IMG/VR virus record: IMGVR_UViG_3300042319_002630
Location: 1 to 44,680 of that record
Direction: 5' to 3' (one strand)
DNA from: a virus
DNA: 44,680 bases
The notes beneath the pieces were generated by a model. That model worked only from the letters and a program-made list of their open reading frames with translations, searched no databases and was not told the DNA's origin. The position numbers were made by a program, and so were the translations under genes. Positions 1 to 44,680 of this stretch are shown one piece after another (position 1 is the first letter of the stretch; every line of letters begins with the position of its first letter).

Positions 1-2
1 GG

Positions 3-326
3 CCTTGGGGTTATTATCGTGTAATATATGAAGCTGCTAATACAAAAGTAAAAGAACTGGTTGTTGAACCAGGTAAATCATTGAGTATGCAACGACATAG
101 ATTCCGAAAAGAACATTGGCACGTTACAAAAGGCCAGTGTCTGGTTGAAAGTCAAATGGCCAGTGGTTATAAATTGCCAGGTCAAATTCTTGGCCTAAAT
201 CAAACCATCGATATTGGTATCGAAGAATGGCATAAATTAACTAATCCTTATGCCAGTGAATGTAAGATTGTTGAGATACAATACGGAACATATTGTGAAG
301 AAGATGACATAGAGAGGAAAAAATGA
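3..326 (+). CDS. Cupin-domain sugar isomerase-like protein (mannose-6-phosphate isomerase type II C-terminal type), 5' partial
   Basis: The reading frame is open at the left edge of the window and ends with TGA at 326. It begins PWGYYRVIYEA and continues with EPGKSLSMQRH, FRKEHWHV and EIQYGTYCEEDDIER. These are the signature blocks of the cupin half of bifunctional mannose-6-phosphate isomerase/GDP-mannose pyrophosphorylase (AlgA/ManC C-terminus), where the His and Glu residues hold the metal. That domain usually begins just before PWG, so the full gene is probably a stand-alone cupin only slightly longer than what is visible, not the bifunctional enzyme. It overlaps the next gene by 4 bases and heads a sugar-related cluster with a glycosyltransferase and an epimerase. 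Family assignment is firm; the substrate is inferred. Confidence 0.75.
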   Translation, partial: PWGYYRVIYEAANTKVKELVVEPGKSLSMQRHRFRKEHWHVTKGQCLVESQMASGYKLPGQILGLNQTIDIGIEEWHKLTNPYASECKIVEIQYGTYCEEDDIERKK

Positions 327-529
327 GTGACGGTGGAAAAGGAAGTAAACCAAGACCATTTAGTGTAGCACAAGATGAATACAACAATAGATGGGACGCA
401 ATCTTTGCTAGAGATTTGCAAAAAGAGGAAGAATTAAAAAAGAAATTGATGAATCAGCTCGAAGCTGAATCTGACAGACTAGGATTATATAATGAAAGTA
501 GCAATAGTAACACCGACAATCGGAAGTGA
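323..529 (+). CDS. Small conserved phage protein, function unknown
   Basis: A 68-residue protein starting at an ATGA overlap with the upstream cupin gene. The N-terminus MSDGGKGSKPRPFSV followed by YNNRWDAIF resembles a small protein I have seen often in tailed phages; no function is known to me. The second half is a charged Lys/Glu-rich helix. It overlaps the following glycosyltransferase gene by 38 bases in another frame, so translation of the two is probably coupled. No signal peptide or membrane segment is visible. Confidence 0.7.
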   Translation: MSDGGKGSKPRPFSVAQDEYNNRWDAIFARDLQKEEELKKKLMNQLEAESDRLGLYNESSNSNTDNRK

Positions 530-1241
530 ACATCTAGTAAGGTGTGTTGATTCCGTTGATAAACAAACATACAGTGATTTAACACATTATGTTTTTATTG
601 ATGGTGAACAGAGTGAGTTAAGTGTTATTGACAAAATCGAAGGTGCAACCAAAGTAAAAAAGATTGTGCTTGAGGAAAATGTTGGTAAGGGTTGGTATGG
701 ACACCGTGTCTATTCAGCTTGTTCTTTTTTGGTTAATGCCGATGTAATTTGTTATCTAGACGAAGACAATTGGTACGAACCAAATCACGTGGAAAAACTT
801 GTTGATAAAATCAAACAAGGTAATGATTGGGCATATTCGTTAAGGAAAATTTATGATAAAGACGGCAATTTTTTGTGCAATGATGACTGTGAGTCGCTTG
901 GTAAATGGCCTGTATATTTCAATGGTGAAGTATTCCACATTGATACCTCAAGCTTTGCTATTAGGCGTGACATTGCTGTTAGGATTGGGCATGCTTGGTA
1001 CGGCCAATGGGGTGCCGATAGACAGTTTTTTAGTGCGCTGAAGAATCATTTTCCAAAATTTGATTGTTCGAATGATTACACCATGTGTTATAGATTGGAT
1101 GGAAATCCAAATTCAGTAACGCAGGAGTTTTTTGACAAAGGTAATGCTGTGTCTGCTGAGAAATACCCAACAGGTTTTCCGTGGAAACAAAATGTTATCA
1201 AAGAAGAACTTGGTCCGAATATATCATTAATTTTTAGTTAA
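492..1241 (+). CDS. Glycosyltransferase family 2-like protein
   Basis: A 249-residue protein with the start of a GT-A fold: MKVAIVTPTIGSEHLVRCVDS, then YVFIDGE and the acidic YLDEDNWY (Asp90-Glu91-Asp92). The last is the DXD-like motif that binds the metal and nucleotide-sugar. The family transfers sugars from activated donors to glycans, lipids or DNA/protein. A C-terminal WGADRQFF segment fits the acceptor-side loop of GT2 enzymes. It lies between a cupin sugar isomerase and a GalE-like epimerase, so the trio may modify phage DNA or virion proteins, or host surface glycans. Donor and acceptor cannot be read from the sequence. Confidence 0.8.
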   Translation: MKVAIVTPTIGSEHLVRCVDSVDKQTYSDLTHYVFIDGEQSELSVIDKIEGATKVKKIVLEENVGKGWYGHRVYSACSFLVNADVICYLDEDNWYEPNHVEKLVDKIKQGNDWAYSLRKIYDKDGNFLCNDDCESLGKWPVYFNGEVFHIDTSSFAIRRDIAVRIGHAWYGQWGADRQFFSALKNHFPKFDCSNDYTMCYRLDGNPNSVTQEFFDKGNAVSAEKYPTGFPWKQNVIKEELGPNISLIFS

Positions 1242-1242
1242 T

Positions 1243-2181
1243 ATGAGTACAGTATTAGTTACAGGTGCATCGGGTTATCTCGGTTCTCACCTGTGTAAAA
1301 AATTGAAGCGTGAAGGCTTCAATGTCATTGGTTATGATTGTAAACCACCAAAACACCGTTACATGGACATATTCTATGAAGGTGATATTCGCCGAAAAAG
1401 TTCTTTGTTGGATTTATTCTCACGTGTTAAAATTGATACAGTATTTCACCTAGCGGGAAGAATCGAAGTCTCTCAATCGTGGGAATATCCAAATGAATTT
1501 ATGGATGTTAATACAGCAGGCACTTGCAACCTGTTGAATGTGATGACAATGTTCAGAGTGAAAAATATTATATATTCTTCTACTGCAGGCGTCTATGCAC
1601 CAAGTAATAGACCAATTAAAGAGAATGGTAAAATTGCAGAGAATCATCCATATGGTATTTCAAAATACATGGCTGAGACTGCCATTCGTTACTCAAATAT
1701 TAATCACGTAATATTTCGGTATTTTAATCTTGCCGGCGCTGATTTGGATGGAGAAATGGGTGAGTCGCATGATCCCGAGACACATCTAATTCCAAACATC
1801 TTACAAAATCTAAATAGCGTTGAAATATATGGTGATAATTATGAAACACCAGATGGTACGTGCGTCCGTGACTATGTACACGTTTGTGATGTTGCTGAAG
1901 CACATTTTGATGCTTTCAATTATTTACAATCAGGTAAGAAATCTACAACTTTAAATTTGGGTACAGGCCAAGGCGTTTCGGTATTAGAAATGATAAAATT
2001 AGTTTCCGAAATTACCGGTGAATATGTTGACTATGATATATTGCCTAGACGACAAGGTGATCCACCCGTTTTGGTTGCCGATATTAGTCTTGCCGAAAAA
2101 GTCTTGCATTACCGACCTAAACATGATATAATGAGTATTATTACAACAGCAAGTGAATGGCATAAAAATGAGAGCATCTAA
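1243..2181 (+). CDS. galE: NAD-dependent epimerase/dehydratase, UDP-glucose 4-epimerase-like
   Basis: A 312-residue extended short-chain dehydrogenase/reductase. The Rossmann NAD-binding motif TGASGYLG is at residues 7-14, VFHLAG at 67-72, and the catalytic Ser/Thr lies in SSTAGVY near 112-118, with Tyr137 and Lys141 in PYGISK. RYFNLAGAD and DGTCVRDYVHV follow, the hallmarks of UDP-glucose/galactose 4-epimerase. Length is slightly below the usual ~330-340. It starts one base after the glycosyltransferase stop, so they form one unit, and likely supplies a UDP-sugar to that enzyme. Exact sugar specificity is inferred from motifs only. Confidence 0.85.
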   Translation: MSTVLVTGASGYLGSHLCKKLKREGFNVIGYDCKPPKHRYMDIFYEGDIRRKSSLLDLFSRVKIDTVFHLAGRIEVSQSWEYPNEFMDVNTAGTCNLLNVMTMFRVKNIIYSSTAGVYAPSNRPIKENGKIAENHPYGISKYMAETAIRYSNINHVIFRYFNLAGADLDGEMGESHDPETHLIPNILQNLNSVEIYGDNYETPDGTCVRDYVHVCDVAEAHFDAFNYLQSGKKSTTLNLGTGQGVSVLEMIKLVSEITGEYVDYDILPRRQGDPPVLVADISLAEKVLHYRPKHDIMSIITTASEWHKNESI

Positions 2182-2770
2182 TTTAATGAAACAGAGTTTA
2201 ATTGATGATAACATGGATGGCGCAGGTTGGTTTGACATAGTTAACCAACGTTTGTTGGATAACAGCATTCATTTTTTAACGGGTGAAATTAACGAAGAAA
2301 ATATCAATCGTGCTATGCAGTGGATTGTATATGAAAATTTAGACCAAAACGAAGACAGAATGTTGACACTATATGTTAATTCAGTAGGTGGCAATTTGAC
2401 TGATGCATTTGCTTTAATTGATTTGATGAAGCATTCAGCTTTGCCAATTAGAACTATTGGAATTGGCTCTGTTATGAGTGCCGCATTCCTTATCTTTTCT
2501 TCAGGTGAACCAGGTCATAGATACATTGCTAAGAATACGTCTTGCATGTGTCACCAATATTCCGATGAAATTCAAGGTAAATTCCACGATATCAAGTCTG
2601 AGATGATTGAAGCTGATTACACAAACCAACGCATGTTAAATTTGTTGGTTGAAAACACACAACTTACAGAACGAGAAGTTAAAAAGAAGTTGTTGCCTGC
2701 TACAGACATTTGGTTGCAGCCACAAGAATTGGTTGAACTTAACGTGGCGGATCGTATTTTCGGAGCATGA
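2168..2770 (+). CDS. clpP: ClpP-like serine protease
   Basis: A 200-residue ClpP/crotonase-fold protease. With ATG 2168 as start (a GTG at 2153 is possible but deeper inside galE), Ser104 in GSVMSAAF is the nucleophile. His129 in NTSCMCHQYS is the general base, and LYVNSVGGNLTDA forms the oxyanion-loop strand. Cellular ClpP is a tetradecameric peptidase fed by ClpX/ClpA. Phage copies may instead act as head-maturation proteases or reprogram host proteolysis. The location beside sugar genes, not head genes, argues weakly against a prohead role. It overlaps galE by 14 bases and the next small gene by 4 (ATGA). Confidence 0.85.
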   Translation: MRASNLMKQSLIDDNMDGAGWFDIVNQRLLDNSIHFLTGEINEENINRAMQWIVYENLDQNEDRMLTLYVNSVGGNLTDAFALIDLMKHSALPIRTIGIGSVMSAAFLIFSSGEPGHRYIAKNTSCMCHQYSDEIQGKFHDIKSEMIEADYTNQRMLNLLVENTQLTEREVKKKLLPATDIWLQPQELVELNVADRIFGA

Positions 2771-2946
2771 TGCAAATGTTGGTCGCTGGAAATAAACCTC
2801 AGAAAATTCAAAAAACGAAGTTTAGAAAAAATGCAGAATCTGAGAAGTATAGTAATAAACATAAACACCACGATAAGAGTACCTATCGTCTTTTAAAACA
2901 GGAAGAAGAATATGAGCTTGAAAACAGACATACAAAGAGAAATTGA
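2767..2946 (+). CDS. Small basic protein, function unknown
   Basis: A 59-residue reading frame starting MMQMLVAGNKPQKI at an ATGA overlap with the ClpP-like gene and ending RHTKRN. It is very rich in Lys, His, Asn and Glu, with no hydrophobic segment. The ATGA overlap and the ordered operon support it as a real gene. It overlaps the next small gene by 35 bases in another frame. I do not recognise a family; a nucleic-acid-binding role would be a guess from charge alone. Confidence 0.5.
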   Translation: MMQMLVAGNKPQKIQKTKFRKNAESEKYSNKHKHHDKSTYRLLKQEEEYELENRHTKRN

Positions 2947-3091
2947 TAATCTTGAAATAAGATTGAAAGATAATACCAATTCTTTGCAACAATTAAAAGA
3001 AATCAAAAGCAAATTAGAACGTGTTAAGTTATCTGAGTTTGAAGAAGACTTGAAAGAAGAACAGAACCAACAAATTTTATTAAAAGGTTAA
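2912..3091 (+). CDS. Small coiled-coil protein, function unknown
   Basis: A 59-residue protein beginning MSLKTDIQREIDNLEIR, preceded by a good ribosome-binding site (AGGAAGAAG at 2900-2908). Leu and Ile recur at heptad-like spacing through almost the whole length (IDNLEIRL, SLQQLKEIKSKLERV, FEEDLKEE), predicting one long coiled coil. It ends one base before the next ATG. No family is recognised; such short coiled coils in phages are often adaptor or inhibitor proteins, but that is not shown here. Confidence 0.6.
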   Translation: MSLKTDIQREIDNLEIRLKDNTNSLQQLKEIKSKLERVKLSEFEEDLKEEQNQQILLKG

Positions 3092-3092
3092 T

Positions 3093-3542
3093 ATGTCAAA
3101 TAAATCATGGATACTTGAAGTGAATAGAACAACTGGCACTGACGATTATTTCATCGAATTGAATGATGAAATTTTGGCAGAAACTGGTTTTAAAATTGGT
3201 GATGAATTGGAATGGGCTGACCGTGGTGATGGCAGTTGGTCATTAAAGAAAAAAGAAGAAAAGTCTTGGGTGATGGTTGAAGCTGTACACACATTTCGTA
3301 TGCGGTACATGGTTGAAGTACCTGCTGAACATCCAGAATATGCACTTGATACAGTTACAATGGATGCTGCCAAAGAATTCTCACAAGAGTTTATTGGCCA
3401 ACAAATTGTGTCACATCGTGTTATTTCAGAAGAAGATGCTTTGAAACTATGTGATGTTGATAATTATTATTGTGCAAAGTGGGACAATCAAAAGAAAATA
3501 GAAACCTTCTTTACAGAAGAAGGATTTGAACGTGAAGATTGA
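3093..3542 (+). CDS. AbrB/SpoVT-like domain protein, phage-conserved
   Basis: A 149-residue protein. Residues ~1-55 (WILEVNRTTGTDDYFIEL, then ILAETGFKIGDELEWADR and GSWSLKKK) match the swapped-hairpin AbrB/SpoVT pattern of a hydrophobic strand, a turn around GxKxGDxLEW, and a second strand. This fold is used in transition-state regulators and antitoxins. The second half (HTFRMRYMVEVP and a Cys-containing tail) is a conserved phage domain of unknown role. It may be a DNA-binding regulator, but no operator is visible. It starts right after the coiled-coil gene and overlaps the next gene by 11 bases. Confidence 0.6.
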   Translation: MSNKSWILEVNRTTGTDDYFIELNDEILAETGFKIGDELEWADRGDGSWSLKKKEEKSWVMVEAVHTFRMRYMVEVPAEHPEYALDTVTMDAAKEFSQEFIGQQIVSHRVISEEDALKLCDVDNYYCAKWDNQKKIETFFTEEGFERED

Positions 3543-3714
3543 TGAATGTGCTGTGATGCAAATTTGTATTGAACGTGGTGCTCTTGAAGGACTAAAACGT
3601 TGTCACGAACATAATGAGATGGATGAATATAGAGTTGTTCACGAAATCAGCAATTGTATTATGGAAGAAATCTTAATGTGTTTCAAATTTAACAGTGACG
3701 AAATAGTTGCGTAA
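3532..3714 (+). CDS. Small protein, function unknown
   Basis: A 60-residue protein of the form MKIDECAVMQICIERG...EEILMCFKFNSDEIVA. I chose GTG at 3532 because an AGAAGGA ribosome-binding site lies 8 bases upstream; a TTG at 3526 is the alternative. Four cysteines are present (residues 6, 12, 22, 40) but not in a standard zinc-binding spacing. It overlaps the preceding gene by 11 bases. No family is recognised. Confidence 0.5.
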   Translation: MKIDECAVMQICIERGALEGLKRCHEHNEMDEYRVVHEISNCIMEEILMCFKFNSDEIVA

Positions 3715-3728
3715 AAACAACAGTAGGC

Positions 3729-3757
3729 TTGCTTAATAATATCGGTAGTGTTATAAT
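3729..3757 (+). promoter_or_regulatory. sigma70-like promoter
   Basis: TTGCTT at 3729-3734 and TATAAT at 3752-3757, with a 17-base spacer. The -10 box is perfect. The expected start point falls at about 3764, on the A of the ATG of the next gene, so the transcript may be leaderless. Confidence 0.65.
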
Positions 3758-3763
3758 AGCATT

Positions 3764-4117
3764 ATGATGTTATTTGTACACAATCGTTCAAAACGTAAAA
3801 AACCAACAGCCAAAAAACTGGCTGAATATCAGGCATGGTTGGATAAAATCAATTCTATGCCGCCACCATCAGGTAATACTAAAGTACTCAAAACAAATTT
3901 GAATACAAATGTACTACCTGAGTTAAAACCGCCTGCTGGTCGGGAAACTGTCCGTTATCCTAGTCTAAGTACTGGTGGGGGTATGGCAACAAAACCAGTC
4001 GTTGGTAAAGTATATACTGGCTCGGCCATGAAAGGTATTGGCACCTTGCATAAAAGTAATGCTGTTCCGATTTTCTCGGCCGAAGAAGCAATCGACCAAG
4101 CCAATATGCGGAGATAA
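3764..4117 (+). CDS. Hypothetical Pro/Lys-rich protein
   Basis: A 117-residue protein starting MMLFVHNRSKRKKPTAKK, with a basic N-terminus and a low-complexity middle rich in Pro, Thr and Gly (SMPPPSGNTKVLK, STGGGMATKP). The C-terminal SNAVPIFSAEEAIDQANMRR is the most ordered part and resembles the tail of a small phage protein common in environmental T4-like phages. No ribosome-binding site precedes the ATG; the promoter at 3729-3757 would start transcription at the ATG itself. Function unknown. Confidence 0.6.
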   Translation: MMLFVHNRSKRKKPTAKKLAEYQAWLDKINSMPPPSGNTKVLKTNLNTNVLPELKPPAGRETVRYPSLSTGGGMATKPVVGKVYTGSAMKGIGTLHKSNAVPIFSAEEAIDQANMRR

Positions 4118-4118
4118 T

Positions 4119-4247
4119 ATGGAGATATATCTATCAACCGTTTCAATATTCGCCTTGGGTGCGTTCCTAGGCGCTCTGGTGGGTCGTTCCGTAACGTTCG
4201 GAATCATGGGATTAGTACTCCTGGTGATATTAATACTTAAGTACTAG
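4119..4247 (+). CDS. Small membrane protein
   Basis: A 42-residue protein starting at ATG 4119 (GGAGA at 4110-4114 as ribosome-binding site, overlapping the end of the gene upstream). It has two hydrophobic stretches (STVSIFALGAFLGALVG and TFGIMGLVLLVILILKY) split by a short polar turn with Arg, predicting a helical hairpin or a single long membrane helix. A longer frame upstream exists but is an out-of-frame extension over the previous gene. Role unknown; holin-like size but no other support. Confidence 0.6.
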   Translation: MEIYLSTVSIFALGAFLGALVGRSVTFGIMGLVLLVILILKY

Positions 4248-4279
4248 TGTTGTATTTGTGCAACATAGTCAAAAACCGC

Positions 4280-4307
4280 TTGACAATTGTACCGAAACCT
4301 GTATAAT
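4280..4307 (+). promoter_or_regulatory. Consensus sigma70 promoter
   Basis: TTGACA at 4280-4285 and TATAAT at 4302-4307, spacer 16. Both boxes match the consensus exactly. Expected start near 4314 leaves a short leader with AAAGGA (4326-4331) ahead of ATG 4341. Expected to be used by unmodified host polymerase, so an early promoter. Confidence 0.85.
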
Positions 4308-4340
4308 GGATTCTGTTGAGTTGATAAAGGACACATTGTT

Positions 4341-5090
4341 ATGAAACTGCTTTCTACTGGTAACCCCAAAATCCTTAAAGGATTGGCTGAAGGTTACAAT
4401 ACCTATATTTTGCATTTGGCACCAGCTGATTTGTCAGGTTATGAAACGTGTGCTAAGCGTACCGCTGGTTGCACAGCTGCTTGTTTGAATACAGCTGGCC
4501 GTGGCGGTATGTTCAAAAAAGGCGAAACTACCAACGTTATTCAAAAAGCACGTATCCGCAAAACACAAATGTTTTTCGAAGAGCGCATGTATTTTATGAA
4601 TTGGTTAGTTAAAGATATTGAATTGGCTATTAAGCAAAGTGCCAATAAAGATTTAGTTCCAGTTATTCGTTTAAATGGTACTAGCGACCTTGCTTGGGAA
4701 AAGTATGAGGTTGTCCGTAATGGTAAATTATACCGTAATATTTTTGAAGCGTTTGAACGTATCCAATTTTATGATTATACCAAAATACTTGGTCGTAAAG
4801 TAAAAAATATTCCTAATTATCACCTGACATTTTCTGCCGCTGATGGTAATGATAATGATGTATTATCAGCTATGACACAAGGTTATAATGTTGCTGTTGT
4901 TTTTGGTATTAAAAAAGGTTCGCCGATGCCAGAAACTTATAAGTTCCGTTCCGTTTTTAATGGTGATGATTCTGATTTGCGTTTTTTAGATCCGAAAGAT
5001 TCAGTTATCGGTTTGTATGCTAAAGGTAAAGCCAAAAAAGATACAACCGGTTTTGTAAAATATCCAGTTATTATGTTGAAAGCTGCTTAA
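4341..5090 (+). CDS. Phage Gp88-like protein
   Basis: A 249-residue protein similar to the 'gene product 88' family of phages: LLSTGNPKILKG, then a cysteine cluster C37-AKRTAG-C44-TAA-C48 running into LNTAGRGG, and VIRLNGTSDLAWE in the middle. The family is widespread in phages and its biochemical role is not established to my knowledge. The three clustered cysteines suggest a metal or iron-sulfur site (inference). It has its own perfect sigma70-like promoter, suggesting strong early expression. The C-terminal part contains FSAADGNDNDV and CDS-end TGFVKYPVIMLKAA. Confidence 0.75.
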   Translation: MKLLSTGNPKILKGLAEGYNTYILHLAPADLSGYETCAKRTAGCTAACLNTAGRGGMFKKGETTNVIQKARIRKTQMFFEERMYFMNWLVKDIELAIKQSANKDLVPVIRLNGTSDLAWEKYEVVRNGKLYRNIFEAFERIQFYDYTKILGRKVKNIPNYHLTFSAADGNDNDVLSAMTQGYNVAVVFGIKKGSPMPETYKFRSVFNGDDSDLRFLDPKDSVIGLYAKGKAKKDTTGFVKYPVIMLKAA

Positions 5091-5344
5091 TGATTATCAA
5101 TTTTGAAGAAAACAAGATGTTTGATAAATTTAATATTAATGGTAAAACGGCTCTTTATCACAGAGTGCCAATTCAATTGTTAGGTCTTTTTAGAAGTGAA
5201 ATGTCAAATCAAAATAAATTTTTCAAAGTGAGATATCGTGGTCCTCGAGCTAATACTCCTTCAGCCCGTTATCGTTCAGCTGCGTCTAAGCAATCAACTT
5301 GTTTAAAACAGGACGCCACACACTTTTCAGCTTATACTTATTAA
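5090..5344 (+). CDS. Hypothetical protein
   Basis: An 84-residue protein starting MIINFEENKMFDKF at a TAATG overlap with the Gp88-like gene. It has a basic C-terminal half (RYRGPRANTPSARYRSA), mildly suggestive of nucleic-acid binding. An internal ATG at 5117 is an alternative start. No family recognised; likely cotranscribed from the promoter at 4280. Confidence 0.5.
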   Translation: MIINFEENKMFDKFNINGKTALYHRVPIQLLGLFRSEMSNQNKFFKVRYRGPRANTPSARYRSAASKQSTCLKQDATHFSAYTY

Positions 5345-5355
5345 GGAATATTAAA

Positions 5356-5760
5356 ATGACAATGCCTGCTGGCAAATATTATGTTGGTGATTTATGTTAT
5401 GTAATGACCGATGAAGAATGGGAAGAATTTTGTGGTATCACCATTGACGGCAATAAATGTATAGATGGTGAGTTCCAACTAAGCGATGGCCGCCGGTTTG
5501 CAACATACGGCACCGCTTATGGTGATGGCACTTACCAAGATTATGATGGTGATTCATATTCGGTGGATGCTGGATTAATTGGTTGCATTTTGGTTAGTGA
5601 TATCAAAGCAAATAATTATGATAATCTACTAGACCTTGGTTGTATTGAAGATTTTGATTCACCATTTGTCACCTGTGGTGGCCGTGGTACAAAAGATTGG
5701 GATGGTGTGATTCAGTTTGGTCACATTATGATTGAAACAAACCCTATTGAGGAATATTAA
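5356..5760 (+). CDS. Conserved phage protein, function unknown
   Basis: A 134-residue acidic protein starting MTMPAGKYYVGDLCYVM with EEWEEF following. I chose ATG 5356 because AAGGA precedes it (5344-5348); an upstream in-frame start would overlap the previous gene. The GKYYVGDLCY opening and later GGRGTKDWDG resemble a widespread phage/bacterial orphan family whose role is unknown to me. The leader GGAATATTAAAATG is repeated exactly before the next gene, suggesting a shared translation signal or a past duplication. Confidence 0.65.
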   Translation: MTMPAGKYYVGDLCYVMTDEEWEEFCGITIDGNKCIDGEFQLSDGRRFATYGTAYGDGTYQDYDGDSYSVDAGLIGCILVSDIKANNYDNLLDLGCIEDFDSPFVTCGGRGTKDWDGVIQFGHIMIETNPIEEY

Positions 5761-5761
5761 A

Positions 5762-6142
5762 ATGGGAACACGTAGTTTGACTTTTGTTTACGATGGTGAC
5801 AAACCTATTATCAATATGTACCGTCAATATGATGGTTATCTGGAAGGTCATGGCCAAGAATTGGCTGATTTTTTGATTTCAGGTAAAATGGTTAATGGTT
5901 ACTCTGATACAAAAACAATACAATTTAATGGTATGGGTTGCCTTGCAGCTCAATTGATTGCCTATTTTAAACATACCGTTGGTGGTTTTTATATTCATGC
6001 TGTTACCGATACCGATTGCTGCCAAGAATATGAGTATCACGTTTTCGAGGATAAAGTGGTAGTTCAAAATCCAGGTGAAGTGATTTTCTCTGGCACATGG
6101 CAAGACTTTAAAGATTTTTGTTGCTCAAAGGCAACAATTTAA
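5762..6142 (+). CDS. Conserved phage protein, function unknown
   Basis: A 126-residue protein starting MGTRSLTFVYDGDKPIIN, ATG one base after the previous stop. The pattern of an initial TRSLTFVYD strand followed by IINMYRQYDGYLEGHGQEL and GMGCLAAQLIAYFK is typical of a small family found in many phages and some bacteria; function is not known to me. Several Cys occur late (DTDCCQEYEY, FCCS). The upstream sequence GGAATATTAAAATG is identical to that before the preceding gene. Confidence 0.7.
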   Translation: MGTRSLTFVYDGDKPIINMYRQYDGYLEGHGQELADFLISGKMVNGYSDTKTIQFNGMGCLAAQLIAYFKHTVGGFYIHAVTDTDCCQEYEYHVFEDKVVVQNPGEVIFSGTWQDFKDFCCSKATI

Positions 6143-6163
6143 CGGCAAACATGGCGATGCCGC

Positions 6164-6191
6164 TTGACAAATTCGCCTCAAAGTGTATAAT
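6164..6191 (+). promoter_or_regulatory. Consensus sigma70 promoter
   Basis: TTGACA at 6164-6169 and TATAAT at 6186-6191, spacer 16, both perfect. A CGGCA...TGCCG inverted repeat (6143-6147 with 6158-6162) sits directly upstream of the -35 box and may end the previous transcript or bind a regulator. ATG of the next gene is at 6219, preceded by AAGG. Confidence 0.85.
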
Positions 6192-6218
6192 TAAACTATT
6201 GAAACTAAGGAATATATT

Positions 6219-6623
6219 ATGTCCAAAACTGTAAAACTAAAACCTTTCGAAAAACTTTTGACATTGATGGTCTCAGGCGAACCTGTGACTAAAGATGAAA
6301 TTGATGCCCAACTTGGTTCTGAAATCTATATGTACCGATTGTCAACATACATTTGGCACATTAAGACAATTGCCAATGGCACAGTTCGTGCGATTAAAGA
6401 TGGCCGCCAAGTTGTTGGCTATCAGTTGATTAATGTCAAAGAAGTTAAAGCTTACTTGACCACAATTGGTATTGCCGAGTCAACATGGGTTCCTGGTCAA
6501 AAGGTTAAAAAACCTTCTACAGCCAAACTGGTTGCTCAGACTGGTGCTACACCAATGCCAACCATTGTTGAACCTGTTGCCGAAGAAGTTGAAGTAAATG
6601 AAACTGTCGAACAGACTGATTGA
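6219..6623 (+). CDS. Hypothetical protein, possible winged-helix DNA-binding protein
   Basis: A 134-residue protein. Residues ~8-75 (FEKLLTLMVSGEPVTKDEID, then SEIYMYRLSTYIWHIKTI and GRQVVGYQLINV) resemble a winged helix: a helix, a turn, a recognition helix and a beta wing, as in small phage regulators. The C-terminus is an acidic disordered tail (PTIVEPVAEEVEVNETVEQ). It is the first gene behind the perfect promoter at 6164. A regulator role is inferred from shape only. Confidence 0.6.
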   Translation: MSKTVKLKPFEKLLTLMVSGEPVTKDEIDAQLGSEIYMYRLSTYIWHIKTIANGTVRAIKDGRQVVGYQLINVKEVKAYLTTIGIAESTWVPGQKVKKPSTAKLVAQTGATPMPTIVEPVAEEVEVNETVEQTD

Positions 6624-6747
6624 TTTTATAGAAGACTTGCGTAACGACATTCAATCCACGGCATTTGTATGTGCCGTGGTTTTAATCAATGGTTCTTTTC
6701 TTTATGCAATTGCTTTAGCTTTATATGAATATTTTTTATCTCGATAA
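6598..6747 (+). CDS. Possible small membrane protein overlapping both neighbours
   Basis: A 49-residue frame MKLSNRLIDFIEDLRNDI... with a hydrophobic stretch STAFVCAVVLINGSFLYAIA, a credible single membrane helix. It overlaps the end of the upstream gene by 26 bases and the start of the downstream gene by 23. A stable hairpin followed by TTTT (6656-6683) lies inside it, which could instead mark a terminator in noncoding DNA. No clear ribosome-binding site. Uncertain. Confidence 0.35.
   Translation: MKLSNRLIDFIEDLRNDIQSTAFVCAVVLINGSFLYAIALALYEYFLSR
6656..6683 (+). terminator. Probable rho-independent terminator
   Basis: CCACGGCA (6656-6663) and TGCCGTGG (6672-6679) form a perfect 8-pair stem with an 8-base loop, followed by TTTT. 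The T-run is short. It lies after the gene at 6219-6623, which has its own promoter, so it would close that transcript. It competes with the reading of 6598-6747 as coding. Confidence 0.55.
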
Positions 6748-7273
6748 TGATGTTGTAAAGTGTGCGGAGATGCATAATGATAAACATTGTGTGAAAATGA
6801 TTCTCGAATATGCTCAACTACTTTCTACTGCTCATCGTGTGCTTGATGGTACTCAATCTGTTGGCGTCAGTAAAACTGGTCGAAAACGTATTACATATGT
6901 ACTTCCTGATAGCCGTGAATCTGCTCTTTATTCTGCTACTCATATCAATCATCCATCAGCAATTTGGGTGAGACAGTCGTATTCCAATTATGTTTGGTTA
7001 TCTAAATTATTGACAGCGTTATGTTTAGAATATACTTATCGGTATGGCAAAATACATAAAGTTGAGCGTGATGGCCTTGAAGAAGAATTGATGTATCCAC
7101 CAAATAACATTTCTGCGTTTGCAAATTTTACTGAACCAACACCTGCAATGCCTGACGAAGTGAAAATTGCTGGTGATTCTTTGGCATCCTATAAAAATTA
7201 CTATATAAAGAACAAGGCACATTTAGCGTCTTGGAAAAAACGAAATATTCCGGAGTGGTATGCCAACGTATAG
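6725..7273 (+). CDS. Conserved T4-like phage protein, function unknown
   Basis: A 182-residue protein starting MNIFYLDNDVVKCAEMHNDK, then HCVKMILEYAQLLSTAHRVL. This opening (FYLD.D....A.M..DKH.VKMI.E.AQLLSTAHR) is strongly conserved in T4-like phages of marine and freshwater bacteria as I recall, with no proven function. The internal NHPSAIWVRQS and C-terminal KKRNIPEWY are further conserved blocks. Invariant His, Asp and Lys could form an enzyme site. The start overlaps the possible small membrane gene, the end overlaps the next gene by 14 bases. Confidence 0.75.
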   Translation: MNIFYLDNDVVKCAEMHNDKHCVKMILEYAQLLSTAHRVLDGTQSVGVSKTGRKRITYVLPDSRESALYSATHINHPSAIWVRQSYSNYVWLSKLLTALCLEYTYRYGKIHKVERDGLEEELMYPPNNISAFANFTEPTPAMPDEVKIAGDSLASYKNYYIKNKAHLASWKKRNIPEWYANV

Positions 7274-7580
7274 CTTTTTAAACACCGAAACTGGTGAACA
7301 ATTTGATTCATTTATGAGCATTGCTGCTCGTGAAGATTATTTGAATGACAATAAACATCTTCAAACTGTTATGACTGCTCCGGCAATCGTATCACATTCT
7401 GGGGGAACATTAGACCAGAAAACACCTGATGGCTTCAAAGAAGTATTATCTAAGGTTGCAGAAGCGCATCCTACTAGCACCGTTGGTGAAAGATATGGTA
7501 AGAAGTCTATTAAACAGGTGCAAACTGAACAAATTGTTAAGAAACACGTTGATAAAATTACAAAGAAAATAAAAGCTTGA
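7260..7580 (+). CDS. FmdB-like phage protein without zinc cysteines
   Basis: A 106-residue protein: MPTYSFLNTETGEQFDSFMS, then EDYLNDNKHLQTVMTAPAIVS and DGFKEVLSKVAEAHP. The opening MPTYxFxNTETGEQF matches the FmdB/zinc-ribbon family start, but the two CxxC pairs of the cellular family are absent. It is a phage-conserved form that often sits near DNA-metabolism genes. The C-terminus is Lys-rich. It overlaps both neighbours (14 bases and 1 base), so it is translationally coupled to the nuclease gene that follows. Confidence 0.7.
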   Translation: MPTYSFLNTETGEQFDSFMSIAAREDYLNDNKHLQTVMTAPAIVSHSGGTLDQKTPDGFKEVLSKVAEAHPTSTVGERYGKKSIKQVQTEQIVKKHVDKITKKIKA

Positions 7581-8251
7581 TGCCATTTAAATTTATAAAA
7601 TTACCTGAGTTGGATTTTGACTTAAAAGCTGTTACTACAGATGCTGGCAGAAGATACAATACACCGAGTGGTGAAATGTACCCATCGGTGACTACTGTTT
7701 TGGCAGATTACAATAAGAAGGCCATTATGGAATGGCGCCAGCGTGTCGGTGCGGAAGAAGCAAATAAGATTGCTACACGTGCTTCAAATCGTGGTACTAA
7801 ATTGCACAGTTTATGTGAAACTTATTTATTGGGTGAATTGTCACCTAAAAAAGTAGCATCAATGATGCCATTAGACAAAATGATGTTTAAGCAATTGCGG
7901 CCGAAGTTGGATGAGTTTGTGGATAATATCTATTGTCTTGAACAGGCGTTATATAGTCACCAGCTAAGAATGGCAGGTCGTGTGGACTTAATTGCTGAGT
8001 GGGATAATGAACTATCAGTTATTGACTTCAAATCCTCTACACGTGAAAAGAGTGAAGACAAGATTCAAAATTACTTTATGCAATGTACCGCATATGCACT
8101 AATGTTTGAAGAAATTACAGGTAAAACTATAAATAAGATTGTGGTAGCTATTGCAACCGAAGAAGAAGTACCACAAATTTTTATTAAAGACAAATCGAAT
8201 TATATTAACAGTTTAAATACATACATACAAAATTACTGGGATAAAAGATGA
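7580..8251 (+). CDS. PD-(D/E)XK family exonuclease
   Basis: A 223-residue nuclease of the RecB/Cas4-like phage type. Visible motifs: PSVTTVLADY (residues 35-44), RGTKLHSLCE with His76 and Glu80, GRVDLI with Asp136, and VIDFKSS with Asp149 and Lys151, which together make the metal-dependent catalytic centre. A helical QNYFMQCTAYALM segment (the QxxxY motif region) follows. It acts on DNA ends or single strands in recombination or host DNA degradation; the exact substrate is not shown. I chose ATG 7580 over the TTG three bases upstream; it overlaps the previous stop as TGATG. Confidence 0.85.
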   Translation: MPFKFIKLPELDFDLKAVTTDAGRRYNTPSGEMYPSVTTVLADYNKKAIMEWRQRVGAEEANKIATRASNRGTKLHSLCETYLLGELSPKKVASMMPLDKMMFKQLRPKLDEFVDNIYCLEQALYSHQLRMAGRVDLIAEWDNELSVIDFKSSTREKSEDKIQNYFMQCTAYALMFEEITGKTINKIVVAIATEEEVPQIFIKDKSNYINSLNTYIQNYWDKR

Positions 8252-8895
8252 AAATATATATTGGTCCTTACAGAGATTGGATTGGTCCTTATCAGATAGC
8301 AGATAAACTATTTTTCTGGTTATCAAAAGATAAACGTTTTGAAATTGGCGGGTGGCTGGCTGGACCAGATGGCAAAGATACGTGGTTACAAAAAGTCTGC
8401 GTTTGGGTAGAAAGTCATAAAAAACGCAAAGTGAAAATTCGTATTGATAAGTACGATACATGGTCAATGGATCATACCCTTGCATTGATTATTTTGCCAA
8501 TGTTGAAACAGTTACATAAAACAAAACATGGTGCTCCTTGTGTTGATGATGAAGATGTACCAGAAGGCCTTGGTTTACGCAGCACCGAAGCACCAGCAAA
8601 AGAAAACGATTATGATATTGATGACAATCATTTCAAACGTTGGGATTGGGTACTTGAGGAAATGATTCAAGCATTCGAATGCAAGAATAATGAGGATTGG
8701 TCTGAGAAGTATTGGACTGGTACAAGTAAAATTGAATGGCAAGATGCTGACTCGGAATACGGTGGTAAAAATTGCAAAAAAATGGTAGAGTTAGGTGACC
8801 GAAAATGCGATTGGGATGCATACAGAGCACACGAAGAACGAAACAAGAATGGTTTTAGATTATTTGGAAAGTATTATCAAGCCCTATGGGATTGA
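8248..8895 (+). CDS. Conserved phage protein, function unknown
   Basis: A 215-residue protein starting MKIYIGPYRDWIGPYQIADK with the strong blocks IRIDKYDTWSMDHTLALII and LFGKYYQALWD at the end. This family is one of the commonest orphans in environmental myoviruses and podoviruses, as I recall; no activity has been assigned that I know of. Conserved Asp, His and Trp residues suggest an enzyme or a nucleic-acid-binding fold. It starts at an ATGA overlap with the nuclease gene, hinting at a shared role in DNA metabolism. Confidence 0.75.
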   Translation: MKIYIGPYRDWIGPYQIADKLFFWLSKDKRFEIGGWLAGPDGKDTWLQKVCVWVESHKKRKVKIRIDKYDTWSMDHTLALIILPMLKQLHKTKHGAPCVDDEDVPEGLGLRSTEAPAKENDYDIDDNHFKRWDWVLEEMIQAFECKNNEDWSEKYWTGTSKIEWQDADSEYGGKNCKKMVELGDRKCDWDAYRAHEERNKNGFRLFGKYYQALWD

Positions 8896-8899
8896 TTTG

Positions 8900-8907
8900 A
8901 CTAAATA
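8900..8907 (+). promoter_or_regulatory. Probable T4-type late promoter (variant ACTAAATA)
   Basis: ACTAAATA at 8900-8907 differs at one position from the late-promoter core TATAAATA seen elsewhere in this window and lies 27 bases ahead of the ATG of a predicted virion gene, similar to the spacing at 18941 and 41714. Confidence 0.45.
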
Positions 8908-8934
8908 GTACATCACATTTAAACATACAACAAA

Positions 8935-9957
8935 ATGACTATTAAATCATTCAATCAAGGTTCATTATCTTTGAGTGAAATTCAAGCAGAATTTGGCGGC
9001 TCTAATCCAATTAGTTTGAGTGAATACTACGCAGGGTATGGACTTGTAAATTCGGGAACAGTTGGTTTTCCAAACGGTTCAGCAGTTTCTATTCCTTCGG
9101 CCGGTCCCGGTTTTCCAATTTCCATTAGTAATTTCTATGGTGCATCTGCTGAACCTAACGCTGTTGCTTTGGCAAATTATTTCTGGGACAATCGTGCAAA
9201 CTTGGTTAGATACGGTGATGAAGGAGGCCTGCAATATTATCCTGGTGATTTCTTCACTCAGAATCGTCCTAATGGTAGGTATAATAGTTCCTATACCAAC
9301 ACGTGGACATATGCAAACAGTGGGTTACCAATAACCAGTTCCTTTTTCACTATGGTTAGTATTTCAGTTGGCAATATTGGTAATTATCCAACAATGTCAG
9401 CTTATGCATCACCTGGTAGTTTATTACAACAATATGGTCCTTTCCAATATGTTGGTGATGGTGACCAACCAACACTTGTTGGTAATGGATTTGGTTTACA
9501 GGCTATAACACAAACTTATCAAGGACAGATTAAAACAGTAACAAGTAATTCAATAACTTCTTCACGCAACCCATCAAATACTGGTATGTGGAATCACTCA
9601 TATTTGATTCCCGGTAAATGGAGATTTCAGGATGGCCAAGGATATCTGAATTTTGATCCGTACAGTTTTCCAGGAGGATCGTATGCGAGAACTCTTGGTG
9701 CTGGCAAAATCCACGTACTTGTGTGTGAACGTGGTAGAGATAGTCCATATCCATTACCAATACCTGTTCACACATATACAAGTGGCCAAGTAACTGGCAC
9801 AAACACTATGACTGCAGACTCTTACTGGTATAATGGTGGGGGCGCACAGTTAACTGTGAACACTAGTTCTACAGACCTATGGACAACTTGGGCCAATGAA
9901 GGTCCATACATGAGTGATCGGCCATATATTGGTGCTATATTAGAAAATTATCAATAA
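8935..9957 (+). CDS. Predicted virion/adhesin protein
   Basis: A 340-residue protein rich in Gly, Ser, Tyr, Asn and Pro, with few charged residues, like fibre tips and decoration proteins. The N-terminus has the repeated pattern SLSEIQAEFGG and ISLSEYYAGYG, then FPISISNFYGA, a motif I associate with phage tail adhesins and structural proteins. No signal peptide, no enzyme motif. A late-promoter-like box lies upstream. The compact C-terminal half (residues ~75-340) could be a receptor-binding domain. The assignment as a virion protein is inferred from composition and the N-terminal pattern. Confidence 0.55.
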   Translation: MTIKSFNQGSLSLSEIQAEFGGSNPISLSEYYAGYGLVNSGTVGFPNGSAVSIPSAGPGFPISISNFYGASAEPNAVALANYFWDNRANLVRYGDEGGLQYYPGDFFTQNRPNGRYNSSYTNTWTYANSGLPITSSFFTMVSISVGNIGNYPTMSAYASPGSLLQQYGPFQYVGDGDQPTLVGNGFGLQAITQTYQGQIKTVTSNSITSSRNPSNTGMWNHSYLIPGKWRFQDGQGYLNFDPYSFPGGSYARTLGAGKIHVLVCERGRDSPYPLPIPVHTYTSGQVTGTNTMTADSYWYNGGGAQLTVNTSSTDLWTTWANEGPYMSDRPYIGAILENYQ

Positions 9958-9980
9958 CAAATTATCAACAATAAAATAAA

Positions 9981-10259
9981 ATGAACGACTTTCAATTTAT
10001 CAAAGTAAATGAAGATTCTACAATTAAAGTGGAATACAGAACAACGAATTATACCAACATTTCTAATCCCGATGGTTTAACAGGACAAGAATTGATTGCA
10101 TTTGTTTCTGAAAAAGTAACTGAACTTTCCGCTGATGATGTTTTCATTAATCCGGAAATCGATATTCTCAAAACATTGGGTATTGAACACACTATTCCTG
10201 AAATTCCTGAATTGGTTATCATGGAAATAGTAGAAACTGTATTACCAACAACAGAATGA
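9981..10259 (+). CDS. Small acidic protein, function unknown
   Basis: A 92-residue protein starting MNDFQFIKVNEDSTIKVEYR, with a run of Glu/Ile/Pro near the end (EIPELVIMEIVETVLP). It lies between the adhesin-like gene and the tmRNA gene; its stop (10257-10259) is just upstream of the acceptor piece of the tmRNA, so both may be on one transcript. It resembles the small tail-accessory proteins found after fibre genes in similar phages, but I do not recognise a family. Confidence 0.55.
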   Translation: MNDFQFIKVNEDSTIKVEYRTTNYTNISNPDGLTGQELIAFVSEKVTELSADDVFINPEIDILKTLGIEHTIPEIPELVIMEIVETVLPTTE

Positions 10260-10270
10260 ATGGTAGTAAA

Positions 10271-10324
10271 CTGATTTTTTGAAAAGTGTTTTGGACGGGG
10301 GTGCGAATCCCCCCAAGTCCACCA
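10271..10324 (+). ncRNA. ssrA: tmRNA acceptor piece (3' part, upstream in the permuted gene)
   Basis: T-stem GGGGG (10297-10301) and CCCCC (10309-10313) enclose the 7-base loop TGCGAAT. The acceptor 3' strand CAAGTCC (10314-10320), discriminator A and encoded CCA (10322-10324) follow. Upstream, TTTTTG (10276-10281) and TGTT (10287-10290) can pair with CAAAAA (10443-10448) and AACA (10435-10438) of the coding piece. This forms the long helix P2 that holds the two mature pieces together. The 5' end is approximate. Confidence 0.88.
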
Positions 10325-10410
10325 TAAGAATTTAGGTCTGCGCCGTGCGATAATGAAGATGACTAAGGGATCACGGACATCCAGATAATCTAAACCAAAA
10401 TTCTTATGAT
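10325..10410 (+). ncRNA. Intervening segment of the tmRNA precursor, removed on maturation
   Basis: About 86 bases link the CCA end to the 5' end. A long hairpin closes it: ATAAGAATTT (10324-10333) pairs perfectly with AAATTCTTAT (10398-10407), extended by GGT (10335-10337) with ACC (10394-10396) and, further in, CCGTG (10343-10347) with CACGG (10372-10376). It stacks next to the acceptor stem and presents both cut sites. Removal by RNase P at the 5' side and a 3'-end nuclease is the expected maturation in permuted tmRNAs. Confidence 0.8.
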
Positions 10411-10577
10411 GGGCTTGACTAGTTTCGACAAGGCAACAAGTACAAAAATTGGCTACTCGTCAGAGTTGACGTTAACACTAAAACAAAAATAACTGCAAAC
10501 GATGAAAAGTTCGCATTGGCAGCCTAAACGCTGACTAGGGTTTCAGTTGGTTTCCTCGTAACAGAATAACCAACTAC
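10411..10577 (+). ncRNA. ssrA: tmRNA coding piece with proteolysis tag ANDEKFALAA
   Basis: Starts GGGCTTGACTAGTTTCGAC, matching the 5' acceptor strand and D-arm-like region of tmRNA. A CGTCA/TGACG hairpin (around 10458-10471) may be part of pseudoknot 1. The tag frame GCA AAC GAT GAA AAG TTC GCA TTG GCA GCC TAA spans 10495-10527. After it AGTTGGTT (10545-10552) pairs with AACCAACT (10568-10575); its loop TCCT could pair back to AGGG (10537-10540) as a pseudoknot. The 3' end is estimated just after this stem. Confidence 0.85.
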
Positions 10578-10605
10578 ACTACACTCATCACACAAGGAGA
10601 AAAAT

Positions 10606-10878
10606 ATGAGTAACATGACACCATTCGAGATCCGTCTCGAACTTCTAAAACTTTCTAAAGACATGCTCGAACAGGAGTATATGTCTAAACGGGAAGTTGC
10701 ACATAATAACTGGCAGGTAGCTTCCGAGAATGCTCGCACTCAAGGACAACAGTTACCTAATCAGCCAGAATATTCATCATTCCCATCAGAACAAGAAATC
10801 ATCACTAAGGCACATGCTTTAAATGGTTTCGTTTCTAACATTTCTGAACCTACTACCAAGGTTACTAAGAAGTCGTAA
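10606..10878 (+). CDS. Conserved small T4-like phage protein, function unknown
   Basis: A 90-residue protein starting MSNMTPFEIRLELLKLSKDM with LEQEYMSKR, mostly alpha-helical, then a Pro-rich linker (LPNQPEYSSFPSEQEI) and a short helix ITKAHALNGFVSN. I recall close relatives in T4-like phages of cyanobacteria and SAR11, without known function. A strong ribosome-binding site (AAGGAGAAAAAT) precedes the ATG, which is only 28 bases after the tmRNA coding piece, so the two may share a transcript. A hairpin follows the stop. Confidence 0.7.
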   Translation: MSNMTPFEIRLELLKLSKDMLEQEYMSKREVAHNNWQVASENARTQGQQLPNQPEYSSFPSEQEIITKAHALNGFVSNISEPTTKVTKKS

Positions 10879-10883
10879 GGGAA

Positions 10884-10903
10884 AGATAGGCTTCGGCCTA
10901 TCT
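10884..10903 (+). terminator. TTCG-loop hairpin, possible weak terminator or RNA stabiliser
   Basis: AGATAGGC (10884-10891) and GCCTATCT (10896-10903) form a perfect 8-pair stem capped by the very stable TTCG tetraloop. No T-run follows, so it may protect the 3' end of the upstream RNA or attenuate rather than terminate. It lies between the small conserved gene and the SleB-like lysin gene. Confidence 0.6.
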
Positions 10904-10923
10904 CACACACAGAAAGGAACCAA

Positions 10924-11484
10924 ATGCAAAGTAAGATTGTGCTTCTAAGTGCATTTTTATCAAGTATTATTTTAATGGTAGCTTCAATCAATGTTGATAT
11001 ACACAACATTATGCCAATCAAGGCAAGCTATCAGTCTCTATCAAAAGAGGCACAAAAACACGTGACATGTCTGGCTGAGAATATATATTTTGAGTCGGCA
11101 CATGAACCCGTTACTGGCCAAATGGCTGTTGCGTTTGTCACTATAAATCGTGTACAGACCGGCAACTATGCTAGTAATATTTGCGATGTAGTAACCCAAA
11201 AGACCGGTAACACTTGCCAATTTTCTTGGTATTGTGATTCCTTATTTACCTCAAAACGGTTGACAATCAAGAGTACAAAGTTGTATAATGACATTAGAGA
11301 GTTAGCAACTAACCTGTACATCAATTTTGATCGGATGGAGGATGTTACAAATGGTGCGACATATTATCATGCAGATTATGTTAATCCAAATTGGACAAAA
11401 CTACAAAAGGAGACTAAAATTGGCAGGCATATTTTCTACAAAAGCAAAGGTGATAAAATTGACCGAACAAAAGGAGTTATTTAA
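10924..11484 (+). CDS. SleB-like cell wall hydrolase (probable endolysin)
   Basis: A 186-residue protein. Residues ~4-23 are hydrophobic (IVLLSAFLSSIILMVA), a signal or signal-anchor that would send it to the membrane or periplasm. Then comes CLAENIYFESAHEPVTGQ with Glu57, AVAFVTINRV, and GATYYHADYVNP. These are the blocks of the SleB/cell-wall hydrolase 2 family, lytic transglycosylases of peptidoglycan. Four or more Cys (49, and in ICDVV, NTCQF, YCDS) suggest disulfides outside the cytoplasm. The small membrane protein that follows may be its partner. Most likely the phage endolysin. Confidence 0.8.
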   Translation: MQSKIVLLSAFLSSIILMVASINVDIHNIMPIKASYQSLSKEAQKHVTCLAENIYFESAHEPVTGQMAVAFVTINRVQTGNYASNICDVVTQKTGNTCQFSWYCDSLFTSKRLTIKSTKLYNDIRELATNLYINFDRMEDVTNGATYYHADYVNPNWTKLQKETKIGRHIFYKSKGDKIDRTKGVI

Positions 11485-11485
11485 T

Positions 11486-11701
11486 ATGAACAAAGACCTT
11501 ATCACTATATGTGTTTCTATAACAATCGTATTGTGTACCACAATCGTTGGAGGATTCATGTATAATTTAAACGACCGTAATAACATGGCCAAAAACATCG
11601 AAGCCGCTATTACAAAAGGCGTTGATCCATTGTCTGTTAAGTGTGCATATGAAACTGGAGCTAATCCGGTTTGCATCACAATGGCAGCAACAAAGAAATA
11701 A
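11486..11701 (+). CDS. Small membrane protein next to the lysin
   Basis: A 71-residue protein starting MNKDLITICVSITIVLCTTI with a hydrophobic segment at residues ~5-26, then NDRNNMAKNIEAAITKGVDP and SVKCAYETGANPVCITMAA with two Cys. The ATG (11486) follows AAGGAG and lies two bases after the lysin gene's stop. It is a recurrent small protein near lysis genes in environmental phages as I recall. A spanin- or holin-like role is possible from topology and position but not shown. Confidence 0.6.
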   Translation: MNKDLITICVSITIVLCTTIVGGFMYNLNDRNNMAKNIEAAITKGVDPLSVKCAYETGANPVCITMAATKK

Positions 11702-11715
11702 TTTAGGAGTATATT

Positions 11716-11988
11716 ATGGCAGTGAAACAATTTAGCATTAATCAAATCTCTAATGAAGCAGACCGCAAGAAATTGTTGGATGCTGTACAAGAGTGTTCAA
11801 ATTCTATGACACGAATGGACGGAGAAAAAGACTTCATTAAAGAAGCAGTGAAAAAAGTTTCAGATGATTTGAAATTACCCAAACAGGTCGTTCAACGTTT
11901 GGTCAAAGTTTATCATAAGCAAAACTATGATGAAGAAGTGGCTACGCACGAACAATTTGAACAGTTGTACGAAACGATTGTGAAATAA
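11716..11988 (+). CDS. dsbA: DsbA-like double-stranded DNA-binding protein (late transcription)
   Basis: A 90-residue protein, the same size as T4 DsbA (89). The C-terminal pattern VVQRLVKVYHKQNYDEE, then EQFEQLYETI, matches T4 DsbA (RLLALYHKDNRD and VELYDTV). T4 DsbA binds dsDNA near late promoters and assists gp33/gp55-dependent late transcription. Synteny supports it strongly: next come gene 33, 59 and (after one insertion) 32, the T4 order dsbA-33-59-32. TTAGGAG gives a good ribosome-binding site. Confidence 0.8.
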   Translation: MAVKQFSINQISNEADRKKLLDAVQECSNSMTRMDGEKDFIKEAVKKVSDDLKLPKQVVQRLVKVYHKQNYDEEVATHEQFEQLYETIVK

Positions 11989-12212
11989 TGCCAACTAAAG
12001 AAGAAATGAAGACGTTTTCTGTGGAGATTGATAGATTCGTCTCCGAAAGAAACATCAATCATCTTGAAGCTATAGTTGAGTATTGTGCAGAAACGGGTCT
12101 TGAAACGGAAGTCGCCGCAACATTAATTAATTCGAATTTAAAATCGAAAATTGAATTGTTGGCTTCCGATTTGAATATGTTGAAAGTGAAGAAATCTCGT
12201 TTACCCATATGA
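11988..12212 (+). CDS. 33: gp33-like late promoter transcription accessory protein
   Basis: A 74-residue helical protein, MPTKEEMKTFSVEIDRFVSE, then EAIVEYCAETGLETEVAATL and LKSKIELLASDLNML. It is shorter than T4 gp33 (112) but like the short gp33 forms of cyanophage and SAR11 T4-like phages. gp33 is the coactivator bridging RNA polymerase, the sliding clamp gp45 and the sigma-like gp55 at late promoters. TAATG overlap with dsbA and ATGA overlap with gene 59 fix its place in the T4 dsbA-33-59 order. The TATAAATA boxes in this window are the expected targets. Confidence 0.75.
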   Translation: MPTKEEMKTFSVEIDRFVSERNINHLEAIVEYCAETGLETEVAATLINSNLKSKIELLASDLNMLKVKKSRLPI

Positions 12213-12799
12213 CTGGTTATGAAACATTTGCGTTATTCAATTCTTTAAAACTGCACTTCAACCGAGAATCTTACGATTACTTTAAATATAATGGTAAGAG
12301 TAACATCTCAGTTGATGCATTTGAGAATAGGCGTGACAAATACCACTTTCACAAGTTGTCAAGGAAGTATACAAACAAGGAAGACATGGAATTATTTTTC
12401 GTGTCCAACTTGGTTGAGAAACCTAACACTTGGGCTGGTGATTTGTTAACTGAAGAAGCAGATATCAATTACAAGACTCACCAAAAGGTGTTACAATCAC
12501 TATCGTACTTTTTCGAAAATGATTGTCACACACTATTTGATGGATGCGACAATCCAAACGATTTGTTCAAAGTGAATGACGGTGACTATCCTGTGATATT
12601 ACGTAAGACTATGCAGAAGGTTACACAAATCGAAACTTTGTGCATACTCAATAAGATACTTGGTTTTGAACCTAACTGGAATGCACGGATTGCCGATACT
12701 ATTCGGTGGCCAGAATTTCGGTTAAGATTGCTCAAGTATGCCACATTTCTGCCACAAGATGTGTTAAAATATAAACTTATTCTAAAGAAGATGATATGA
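12209..12799 (+). CDS. 59: gp59-like DNA helicase loader
   Basis: A 196-residue protein (T4 gp59 is 217). The start MTGYETFALFNSLKLHFNRE followed by YDYFKYNGK, and FVSNLVEKPNTWAGDLL in the middle, are characteristic of the gp59 family. gp59 binds forked DNA and gp32 and loads the gp41 helicase on recombination intermediates. ATGA overlap at both ends. In T4 it directly precedes gene 32; here one HAD gene is inserted between them. Confidence 0.85.
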   Translation: MTGYETFALFNSLKLHFNRESYDYFKYNGKSNISVDAFENRRDKYHFHKLSRKYTNKEDMELFFVSNLVEKPNTWAGDLLTEEADINYKTHQKVLQSLSYFFENDCHTLFDGCDNPNDLFKVNDGDYPVILRKTMQKVTQIETLCILNKILGFEPNWNARIADTIRWPEFRLRLLKYATFLPQDVLKYKLILKKMI

Positions 12800-13302
12800 T
12801 AAAAAAAATCTACCTCGATATGGACGGCGTTCTGTGTAACTTTGATCGCCGGTACCTTGAACTATATGATGAGTTACCTGGTTCTATGCGGGATCGGAAA
12901 GACTTTAATGTGAATTGGGATCATTTTGTGCAATCAGAACAATTTAAAACATTGGACTGGTGGACAGGTGGTCGAGACTTGTTGACGTACATTACACAAT
13001 ATCAACATGAAAATGAAGTCGAGGTAGAGATTCTTTCATCTTCTGGTGGTCAAAAATATCACCGAGAAGTTGCTGAGCAAAAAATTGAATGGTTGCGTGA
13101 TAAAGGCATTCCATTCAAAGCCAATATTGTTTCTGGACGTAAAGCGAAAGCCGAATATGCCACACCAGAATCGGTATTGATTGATGATACACATGATGTT
13201 ATACAGGGGTTTATCGCCGCTGGTGGTATCGGTGTACATCACAAAGATATAGGTAATACTTTAATGATGTTGGATAAACTTCTGGACAGGTCGCCTATAT
13301 AA
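12796..13302 (+). CDS. HAD-family phosphatase, 5'(3')-deoxyribonucleotidase-like
   Basis: A 168-residue HAD-superfamily protein. Motif I is YLDMDGVLCNF (nucleophile Asp8, acid/base Asp10); motif II is the Ser cluster in EILSSSGG; a Lys lies in GRKAKAEYA; motif IV is VLIDDT. The size and the DMDGVLxxF opening fit the small phage/bacterial 5'(3')-nucleotidase group acting on deoxynucleotides, which could tune nucleotide pools. It is coupled to gene 59 by overlap and precedes gene 32. Substrate is inferred. Confidence 0.75.
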   Translation: MIKKIYLDMDGVLCNFDRRYLELYDELPGSMRDRKDFNVNWDHFVQSEQFKTLDWWTGGRDLLTYITQYQHENEVEVEILSSSGGQKYHREVAEQKIEWLRDKGIPFKANIVSGRKAKAEYATPESVLIDDTHDVIQGFIAAGGIGVHHKDIGNTLMMLDKLLDRSPI

Positions 13303-13311
13303 GTCTATATT
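13283..13311 (+). promoter_or_regulatory. Probable sigma70-like promoter for gene 32
   Basis: TGGACA (13283-13288) and TATATT (13306-13311) with a 17-base spacer; each box matches the consensus at 5 of 6 positions. It overlaps the end of the HAD gene and lies 58 bases ahead of ATG 13370. It would let the abundant SSB be expressed separately. Confidence 0.5.
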
Positions 13312-13369
13312 ATGATAATGTGGACAAAAAAACTATACAACGTAATACAAATTATACAAGGAAATATAT

Positions 13370-14254
13370 ATGAGTTCATTTGCAAATCTTAAGCGCAATC
13401 GTGACAATTTCGACAAGTTGTCAAAAGCGATTGAAGCAACCGGCACTCCCGCAGAAGCCGGATCAAAAGATGATACCAGATTCTGGCAACCAGAAGTTGA
13501 CAAAGCTGGCAACGGCATGGCAGTAATTCGTTTCTTGCCAAGTCCTGCTATCGATGGTGATGATGCTTTGCCATGGGTTAGAGTATTCACACACGGATTT
13601 CAGGGACCTGGCGGTTGGTTCATTGATAACTGTTTGACTACTTTGAATGATAAGTGTCCTGTGTGCGAACACAATAACACACTTTGGAATTCTGGTATCG
13701 AAGCCAACAAAGATATCGCACGTAAGCAAAAACGTAAACTAACTTACATGACAAATATTTTGATCGTTTCTGATCCAAGTAATCCGTCAAACGAAGGACA
13801 GGTTCGCTTGTTCAAATTCGGTAAGAAAATTTTCGACAAGATTAATGAAGCGATGAATCCCGAATTCGCTGATGAAACACCTATCAACCCATTTGATTTA
13901 TGGGAAGGTGCTAACTTCAAGTTGAAGATTCGTAATGTTGAAGGTTATCGTAATTATGACAAATCAGAATTTGCTAGCAAGTCTGCCTTGTCTGAAGATG
14001 ATGCTGAGTTGGAAACAATTTGGAAGAAAGAATATTCTCTCAAGGAATTTACTGAACCAAAGTTGTTTAAACCATACAACCAATTGAAGACTCGTTTGGA
14101 TAAAGTATTGGGCTTTGAAGGCATTGCACCTTCAACTACTGCTGAATCTATCGACCTCTCACCACCCGCAGCTAAGTTTGCACCACGTTCAACACCAGTT
14201 GACATTGGTGGAGATGATGACTTGGAATATTTCAAGTCTCTCGCTGAAGAATAA
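13370..14254 (+). CDS. 32: Single-stranded DNA-binding protein gp32
   Basis: A 294-residue protein (T4 gp32 is 301). It has a basic N-terminal arm (MSSFANLKRNRDNFDKLSKA) for cooperativity. The core OB fold holds a zinc site His75-Cys88-Cys96-Cys99, with spacing like the T4 His64-Cys77-Cys87-Cys90. The acidic C-terminal tail (GGDDDLEYFKSLAEE) recruits replication partners including gp59. It coats ssDNA in replication, recombination and repair. AAGGAAATATAT precedes the ATG. A strong terminator follows the stop, and the next genes are on the other strand. Confidence 0.95.
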   Translation: MSSFANLKRNRDNFDKLSKAIEATGTPAEAGSKDDTRFWQPEVDKAGNGMAVIRFLPSPAIDGDDALPWVRVFTHGFQGPGGWFIDNCLTTLNDKCPVCEHNNTLWNSGIEANKDIARKQKRKLTYMTNILIVSDPSNPSNEGQVRLFKFGKKIFDKINEAMNPEFADETPINPFDLWEGANFKLKIRNVEGYRNYDKSEFASKSALSEDDAELETIWKKEYSLKEFTEPKLFKPYNQLKTRLDKVLGFEGIAPSTTAESIDLSPPAAKFAPRSTPVDIGGDDDLEYFKSLAEE

Positions 14255-14276
14255 ACTCTCTTTATTGAACGTTTAG

Positions 14277-14300
14277 ACCCCGCCTAGTGCGGGGTTTTTT
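14277..14300 (+). terminator. Rho-independent terminator after gene 32
   Basis: ACCCCGC (14277-14283) and GCGGGGT (14289-14295) form a 7-pair GC-rich stem with loop CTAGT, followed by a run of T to 14300. It ends the gene 32 transcript and sits at the meeting point of convergent genes; its T-run overlaps the stop codon of the minus-strand hub gene. Confidence 0.9.
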
Positions 14301-16218
14301 ATGCACCAATACCACCAGGTCTTAGAATATTTAATTTCCAGATTTCAGGTAACATATCGATATTATATGCTGAAGCAGTTGAACCTTGGTTTACACTTCT
14401 TGATTGTGGTGCAGCCGCCTGTTGATTGACGACAATTGGTGCTGATTGTGATTGTGTTGCAGCTTGCATATTCAATCTTGCTGCTTCGGCTGTAGTTTCA
14501 CTTAAGGTACTTCCAACTTGGTTAGTAAAAGCCATTAAAGAAGATCGAACATCTTTTCCTGATGCGGCGCTAGACTTATTTCCTGGACCAGCCCAGAAAG
14601 ATTGTCCGGCTTTCATCATTCGGCCAGTTTCTTTATTCATTGTGTCTGTAGCTAAAGGAATTCCTGCCCAAACTTTAGCTAAAGCGTTTTGAGCATCATC
14701 ATACCTTCCTTCCGATGCCATTTTTAAAGCACCAGTTTGTCTAATTAATTCCATTCCTAATCTATCTTGAACTTCTGGACTAAATTTTTCATCTCTGCTA
14801 GCAATTCCAGCATCTATTAAACCTTTTAGAGTTTTAGGAACTATTTGATATTTTCCCGCAGCAAATATTAATCCGTCAGCTTTTCTCTTTTGTGCATTAT
14901 CTGATGGTTTGGCTGCTCTGTCCATTATTTCACCAATAGTCATATCAGTTAATTTTTTGCCAATAATTTTTTCTGAATTACCAGAACCTATAACTTTGCC
15001 AGCAGTACCGACTGTTCCTTGATTCATTGCATCATAACCACCAGCACTAGCAGATTCGCCTTTTGCAATTGCATCCAACAAAGTCATTTTAGTTGGAGCC
15101 GGACCCATGCGAACTTCTTTTGCTTGCTCGGCGGCAGTCGGACCTCCAATATCAATCATTTTTTTGCCTTCACTATCAGCTTTTTTGATTGCGTCTTGTA
15201 ATTCTTTTTTTGATTTTATTCCACCAACAACTGTACGATCAGGTAATTCTACTCCTCCAGTGTATAATTGAACTTGTTGGTCAGTATAATTACCTGAAGC
15301 AACATCTCTTAGTCCTTGGTCTATTTTTCTGGACGCTGTATCAGCAGCACCTTTAGCAGCATTACTTCCTTCATTATTTTCCACTCTTCCTTGTATTTTT
15401 TCTGGTGTATTAGCTTCTGCATTTTTTCTATCTAATAAATCCATCAACCATTTCGCACTAACTAATGCACCAGCAAGAGCTAAGAACACGGGATTTGATA
15501 TTATTGGCAATAACAAACGAAACACAGTACCTAATCCTGATAGAGCAGCTGAACCAAGTCCAAGTATTTTTCCTATGTTTTCGGCCGAAAAAATACTCAA
15601 AAGTAAACTTGGTATTGAACTTAATGCTCCGGTTACTGCAGTTGCGATTGTTGATCCTATTCCCAATAACGCACCCATTATTCCTTTATTTCCGCCTTCG
15701 GATTCGCCTGGTTTGTTTACTACAGTTGGAGATGTTTTTGATTTATTTTTTGCAATTTGACTTTCATATGCGTTTTCTCTTGCAGCTGAATCTCTAAAGA
15801 ACATATCTGATGCACGTGATGCTTTTCCGCCACCCATAGTCACCAACTTCATAATATTTTGACGCATGACGTTCATGTCTCTGGCCATTGCATTACTATT
15901 CATTGTATTTTTTGCAATAATAGTTAGTTGTGATTCTTGATTCTGTGATGATATTAATAGAGAATTTAATACCTCGGACTTTATTTCTCCATTAAATGTT
16001 CCAGATTCTGCTAATCTTTTACCTGGCGTTCTATCTAATGATTGATATCCTTTTCCGAAAATCTTTTGGCCAGAAGCGGCCAACATACCGCTGCCACCAA
16101 AAAGCATGTTCCTAGGATCCAATCTTTCTTTGGTTCTTTTGAATGCTGCAGAACCAAGGGAGCTTAATATCCCTTTTGATTTTAATTCTTGTTTATAAAC
16201 ATCGGTAAAAGTTGCCAT
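14299..16218 (-). CDS. Large baseplate hub/tail-tip protein with lytic transglycosylase domain
   Basis: A 639-residue protein. The N-terminus MATFTDVYKQELKSKGILSS is typical of hub-associated structural proteins in T4-like environmental phages. Residues ~178-262 are strongly hydrophobic with several membrane-type helices, as in tape-measure and hub proteins that contact the membrane. Residues ~376-540 hold a lysozyme-like domain: LLDAIAKGES with Glu388, GYDAMNQGT, AAGKYQIVPKTL (453-464), FSPEVQDRL and KVWAGIPLA. This matches the lambda R (GH104) transglycosylase pattern. It would cut peptidoglycan during tail penetration, replacing the lysozyme missing from gp5 here. Position next to gp51- and gp26-like genes suggests a gp29/hub role. 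Confidence 0.75.
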   Translation of the reverse strand: MATFTDVYKQELKSKGILSSLGSAAFKRTKERLDPRNMLFGGSGMLAASGQKIFGKGYQSLDRTPGKRLAESGTFNGEIKSEVLNSLLISSQNQESQLTIIAKNTMNSNAMARDMNVMRQNIMKLVTMGGGKASRASDMFFRDSAARENAYESQIAKNKSKTSPTVVNKPGESEGGNKGIMGALLGIGSTIATAVTGALSSIPSLLLSIFSAENIGKILGLGSAALSGLGTVFRLLLPIISNPVFLALAGALVSAKWLMDLLDRKNAEANTPEKIQGRVENNEGSNAAKGAADTASRKIDQGLRDVASGNYTDQQVQLYTGGVELPDRTVVGGIKSKKELQDAIKKADSEGKKMIDIGGPTAAEQAKEVRMGPAPTKMTLLDAIAKGESASAGGYDAMNQGTVGTAGKVIGSGNSEKIIGKKLTDMTIGEIMDRAAKPSDNAQKRKADGLIFAAGKYQIVPKTLKGLIDAGIASRDEKFSPEVQDRLGMELIRQTGALKMASEGRYDDAQNALAKVWAGIPLATDTMNKETGRMMKAGQSFWAGPGNKSSAASGKDVRSSLMAFTNQVGSTLSETTAEAARLNMQAATQSQSAPIVVNQQAAAPQSRSVNQGSTASAYNIDMLPEIWKLNILRPGGIGA

Positions 16219-16221
16219 TTT

Positions 16222-16413
16222 TTATTTTTTTCTACTGTTAATTTGTTGCTTGGTCTTTTCATTTTCTTCTTCTATAAATCTCAAAAGCATAGTAACATAC
16301 ATCGTTTTTTCCCAAGGCACCATCTTTTCCAAATCACTTAAACTATATTTGTGATGTTGCATCAATGCAAAATTGGTTTGATAATGATTCGTTAAACTAT
16401 CGTGCCTAAACAT
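16222..16413 (-). CDS. 51: gp51-like baseplate hub assembly protein
   Basis: A 63-residue protein, MFRHDSLTNHYQTNFALMQH followed by HKYSLSDLEKMVPWEKTMYV. I chose ATG at 16413 because it overlaps the stop of the upstream gp26-like gene as TAATG; a longer start would overlap that gene by over 60 bases. The HHxYSLxDLExMxPxExxxYV pattern is that of the short hub-assembly catalyst gp51 in T4-like phages, needed to form the central hub but not found in the virion. Confidence 0.65.
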   Translation of the reverse strand: MFRHDSLTNHYQTNFALMQHHKYSLSDLEKMVPWEKTMYVTMLLRFIEEENEKTKQQINSRKK

Positions 16414-17144
16414 TATACGAAAAAACTTTGTAATCCCTCCAACACCATCTCTTCCTGATACCCGCATTTCCCACATTTGAAATCCAGTGTCTTTTTCATT
16501 TTAGGAATGTTGTCGAAAAAATCTTGTATTTTTTGGAATTGGTCTCTGGTTAAACTATCTACGAAATCTAATAATTCTTTTTCTTCAACATCTTTGGAAT
16601 AATAAATCGATTCTTCATCGTAAATATAATCTATGCTACTTGAAACTAATTTGCCTAAAACTTCAGATTCTTTAAGATTTCTTATTTTTTCCATAATCTT
16701 AAAATCTGGATATTTCATAACCACACCAAGCTTTTGTGTTAACTGAATTTTACAAGAATGATTTTCATCTTGTTCAGGATAAATTTCCAAAGCATTAAAA
16801 CTTAGTTTAATGACATGATTACAAGGCTTGTCTAGTCCTTCTTCATCTTTAACTTCATTATTGCACTTGTATTCCAAGTCTATTATTTCACCTACAGACC
16901 TTGCTCTCAATTGTAAGAACATATATTCCAAGTCTAGTATGGGCAAATCATCTACATTAATATCGTCTATGCAACAATTATTAACAATTTGTTTAATTGC
17001 TAATAGAACGGCTTCCTCTTCTTCAGACTCCATAGCCATCAACAATATTTTTTCTTCTTTTACCAAAAAAGGTCTAAATTTTATCTTCTGTTTAGATAAT
17101 GGTAAAGTTATTTCATATAACGGTGTATCAATCTTAGGTAACAT
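16413..17144 (-). CDS. 26: gp26-like baseplate hub subunit
   Basis: A 243-residue protein (T4 gp26 is 208) of the T4 baseplate hub family: LPLSKQKIKFRPFLVKEEKI at the start, LPILDLEYMFLQLRARSVGE in the middle. Near the C-terminus Cys-Gly-x-Cys (FKCGKCGYQEE) with an upstream Cys (CNNE, CNHV) may form a zinc site. The family builds or chaperones the central hub. It is translationally coupled to the gp51-like gene. The KxxxRPFxxKEEK block is the most diagnostic part. Confidence 0.8.
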   Translation of the reverse strand: MLPKIDTPLYEITLPLSKQKIKFRPFLVKEEKILLMAMESEEEEAVLLAIKQIVNNCCIDDINVDDLPILDLEYMFLQLRARSVGEIIDLEYKCNNEVKDEEGLDKPCNHVIKLSFNALEIYPEQDENHSCKIQLTQKLGVVMKYPDFKIMEKIRNLKESEVLGKLVSSSIDYIYDEESIYYSKDVEEKELLDFVDSLTRDQFQKIQDFFDNIPKMKKTLDFKCGKCGYQEEMVLEGLQSFFV

Positions 17145-17161
17145 TCTATCTCCATTTTAAA

Positions 17162-17905
17162 TTAAATTCTATTTCCAAAAATTGAGGATGCTGCAAATGA
17201 ACCAAATATAGATGCAGCTGCCTCTTTCAAATCATATGTGCCTTCATAAATTGTTCTATATTTTTGATAAGCAAATTGAACACTCAGTCTGTGGAAATTA
17301 TCGTCAGACCAAGATAGTGGTTGTGCGGCAATTGATACTGGAAAAGCATCAATCAATTCTACCGCATAAATTTGTTTGATAAAATCATCATACTGAATAA
17401 TTTTAATGTTTGTTAGATATCTAGAATCTTGGTCTTTTGCAAATCTTAAATTGTTTGTGTCGGTTGGCATAATAGCTTCTATCCAACGGTCAAATAACTT
17501 TCTCTCATAAAAATCATTCGTACACAAAAAAGAAAGTGTAGTTTCTGTGTATTGTGTTTGATATGGAACTTTGTATACTGGACCATAAACCTTGACTTCC
17601 GTTGTACCCAAAGTTTTACCCGGAAGCTCAGCTGCTTCACATTGCATTGAGAGATAACGTGTGATTGAAGCATTGGAAGACTTCGAATAACCTGATGGTG
17701 ATTGTCCACCAAATGAAGATGACAATATCTCACTCACATCAGTAGCAATTGTATTTGGCAGATTGAGGATTTTTTCTAGTAAACCAGTTTCGATAAAGTC
17801 GCCAATGTACTTTGGTATTGGTAGAATTACCTGAAAACGATTTGGTCTAGCAAGACCATCCTTTGCCTTAATGTTAGACAAGAATAAATTTGGGGCGAAT
17901 GACAT
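17162..17905 (-). CDS. 54: Tail tube-like / gp54-like baseplate tube initiator
   Basis: A 247-residue protein with start MSFAPNLFLSNIKAKDGLAR (ATG 17905, TAATG overlap with the upstream stop). Family blocks: RPNRFQVILP, CEAAELPGKTL, VYGPVYKVPYQTQYTETTLS, FYERKLFDRW, and a final HRLSVQFAYQKY. These are the gp19/gp54 tail-tube fold signatures. Tail-tube protein (gp19) is usually ~160-200 residues and lies with gp18, whereas this gene sits with hub genes, so gp54 (tube polymerisation start on the baseplate) is the better guess. Confidence 0.75.
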   Translation of the reverse strand: MSFAPNLFLSNIKAKDGLARPNRFQVILPIPKYIGDFIETGLLEKILNLPNTIATDVSEILSSSFGGQSPSGYSKSSNASITRYLSMQCEAAELPGKTLGTTEVKVYGPVYKVPYQTQYTETTLSFLCTNDFYERKLFDRWIEAIMPTDTNNLRFAKDQDSRYLTNIKIIQYDDFIKQIYAVELIDAFPVSIAAQPLSWSDDNFHRLSVQFAYQKYRTIYEGTYDLKEAAASIFGSFAASSIFGNRI

Positions 17906-18483
17906 TAGAATTTCTTTCTTGAGTCGGAATATACTTTGTTTGTAGAAGCTCCAACAAAACTTTCCATTGGCAATAACGCAGCAATGTCCCATTCACCTGC
18001 TGAAATTTCCAGGAATCTTGACTGAACATGGTTAAACAGATATCTCTTAATGCAAGGTTGTGCCTCGAACAATTTAGATGCAGCCTTCAAAGTTTGATAC
18101 GTTAATCGTAACCTTGTCGATGCGTCATACTTGTTATTATTGGCGTAATCACTTAGTTTATCTAAAAGAATGATGCGTTGCTTTGGGTGAATGTAGTGTA
18201 GATTCAGCCCTAGAAAACCGTCTTGGTAACGTTCTATTGGTAAAACCAATGGGAACCTATCGTAATATGGCAACGAATCCTTCGTTTTCGGATCATAAAA
18301 GTAAAAGTACATTTTGCCAATAATGGTACCTTCTCTCAGTCTGGTCATGTCATTCATTAACGATTGTTTCGATGGTTTTAAATCCGAAACTTTCGAACGA
18401 AGCCAATCACGTGACTTTCGAGTACGTGGTGTTAATCCCTCTTTTTGTAGGGATGCATTAATTCTATCTATTAAATAAGCCAT
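17905..18483 (-). CDS. Conserved T4-like virion protein, possibly gp2-like
   Basis: A 192-residue protein starting MAYLIDRINASLQKEGLTPR, with a basic helical N-terminus. The strongly conserved block GKMYFYFYDPKTKDSLPYYD, FPLVLPIE and GFLGLNLHYIHP follows. This block is common in T4-like environmental phages and I recall it under names such as DNA end protector (gp2), which would fit its position next to gp4, but I cannot confirm it. gp2 caps the DNA ends and protects them from RecBCD. A TATAAATA box lies only 4 bases upstream of the ATG on this strand. Confidence 0.65.
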   Translation of the reverse strand: MAYLIDRINASLQKEGLTPRTRKSRDWLRSKVSDLKPSKQSLMNDMTRLREGTIIGKMYFYFYDPKTKDSLPYYDRFPLVLPIERYQDGFLGLNLHYIHPKQRIILLDKLSDYANNNKYDASTRLRLTYQTLKAASKLFEAQPCIKRYLFNHVQSRFLEISAGEWDIAALLPMESFVGASTNKVYSDSRKKF

Positions 18484-18487
18484 GCCG

Positions 18488-18495
18488 TATTTATA
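18488..18495 (-). promoter_or_regulatory. TATAAATA late-promoter-like box, minus strand
   Basis: TATAAATA read on the minus strand (18495 to 18488), exact match to the T4 late core. It ends 4 bases before the ATG at 18483, so transcription from it would start at about the start codon. Confidence 0.45.
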
Positions 18496-18936
18496 CTAGA
18501 TGCCTAGTTCTTTTTCAGTTATGATTTGAAATTGCCACCCATGCTCTCGGCAAAAGATATCGGCAGCTCTCCACTTTTCTTGATTTACCGCATATGTTGC
18601 CGCCTCTTGGATAAACCTTTGTGTCTTACGTTTCTGCACTGGCATCTTCGTTTGTGAATATGGCTTAACCTCCCACAAATACGTCATCACCAGACCGTCT
18701 TTCCGCCTGACCTTGACGATGAAATCTGGAAAGTAACGATGCATTTTTTGGTCAATCGGACTTCTGTAAGGAATGGGCAACTCCTCAGACCCCCACCAAA
18801 TTACACCCGGATTGTCATCGAGGTATTTCATCACCATCTTTTCCCAGCTTGAACGATAAATAATGTTGCTTGGATCACCTTTATATTTCTGTGGGTTTTT
18901 AGGTTTGAATACACCTTTGTAGGTTTGTCTGGTCAT
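18496..18936 (-). CDS. 4: gp4-like head completion protein
   Basis: A 146-residue protein (T4 gp4/50 is 150). MTRQTYKGVFKPKNPQKYKG, then NIIYRSSWEKMVMKYLD, PDFIVKV and YLWEVKPYSQT follow the gp4 pattern. The Glu of SSWE, Asp of PDF and the ExK of WEVKP form a PD-(D/E)XK-like centre. gp4 acts after DNA packaging to complete the head before tail joining, perhaps trimming DNA. I chose ATG 18936; a longer start at 18978 would overlap the divergent gene 48. Confidence 0.85.
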   Translation of the reverse strand: MTRQTYKGVFKPKNPQKYKGDPSNIIYRSSWEKMVMKYLDDNPGVIWWGSEELPIPYRSPIDQKMHRYFPDFIVKVRRKDGLVMTYLWEVKPYSQTKMPVQKRKTQRFIQEAATYAVNQEKWRAADIFCREHGWQFQIITEKELGI

Positions 18937-18940
18937 GTGG

Positions 18941-18948
18941 TATAAATA
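18941..18948 (+). promoter_or_regulatory. T4-type late promoter for gene 48
   Basis: TATAAATA at 18941-18948, 23 bases ahead of the ATG of gene 48, inside a 35-base divergent gap between gp4 and gp48 genes. No -35 box is needed for gp55-dependent late transcription. Likely drives the long plus-strand baseplate operon. Confidence 0.75.
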
Positions 18949-18971
18949 ATAAGTAATAACTTGAGGTATAT

Positions 18972-20189
18972 ATGGCACTATTCACGCTTACGGACATACA
19001 ATTCAAATCACAGAACAGGCAATCGACTGCACAACAAAACCTTGTATCAAACAAATATAAGACAAACACTTTGCGTTATCCTCTAGATTTGGGTGAACTT
19101 GATAAAGGTCATTATATGGTGTTACATATCAATGAACAAGTACGAACACAATTTCCAGGAGTACCATCTGGAGATGAAGTTACTGCTCACCTTCAACGAA
19201 ATGATTTGAACCAATCTAATGGTGGTGCAGCTGACATTGGAGGCATATATTCGAATGCTGCTATAGAACTCAAAGAAGCAGTTGATAAAATTATTGCCTC
19301 TAATGAAGTAGTACGTAAAGCTGGTACAGTTGCTGGTCCAGTGCTCAATGACGTTGGCAAATATTTAACTTCAAACCTGAATAGTTTTAATAAAACTGGA
19401 TTTAGAACAGTGCGCCGCACAACAGATACTATTGCTTTGTATATGCCAGACACATTAGCATTTTCACAATCACAAAATTATACTGGATTAGAACTTGGTG
19501 GTGGAAATGCAGCTTTGATAGGAGCTGGAATTTCAGGAATATCAAAATTTATATCGAGTGATGCCAGTCTTTCTGATAGAGTGGGTGAAGGTTTGAAAAA
19601 TGCCACACCATTTGTTTTAAATGCTATTGCAAATTTAACTGGTAATGCTGGACGAGCATTGTTTGCTGGATTTACCGGAACAACTGTTAATCCAATGATG
19701 GAAGTTATATACTCCTCACCCGAATTTAGAAGTTTTCGTTTTGACTTTATGTTTTATCCAAGAACTCGGATAGAAGCAAAAGAAGTGCAAAACATTATTC
19801 AGCGCATACAATTTCATCAAGCGCCAGAAGTTTTGGGCAATAATTCTGCTGGCGGTTTAGGTGGTTATTTCTTAGTACCTCCTTCAGAATTTGACATTGA
19901 ATTTTACTATAATGGAACAGTTAATCCTAATATACCAAAAGTTTCAACTTGTGTATTATCAACTATAGATGTTGACTACGCACCAAATGGATTTGCCGCA
20001 TATGAAGTTTTTGAAGAGAATGGTATTCCAAAAAAAGGTGGAACAGGTATGCCTGTTGGTATTAGAATGGGTTTAGTATTTAAAGAAACACGAATTATGA
20101 CAAAACAGGAAATAAACAAACAAAATACAGATGGCCGAAGTTTTTATTCTCAAGCTGAAAGAAGTTCATTGATGAATCTCGATGAATAA
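18972..20189 (+). CDS. 48: gp48-like baseplate tail tube cap
   Basis: A 405-residue protein (T4 gp48 is 364). The N-terminus MALFTLTDIQFKSQNRQSTA is followed by a Gly/Ala-rich middle. The C-terminal half SPEFRSFRFDFMFYPRTRIE, then FHQAPEVLGN, FLVPPSEFDIEFYYNG and TCVLSTIDVDYAPNG is the tail-tube-like fold seen in gp48. gp48 caps the hub and, with gp54, starts tube growth. LTxRxxxE-type ending MGLVFKETRIMTKQEI matches the end of T4 gp48 (LEITMREIITLNR). It is the first gene after the late promoter at 18941. Confidence 0.85.
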   Translation: MALFTLTDIQFKSQNRQSTAQQNLVSNKYKTNTLRYPLDLGELDKGHYMVLHINEQVRTQFPGVPSGDEVTAHLQRNDLNQSNGGAADIGGIYSNAAIELKEAVDKIIASNEVVRKAGTVAGPVLNDVGKYLTSNLNSFNKTGFRTVRRTTDTIALYMPDTLAFSQSQNYTGLELGGGNAALIGAGISGISKFISSDASLSDRVGEGLKNATPFVLNAIANLTGNAGRALFAGFTGTTVNPMMEVIYSSPEFRSFRFDFMFYPRTRIEAKEVQNIIQRIQFHQAPEVLGNNSAGGLGGYFLVPPSEFDIEFYYNGTVNPNIPKVSTCVLSTIDVDYAPNGFAAYEVFEENGIPKKGGTGMPVGIRMGLVFKETRIMTKQEINKQNTDGRSFYSQAERSSLMNLDE

Positions 20190-20200
20190 TTTAAACAATC

Positions 20201-20848
20201 ATGGCAAAATATTTTAATTACTTCCCAAAAACATCCTACTACTTATCGGATGGCAACTCATCATTGGATACTGTGACAAATATAATGTCACGTTTTTCAA
20301 TTAATGCAACATCAAAAGAACAATTGATAATGTATTACAAATACGATATATTTGATGGTGAAACACCAGAAATGATTGCTGATAAATTATATGGTTCTCC
20401 AGAAAAACACTGGATAATTCTTGCTGTAAATAATATTAAGAATCCACAATTTGATTGGCCTTTGCGTTATAATGACTTAACAAAATATATTGATATCAAA
20501 TATCGTGGTGTCACATATGCAAATACTGCAAACACAGGAACAGGATTGGCGTGGTCAAAATCACACACACATTCATACTACATAACAGAAACACGTTCCT
20601 TACCAGGTGGTAGTGATACTACAGAAACAATTATTATTGATGCGGCAACATTTGCAAATACAAATACAACATCAACTGTTGTATATACATTATATGATTC
20701 CTCTAACGTTACAATAACAACAACAAAATCTTCAATATCTTATTATGAATATGAAATAGATACGAATGAATCTAAACGAACAATTGATATTCTTCGGCCA
20801 GAATTTGCAAAAAGTTTTGAGCAAGAATTCAGAAATACGATTGCCTAA
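20201..20848 (+). CDS. 53: gp53-like baseplate wedge subunit
   Basis: A 215-residue protein (T4 gp53 is 196). The diagnostic block is KYDIFDGETPEMIADKLYGS, then PEKHWIILAVNNI and DWPLRYNDL, which lines up with T4 gp53 (RPEELANAIYGNPQLYWVLL and YGWI). gp53 locks the six wedges together around the hub. It carries a LysM-like segment in this region in the known family. The C-terminal half (Thr/Ser-rich, residues ~105-185) is less conserved. Confidence 0.85.
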   Translation: MAKYFNYFPKTSYYLSDGNSSLDTVTNIMSRFSINATSKEQLIMYYKYDIFDGETPEMIADKLYGSPEKHWIILAVNNIKNPQFDWPLRYNDLTKYIDIKYRGVTYANTANTGTGLAWSKSHTHSYYITETRSLPGGSDTTETIIIDAATFANTNTTSTVVYTLYDSSNVTITTTKSSISYYEYEIDTNESKRTIDILRPEFAKSFEQEFRNTIA

Positions 20849-22185
20849 TGTCTGAATTAAATATTTTAGAAACAACACAATATACCATCACCGAATTAAC
20901 TTTGGTGACTAAAATTGGTTATGTGGATATCAAAGATAAATTTGAAGAAATAAACATTTTTGATTCGATTTTGAACCAAACCATGAGTGGTAACATTTTA
21001 ATTCGTGATGCTGTTGGTTTATCCGAACAATTAATATTTGATGGTTCGGAAGTATTGCTGGTTAAAATTGGTAAAGATGAAGATAACTTATTGATACAAA
21101 AATCATTTCGAATATATAAACAATCAAATCGAATAGCTGTTAATCAAACAAGTGAGATGTATGTGTTACACTTTGTTTCGGATGAACACATTTTTTCGTT
21201 GCAACAAAAAGTGCAACATTATTATAATCTGACTTATTCTGACGCAGCAGTTAGGATTTTAAATGATTATTTGGGTGTCAAAAAGATAGGAATTTTTTCG
21301 TCTTCGGTAGGTGTAAGAAAAATTCTTGTGCCAGCTTTAGAACCATTGGTTGCTCTACAATGGCTTGCGACCCGTGCAGTTGATGGAAATCAATCACCAG
21401 GTTTCTTATTTTTTGAAAACAGAATGGGATTTAATTTTACCAATTTGTCAACACTATTTTCTTTTCCAAGTTTAACGAGAGTCAATTTTAGTGTAAAAAA
21501 TATTTCAGATAACATATCGGAAGAGTTTACTGGTGCAAGAAGTTTTGAGGTTATTACACAAAATGACTTTATGCGAAACACCAAATCTGGTGTTTATGCT
21601 GGAAAAATGATTGCATTTGATCCGTTAACAGGAACAGTGCAAGAAAATAATTACACATTCAAAGAGATGTATGATAACGGTCAACATGCAAATAAAACAC
21701 CAAATGTTTCTTTAATAAGAAATAGAGCTGGCACATTTCAAACAGAAATGTATGATTCTAGAATCGTAACTTATCCATCATTTGCAAATAGAAAAACCAG
21801 CGATTATATTAAAGAGAATGATCCAACGTCAGTATCATTAGATGATGATACTGAGAATTATATCTTCCAGAGAGAAGCCATTTTTCAAAATTTATTTTCC
21901 AAACGTGTTAAATTAGTTCTACCTGGAAACTTTAAAATTTCATCAGGTTTTTGTGTTGATTTGGATGTACCAAAGAAAAGTGTTTTGGTTGATGGAGAAA
22001 ATCCTTTTGATTCATCATTGTATGGTAAATATTTAATTATTGCAACAAGACACATCATTCGTCCAAATATGCATGAAGTTGTGGTTGAAGCAGTAACGGA
22101 TTCTTCAAATTATATCGGTAAAGATAACAAAACAGTTTTCAATAGCACACCAGAACAAGAAAAGGCAATTTATTATGGGGAATAA
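20848..22185 (+). CDS. 27: gp27-like baseplate hub subunit
   Basis: A 445-residue protein (T4 gp27 is 391). It begins MSELNILETTQYTITELTLV and contains INIFDSILNQTMSGNILIRD near residue 40-60, VLHFVSDEHI and KKSVLVDGENPFDSS, the pattern of the trimeric gp27/gpD hub ring in environmental T4-like phages. It joins the tail tube to the gp5 spike, and its position directly before the gp5-like gene is the T4-type partner arrangement. Starts at a one-base overlap with gene 53 and overlaps the next gene by 11 bases. Confidence 0.7.
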   Translation: MSELNILETTQYTITELTLVTKIGYVDIKDKFEEINIFDSILNQTMSGNILIRDAVGLSEQLIFDGSEVLLVKIGKDEDNLLIQKSFRIYKQSNRIAVNQTSEMYVLHFVSDEHIFSLQQKVQHYYNLTYSDAAVRILNDYLGVKKIGIFSSSVGVRKILVPALEPLVALQWLATRAVDGNQSPGFLFFENRMGFNFTNLSTLFSFPSLTRVNFSVKNISDNISEEFTGARSFEVITQNDFMRNTKSGVYAGKMIAFDPLTGTVQENNYTFKEMYDNGQHANKTPNVSLIRNRAGTFQTEMYDSRIVTYPSFANRKTSDYIKENDPTSVSLDDDTENYIFQREAIFQNLFSKRVKLVLPGNFKISSGFCVDLDVPKKSVLVDGENPFDSSLYGKYLIIATRHIIRPNMHEVVVEAVTDSSNYIGKDNKTVFNSTPEQEKAIYYGE

Positions 22186-23245
22186 TTACACTTCACTTTT
22201 TTGGCAAGGTGTCGTTGAGGATAGATTTGATCCATTAAAGATGCGGGTGAGAGTTCGCATTATGGGAATTCATCCCGACAGTAAAACGGCAGTACCAACG
22301 GAAGCTTTACCTTGGGCTTTAATATCGATGCCACCAACATCAATGTTGTCTATAATGTTACCCAGAGAAGGTGATTATGTACACGGATACTTTTTAGATA
22401 ATAACGCTGAACATCCTGTTGTGATGGGAGTTCTTTCAGGTATTAGATTGACTGAACCAAATCCACAAATTGGTTTCAATGATCCAAGAACACCTGCACA
22501 AAAAGCTGCAGCACCAATATGTGCTAAAGGTGTTGTGTATGAACAAATTGGTATACCAGCAAAACCATATGTTGGTATGCAAGACTTAAAATTGTTGGAA
22601 CAAACAACAATACATAAAGCAAATCAAAATAGACAACACGTTTGTGATGTTGCTGGATTGATGAAACGTAATGCTGCTTTGGAAAGATTGAAATTTACTG
22701 AATTTGTCACAAAGATTCGAGATGCTATTAAACTTTTATTAAAATCTTTAGGACTTACACCTAGTGGTGAAACGGTTTATTGGATTGAACAAGCAAAAAT
22801 ACTTGCTCGAGAGTTAAGCAATATTGCTAAATCTATATCTGAATTGGCAGACCTTGCAACCGTAATTGTTGATTTTGCAAAAAGAGTTAGAGCAATGATT
22901 GATTATATTAATAGTTTGCCTTTAAAACTGTATGCTTTGTTAAAACAATGTTTGTCTGAATTGGTAGCATCTTTGACTTCAGGTTTATCGGATTTATTTT
23001 CATTGGGTGGTACAACAGATTTTTCAGAAGCTATTGCAGCCTTCAATGATGTAAAGACAGCAGCTGGAGAGATTTATACGGCTAGTTTAAAAGTTGTTGC
23101 GGCACCTGTTGCTGTAATTCAAGCATTAACTACTCCAGGTAGTTCAACTGATATTGCAGCTGCAGGAGAAACGTTGAATACATACCTATCCAGTGTGAGC
23201 CCAACATCAACTACAACTGATATAACTAAATTTACAACTAATTAA
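22175..23245 (+). CDS. 5: gp5-like hub OB-fold protein, without lysozyme or spike
   Basis: A 356-residue protein. Residues ~1-95 are the gp5/VgrG-type OB domain: FWQGVVEDRFDPLKMRVRVR, then GIHP, LPWALISMPP, LPREGDYVHGYFLD and HPVVMGVLSGI. The rest is helical (long Leu/Ala/Lys segments at ~150-300), with none of the T4 lysozyme motifs. T4 gp5 is one chain of OB fold, lysozyme and beta-helix; here the beta-helix is the next gene and the lysozyme part is missing. It should sit on the gp27-like ring. Confidence 0.8.
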   Translation: MGNNYTSLFWQGVVEDRFDPLKMRVRVRIMGIHPDSKTAVPTEALPWALISMPPTSMLSIMLPREGDYVHGYFLDNNAEHPVVMGVLSGIRLTEPNPQIGFNDPRTPAQKAAAPICAKGVVYEQIGIPAKPYVGMQDLKLLEQTTIHKANQNRQHVCDVAGLMKRNAALERLKFTEFVTKIRDAIKLLLKSLGLTPSGETVYWIEQAKILARELSNIAKSISELADLATVIVDFAKRVRAMIDYINSLPLKLYALLKQCLSELVASLTSGLSDLFSLGGTTDFSEAIAAFNDVKTAAGEIYTASLKVVAAPVAVIQALTTPGSSTDIAAAGETLNTYLSSVSPTSTTTDITKFTTN

Positions 23246-23246
23246 T

Positions 23247-24077
23247 ATGGCAACAAAACCATCTGATGATTATTCGTGGACGGAACCCGAATCGCAGGCA
23301 AACGATGAAACGTTGCCAAAATACCCATACAATCATGCAACTATAACCGAATCTGGTCATAGCTTTGAATTGGATGATACTCCAGGACGTGAGAGGATAC
23401 GCCTCCAACACGGCGGAGCTCAAACTGATGGTGTTGGTACTTTCTTTGAAATACAATCTGATGGAACAAGAATCAATAAGATTGTCGGTGATAATTATGA
23501 GATTATTGCCAAACACAACAATGTTATTATTTCCGGTGTGTGTAATATTACAATAGAAGGAAATTCAATCGTACATGTTAAAGGTGACAAATATGAAAAA
23601 ATTGCTGGAGATTATATCTTAGAAGTTGGTGGTAAATTAACTCAAACTGTTGGTAAAACATCTTCAATAATATCGAATGGTGATATGACAGTTGGTTGTG
23701 GTGATCCAGCTACAGGTCGTATGAAACTTGCAACGGGTGACCATCTATACTTACAAGGTGACTTGGTCGTATCTGGTGCATTAAGTGCTGATATGATTAC
23801 ATCTCAAACTAAAGTTAATGCTGGTACAGGCATGAGAGCTGGGCCTTTAGGATTTGTAACACTACTTGGTGGTGTTGCCGCAGGATTAGATGTTGCAATA
23901 CCAACAATGGTGACTGCTACAACAAACATTACTGCTGGAGCCGAAGTGTCCGCTCCCGTAGTTTTTGGTGGACAAGTAATGGACATTCGTGGATCAATGG
24001 AAATGATGCGAGCAATATATAATACACACACGCATCCAGCAAAACCAGTGACCGGCCCACCCTTTTCACTAATGTAA
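23247..24077 (+). CDS. gp5-like spike beta-helix protein
   Basis: A 276-residue protein. After a polar start, HSFELDDTPGRERIRLQHGG matches the VgrG/gp5 spike entry. Short strand repeats follow (TRINKIVGDNYEII, NCITIEG-like NITIEGNSIVHVKGDKYEKI, YILEVGGKLTQTVGK), the triple-stranded beta-helix of the membrane-piercing spike. Near the end YNTHTHPAKPVTGPP resembles the metal-binding His-rich tip region of phage spikes. It forms with the preceding gene a split gp5. Confidence 0.8.
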   Translation: MATKPSDDYSWTEPESQANDETLPKYPYNHATITESGHSFELDDTPGRERIRLQHGGAQTDGVGTFFEIQSDGTRINKIVGDNYEIIAKHNNVIISGVCNITIEGNSIVHVKGDKYEKIAGDYILEVGGKLTQTVGKTSSIISNGDMTVGCGDPATGRMKLATGDHLYLQGDLVVSGALSADMITSQTKVNAGTGMRAGPLGFVTLLGGVAAGLDVAIPTMVTATTNITAGAEVSAPVVFGGQVMDIRGSMEMMRAIYNTHTHPAKPVTGPPFSLM

Positions 24078-24089
24078 TGAGGTAATATT

Positions 24090-24941
24090 ATGGCAAGCAT
24101 ATATGAGAGATTAAATTTTAGTTTTGATACAGGTAAGTTTGGAGATGCAATTAATCTTTCCGACAATACAAAGAGTTATCTAAAAGCCGCACCAGTTAGA
24201 CTTGAGACATGGCAAAAAGATGAATTGGCAAATGGTAGTATTGTCAAAACAGATTATTTTAAAAATCCAATGATTAACGTTACTGCGAGATTAAGTGATA
24301 ACGTTAATACGATGAATCAGATTGTTCAAAGCATTGACACTTTCGACAATGGTTCTGGCACAGCAATGAAGGCCAATTTAACAAATTTGATTATTGAAAT
24401 TAGAAACTATTTGAGTCATACATCAAATATCTCTGGTGTCACGGAAGCAAGAGCTAATATTTCGGACACTTCCAATGTGCTTACTCATTTTCCAGACTAC
24501 AACAAGGCAGTTAGTGCCGGTGAACAAATTTTATTGTTGACTAGTTCAACCGATGGTGTTGCAAACACAGTTCCTTTGTTAGGCAATTTTACTAGTTTGT
24601 TTATTTCTGATGAAATTACTGCAAATGCTAACAATATTATTAATGACCTTGTGACAGTCAGAAATAGTGTTCGCATTGAAGTTGTTGGTGGAGAAACTCC
24701 AACCTCTTCAAATGTATCTAATTTATCGGCAAATCTTATCACAACCATAACTGCAAATGTTTTGGCAGCTAATACATTATTGTCTACCAGAAGATTGCAT
24801 GATTGGAACTTTTACAGGAATTCATTGAATATTTTGGAAGATTATAACAAAATCAACCAGCTTGGGCGAATTGGTAATACCCAAAAATACTTGATAAACA
24901 ATCTGGTTGGCACAGACAAATACAAAAATAACGTTGGGTAA
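24090..24941 (+). CDS. Structural protein of unknown role in the baseplate operon
   Basis: A 283-residue protein starting MASIYERLNFSFDTGKFGDA, with many Asn, Thr and Ser and long amphipathic helices (LSDNVNTMNQIVQSIDTFDN, ANNIINDLVTVRNSVRIE). No domain is recognised. It lies between the spike gene and gp25 in the late operon, so it is probably a virion or assembly protein. The C-terminus NILEDYNKINQLGRIGNTQK is charged and helical. Confidence 0.6.
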   Translation: MASIYERLNFSFDTGKFGDAINLSDNTKSYLKAAPVRLETWQKDELANGSIVKTDYFKNPMINVTARLSDNVNTMNQIVQSIDTFDNGSGTAMKANLTNLIIEIRNYLSHTSNISGVTEARANISDTSNVLTHFPDYNKAVSAGEQILLLTSSTDGVANTVPLLGNFTSLFISDEITANANNIINDLVTVRNSVRIEVVGGETPTSSNVSNLSANLITTITANVLAANTLLSTRRLHDWNFYRNSLNILEDYNKINQLGRIGNTQKYLINNLVGTDKYKNNVG

Positions 24942-24945
24942 CATA

Positions 24946-24953
24946 GATAAATA
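24946..24953 (+). promoter_or_regulatory. Late-promoter-like box (GATAAATA) before gp25
   Basis: GATAAATA at 24946-24953, one mismatch to TATAAATA, 4 bases ahead of ATG 24958. As with the box at 18488, the predicted start would fall on the start codon, so its use as a promoter is doubtful. Confidence 0.3.
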
Positions 24954-24957
24954 AGAT

Positions 24958-25362
24958 ATGGCCACAGTAATTTCATCCACAACCAGACAATATAAAGATT
25001 TGGACCTTAATTTTTTGATACATCCAGTGCGGAAAGATATCAATAAACATAAGGACGAAATGGCAGTTATCAATTCAATTAAGAATCTGATGATGACTAA
25101 CCATTACGAAAGACCGTTTCAACCTGATTTGGGTTCTAACGTAAGACGCTTGCTTTTTGAAAACCTCGATAAGATTACCGCAATATCGATGGAAAGAGAG
25201 ATTAGACAGGTTGTTCAAAATTACGAACCAAGAGCACAGATTAAAACCCTAGATATCTTACCTGATATGGACAATAATGGTTTTAGTGTTCGTATGGAAT
25301 TCTATATTATGAATATGACAGATCCCGTAACAATTAATTTTTTCCTAGAACGAGTACGATAA
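24958..25362 (+). CDS. 25: gp25-like baseplate wedge subunit
   Basis: A 134-residue protein, the length of T4 gp25 (132). Conserved blocks: DLDLNFLIHPVRKDINKHKD region, YERPFQPDLGSNVRRLLFEN and the EPR motif in VVQNYEPRAQI, shared with phage Mu/P2 gpW and type VI TssE. gp25 nucleates the sheath at the wedge with gp6 and gp7. It is followed directly by gene 6 with no gap. Confidence 0.95.
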   Translation: MATVISSTTRQYKDLDLNFLIHPVRKDINKHKDEMAVINSIKNLMMTNHYERPFQPDLGSNVRRLLFENLDKITAISMEREIRQVVQNYEPRAQIKTLDILPDMDNNGFSVRMEFYIMNMTDPVTINFFLERVR

Positions 25363-27438
25363 ATGGCAAATCGTTTAAGAGTAACCGAACTTGATTTTGA
25401 TACAATCAAGACCAATTTAAAAACATTCCTCAGACAACAAACGGAGTTCTCCGATTATGATTTTGAGGGTGCTGGCTTAAGTGTTCTTTTGGATATTTTA
25501 GCATACAACACGCACTATAATGCGTACTATCTGAATATGGTTGCAAATGAAGGTTTCTTAGATACCGCATTATTGAGAAACTCGGTTGTATCTCATGCTA
25601 AGAAACTCGGTTATACACCACGTTCCAATAGAGCATCAAAGGCTGTTATAGATGTAACAATTAATGGTTCAACTTACCAAGAAGATTACTTAACGATACC
25701 ACGTGGATACACATTTATCAGTGGTCCTGTTGATGGTAAAATTTACACATTTGTCACGTTACAAGACCATACTGTTTCAAAAACTGGAACAAACTTTGTG
25801 TATAATGACATGGAAATTTTTGAAGGCAAGTTGCTTTCATATTCCTACACACATTCGAATATTAGTAATCCTAAACAAATTTATGAGATACCTGATGTTA
25901 AGGTAGACACATCAACTTTGCGTGTTTCAGTACAACAAAGTTCGTCCAATACAGAAACAGTGATTTATAATCCTGTTGATGATTCAATTTCGTTAACTGC
26001 TGATTCCAAGACTTACTTCATACAAGAAGGGCAAAACGGTAAATATCAAATTTACTTTGGAGATGATATCATTGGAAAGAAACTTCCTGATGGTGGTGTT
26101 TTGACAATAAGATATCTAATTAGCAATGGTGAAGATGCAAATCGAGCAGCAAACTTCACTGGATCTGCAGCAATTAATTTTCTCTCCGGTTTTACAATCA
26201 ACACCGTTACTGTTGCTGCTGGTGGTCGAACACGTGAAACTGTTGATGAGATTCGATTTGCTGCACCACTACAATACATTTCACAGAATCGTGCTGTTAC
26301 CAAAAACGACTATATCAAATTAATTCAACAGAAGTATCCACAGTTTGAGGCTGTAAACGTTTGGGGTGGAGAAGAAAATGATCCGCCAGTTTTTGGTAAA
26401 GTTTTTATCTCAGCTAAACCTAAAGATGGTTTTGAGATAACTGACACCGAAAAAGATTTCTTCTTACAGAATGTTTTAAAACCAATTAGTGTATTGACCG
26501 TTACACCACAAATTGTTGACGTTGACTATAATTATTTAAAAATGATTTCAACGGTATATTATGATCCAACAAAAACTGTATTGGATTTAAACACTTTAAA
26601 AACTAAAGTTAGAACATCAATTTTAGATTTTTGTGAAAGTAATTTGAATTCTTTTAATGCTTACTTTAGGTCTTCCGCTTTAAAAACAGCAATTGATTCT
26701 TGTGACATTTCTGTTATCTCAAACGAGTTGGAAGTTTTCATTGCCAAAAAGTTTAGACCAGACCTATTAACAACTTCAAATTATATTTTAGATTTTGGTG
26801 TTGAACTGCAACGTGGTACAACAAATGATAACTTCTATACGAGTCCAAATTTCACAGTATTGGACGAAAATAATATTGTTAGGTCGGCTTTCATCGAAGA
26901 AGTTCCATCATCATTTACCGGTGTCGAATCAATTACTGTTACCAATCCAGGTATTAATTACTCATCAACACCAACGATTACCATTCTAGGTGACGGCCAA
27001 GGCGCCAAGGCAGTAGCGACAATCATCAATGGTCGTTTATCTTATATCACAGTAACTAATCCAGGTGTTGGTTATACGACTGCTGCTATTATAATTACTG
27101 GCGGCGGTGGTACATTGGCAGCTGCCTCATCTGTATTGGAAAATAGATATGGCCAAGTGCGTATTGCTTATTTCAAACCAGATGAAACGTCAAATCAAAG
27201 TGTTAAGGCAATTTTAAATTTCCAAAACAACAATGGTGTGATGGGTCAGATTGATTACACACAAGGTAAAGTTTATATCAATAATTTTAACCCAATTTCT
27301 GTAGCAAATGATTTTGATGAATTGTCTGTACATATTCGTCCAGCTAAATCAGTGATTCATTCAGAAAAGAATAAATTATTAACGTTTGATGTTAATGATT
27401 CTACTACAATTGTCATTAACATAGTACCAATAAAATAA
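25363..27438 (+). CDS. 6: gp6-like baseplate wedge subunit
   Basis: A 691-residue protein (T4 gp6 is 660). The N-terminus LRVTELDFDTIKTNLKTFLR, LDILAYNTHYNAYYLNMVAN and RNSVVSHAKKLGYTPRS is the J-like/gp6 core, which forms the iris of the baseplate. Residues ~525-590 hold a Gly-rich double repeat (ITVTNPGINY and ITVTNPGVGY flanking GDGQGAKAVATI) that also occurs in the next three structural proteins. It starts right after the gp25 stop and ends overlapping gene 7 by one base. Confidence 0.9.
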   Translation: MANRLRVTELDFDTIKTNLKTFLRQQTEFSDYDFEGAGLSVLLDILAYNTHYNAYYLNMVANEGFLDTALLRNSVVSHAKKLGYTPRSNRASKAVIDVTINGSTYQEDYLTIPRGYTFISGPVDGKIYTFVTLQDHTVSKTGTNFVYNDMEIFEGKLLSYSYTHSNISNPKQIYEIPDVKVDTSTLRVSVQQSSSNTETVIYNPVDDSISLTADSKTYFIQEGQNGKYQIYFGDDIIGKKLPDGGVLTIRYLISNGEDANRAANFTGSAAINFLSGFTINTVTVAAGGRTRETVDEIRFAAPLQYISQNRAVTKNDYIKLIQQKYPQFEAVNVWGGEENDPPVFGKVFISAKPKDGFEITDTEKDFFLQNVLKPISVLTVTPQIVDVDYNYLKMISTVYYDPTKTVLDLNTLKTKVRTSILDFCESNLNSFNAYFRSSALKTAIDSCDISVISNELEVFIAKKFRPDLLTTSNYILDFGVELQRGTTNDNFYTSPNFTVLDENNIVRSAFIEEVPSSFTGVESITVTNPGINYSSTPTITILGDGQGAKAVATIINGRLSYITVTNPGVGYTTAAIIITGGGGTLAAASSVLENRYGQVRIAYFKPDETSNQSVKAILNFQNNNGVMGQIDYTQGKVYINNFNPISVANDFDELSVHIRPAKSVIHSEKNKLLTFDVNDSTTIVINIVPIK

Positions 27439-30400
27439 TGTCAGACGTAATTCTATCAAGTATAGTAGAGAGTCAACTTCCTGAATTTATTAGGGAAGAA
27501 CATCAACTTTTTGCAAAATTTATTAAACGATATTATGAGTGGTTGGAGAAGAATGGAAACATTGTTTTGGAATCCAAGAAATTGGATGATGCCAAAGATG
27601 TTGACTTAGCCGACAACGTTTACATCGAACAGATTCGTAAAGAGATTGCACCATTCTTTCCACAAGAATTGTTACTCGACAAAGCCAAATTCCTAAAGAT
27701 TGTTGGTGAATTTTATCGTTCAAAGGGTACACCAGAATCGGTTAAATTTCTTTTTCGTGTACTGTACAATGAAGAAATAACAATCAGTTATCCAAAAGAA
27801 CAGGTGTTGCGAACATCTGATGGTAAATGGGTTCTTCCATTGGCCTTGCGTGTAACTGATAATGATCCAAACATTTTAGAAATTGAACAAACAAAGATTA
27901 TTGGCCAAACATCCAAAGCAACGGCTATTGTTGAAAAAGCAATCAAATCGGTTGATCGACAGTTAGGTATTGAATATGTTGAATTGTATATTTCAAATAT
28001 TACAAAGTTGTTCAGTACTGGTGAAACGGTTACAACACACGTTACCGGTAATACACAGATTCAAGTTAGTGCAACATTAATTGGTTCACTATCTGAAATT
28101 AAAATTGATCCAATAAATCGTGGTTTGTATTACAATGGATATGATCCAGAATTAGGTTATGATGGTGATCCTGTTACGATTGTTGGTGGTTTAAATCCAC
28201 AATCTGCCAATCCAGTTGGTGCCTTGGCAACAGTTGGTACTGTTCTAAGAGGTTCTGTTAAAAACATTATTACTAGAGAAGGTGGTTTTGGTTTCAGATA
28301 CAATTCAATTGCACCAAACTCATCAATCATTGACTTTAAAGGTGGATTTACTGGAGGACTTTTAGGCTCAGAAGCCAAAGCTTTCATTTCTCTACTTGAT
28401 GAAAACTATACACGAAATGTTAATGTTTCTGATGTTACAATTGAAACTGTATATTCACAATCAATTAATCAGTGGGACAACACCTCAAACACAAAAACAA
28501 TTGGCCAAGTCACAACTTACCAAGATTTAGGTCTTTACAGTATTGCATATGTTGACATTGAATCTCAAGGTGGTGGATACCGACAAAAACCAGAGGTAGA
28601 TATTTACAGTATGTATTTGGAAGATAGTGATGATTTATTAGTAATTACATCTTGTACTGCCGTTAAAGGTAGTCGCATACTAAGAGATTCTTCACAAGAT
28701 TTAACAGATACATTTGAAGTTGGTGAAAAAGTCAAGTTGTTTTTAAAGAATCGATTTGAAGAAATTAGAACAGTTACCGAAGTCACCAGTGAAACTATTA
28801 CATTAGATATTCCATTTGAAAACAACATTGACAACTTGATGGTATACAAACTATTGAGAAAGAATCTTGATGCTTTAGGTTCTCTAGGACGTATTGAGGT
28901 TCTCAATGGTGGCCAGAATTATAACGTAGGTGAATATTTGATATTCACATCTACTGGTGGGCGTGGTCTTGGTGCTAATGCTCAAATCACTGAAGTACAC
29001 GCCGCAAACAATGGTGTTAAAGTTGTGGAGTTTAATGAGAAAAGTGTTGGCGCACTGACTGGTGTAACAATTTCTACCGCAGGAACAGGATACGGTGTTG
29101 GTAATACATTCACTGCAACTGGTGGAACTGGAACTTCTGCTGTGTTGACTGTGCTGGCTGTTAATGGTAGTGGTAATGTTACTTCAGTTAACGTTTCGAA
29201 TTCTGGTAAATACATCACAAGTCCAACGACAACATTAAATCCTTTCACATCAAATACTGGTTCAGGTTCAGGCTTCAGAGCAAACTTAACAATCAGTTAC
29301 GCACCAGAAAATATTCGTGGTGGTGAAGGTTATGATGCTGCACATTTACCATTAATTACAATCAACACAATCAGTGGAACAGGAGCTTCATTAATTGCCA
29401 AAGAGATTCTTGGTGATGGTGAAGAACTTGAATTGTCAACAACTAGAATTGGATCAATTTCATCATTGCGTGTTATCAGTTATGGTTATGATTACATCGC
29501 TTCACCACAAATTTCATTACGTAATGCTGATTTAATTGTATCAAATGTAACTGAAGGTCAAATTTTTGTTGCTAACACTAAAATTTATCAAGGCACATCA
29601 AATACAAACACAACATTTGTTGCATATGTTGACAGATATGTTTCAACAAATAACCACATGAGAATTTATAATTATAGTGGTACATTTAATGTTGCTACAC
29701 AAATTATATCAAATGACAATACGGTATCCGCAAATGTTGTTACAATATCATACTATGGAGACGGCAAAGCTAAAGCTACGGCTGGTTTTGAGAATGGTTT
29801 GATTCGTTATCCTGGCATTTACTTAAATGAAGACGGTCAATTAAGTGCAGACAAGAAATTACAAGATTCCAAAAAGTATCATAATTTTTCATATGTTATT
29901 AATACAGAAAATGATTATGTTAAGTTTAAAAAGGCTTTGAATGATGTTGTGCATCCTGTTGGAACAAAAACTTTTGTTAATAGGATTAGTGCCAATGAAG
30001 CATCTGCGGCCAGACCAAACAATACAACAATATTAATTTCAGTACAAACTTTAGGCAATACATTCAATATTTCGAATGGTTCGAACAGCATGGTTGCTAC
30101 AGGTGCATCGTCAAACCTATTATCTATTATTTCTGTTGGTGATTACGTTACATTAACATCTGTTGAACGCAGAATTAGTGGTACTGTCAATATTGGTGCG
30201 TCTTCTAATGTTATTGTCGGCACATCAACAAACTTTATCAATGATGTGCAGGCTAATGATGTTATTAAATTATCAACAGGTAATACATCAACTGTAACTG
30301 AAGTCATAAACGCAAACACAATCTATACGTATACAAATTTTGGTATTTCTAACAATACAGCAAATATCAGTTTGTTGTTCAATGACACAAAACAAGTTAC

Positions 30401-30488
30401 TTTTGTTAATGCCAACACCATTTTAGTTAGTACTAATTTTACAACAAATTCGACCTTTGTGGTAACATATCACCAAAAACTTGAATAA
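27438..30488 (+). CDS. 7: gp7-like baseplate wedge subunit
   Basis: A 1016-residue protein, near the T4 gp7 length (1032), in the gp25-6-7 order. The N-terminus VESQLPEFIREEHQLFAKFI with RYYEWLEKNGN and EFYRSKGTPESVKFLFRVLY is well conserved among environmental T4-like phages. The middle and C-terminal parts are beta-rich with Gly-rich repeats (for example ISTAGTGYGVGNTFTATGG, residues ~545-565). gp7 clamps gp6 to the peripheral wedge. The gp7 name rests on size and order more than sequence. Confidence 0.75.
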   Translation: MSDVILSSIVESQLPEFIREEHQLFAKFIKRYYEWLEKNGNIVLESKKLDDAKDVDLADNVYIEQIRKEIAPFFPQELLLDKAKFLKIVGEFYRSKGTPESVKFLFRVLYNEEITISYPKEQVLRTSDGKWVLPLALRVTDNDPNILEIEQTKIIGQTSKATAIVEKAIKSVDRQLGIEYVELYISNITKLFSTGETVTTHVTGNTQIQVSATLIGSLSEIKIDPINRGLYYNGYDPELGYDGDPVTIVGGLNPQSANPVGALATVGTVLRGSVKNIITREGGFGFRYNSIAPNSSIIDFKGGFTGGLLGSEAKAFISLLDENYTRNVNVSDVTIETVYSQSINQWDNTSNTKTIGQVTTYQDLGLYSIAYVDIESQGGGYRQKPEVDIYSMYLEDSDDLLVITSCTAVKGSRILRDSSQDLTDTFEVGEKVKLFLKNRFEEIRTVTEVTSETITLDIPFENNIDNLMVYKLLRKNLDALGSLGRIEVLNGGQNYNVGEYLIFTSTGGRGLGANAQITEVHAANNGVKVVEFNEKSVGALTGVTISTAGTGYGVGNTFTATGGTGTSAVLTVLAVNGSGNVTSVNVSNSGKYITSPTTTLNPFTSNTGSGSGFRANLTISYAPENIRGGEGYDAAHLPLITINTISGTGASLIAKEILGDGEELELSTTRIGSISSLRVISYGYDYIASPQISLRNADLIVSNVTEGQIFVANTKIYQGTSNTNTTFVAYVDRYVSTNNHMRIYNYSGTFNVATQIISNDNTVSANVVTISYYGDGKAKATAGFENGLIRYPGIYLNEDGQLSADKKLQDSKKYHNFSYVINTENDYVKFKKALNDVVHPVGTKTFVNRISANEASAARPNNTTILISVQTLGNTFNISNGSNSMVATGASSNLLSIISVGDYVTLTSVERRISGTVNIGASSNVIVGTSTNFINDVQANDVIKLSTGNTSTVTEVINANTIYTYTNFGISNNTANISLLFNDTKQVTFVNANTILVSTNFTTNSTFVVTYHQKLE

Positions 30489-30491
30489 ATA
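30484..30491 (+). promoter_or_regulatory. Late-promoter-like box (AATAAATA) before gp8-like gene
   Basis: AATAAATA at 30484-30491, one mismatch to TATAAATA, overlapping the end of gene 7 and only 5 bases before ATG 30497. Weak; the region has no ribosome-binding site, so it may simply be an A-rich leader. Confidence 0.25.
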
Positions 30492-30496
30492 AAGAC

Positions 30497-31825
30497 ATGC
30501 CTTCAATAATTACTAAAAACTTTTCAACCGAGTTAGCTCAAGATTTCACCTTTCTATTTGATATTGGTGCAAACGATTATTTGCCGCAATCTAAGAAGGC
30601 TTATATTTTTGCAATACTTGGTAAACAAATTCCATGGACCTCAGGAACAGAAGTTGTTCCAACACCAACAGGAAGTATACCATCACTTGTACAATGTTGG
30701 GATAATGCTATTGTTGCGAAAAGAATGTCATTGAATGATATTTCTTATGTTGTTCCGAGAAGAAACTGGACTTCAAATACTAGTTATTATACATATGATT
30801 CAGGCAACGCAAACTACTATGTTTTAAATAGTAAAGATCAAGTTTTTAAGTGTTTGGATAATAATGGCGGCGCAAATTCTACTGATGAGCCACAACTATT
30901 TCTATCGTCTACATCATTAGAGGAACCATATTTTCAGACTACTGATGGTTTTAAGTGGAAATATATGTACACTTTAAACTCTTCCCAAAAGGAAAGATTT
31001 TTAACTTCCGATTGGATGCCAGTTACTTACAATAAGTTTGTCCGTGCTGCTGCTTTGAATCGTAGCATCGACATTGTAAAAGTTACGAATACTGGTAATA
31101 ATTATGTTGATGGTTCAACACAATCAATTATATCAATTAATGGTGATGGTACTGGTGCAGTATTAAAAGCTAACGTGTCCAATGGACGTATTCAAAACGT
31201 AATTGTTCAGAGTCGTGGTTTAAATTATACAAAAGCCAATGTGATATTTACAGACATTTCTGGCGGCAATGGGTCTAATGCAGCTGCTATAATTTCACTT
31301 GCACCACAGAATGGTCATGGTTACGATCCAATAGAAGAGCTTTCGGCCAACACAATTATGTTAAATGTTGATTTTGCCGGTAATGAGTCTGGTGATTTTC
31401 CAGCAGAAAATGAATTTAGGCAAATTTCATTGATTAAAAATCCATACGTTTTTGGAACATCAACCTTGGCTTCTGGTCAACTATATAACATATACACAAA
31501 GATTAACGTTTCTCCAGGTATTGGTGATTTTAACAACGATGAGTATGTTTATCAAGGTGATTCAATAGAGACCGCAACATTTTCAGCACAAGTTATTTCG
31601 TTTGATGAACTTACAAATAACTTATTCTTAAATAATATATTAGGAACATTTCAATCAAACGCAACCATCAAAGGTAACTTAAGTGGTGCGATTCGAGTTG
31701 GTGTTTCAAAAACAGACCCGGAATTAAATTTATATTCTGGTAAAACACTAATGATTATTAATCAGCAACCTTTGACTAGGGATCCTGACCAAACGGACCG
31801 AATTAAATTTATATTGAGTTTCTAA
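30497..31825 (+). CDS. 8: gp8-like baseplate wedge subunit
   Basis: A 442-residue protein (T4 gp8 is 334), in the expected place after gp6 and gp7. Conserved blocks: ITKNFSTELAQDFTFLFDIG, DISYVVPRRNWTSNT, NSKDQVFKCLDNNGG, SLEEPYFQTTDGFKWKYMYT. These match the gp8 wedge family in cyanophage-type relatives (R-N-W and FKWKYMYT are the most diagnostic). A Gly-rich double repeat is inserted at residues ~195-270 (VTNTGNNYVDG and VQSRGLNYT around GDGTGAVLKANV), which explains the extra length. gp8 is a dimer in the wedge. Confidence 0.8.
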   Translation: MPSIITKNFSTELAQDFTFLFDIGANDYLPQSKKAYIFAILGKQIPWTSGTEVVPTPTGSIPSLVQCWDNAIVAKRMSLNDISYVVPRRNWTSNTSYYTYDSGNANYYVLNSKDQVFKCLDNNGGANSTDEPQLFLSSTSLEEPYFQTTDGFKWKYMYTLNSSQKERFLTSDWMPVTYNKFVRAAALNRSIDIVKVTNTGNNYVDGSTQSIISINGDGTGAVLKANVSNGRIQNVIVQSRGLNYTKANVIFTDISGGNGSNAAAIISLAPQNGHGYDPIEELSANTIMLNVDFAGNESGDFPAENEFRQISLIKNPYVFGTSTLASGQLYNIYTKINVSPGIGDFNNDEYVYQGDSIETATFSAQVISFDELTNNLFLNNILGTFQSNATIKGNLSGAIRVGVSKTDPELNLYSGKTLMIINQQPLTRDPDQTDRIKFILSF

Positions 31826-31835
31826 CGAGGAATAC

Positions 31836-34800
31836 ATGACAACTCTTTTCAACTACGACCCATATTTTGACGACTTCGATGAAGACAAGAACTTCATGCG
31901 TGTCTTATTCCGACCTGGATATGCAGTTCAAGCCAGAGAATTAACTCAAGCACAAACCATCCTCGCAAACCAAATTGAAAAGTTTGGCAATCACATTTTT
32001 AAGAGTGGTAGTCCAATCGTTGGTGGTAAAATCTCACTTGATGACCGAGCATATTACATTCAATTAAACACACAATACAGTGGTGAAGATGTTGTATTGG
32101 AAAATTGGTTAAACAAAACAATCATTGGTTACAACACAACTAAAATTGTTCGGGCTAAGGTTATTTCAATTGATAATACGACAACGAATCCTATTTTGAT
32201 TGTTAAGTACCTGAGTGGTGAAAAATTTGTTGAATCTGACGAAATGAAAATTTCTGGTCAGAACATTTTTGCACAAGCTTTAGCAACAAATGCTGTTGGT
32301 CGTTCTTATGTTGCCAGCATACAAGAAGGTGTATATTACTTTAAAGGTCAATTTGTAAAAGTATTACCTGAATTTTTGGTACTTGAGACATTCTATCGCT
32401 TAGGTTATGACACAGCAACAATTAACGTATTGCCATCATATAAAATTGGTATTGAATTTGACCAAGAAATTTATGATGAGATTGATGATGCTTCATTGTT
32501 AGATCCTGCTCAAGGTTCATTTAACTATCAAGCACCTGGTGCCACACGTTCAAAACTTATCACCCGACTATCAAAACGCACACTAGATTCAGCAGACGAA
32601 TCTGCGTTCTTTGAAGTTATACGTGTCGTTGACGGTGTTAAAACTAAAGAAGTTGCTTATCCAATTTACAGTGAAATTGAAAAGACTTTGGCCAGAAGAA
32701 CTTTTGATGAATCTGGCAACTACACAGTTGATCCATTCGTATTAACATTAGAAGAAGAATATGCAAATCGTGCTAACAACAACTATGCTGATCCAGATTA
32801 CTTCAGTGTAATTTTAGATCCAGGTAAAGCATATGTTGCTGGACATGAATTCCAAACAATTGCACCAACTAAGATTGGTGTCTATCGTGGTCGTGCAACA
32901 GCTAATGTTTCAGATTATGACATTCCTACAAATTACTCAAGTTATGTTGTTGTTGAAAATGTTCAAGGTACAACAAACCTTGATATTACTACATTCCCAA
33001 CATTAGATATTCACTGTGTACCTAAACAATATATTGATAAACAAGGCACAGCATATTACAATTCCACAAAAATTGGTACGATTCGTGTCAATAACATGAA
33101 GTATAATGGTGCAACCACAACAACATTAGGTTCATCACATACACATAGATTGAATGTTTTTGAAGCTAACACAACACCAATCATTGGTAACCTTGCTTCT
33201 TCTGGTAACGCATCCGCAAACGTTATATTGCCTGCCGCATGGTGTACAACATTACAGGCAAACTCATATCAAGGAATGTATTTTCACATCACTGATGGCG
33301 CTGGCGCCGATTTGGCACCAATTAGAATTGAATCTTCTGGTTCAAATTTTATTAGATTAGATTCTAGCTTAACATTTACTCCTTCTTCAAATGCATTTAC
33401 GATTGAATCCGGTTTCTCTGGTGCAGAATCGCTAGTGGTTCGTTCTGGTGGTGCATTGCTTTGGGGTGGTGATATTAATGTTGAATCAAGAGATTCTTCA
33501 GGTGATGCTTATATTACAGAAAAGAATAAAGATAGTTTGTTGTTTGCAATTCCTTTTGAAGCTTTAAAAGAAGGAACAATCACAAACTTTGATTTCTTTG
33601 CGAATAAAGTTTATGCAAACAAGTTATCGGACGGCGGCGGTGTAATTACAATTTCCACTGTTGGTACAGATACGTTTGCTTTTGCTGGATCAGGCGGCGT
33701 TTTAGGTGATACTGCTATTCTTGAAAACATTGTTTGTTTGGTTCGTTCTGACACTTCTTCAACAAATTCGGCATCAGGTATTGCTGCAAACACCATTTTA
33801 TCATTGGCTAATAACTTATTTACGGTTACTGCTGTTAATAGTACAACAATTCAAGTTGATTTGAACACCGCTGCAATTCGTTGTGATTTTATTATCAAAA
33901 CAAAAGTTAATAATGCAGAAGATGGTACAAACGGTGCAGTCAGAACAAAATCTTTATTTCCAACAAATGATTATTTGCACGAAAGAGTTCCATATATATT
34001 GGACGATGTAGACGCTTTAAACGTTGGCAATACAGGCACGGTTACCGCTATTACTGGAGGCTATGTTTTTCCAAGTATTGGTGTTACACACTATGATTTT
34101 TCGACTATTGGTGGTTCTTTTCCACTAAACAATCTTAAAACTCCTGGTGTTCCAGTTAGTTTACAAGTATCTGACGTTTATGAAATTGTTAGGATTGTTG
34201 ATTCAAAAACAAATACCGGCAATATTACAATGTCAATGTTGACTAATCCAGCACACGATGTAACTGACCACTATGAGTTGGACAATGGCCATAGAAAAAC
34301 ACATTATGACCATGCAACAATTAAATTGAAACGTGGTTATAGTTCACCAACTGGTTCATCATTGATGATTCAGTACAAATATTTCAATCACGCCGGTGCA
34401 CCATCTCCACAAAATAATGGTTTATTTACTGTTGATTCCTATACCGGCTCAACTAATTTAACATATAATCAATTACCAAGATTCTTCAACCGTGAAGATG
34501 GTAAAATTATTTCATCACGTGCAGCTTTAGACTTTAGACCAACTAGAGATGTTGCAAGCACCGTATTAACAGGTGCAGTTAATCCTGACCCAGATTCTTT
34601 GGCTGAATTGTCTTTTGAATATTATTTGCCAAGAATTGACCAGATTGTTGTCAAACCTTCACAAGAACTTTCAATCATTAGTGGTAAACCTGATGTTACG
34701 CCTATTGCACCACCAGTTGGTCCAGAAGATTTACATCTCTACACAATGTTTGTGCCTGCATATACTGAAAGTGTTAAAGACATTCGTGCTGACTTTAAGA

Positions 34801-37800
34801 ATAACAAACGTTACACAATGAAAGACATTAGTGCTTTTGATTCTAGAATTAGAGGGTTAGAATACTATGTGTCGTTAAATACTTTAGAAAGAAATGCAAA
34901 TGATTCCAAAGTATTGGATGCTACAGGATTAGAACGATCCAAATATGGTATTTTAGTTGATAACTTCTCTGATAATTCTGTACAAGCAACATATGGCGAT
35001 GCTGGTTTTGATAATCGATGTATGGTTGATAATGGTTTATTAAAACCGGCTTCGTTGATGCGTACAGTTAAGATGATTTGGAATCCAGCTGCTTCGTCTG
35101 GTTCATATCGTGCTGTTGGTTCTGGTGACAAAAAATCTTTGATGATGGATTTTACATCATTGGCATTTGCTCAACAAGATTCTGCAACGAAGACTGTAGG
35201 TGTGGCCAGTGCTCTGTATGGTGCATTTAGAGGAAATATGAAATTGTATCCTGAGTATACAGCAGAAGCTGATACGGAAACAACAGCTAAAACTACACTG
35301 AATTCAACGCAAGGTATTGAAAACGCATTTAACTTTTTAAATAATTCATTTAGATATATTTCAGACCAGAATCCAGCTTGGGATAATGATAAGAATAATC
35401 CATTCGGTAAAGTTATTGATTCAAAATGGTACGAAACAACTTCAGATTCAACTTCAGTAAAAGTAACAAGTAGTGGTTCTGGTTATGATTTGAAAGATGC
35501 TGATTTTGGAACATTACAGACTACAACAAATAGTGTATACATCAAAAAAGGTGCTCAATACACACAACAACTTCTTGCTGCTCCAACCACAAGTCTTGTT
35601 GACCTTGGCAATTATGTAACTGATGTTTCAATCAATCCATATTTAAAACCAAGAGCAATTTCTTTTGTTGGTGATTCATTACGACCAGACACAATATATT
35701 TTGCTTTCTTTGATGGTGTGTCTGTAAATAATTATGTTGTTGTTCCAAATAGAATTAAAACAACTATTGGTCTTGCTACAAATGGATTCCAACCAGGTGA
35801 GCTTGCAGTTATTGCTGATGACCAAAATGAAGCTGCAACATATTTGACAAATTATAAAGCTCGTTCTGGAACTTATAAACTTGTTAGAATTATCAATGCT
35901 GACACCGGAAGAAATGTATCTTTAATTAATGAAACAGGCGTTTCACTACAAGGTAAATATATCAAGGGTGTTAACTCCGAATCGATACGATATATCGAAA
36001 CTCTAGAAGAACACAAGTCTGGAGTAACACGTGCCGTTGGTGCTACAACTATTACTTTAGCTGCAGATGCACCATCTTTTAATATTGCTGCTTCGGCCAA
36101 TACTAATGTGTTGTACCTTGTAAGATCAATTGGTACTACTGCTGAAGAACAACAAGGCACTGTTGAGAGTGCCGCTTCAGGTGCAACTATTTCTGGTGCA
36201 ATATTTAATGTTATTGCTTATAATACATCAACAAAAGTTGCAACTGTGCAACAAACAACATCATCAACACAAAGAAGTTTGAGTTGGTCTTACTCTTTAG
36301 GTTCAAATAAATCCACTTCAACTGGTGATGTTGGTGGTGTTTTATATCCACCTAAAGCGACATTTAGAACAGGTGAACGTGTATTGCGTATTACCGAATC
36401 TTTCAATAACACATACGATAAAGATGCTATTTCATTCACTGAAACTTCTTTTGTATCTTCTGGTATTGCTCTTAAGAAAACAAATCTTCTTAATACTGTT
36501 TATAATTTTGGAGTTTCTACTAAATTTACAGGTGAAACAACGTCTAAAGTTCTTTCAAGTTCTACCACATCATCAGTTCTAACAAGTACTGGTTATAACC
36601 CACCGCCGGCCGCAGAAAGCAAAACTCCAGCTGCCGTTGTTGACCAAGCAGTTGTTACTAATGTTGTTTCAGTACCATATGAGGATCCATTGGCTCAAAC
36701 ATTCTATGTTGATCCTGAAAAATATCCACTAGGTTTGTTTGCTGAAAGCATTGATTTATTCTTCAGTGCTAAAGATGATACTTTGCCAGTTACTGTTCAA
36801 ATTAGACCAACTGTTAATGGCGCACCATCTTCAAATTTTTGGTATCAAGAATCTGTAACAACAAAAAAACCAGAAGAGGTAAATGTTTCTTCTTCACCGA
36901 GTGTTGATGTTACTTCAACAGCTACTAAGTTTACATTCCCATCACCTGTGTTTTTGAGTCCAGGTTTGTATGCGGTGGTTATTTTGTCTAATAGTCCAGA
37001 TTATTTAATGTGGGTCGCTGAAAAGGGTGCATTGACAACAACAAATAAAACTGTGTCTACAAACCCATACGTTGGTACTTTGTATAAATCACAAAACTCA
37101 ATGGAATATGTTCCATTCTTAAATGAAGATTTGATGTTCACATTGAATCGTTGTAAGTTTACAACAGGTACATCTGCGTATTTTAGTTTAGAATCAGAGA
37201 AGCCACCTAAAACATACTATGTTGACAAGTTTAGATTGTTGGAAACTTCAATTAAACCAACCTCAGATTTTCCTGTTGCGTCTAATTATTATTTTGTTTC
37301 AACACCAGTTGATGGTGCCAAAGAGACTCAATATAGAAGTTTAATTCCACAAATTAAATATGATTGTGGTTTAGATAATAAATACGCACTTGGTTCTAGA
37401 AGAAAAGAATTGGTAGATAAAGGTGACTTTACAGTTAAGTACCAAATCTCGACAAGTACAGATACTATTTCTCCAATCGTATCATTAGAAAGTTTGCACT
37501 TAAACGTTTTTGAAAACTTTATTGATAATGCAGAGATTGATAGTGAAGACTTCAATATTATTAGTCCTGGTGCAGGCTATGCAAATTCAAATACTATTGT
37601 TATTAATTCATCGACAGGTGAAGGTGCAACAGTGTTCATGTCATGTGATGGTGTAAAAGGTAACGTTCTTTCAATAAATGTTTCTTCATCTGGTTTTGGT
37701 TACTTAGATGATTTTACAATTTCTTTTCCAAATGCAAACACTACTGCAAACGTTACCTCAAACGCAACGATTGTATTAAATTCTGAATATGACAGTTCTG

Positions 37801-38207
37801 TTGGTCCTTGTTTGGCCAAATACATTACTAAACCAGTTGTTCTTGCTGATGGTTTTGACGCAGGTGATTTGCGTGTCTATATGGCAGTTAATAAACCATC
37901 AGGCACAGATGTTATAGTATTCTACAAATTGTTATCTTCATCAGATTCAACACCATTTGGAGATAGACGTTATCAGAAAATGGAATGTTTTAATCCAACA
38001 ACAAGCGTTTCTGTAAATGAATCCGATTTCTTTGAATTTGAATTCAGACCTTCTTTAACATTAGATTCGGCAACATACACATCTGATAATGGTGTGACGT
38101 ACAATACATTCAAAACATTTGCAATTAAGATTGTGATGATTTCTTCAGATCCAGCTGTTGTTCCGTCAGTCAAAGATTTGCGAATCATTGCTTTACCAGC
38201 AGGTTGA
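31836..38207 (+). CDS. Giant virion structural protein (2123 residues), baseplate/fibre-associated
   Basis: A 2123-residue protein. The N-terminus TLFNYDPYFDDFDEDKNFMR, then RPGYAVQARELTQAQTILAN and KFGNHIFKSGSPIVGGKISL, is a well-conserved domain (DUF4815-like as I recall) of large structural proteins downstream of gp8 in environmental T4-like phages. The remainder is long, beta-rich, low in Cys, with Gly-rich double repeats near residues ~1907-1985. By position it takes the place of T4 gp9/gp10/gp11 between wedge and fibres, so it probably links long fibres to the baseplate. No enzyme motif is seen. An in-frame CDS of this length is unbroken, arguing for strong selection. Confidence 0.75.
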   Translation: MTTLFNYDPYFDDFDEDKNFMRVLFRPGYAVQARELTQAQTILANQIEKFGNHIFKSGSPIVGGKISLDDRAYYIQLNTQYSGEDVVLENWLNKTIIGYNTTKIVRAKVISIDNTTTNPILIVKYLSGEKFVESDEMKISGQNIFAQALATNAVGRSYVASIQEGVYYFKGQFVKVLPEFLVLETFYRLGYDTATINVLPSYKIGIEFDQEIYDEIDDASLLDPAQGSFNYQAPGATRSKLITRLSKRTLDSADESAFFEVIRVVDGVKTKEVAYPIYSEIEKTLARRTFDESGNYTVDPFVLTLEEEYANRANNNYADPDYFSVILDPGKAYVAGHEFQTIAPTKIGVYRGRATANVSDYDIPTNYSSYVVVENVQGTTNLDITTFPTLDIHCVPKQYIDKQGTAYYNSTKIGTIRVNNMKYNGATTTTLGSSHTHRLNVFEANTTPIIGNLASSGNASANVILPAAWCTTLQANSYQGMYFHITDGAGADLAPIRIESSGSNFIRLDSSLTFTPSSNAFTIESGFSGAESLVVRSGGALLWGGDINVESRDSSGDAYITEKNKDSLLFAIPFEALKEGTITNFDFFANKVYANKLSDGGGVITISTVGTDTFAFAGSGGVLGDTAILENIVCLVRSDTSSTNSASGIAANTILSLANNLFTVTAVNSTTIQVDLNTAAIRCDFIIKTKVNNAEDGTNGAVRTKSLFPTNDYLHERVPYILDDVDALNVGNTGTVTAITGGYVFPSIGVTHYDFSTIGGSFPLNNLKTPGVPVSLQVSDVYEIVRIVDSKTNTGNITMSMLTNPAHDVTDHYELDNGHRKTHYDHATIKLKRGYSSPTGSSLMIQYKYFNHAGAPSPQNNGLFTVDSYTGSTNLTYNQLPRFFNREDGKIISSRAALDFRPTRDVASTVLTGAVNPDPDSLAELSFEYYLPRIDQIVVKPSQELSIISGKPDVTPIAPPVGPEDLHLYTMFVPAYTESVKDIRADFKNNKRYTMKDISAFDSRIRGLEYYVSLNTLERNANDSKVLDATGLERSKYGILVDNFSDNSVQATYGDAGFDNRCMVDNGLLKPASLMRTVKMIWNPAASSGSYRAVGSGDKKSLMMDFTSLAFAQQDSATKTVGVASALYGAFRGNMKLYPEYTAEADTETTAKTTLNSTQGIENAFNFLNNSFRYISDQNPAWDNDKNNPFGKVIDSKWYETTSDSTSVKVTSSGSGYDLKDADFGTLQTTTNSVYIKKGAQYTQQLLAAPTTSLVDLGNYVTDVSINPYLKPRAISFVGDSLRPDTIYFAFFDGVSVNNYVVVPNRIKTTIGLATNGFQPGELAVIADDQNEAATYLTNYKARSGTYKLVRIINADTGRNVSLINETGVSLQGKYIKGVNSESIRYIETLEEHKSGVTRAVGATTITLAADAPSFNIAASANTNVLYLVRSIGTTAEEQQGTVESAASGATISGAIFNVIAYNTSTKVATVQQTTSSTQRSLSWSYSLGSNKSTSTGDVGGVLYPPKATFRTGERVLRITESFNNTYDKDAISFTETSFVSSGIALKKTNLLNTVYNFGVSTKFTGETTSKVLSSSTTSSVLTSTGYNPPPAAESKTPAAVVDQAVVTNVVSVPYEDPLAQTFYVDPEKYPLGLFAESIDLFFSAKDDTLPVTVQIRPTVNGAPSSNFWYQESVTTKKPEEVNVSSSPSVDVTSTATKFTFPSPVFLSPGLYAVVILSNSPDYLMWVAEKGALTTTNKTVSTNPYVGTLYKSQNSMEYVPFLNEDLMFTLNRCKFTTGTSAYFSLESEKPPKTYYVDKFRLLETSIKPTSDFPVASNYYFVSTPVDGAKETQYRSLIPQIKYDCGLDNKYALGSRRKELVDKGDFTVKYQISTSTDTISPIVSLESLHLNVFENFIDNAEIDSEDFNIISPGAGYANSNTIVINSSTGEGATVFMSCDGVKGNVLSINVSSSGFGYLDDFTISFPNANTTANVTSNATIVLNSEYDSSVGPCLAKYITKPVVLADGFDAGDLRVYMAVNKPSGTDVIVFYKLLSSSDSTPFGDRRYQKMECFNPTTSVSVNESDFFEFEFRPSLTLDSATYTSDNGVTYNTFKTFAIKIVMISSDPAVVPSVKDLRIIALPAG

Positions 38208-38211
38208 TAAG

Positions 38212-38442
38212 ATGCAAGTAAAAGTTGAAGGAACAAATTATGTTAAGGATATGAGCAACAAGGCTCTACTTAATACCAATAAAAGTGCTATCTTAGAAAA
38301 TGAAGCTAGGAAGAAAATAAGACAAAATTTATTGTCTAAAAATGAAGAAATAAATACATTAAAAGAACAAGTATCTTCGATGAATGATGACCTTAGTGAA
38401 ATTAAAAACTTGTTAAAAACATTACTAGAAAAAAAGAGTTAA
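38212..38442 (+). CDS. Small coiled-coil structural protein
   Basis: A 76-residue protein with start MQVKVEGTNYVKDMSNKALL (ATG 38212; a longer in-frame start overlaps the giant gene). The N-terminal half is a short strand and TNKSAILENEARKKIRQ helix; the C-terminal half is a coiled coil (EINTLKEQVSSMNDDLSEIK, NLLKTLLEKK). Small proteins of this pattern follow the DUF4815-like gene in related phages. Role unknown; a trimerising or fibre-assembly aid is possible. Confidence 0.65.
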   Translation: MQVKVEGTNYVKDMSNKALLNTNKSAILENEARKKIRQNLLSKNEEINTLKEQVSSMNDDLSEIKNLLKTLLEKKS

Positions 38443-38451
38443 AGGTTAACG

Positions 38452-41400
38452 ATGCCAACGACTACTATACCAACGATTGCCAGAAGCGATACCATTGACC
38501 AGTGGAGAATTCAGACCAACAAATCAGCAACAGATTTGAATGATTTGGGGTTTAACACATATAACAAAGACCAAGGTCAATTACTGATTTCTAATACAGC
38601 AAATATTTCCATTACGGCATCGGGTACTCCACTTTCGGTGGCAAATAATGTACTATTTCAAAGTAACTTAACTCTTGCCAACAATATGTTTTTGGGTGTT
38701 GTTGGTGCGGCAACCGGCAACTTAATCGCAGGCGGAACAATCAGAGTAACAGGTCCAGGAACAGCATTAAATGTAGCCAATAACGTCTTGGTTGGTGCGG
38801 ATGTTCAAGTTGTTAACAATGTATATGTGCAGAACATTACTGCAAACGGCAACGTGTCAGTTACCCGAAATATTACGAGTGCTGGTGTGTTGAGAATGAC
38901 TGGTATAGCAAATGTCATTTATGCCAACACAGGCACGGCAACTATTAATCGTGTCTTAAGTACTTACGTGTATGCTGATGATGTATTTACTCCAAACTTG
39001 ACAGCTGCTGTGGCCACAATTGGTGTATTGAATTATTTGCCATATGCAAACATTGGTACAATCGATAACAATTTATTAAATTCCAATGATATTAATTCGA
39101 ACACATTAGATACAACATATGGTAATGTTACTGTATTGGTAGCAAGAACTTCTGCGAACTTGGTTACATTAACATCAAATGTTGCAACAGTTAATACTGG
39201 TACTGTTCAGAATCTTGTTTCTACAAATTCTACAATTACTAACGGCATCATAACTACTGGTAATGTTATTACCTTGTCATCTAATGTTGCCACAATTAAT
39301 ACATTGACTGCATTAGTTGGAACTACAATTACTGGTAACGTTGTGACACTCACTTCAAACGTTGCAACAGTTAATACTGGTACAATACAAACATTGTTAT
39401 CGAGTAATGCTAATGTCACAAATGCTTCAATCACATATTTGTCGTCTTCAAATACGATTACTGCCAACACATTAATTTCAAATAACATTGAAGTTTCCAC
39501 TGCAAATGCCGCATGGATTAATGTATCGAATAATTTGAGTGTAAAAACTGGTGGCTCAATTCGTGTATACGCAAATACAGTAGAAGATGAAGTATTAACA
39601 GTTGATGGTAAAACAACTCTACAAACAACATACATTCGTGGTAACATTGCAGTTGAAGGAACTTGGACCGCATTGGGTAATGTTGAATATGAAGTTAGTG
39701 AATTTACACTAAATGCAAATACACCAACTAATGCTGATGCATCTATAAGAAATAATCGTGTAGTTGGTACGGATGCGTTTATTCGCTGGGATGAAACCGA
39801 TGACCAATGGAAAGTTTCCAAAGGTAACACATACTCAAGTTTGTATGGCATTTTGGATGCAAGCTTCTTAAATGCAACAGTAACAAGTAATAGTACAGCA
39901 AACGTTGCAACACCAAGTGCTGTTAAGGCTGCATATGATACCGCAGTTGTTGCTGGTGGTTATGCCAACTCAGCTTACACTACTGCCAATTCTGCCAGTT
40001 CTTATGCAAATTCTGGTTACACTTCTGCAAACTCCGCAGGTGTTTATGCAAATGCCGCATTCTTGGCCGCAAATACCGCAAATACATTCTTAATCGACAC
40101 AACAAATACTGTTGGTATTTTTGCAAATGGTGCCTATACACGTGCAAACGTTTCACAGTCACATGCAAATGCAGCTTACGCATTAGCAAATACAATTGCA
40201 TCCGGTTCTGCTGCTGGTGCTTATTTACATGCTAATGGAGCTTTTGATTCTTCAAATACAACATTAACATTTTCAACGTTCGCTTACAGACATGCAAATG
40301 CAGCATATTCAACTGCAAATACTGGTGTAGCACAGGCTGCGGTTGCTGACCAAAAAGCCGTTACATCTGGAATTTATGCTAACTCAGCATATGCATTAGC
40401 AAATACAATTGCTGCTGGTTCAATTGATACTTACGCAAGACCACATTCCAATGGTGCTTTTGATTTAGCAAATACGACCAACACTCTTGCAACTGGTGCG
40501 GTACAGAAAACATCTGCATCATCACAAACTATAGCAAGTGATTTGTTAATTAATGGCGATGTAACATTATCTACTGCAAAACGATTGCTTAGTTATAATG
40601 CTATCATTTCTGGTGATATTCGTGCAAATGGCAACTTTGTGGTTGTCAATAATGGATTGTCTGATACATCTGGTCCAACACAAAACGGTGGTGTCAGAGT
40701 TAAACGTGGTACTTCAAGTGATGCATATATAAGATGGAACGAAAACGTAAGTCCTCCAAGATGGCAGTACAGTGATAATGCTGGTAACTTTACAGATTTT
40801 AATGCAGCAAGTTTGTTAGCTGCGAAAGCAACTAATATTGCTGGTGGTTCCTCGAATAGAATACCTTTTCAAACACAGGCAGACATAACATCATTCATCG
40901 AAGCACCAACTCAAGCCAATCGATATTTGCAATACACTGGATCAGGATTCTCTTGGGTAGCAATCAATGTTGATTTGACAACGTTGAGTGCCAGTAATTT
41001 AACATCAGGAACTGTGCCACAGGCTAGAATGTCTGGTTCATATACAATGGATATTAATGGAAGAGCAACAGTAGCAACTAGCGCTGACTCTGTTCCTAAT
41101 GGTGTTACTACAACTCAGAGTTATTCTAATCCTGGTTTTATTGCCAGTTTAGCGTATAGTAAAATAACTGATAAACCAACTATTCCTACTAACACCAACC
41201 AGTTAACTAACGGAGCTGGATTTGCAACAGAAAGTTATGTAACTACTAGAGGTTATGTTACAAGTTCTGGTGTCACACAGGTTGGATCAGGAAATGGTTT
41301 AACTGGTGGTACAATTACTTCTACTGGCACATTAAGTATGAGTGGTTCATACACTGGAAATTTTAATGTTTCTGGCACTATTACTGCTGGTGGTAATGTT

Positions 41401-41691
41401 ACTGCTTTCTCTGATAGAAAACTTAAAGATAACCTTGAAAAGATTAGTGATGCTCTTGCAAAAGTTAGACAACTAACTGGTTACACATATACCAGAAATG
41501 ACCTTGATGATAAAACAAAGAGACATACTGGTTTGATAGCGCAAGATGTTGAAGCAGTTTTACCTGAAGCTGTTGAAGAACATGGTGGAATTAAAGGTGT
41601 TGCTTATGGCCAAATGATGGGTCTAGTTTTTGAAGCTATCAAAGAGTTGGATGATAAATTAGAGGAAATCAAGAAACAACTTAACAAATAA
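38452..41691 (+). CDS. Tail fibre protein with C-terminal intramolecular chaperone (endosialidase/S74 type)
   Basis: A 1079-residue fibre. N-terminus MPTTTIPTIARSDTIDQWRI, then NKSATDLNDLGF, is the attachment region. Residues ~50-400 are beta-helix-like repeats (NIxxxNxxxVxx...ANNV). Residues ~480-720 are Ala/Asn repeats of type YANSAYxxANxA, likely a trimeric stalk. Two copies of a short module ending IRWxExxxxW are near residues 420-465 and 735-780. The C-terminal ~95 residues (FSDRKLKDNLEKI...TGLIAQDVEAVLPE) are the self-cleaving chaperone. Ser987 and Lys992 form the cleavage dyad, so mature fibre ends before Ser987. Receptor binding is inferred. Confidence 0.88.
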   Translation: MPTTTIPTIARSDTIDQWRIQTNKSATDLNDLGFNTYNKDQGQLLISNTANISITASGTPLSVANNVLFQSNLTLANNMFLGVVGAATGNLIAGGTIRVTGPGTALNVANNVLVGADVQVVNNVYVQNITANGNVSVTRNITSAGVLRMTGIANVIYANTGTATINRVLSTYVYADDVFTPNLTAAVATIGVLNYLPYANIGTIDNNLLNSNDINSNTLDTTYGNVTVLVARTSANLVTLTSNVATVNTGTVQNLVSTNSTITNGIITTGNVITLSSNVATINTLTALVGTTITGNVVTLTSNVATVNTGTIQTLLSSNANVTNASITYLSSSNTITANTLISNNIEVSTANAAWINVSNNLSVKTGGSIRVYANTVEDEVLTVDGKTTLQTTYIRGNIAVEGTWTALGNVEYEVSEFTLNANTPTNADASIRNNRVVGTDAFIRWDETDDQWKVSKGNTYSSLYGILDASFLNATVTSNSTANVATPSAVKAAYDTAVVAGGYANSAYTTANSASSYANSGYTSANSAGVYANAAFLAANTANTFLIDTTNTVGIFANGAYTRANVSQSHANAAYALANTIASGSAAGAYLHANGAFDSSNTTLTFSTFAYRHANAAYSTANTGVAQAAVADQKAVTSGIYANSAYALANTIAAGSIDTYARPHSNGAFDLANTTNTLATGAVQKTSASSQTIASDLLINGDVTLSTAKRLLSYNAIISGDIRANGNFVVVNNGLSDTSGPTQNGGVRVKRGTSSDAYIRWNENVSPPRWQYSDNAGNFTDFNAASLLAAKATNIAGGSSNRIPFQTQADITSFIEAPTQANRYLQYTGSGFSWVAINVDLTTLSASNLTSGTVPQARMSGSYTMDINGRATVATSADSVPNGVTTTQSYSNPGFIASLAYSKITDKPTIPTNTNQLTNGAGFATESYVTTRGYVTSSGVTQVGSGNGLTGGTITSTGTLSMSGSYTGNFNVSGTITAGGNVTAFSDRKLKDNLEKISDALAKVRQLTGYTYTRNDLDDKTKRHTGLIAQDVEAVLPEAVEEHGGIKGVAYGQMMGLVFEAIKELDDKLEEIKKQLNK

Positions 41692-41713
41692 AACTTATTG
41701 TACCCCGATTCAT

Positions 41714-41721
41714 TATAAATA
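41714..41721 (+). promoter_or_regulatory. T4-type late promoter
   Basis: TATAAATA at 41714-41721, exact, followed by AAG, 22 bases ahead of the GTG start at 41743 and with AAGGAG (41731-41736) between. Same spacing as the box at 18941. Drives the second fibre operon. Confidence 0.8.
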
Positions 41722-41742
41722 AGTAAAAGTAAGGAGTTTCTT

Positions 41743-42075
41743 GTGGCTGAATTTGTAGAACTAACCATAGATCAAGGTGCAACATTTAATACTGTCATTA
41801 CTGTAAATGACGGTACCGGCGTAGGTCAAAACCTTGTTGGTTATGTTGCTCGGTCACAAATGAGGAAATCATATTATTCCTCTTCAAAAAGTTCATTTAA
41901 TGTAACGGTTTCAACACCAAATATTGGTGAAATCACCATGGCCATGACTGCAGCCAACACTGCCAATCTTACGCCTGGTAGATATGTTTATGATGTAGAA
42001 ATTGATAACAATTCTGGTGAAGTCACCAGAATTTTTGAAGGTATCATAACCGTTCTACCTAACGTAACGAGATAA
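41743..42075 (+). CDS. Small virion protein with BppU-like N-terminal fold
   Basis: A 110-residue beta-rich protein starting (GTG) MAEFVELTIDQGATFNTVIT. The pattern ELTIDQGATF...TVNDGTG...NLVGYVARSQMRK and later MAMTAANTANLTPGRYVYDV resembles the immunoglobulin-like N-terminal domain of baseplate/fibre adaptor proteins (BppU-N type) found beside phage fibre genes. Ribosome-binding site AAGGAG lies 6 bases before the GTG. It probably anchors fibres or decorates the virion; exact place unknown. Confidence 0.6.
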   Translation: MAEFVELTIDQGATFNTVITVNDGTGVGQNLVGYVARSQMRKSYYSSSKSSFNVTVSTPNIGEITMAMTAANTANLTPGRYVYDVEIDNNSGEVTRIFEGIITVLPNVTR

Positions 42076-42077
42076 AA

Positions 42078-42278
42078 ATGGCAATACAAGTACAAGTAAA
42101 ACCACAAAAAACAACCATTTCATCTGTAACAGTTGCACGAACAGCAAATCTGAATTTGTCGCAATTAAACAATGTTGAGACCCAAGGCGCATTGGATGGG
42201 CAAGTGTTAACATATGAAGCTGGATCAGGAAAATATGTTGTCAAGGATGTACCCACAGTTAGAGGCGGTACGTTCTAA
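42078..42278 (+). CDS. Small fibre-cassette protein, function unknown
   Basis: A 66-residue protein starting MAIQVQVKPQKTTISSVTVA. The segment ANLNLSQLNNVETQGALDGQ VLTYEAGSGKYVVKDVP has the N..L.VL.YxxxxxKWxxxxV pattern seen in fibre-repeat proteins and fibre N-termini. Two bases separate it from the gene upstream and its stop abuts the GTG of the long fibre gene, so the three are one operon. Confidence 0.55.
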   Translation: MAIQVQVKPQKTTISSVTVARTANLNLSQLNNVETQGALDGQVLTYEAGSGKYVVKDVPTVRGGTF

Positions 42279-44680
42279 GTGTCAACCATAATCATAACCA
42301 AATATTCGGTATCTAATACCGCACCAACTCCAGGACTGTTAGATACTGGTGAATTTGCATATTCGTTTGTTTCCAATAAGATGTTTATTGGTAATGCAAA
42401 TGGTTCTTTTGATGTTATTGGTGGTAAATATTATGCAGACTTAATTGAAGCACGAACAAGTGCGTCAACAGCAAATACTATAGTTAGTCGTGATGGAAAT
42501 GCAAACATCAGTAGCAATACGTTTATTGGTAATTTGCGAGGTATTGCAAACACTGCAAACGCATTTACTACTCCAGTAAATTTAAACTTTTCTGGTCATG
42601 TATATGGTAATGTGATTGTTGGTGATGGTGAATCTAATCCTGCGACCGACATATATTTAAATGATATTATTACTGGTGGAGTTTTTGGTAATTCTACACA
42701 CATTCCAGTTATCTCGGTTGATTCCACTGGTAGAATTATTAATGTTGCAAATGTTCAAATTGTCACACTAGATAGTTTTGACAAAGCAAATTCTGCGGCT
42801 AACACGGCCAACGCAGCCTTTGCAGCTGCTAATGTTTTAAATCCAACCAGCATACAAACAATATCCAATACAGCTAATGCTGCATTGGCTTTGGCAAATT
42901 CTTCTTATATACATGTCAACAGTGTATATGATTTAGCAAATACAATTAACACCAACGCATTATCTGCAGGTGTATATGCTAATGCAGCTTTCTTGGCTGC
43001 AAATAATGCAGTTGATCCTTGGGTTAGAGATGCCGCAAACTCTGCAAGTTCATATGCTAATGCAGCTTTTCTTGCGGCTAATACTGTTGCCAACACTGCG
43101 TCAACTGCCAACACGCAAGCAAATCTTGCTTTTAATACCGCACAAGCAACTTCAAATTTAGTAGTATCGTTATCCAATACGATATCGATTGTTTCAAATT
43201 CGGCAATATTAGCATACAACACTGCACAGAACACAGCAACTGACGTTGTTATTGCTAGTTCTTATGCAAACTCAGCTTACATACAAGCTAACGCTGCATT
43301 CACAAATTCGAATACAAAACTTTCAGCATCTGGTGGTACAATTGCTGGCAGTTTAGTTGTCACTGGTAATCTAACTGTATCTGGCAACTTAACTTATATT
43401 GATTCCACTCAGTTAAACATTGGTGATAACATCATCACATTGAATGCTGACTTAGGACAATCTGCGACACCAACACAGAATGCAGGTATTGAGATTGAAC
43501 GTGGTATCGAACCAAATGCAGCTATCACTTGGGATGAAACTGGTAATAGATGGTTATACAGTGATGGTAATAACTCTATTCAAATTGGTGCCGCAAGTGA
43601 TGGTGACTATGCTAACTCAGCATACTTACAAGCTAATGCGGCATTTGCTGTTGGTTCTGTTGTAACAATTTCTGCAGAAGCGGCTTTCGCCAGAGCTAAT
43701 CTTGCTAACAATAGAGCAGTTGTTTCTGGTAACTATGCTAACGCTGCATATACTCAGGCAAATACTCCGAGTTTTGTTGCCAACTCAGCTTGGTCACATG
43801 CAAATGCAGCTTTTGAAGCTGCAAACACATTAAATCCAACATTTGCACAAGCTGCTTTTAATCAAGCAAATACTGCCAACACTAATGCAGCTACGGCAGA
43901 CCAAAGAGCAGTAACTTCAGGTTCATATGCAAATGCAGCTTTCAATCAAGCCAATACAACAAATACTCAAGTAACATCTGCATATATTCACGCAAATGCG
44001 GCTTTCAATCAAGCCAATACTGGAGGCAATGCTTCGGTATATGCAAATGGTGCATTTAATCAAGCCAATACCGCAACATTAATTGGTTTGGCTGCATATG
44101 CAAAAGCAAACTCAGTTATTGATTTAGCAACAGGTATTCAAGCGTTAAACCATGCCAATGCTGCTTTTGATGGAGCCAATCTTTCATTTACGATTGCAAC
44201 AAGTGCTTTTGCATACGCTAATAGTTTATCTGTTACTGCTGTTGATAATTTTGCCAGAACACATACAAACTCAGCTTTTGAAAATGCAAATACTGTTGGT
44301 CGATATGCCAATGCTGCTTATGTGCAAGCAAATACTGCAACAACTGCAGCTGCACAGGCCGACCAACGAGCTGTTACATCTGGTGACTATGCTAACACAG
44401 CTTTCATAACTGCCAACACAAAACTTTCCGCAGCTGGTGGTACAGTTTCTGGTGACTTGACAGTTTCTGGTAATTTGGTAGTTTCTGGCACATCTGCAAG
44501 ATTGAGTGTACCAACATTGACTGTTGAAGATTCGATTATTGATATTAGTGCCGAAACGATTGGAACACCAACGCAAAACTCCGGTATTCGTGTCATTCGT
44601 GGTGATGAAAATCCAGTATTGCTTCGTTGGAATGAACTGGTAAAATCTTGGCAATATACTAATGATGGTGTTTTATACTC
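42279..44680 (+). CDS. Long tail fibre protein, 3' partial, GTG start
   Basis: The frame opens at GTG 42279, directly after the stop of the 66-residue gene, and stays open to the right edge (800 codons and two bases). It begins VSTIIITKYSVSNTAPTPGL (start codon read as Met). It holds many Ala/Asn repeats of the type YANAAFxxANTA, and two copies of the module TPTQNxGIxxxRG...xWxExxxxWxYxxDG (~43460-43585 and ~44550-44675). The same module and repeats occur in the fibre gene at 38452-41691, so the two are paralogues. A C-terminal chaperone is expected beyond the window. No standard ribosome-binding site; translation is probably coupled. Confidence 0.75.
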   Translation, partial: MSTIIITKYSVSNTAPTPGLLDTGEFAYSFVSNKMFIGNANGSFDVIGGKYYADLIEARTSASTANTIVSRDGNANISSNTFIGNLRGIANTANAFTTPVNLNFSGHVYGNVIVGDGESNPATDIYLNDIITGGVFGNSTHIPVISVDSTGRIINVANVQIVTLDSFDKANSAANTANAAFAAANVLNPTSIQTISNTANAALALANSSYIHVNSVYDLANTINTNALSAGVYANAAFLAANNAVDPWVRDAANSASSYANAAFLAANTVANTASTANTQANLAFNTAQATSNLVVSLSNTISIVSNSAILAYNTAQNTATDVVIASSYANSAYIQANAAFTNSNTKLSASGGTIAGSLVVTGNLTVSGNLTYIDSTQLNIGDNIITLNADLGQSATPTQNAGIEIERGIEPNAAITWDETGNRWLYSDGNNSIQIGAASDGDYANSAYLQANAAFAVGSVVTISAEAAFARANLANNRAVVSGNYANAAYTQANTPSFVANSAWSHANAAFEAANTLNPTFAQAAFNQANTANTNAATADQRAVTSGSYANAAFNQANTTNTQVTSAYIHANAAFNQANTGGNASVYANGAFNQANTATLIGLAAYAKANSVIDLATGIQALNHANAAFDGANLSFTIATSAFAYANSLSVTAVDNFARTHTNSAFENANTVGRYANAAYVQANTATTAAAQADQRAVTSGDYANTAFITANTKLSAAGGTVSGDLTVSGNLVVSGTSARLSVPTLTVEDSIIDISAETIGTPTQNSGIRVIRGDENPVLLRWNELVKSWQYTNDGVLY
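43942..44071 (+). repeat. Direct repeats within the fibre gene
   Basis: AATCAAGCCAATAC occurs at about 43944-43957, 44007-44020 and 44057-44070, each preceded by a GCAAATGC/GGT-like stretch encoding ANAAF or ANGAF. These are in-frame coding repeats of the Ala/Asn stalk and could support repeat-number change by recombination or slippage. Confidence 0.6.

Follow-up and report, generated by a model that had tools for sequence, protein, structure and literature searches.

The 44,680-nt stretch of viral DNA analysed here, referred to as a whole as the window, comes from a T4-like myovirus and, at positions 10262-10587 on the + strand, encodes a tmRNA that is circularly permuted and made of two pieces. 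A permuted tmRNA in such a phage is already known in kind, and the window gene is a further member of that set; its novelty lies in the 86-nt spacer between the two pieces, which fell inside the coordinates of the first-pass annotation of this DNA and outside its claim. We consider it likely that the locus is a working permuted tmRNA gene of the phage and that its spacer carries cargo.

The permuted tmRNA gene and its phage

The first-pass annotation, made from the letters alone, had proposed a permuted two-piece tmRNA and suggested ARAGORN and covariance models as checks, and both bore it out. ARAGORN called a permuted tmRNA (tmRNA*) once in the window, at 10232-10618 (+), with the tag ANDEKFALAA*. 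In Rfam, RF04321 (tmRNA_permuted) matched 10262-10527 with 138.3 bits (E 3.4e-27) and RF01850 (beta_tmRNA) matched 10204-10587 with 126.7 bits (E 2.2e-38), both over the full model length and above the gathering scores, the curated cut-offs being 47 and 84 bits, respectively, and lower-scoring clan matches being dropped. RF01850 was the best among the older permuted clade models and exceeded its cut-off, and no one-piece tmRNA model won at the locus.

The permuted order can be read directly, since the T-arm and acceptor 3' piece precedes the tag-bearing 5' piece, as in members of RF04321. The 3' piece (~10262-10324, +), delimited by ARAGORN and by the RF04321 and RF01850 alignments, consists of the P2 3' strand, the T-arm at 10297-10313 (loop TGCGAAT, in which 10303 is the G of position 55), the acceptor 3' strand CAAGTCC at 10314-10320 (U70 at 10318), A73 at 10321 and an encoded CCA at 10322-10324. 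The 5' piece (10411 to ~10587, +; ARAGORN and Rfam) starts with the acceptor 5' strand GGGCTTG at 10411-10417, followed by the D-loop and the mRNA-like region, in which the tag frame ANDEKFALAA-stop (GCA...GCC TAA) occupies 10495-10527. GGGCTTG and CAAGTCC pair over seven bases, with G10413-U10318 as the alanine wobble G3-U70. The pairing, the wobble, A73, the encoded CCA and the tag had all been described before in these terms, and they hold in the sequence, with ARAGORN agreeing on the tag.

The earlier annotation had also stated that no second T-arm and CCA follow the tag, and none was found 3' of it in the sequence, by ARAGORN or by either covariance model, so that the arrangement of the one-piece family RF00023 is absent. 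A one-piece tmRNA whose downstream T-arm had gone undetected can be set aside with near certainty: no point speaks for it, the sole T-arm lies upstream, and the gene stops at the Shine-Dalgarno sequence (SD) of the following ORF. Because at least 198 viral contigs (at least 186 unique sequences) share the arrangement and the acceptor arms compensate, the window arrangement is not due to chance; over the at least 186 unique viral sequences, the 7-bp acceptor stems were compensatory across 22 arm pairs. A degenerate or decoy tmRNA that tags nothing and interferes with host trans-translation is highly improbable. Phage DS6A does have a tmRNA-like gene that lacks a CDS and whose expression in E. 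coli inhibits the endogenous tmRNA (cited in the available text of PMC11915505), but in the window the tag and stop are intact, CCA is encoded, G3-U70 is present, the acceptor is paired and the covariance models match at full length, and acceptor, tag, CCA and G3-U70 are all kept in the viral relatives.

The assignment to a T4-like phage, likewise part of the first-pass annotation, is backed by matches of the tail tube cap, baseplate wedge, hub, gp32-like SSB and gp59 helicase loader to T4-type PHROGs, and the relatives of the window proteins are from myophages of Synechococcus, Vibrio, Pelagibacter and others. The genes for gp59 (12209) and gp32 (13370) lie downstream of the tmRNA. The gene that directly follows (10606-10878, +) encodes 90 aa without a PHROGs match; the same slot holds a late-transcription accessory gene in the phages Mosig and Melnitz, and homology of the 90-aa protein to that of Mosig was rejected, as the two gave no alignment. 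The T4-type late-promoter-like motif ATAAATA stands directly upstream of structural genes at 18942, 24947, 30485, 38350 and 41715 and is overall rarer than chance in the window; a promoter scan showed no excess. Because the motif scan of the window found no ATAAATA between 8135 and 18488, the tmRNA probably does not belong to the late genes.

Maturation of two-piece tmRNA by RNase P and 3' maturation, followed by alanylation and SmpB binding, is established. By this route, the acceptor stem, most of CCA and the spacer ends of the single transcript would fold into one long helix, host RNase P would cleave before G10411, and host 3'-end enzymes would release the CCA end at 10324. The product would be two base-paired pieces, 3' (~10262-10324) and 5' (10411 to ~10587), and given these predicted cuts the intervening sequence at 10325-10410 should be absent from the mature tmRNA. 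The product would be charged by the host alanyl-tRNA synthetase through G3-U70 and loaded onto stalled ribosomes by host SmpB, whereupon ANDEKFALAA would tag broken proteins for degradation. Host SmpB is the likely partner because a search of 13 viral records for SmpB found none (control positive in 10 of 14 genomes); these records are fragments, which makes the absence weak evidence.

Permuted tmRNAs in other phages and in bacteria

One claim of the first-pass annotation failed, namely that a permuted tmRNA inside a T4-like phage is rare or undescribed. According to the available text of PMC9004378, 53 of 133 phage tmRNA structures are two-piece, 50 of these 53 being aquatic, and the T4-related myophage Melnitz (a Methylophilales phage) carries a two-piece ssrA, with a predicted glutamine riboswitch, immediately ahead of the gene for a transcription coactivator. 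Furthermore, the annotated SsrA of Pelagibacter phage Mosig EXVC030M (MT647606, Kyanoviridae) is permuted by both ARAGORN and Rfam. Scanning viral contigs for a DNA pattern gave matches in at least 120 contigs, and among the matches listed ARAGORN called 100 permuted and 1 standard; all 19 tmRNAs near gp32 relatives were permuted. Altogether, further permuted tmRNAs were present in at least ~190 viral contigs. The tmRNA DNA of the window had neither near nor distant matches in cultured phages.

Mosig SsrA resembles the window gene in being a permuted tmRNA of a T4-like phage (RF04321, 93.6 bits) close to genes for a PD-(D/E)XK nuclease, gp59 and gp32, and in combining G55 with A18. It differs in being alpha-type (RF01849), in its tag GEDNFALAA and in its short spacer (~45 nt), which lacks the core found in the window. 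The Melnitz tmRNA and the 53 structures counted in PMC9004378 are likewise two-piece and come from aquatic, T4-related phages; however, the tmRNA of Melnitz is alpha-type, and spacer cargo like that found here is not described in the available text of that paper. The bacterial beta-type permuted tmRNA (RF01850) shares with the window the order of the pieces and a similar tag (ANDERFALAA in L581 and L612), and it is rare in Pseudomonadota, exceeding the cut-off in 1 of 299 genomes. The beta type of the window tmRNA at most suggests a betaproteobacterial source.

Position 55 of the T-loop and position 18 of the D-loop covary in the viral sequences, as A18-G55 or G18-U55 and almost never mixed (L002-L300, L301-L420). 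In the gp32-retrieved set the two combinations occurred 9 and 10 times without exceptions, and in all viral sets A18-U55 occurred zero times and G18-G55 seven times. In the window, A18 (10421) pairs with G55 (10303), within this lineage-wide covariation. The covariation is also seen in bacterial tmRNAs, and permuted genes of the Caulobacterales type are often G18-G55. In another viral contig, some 20 tRNA genes are packed closely together near a permuted tmRNA (L209:1952-7379).

The intervening sequence and its conserved core

The intervening sequence (IVS) of the window, 86 nt between CCA and the acceptor 5' strand (10325-10410, +; sequence and Rfam), is about twice as long as the IVSs of the sampled bacterial permuted tmRNAs, which are simple hairpins of 25-43 nt. 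Among the at least 185 unique viral spacers listed, which came from scans not targeted at spacers, the median length was 73 nt (range 4-342 nt) and 131 were at least 60 nt long. The two ends of the window IVS form a terminal helix, 10323-10337 with 10394-10408 (+), which is continuous with C75-A76 of CCA and shows double changes in 8 of its 15 pairs. Between them lies a conserved core, an RNA of about 60 nt (10335-10396, +; GGUCUGCGCCGUG...AUAAUCUAAACC), recognized by its recurrence and conservation. Its helix CCGUG/CACGG (10343-10347 with 10372-10376) carries a compensatory C-G to U-A change in 3 of 21 sequences. A possible pseudoknot, GAUG/CAUC (10358-10361 with 10378-10381), pairs throughout in 20 of the 21 sequences and shows no covariation; it is unproven because it is nearly invariant. 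The covariation of the terminal and CCGUG/CACGG helices was observed directly, with 50 double-change cells against 19.2 in shuffled and at most 6 in slid alignments (21 distinct sequences), and invariant loop residues lie inside this covarying frame.

The core was found in 36 viral contigs by one half-core pattern and in 60 by another, independent pattern, and all half-core matches in viral contigs sat in a tmRNA spacer, between CCA and acceptor. Its conservation is likewise plain: over 105 pairs, a set biased by members retrieved through the core pattern, mean pairwise identity was 0.96 for the core vs 0.79 for the 3' piece and 0.74 for the first 150 nt of the 5' piece. In another cluster, in which five members, all but one, came from T-loop or gp32 searches, the values were 0.93 vs 0.75. 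No core RNA was detected in 399 Pseudomonadota genomes, the positive control in viral records being detected, and the IVS alone gave no real match against phages and plasmids. Rfam, searched with the whole locus at E up to 10, returned only tmRNA models and chance matches, with no relevant ribozyme or riboswitch. Folded by itself, the window spacer was not exceptional (z -1.43), and the data did not establish a general excess of H-type pseudoknots among non-coding spacers (mean z -0.58). A protein-coding role of the window spacer was rejected: its only ORF has 11 codons (MKMTKGSRTSR) and no SD, and every codon position is conserved.

We think that the window spacer is probably functional cargo. 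The excised 86-nt spacer would carry a conserved structured RNA, selected separately from the tmRNA, which may be stable after cutting and functional. Should the spacer instead be neutral filler that joins the ends of an ordinary phage permuted tmRNA, its core would have been conserved through recent recombinational spread. Some tmRNAs with no more than 60-64% identity to each other do share spacers that are 96-100% identical, and one hybrid (L536) combines a different 3' piece with a window-type spacer and 5' acceptor, whereby one acceptor pair becomes G-U. Against this, the few differences in the core are partly compensatory (GGU/ACC to GGC/GCC, CCGUG/CACGG to CUGUG/CACAG) and compensatory changes accompany the divergence of the outer helix, suggesting age plus selection, and the spacer ORFs of other phages have dN far below dS. 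We therefore regard neutral filler as unlikely. Cassettes that spread horizontally in recent times could account for part of the core conservation. Three further loci (L555, L557, L560) join a window-type spacer to a T-loop of the alpha type (GGCGGTA) found in alphaproteobacterial tmRNAs, and this mix is a sign of recombination.

The core might also act in cis, as an aptamer, protein site or ribozyme that times cleavage of the precursor into its two pieces, a reading to which we give a modest chance, short of favouring it. It fits the invariance of the loop residues inside the covarying frame, the position of the core exactly between the two predicted cut sites and the glutamine riboswitch predicted at Melnitz ssrA. 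However, Rfam offers no riboswitch or ribozyme for the core, and the slot holds ORFs or other RNAs in other phages, so that no single regulator is needed for processing.

Spacers of related phages

In the favoured explanation of a separately functioning cargo, the slot would be filled in related phages by other small RNAs or by genes for micro-proteins. The spacer of many relatives starts with TAAGGA or AAAGGA, a start codon follows a few bases later, and the ORF runs to a TGA just before the acceptor G1 or stops shortly before the acceptor. The combination of SD, start and long ORF was found in 24 of the 131 spacers of at least 60 nt, against 2.84 expected and a maximum of 9 in 200 shuffles. 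Loci with small ORFs filling the spacer, the SD directly following CCA, include L171, L216, L071, L248, L076, L053, L110, L103, L024 and L289. Among the products are transmembrane peptides of 21-24 aa (L289, L487, L519, L224), a 38-aa family (L103, L280, L464), a 52-aa family (L053, L485) and a PGDYG-domain protein (L171; PF14083, 27.8 bits vs 27). Selection on these ORFs is directly visible in dN/dS values of 0.019/1.384 (L289/L487), 0.216/2.048 (L053/L485) and 0.071/0.506 (L103/L280); judged by dN far below dS, the spacer ORFs of other phages are under protein-level selection.

As read from the sequence, the SD of the spacer ORFs pairs with the spacer's 3' end, and translation of the ORF and folding of the precursor should therefore compete. 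In two pairs of loci, L234/L298 and L005/L065, the spacer core is 100% identical and the mature tmRNA 61%; near-identical spacers in different tmRNAs are the pattern expected of exchangeable cassettes. Tentatively, with confidence short of even, we propose that phage tmRNA spacers are a general cargo site, holding a ~60-nt RNA in the window and, in other phages, micro-protein mRNAs whose SD would be locked in the spacer helix.

If true, this would be a natural cargo slot from which a second gene product is freed by tRNA-type processing rather than splicing, and in which micro-protein translation and tmRNA folding may compete. Many phage small RNAs and micro-proteins would gain a fixed address, at which cargo is easy to locate because the tmRNA flags it, and the slot would offer a reason for the persistence of permuted tmRNA genes in phages. 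Related cases are a tmRNA with a group I intron and a permuted tmRNA whose IVS contains tRNA-Ala (PMC11915505), in which the extra element is removed at maturation, as predicted here. The group I intron, however, sits in the tmRNA T-loop and self-splices, whereas the window element sits in the IVS and would leave by tRNA-type processing. The available text of PMC11915505, a tmRNA database paper, mentions one tRNA-Ala and one repetitive element as the only elements in permuted spacers and makes no mention of ORFs there, and earlier reports of such ORFs are possible.

Rfam searches of eleven loci with other spacer types returned only tmRNA and tRNA. The spacers of L045, L085 and L236 encode an Oxidored-like domain (PF09791, 38.2 bits for L085), with no in-frame ATG, GTG or TTG start visible. 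The 144-nt spacer of L205 contains a T-arm-like sequence, GGTTCGATTCC, and might hold a tRNA within the IVS.
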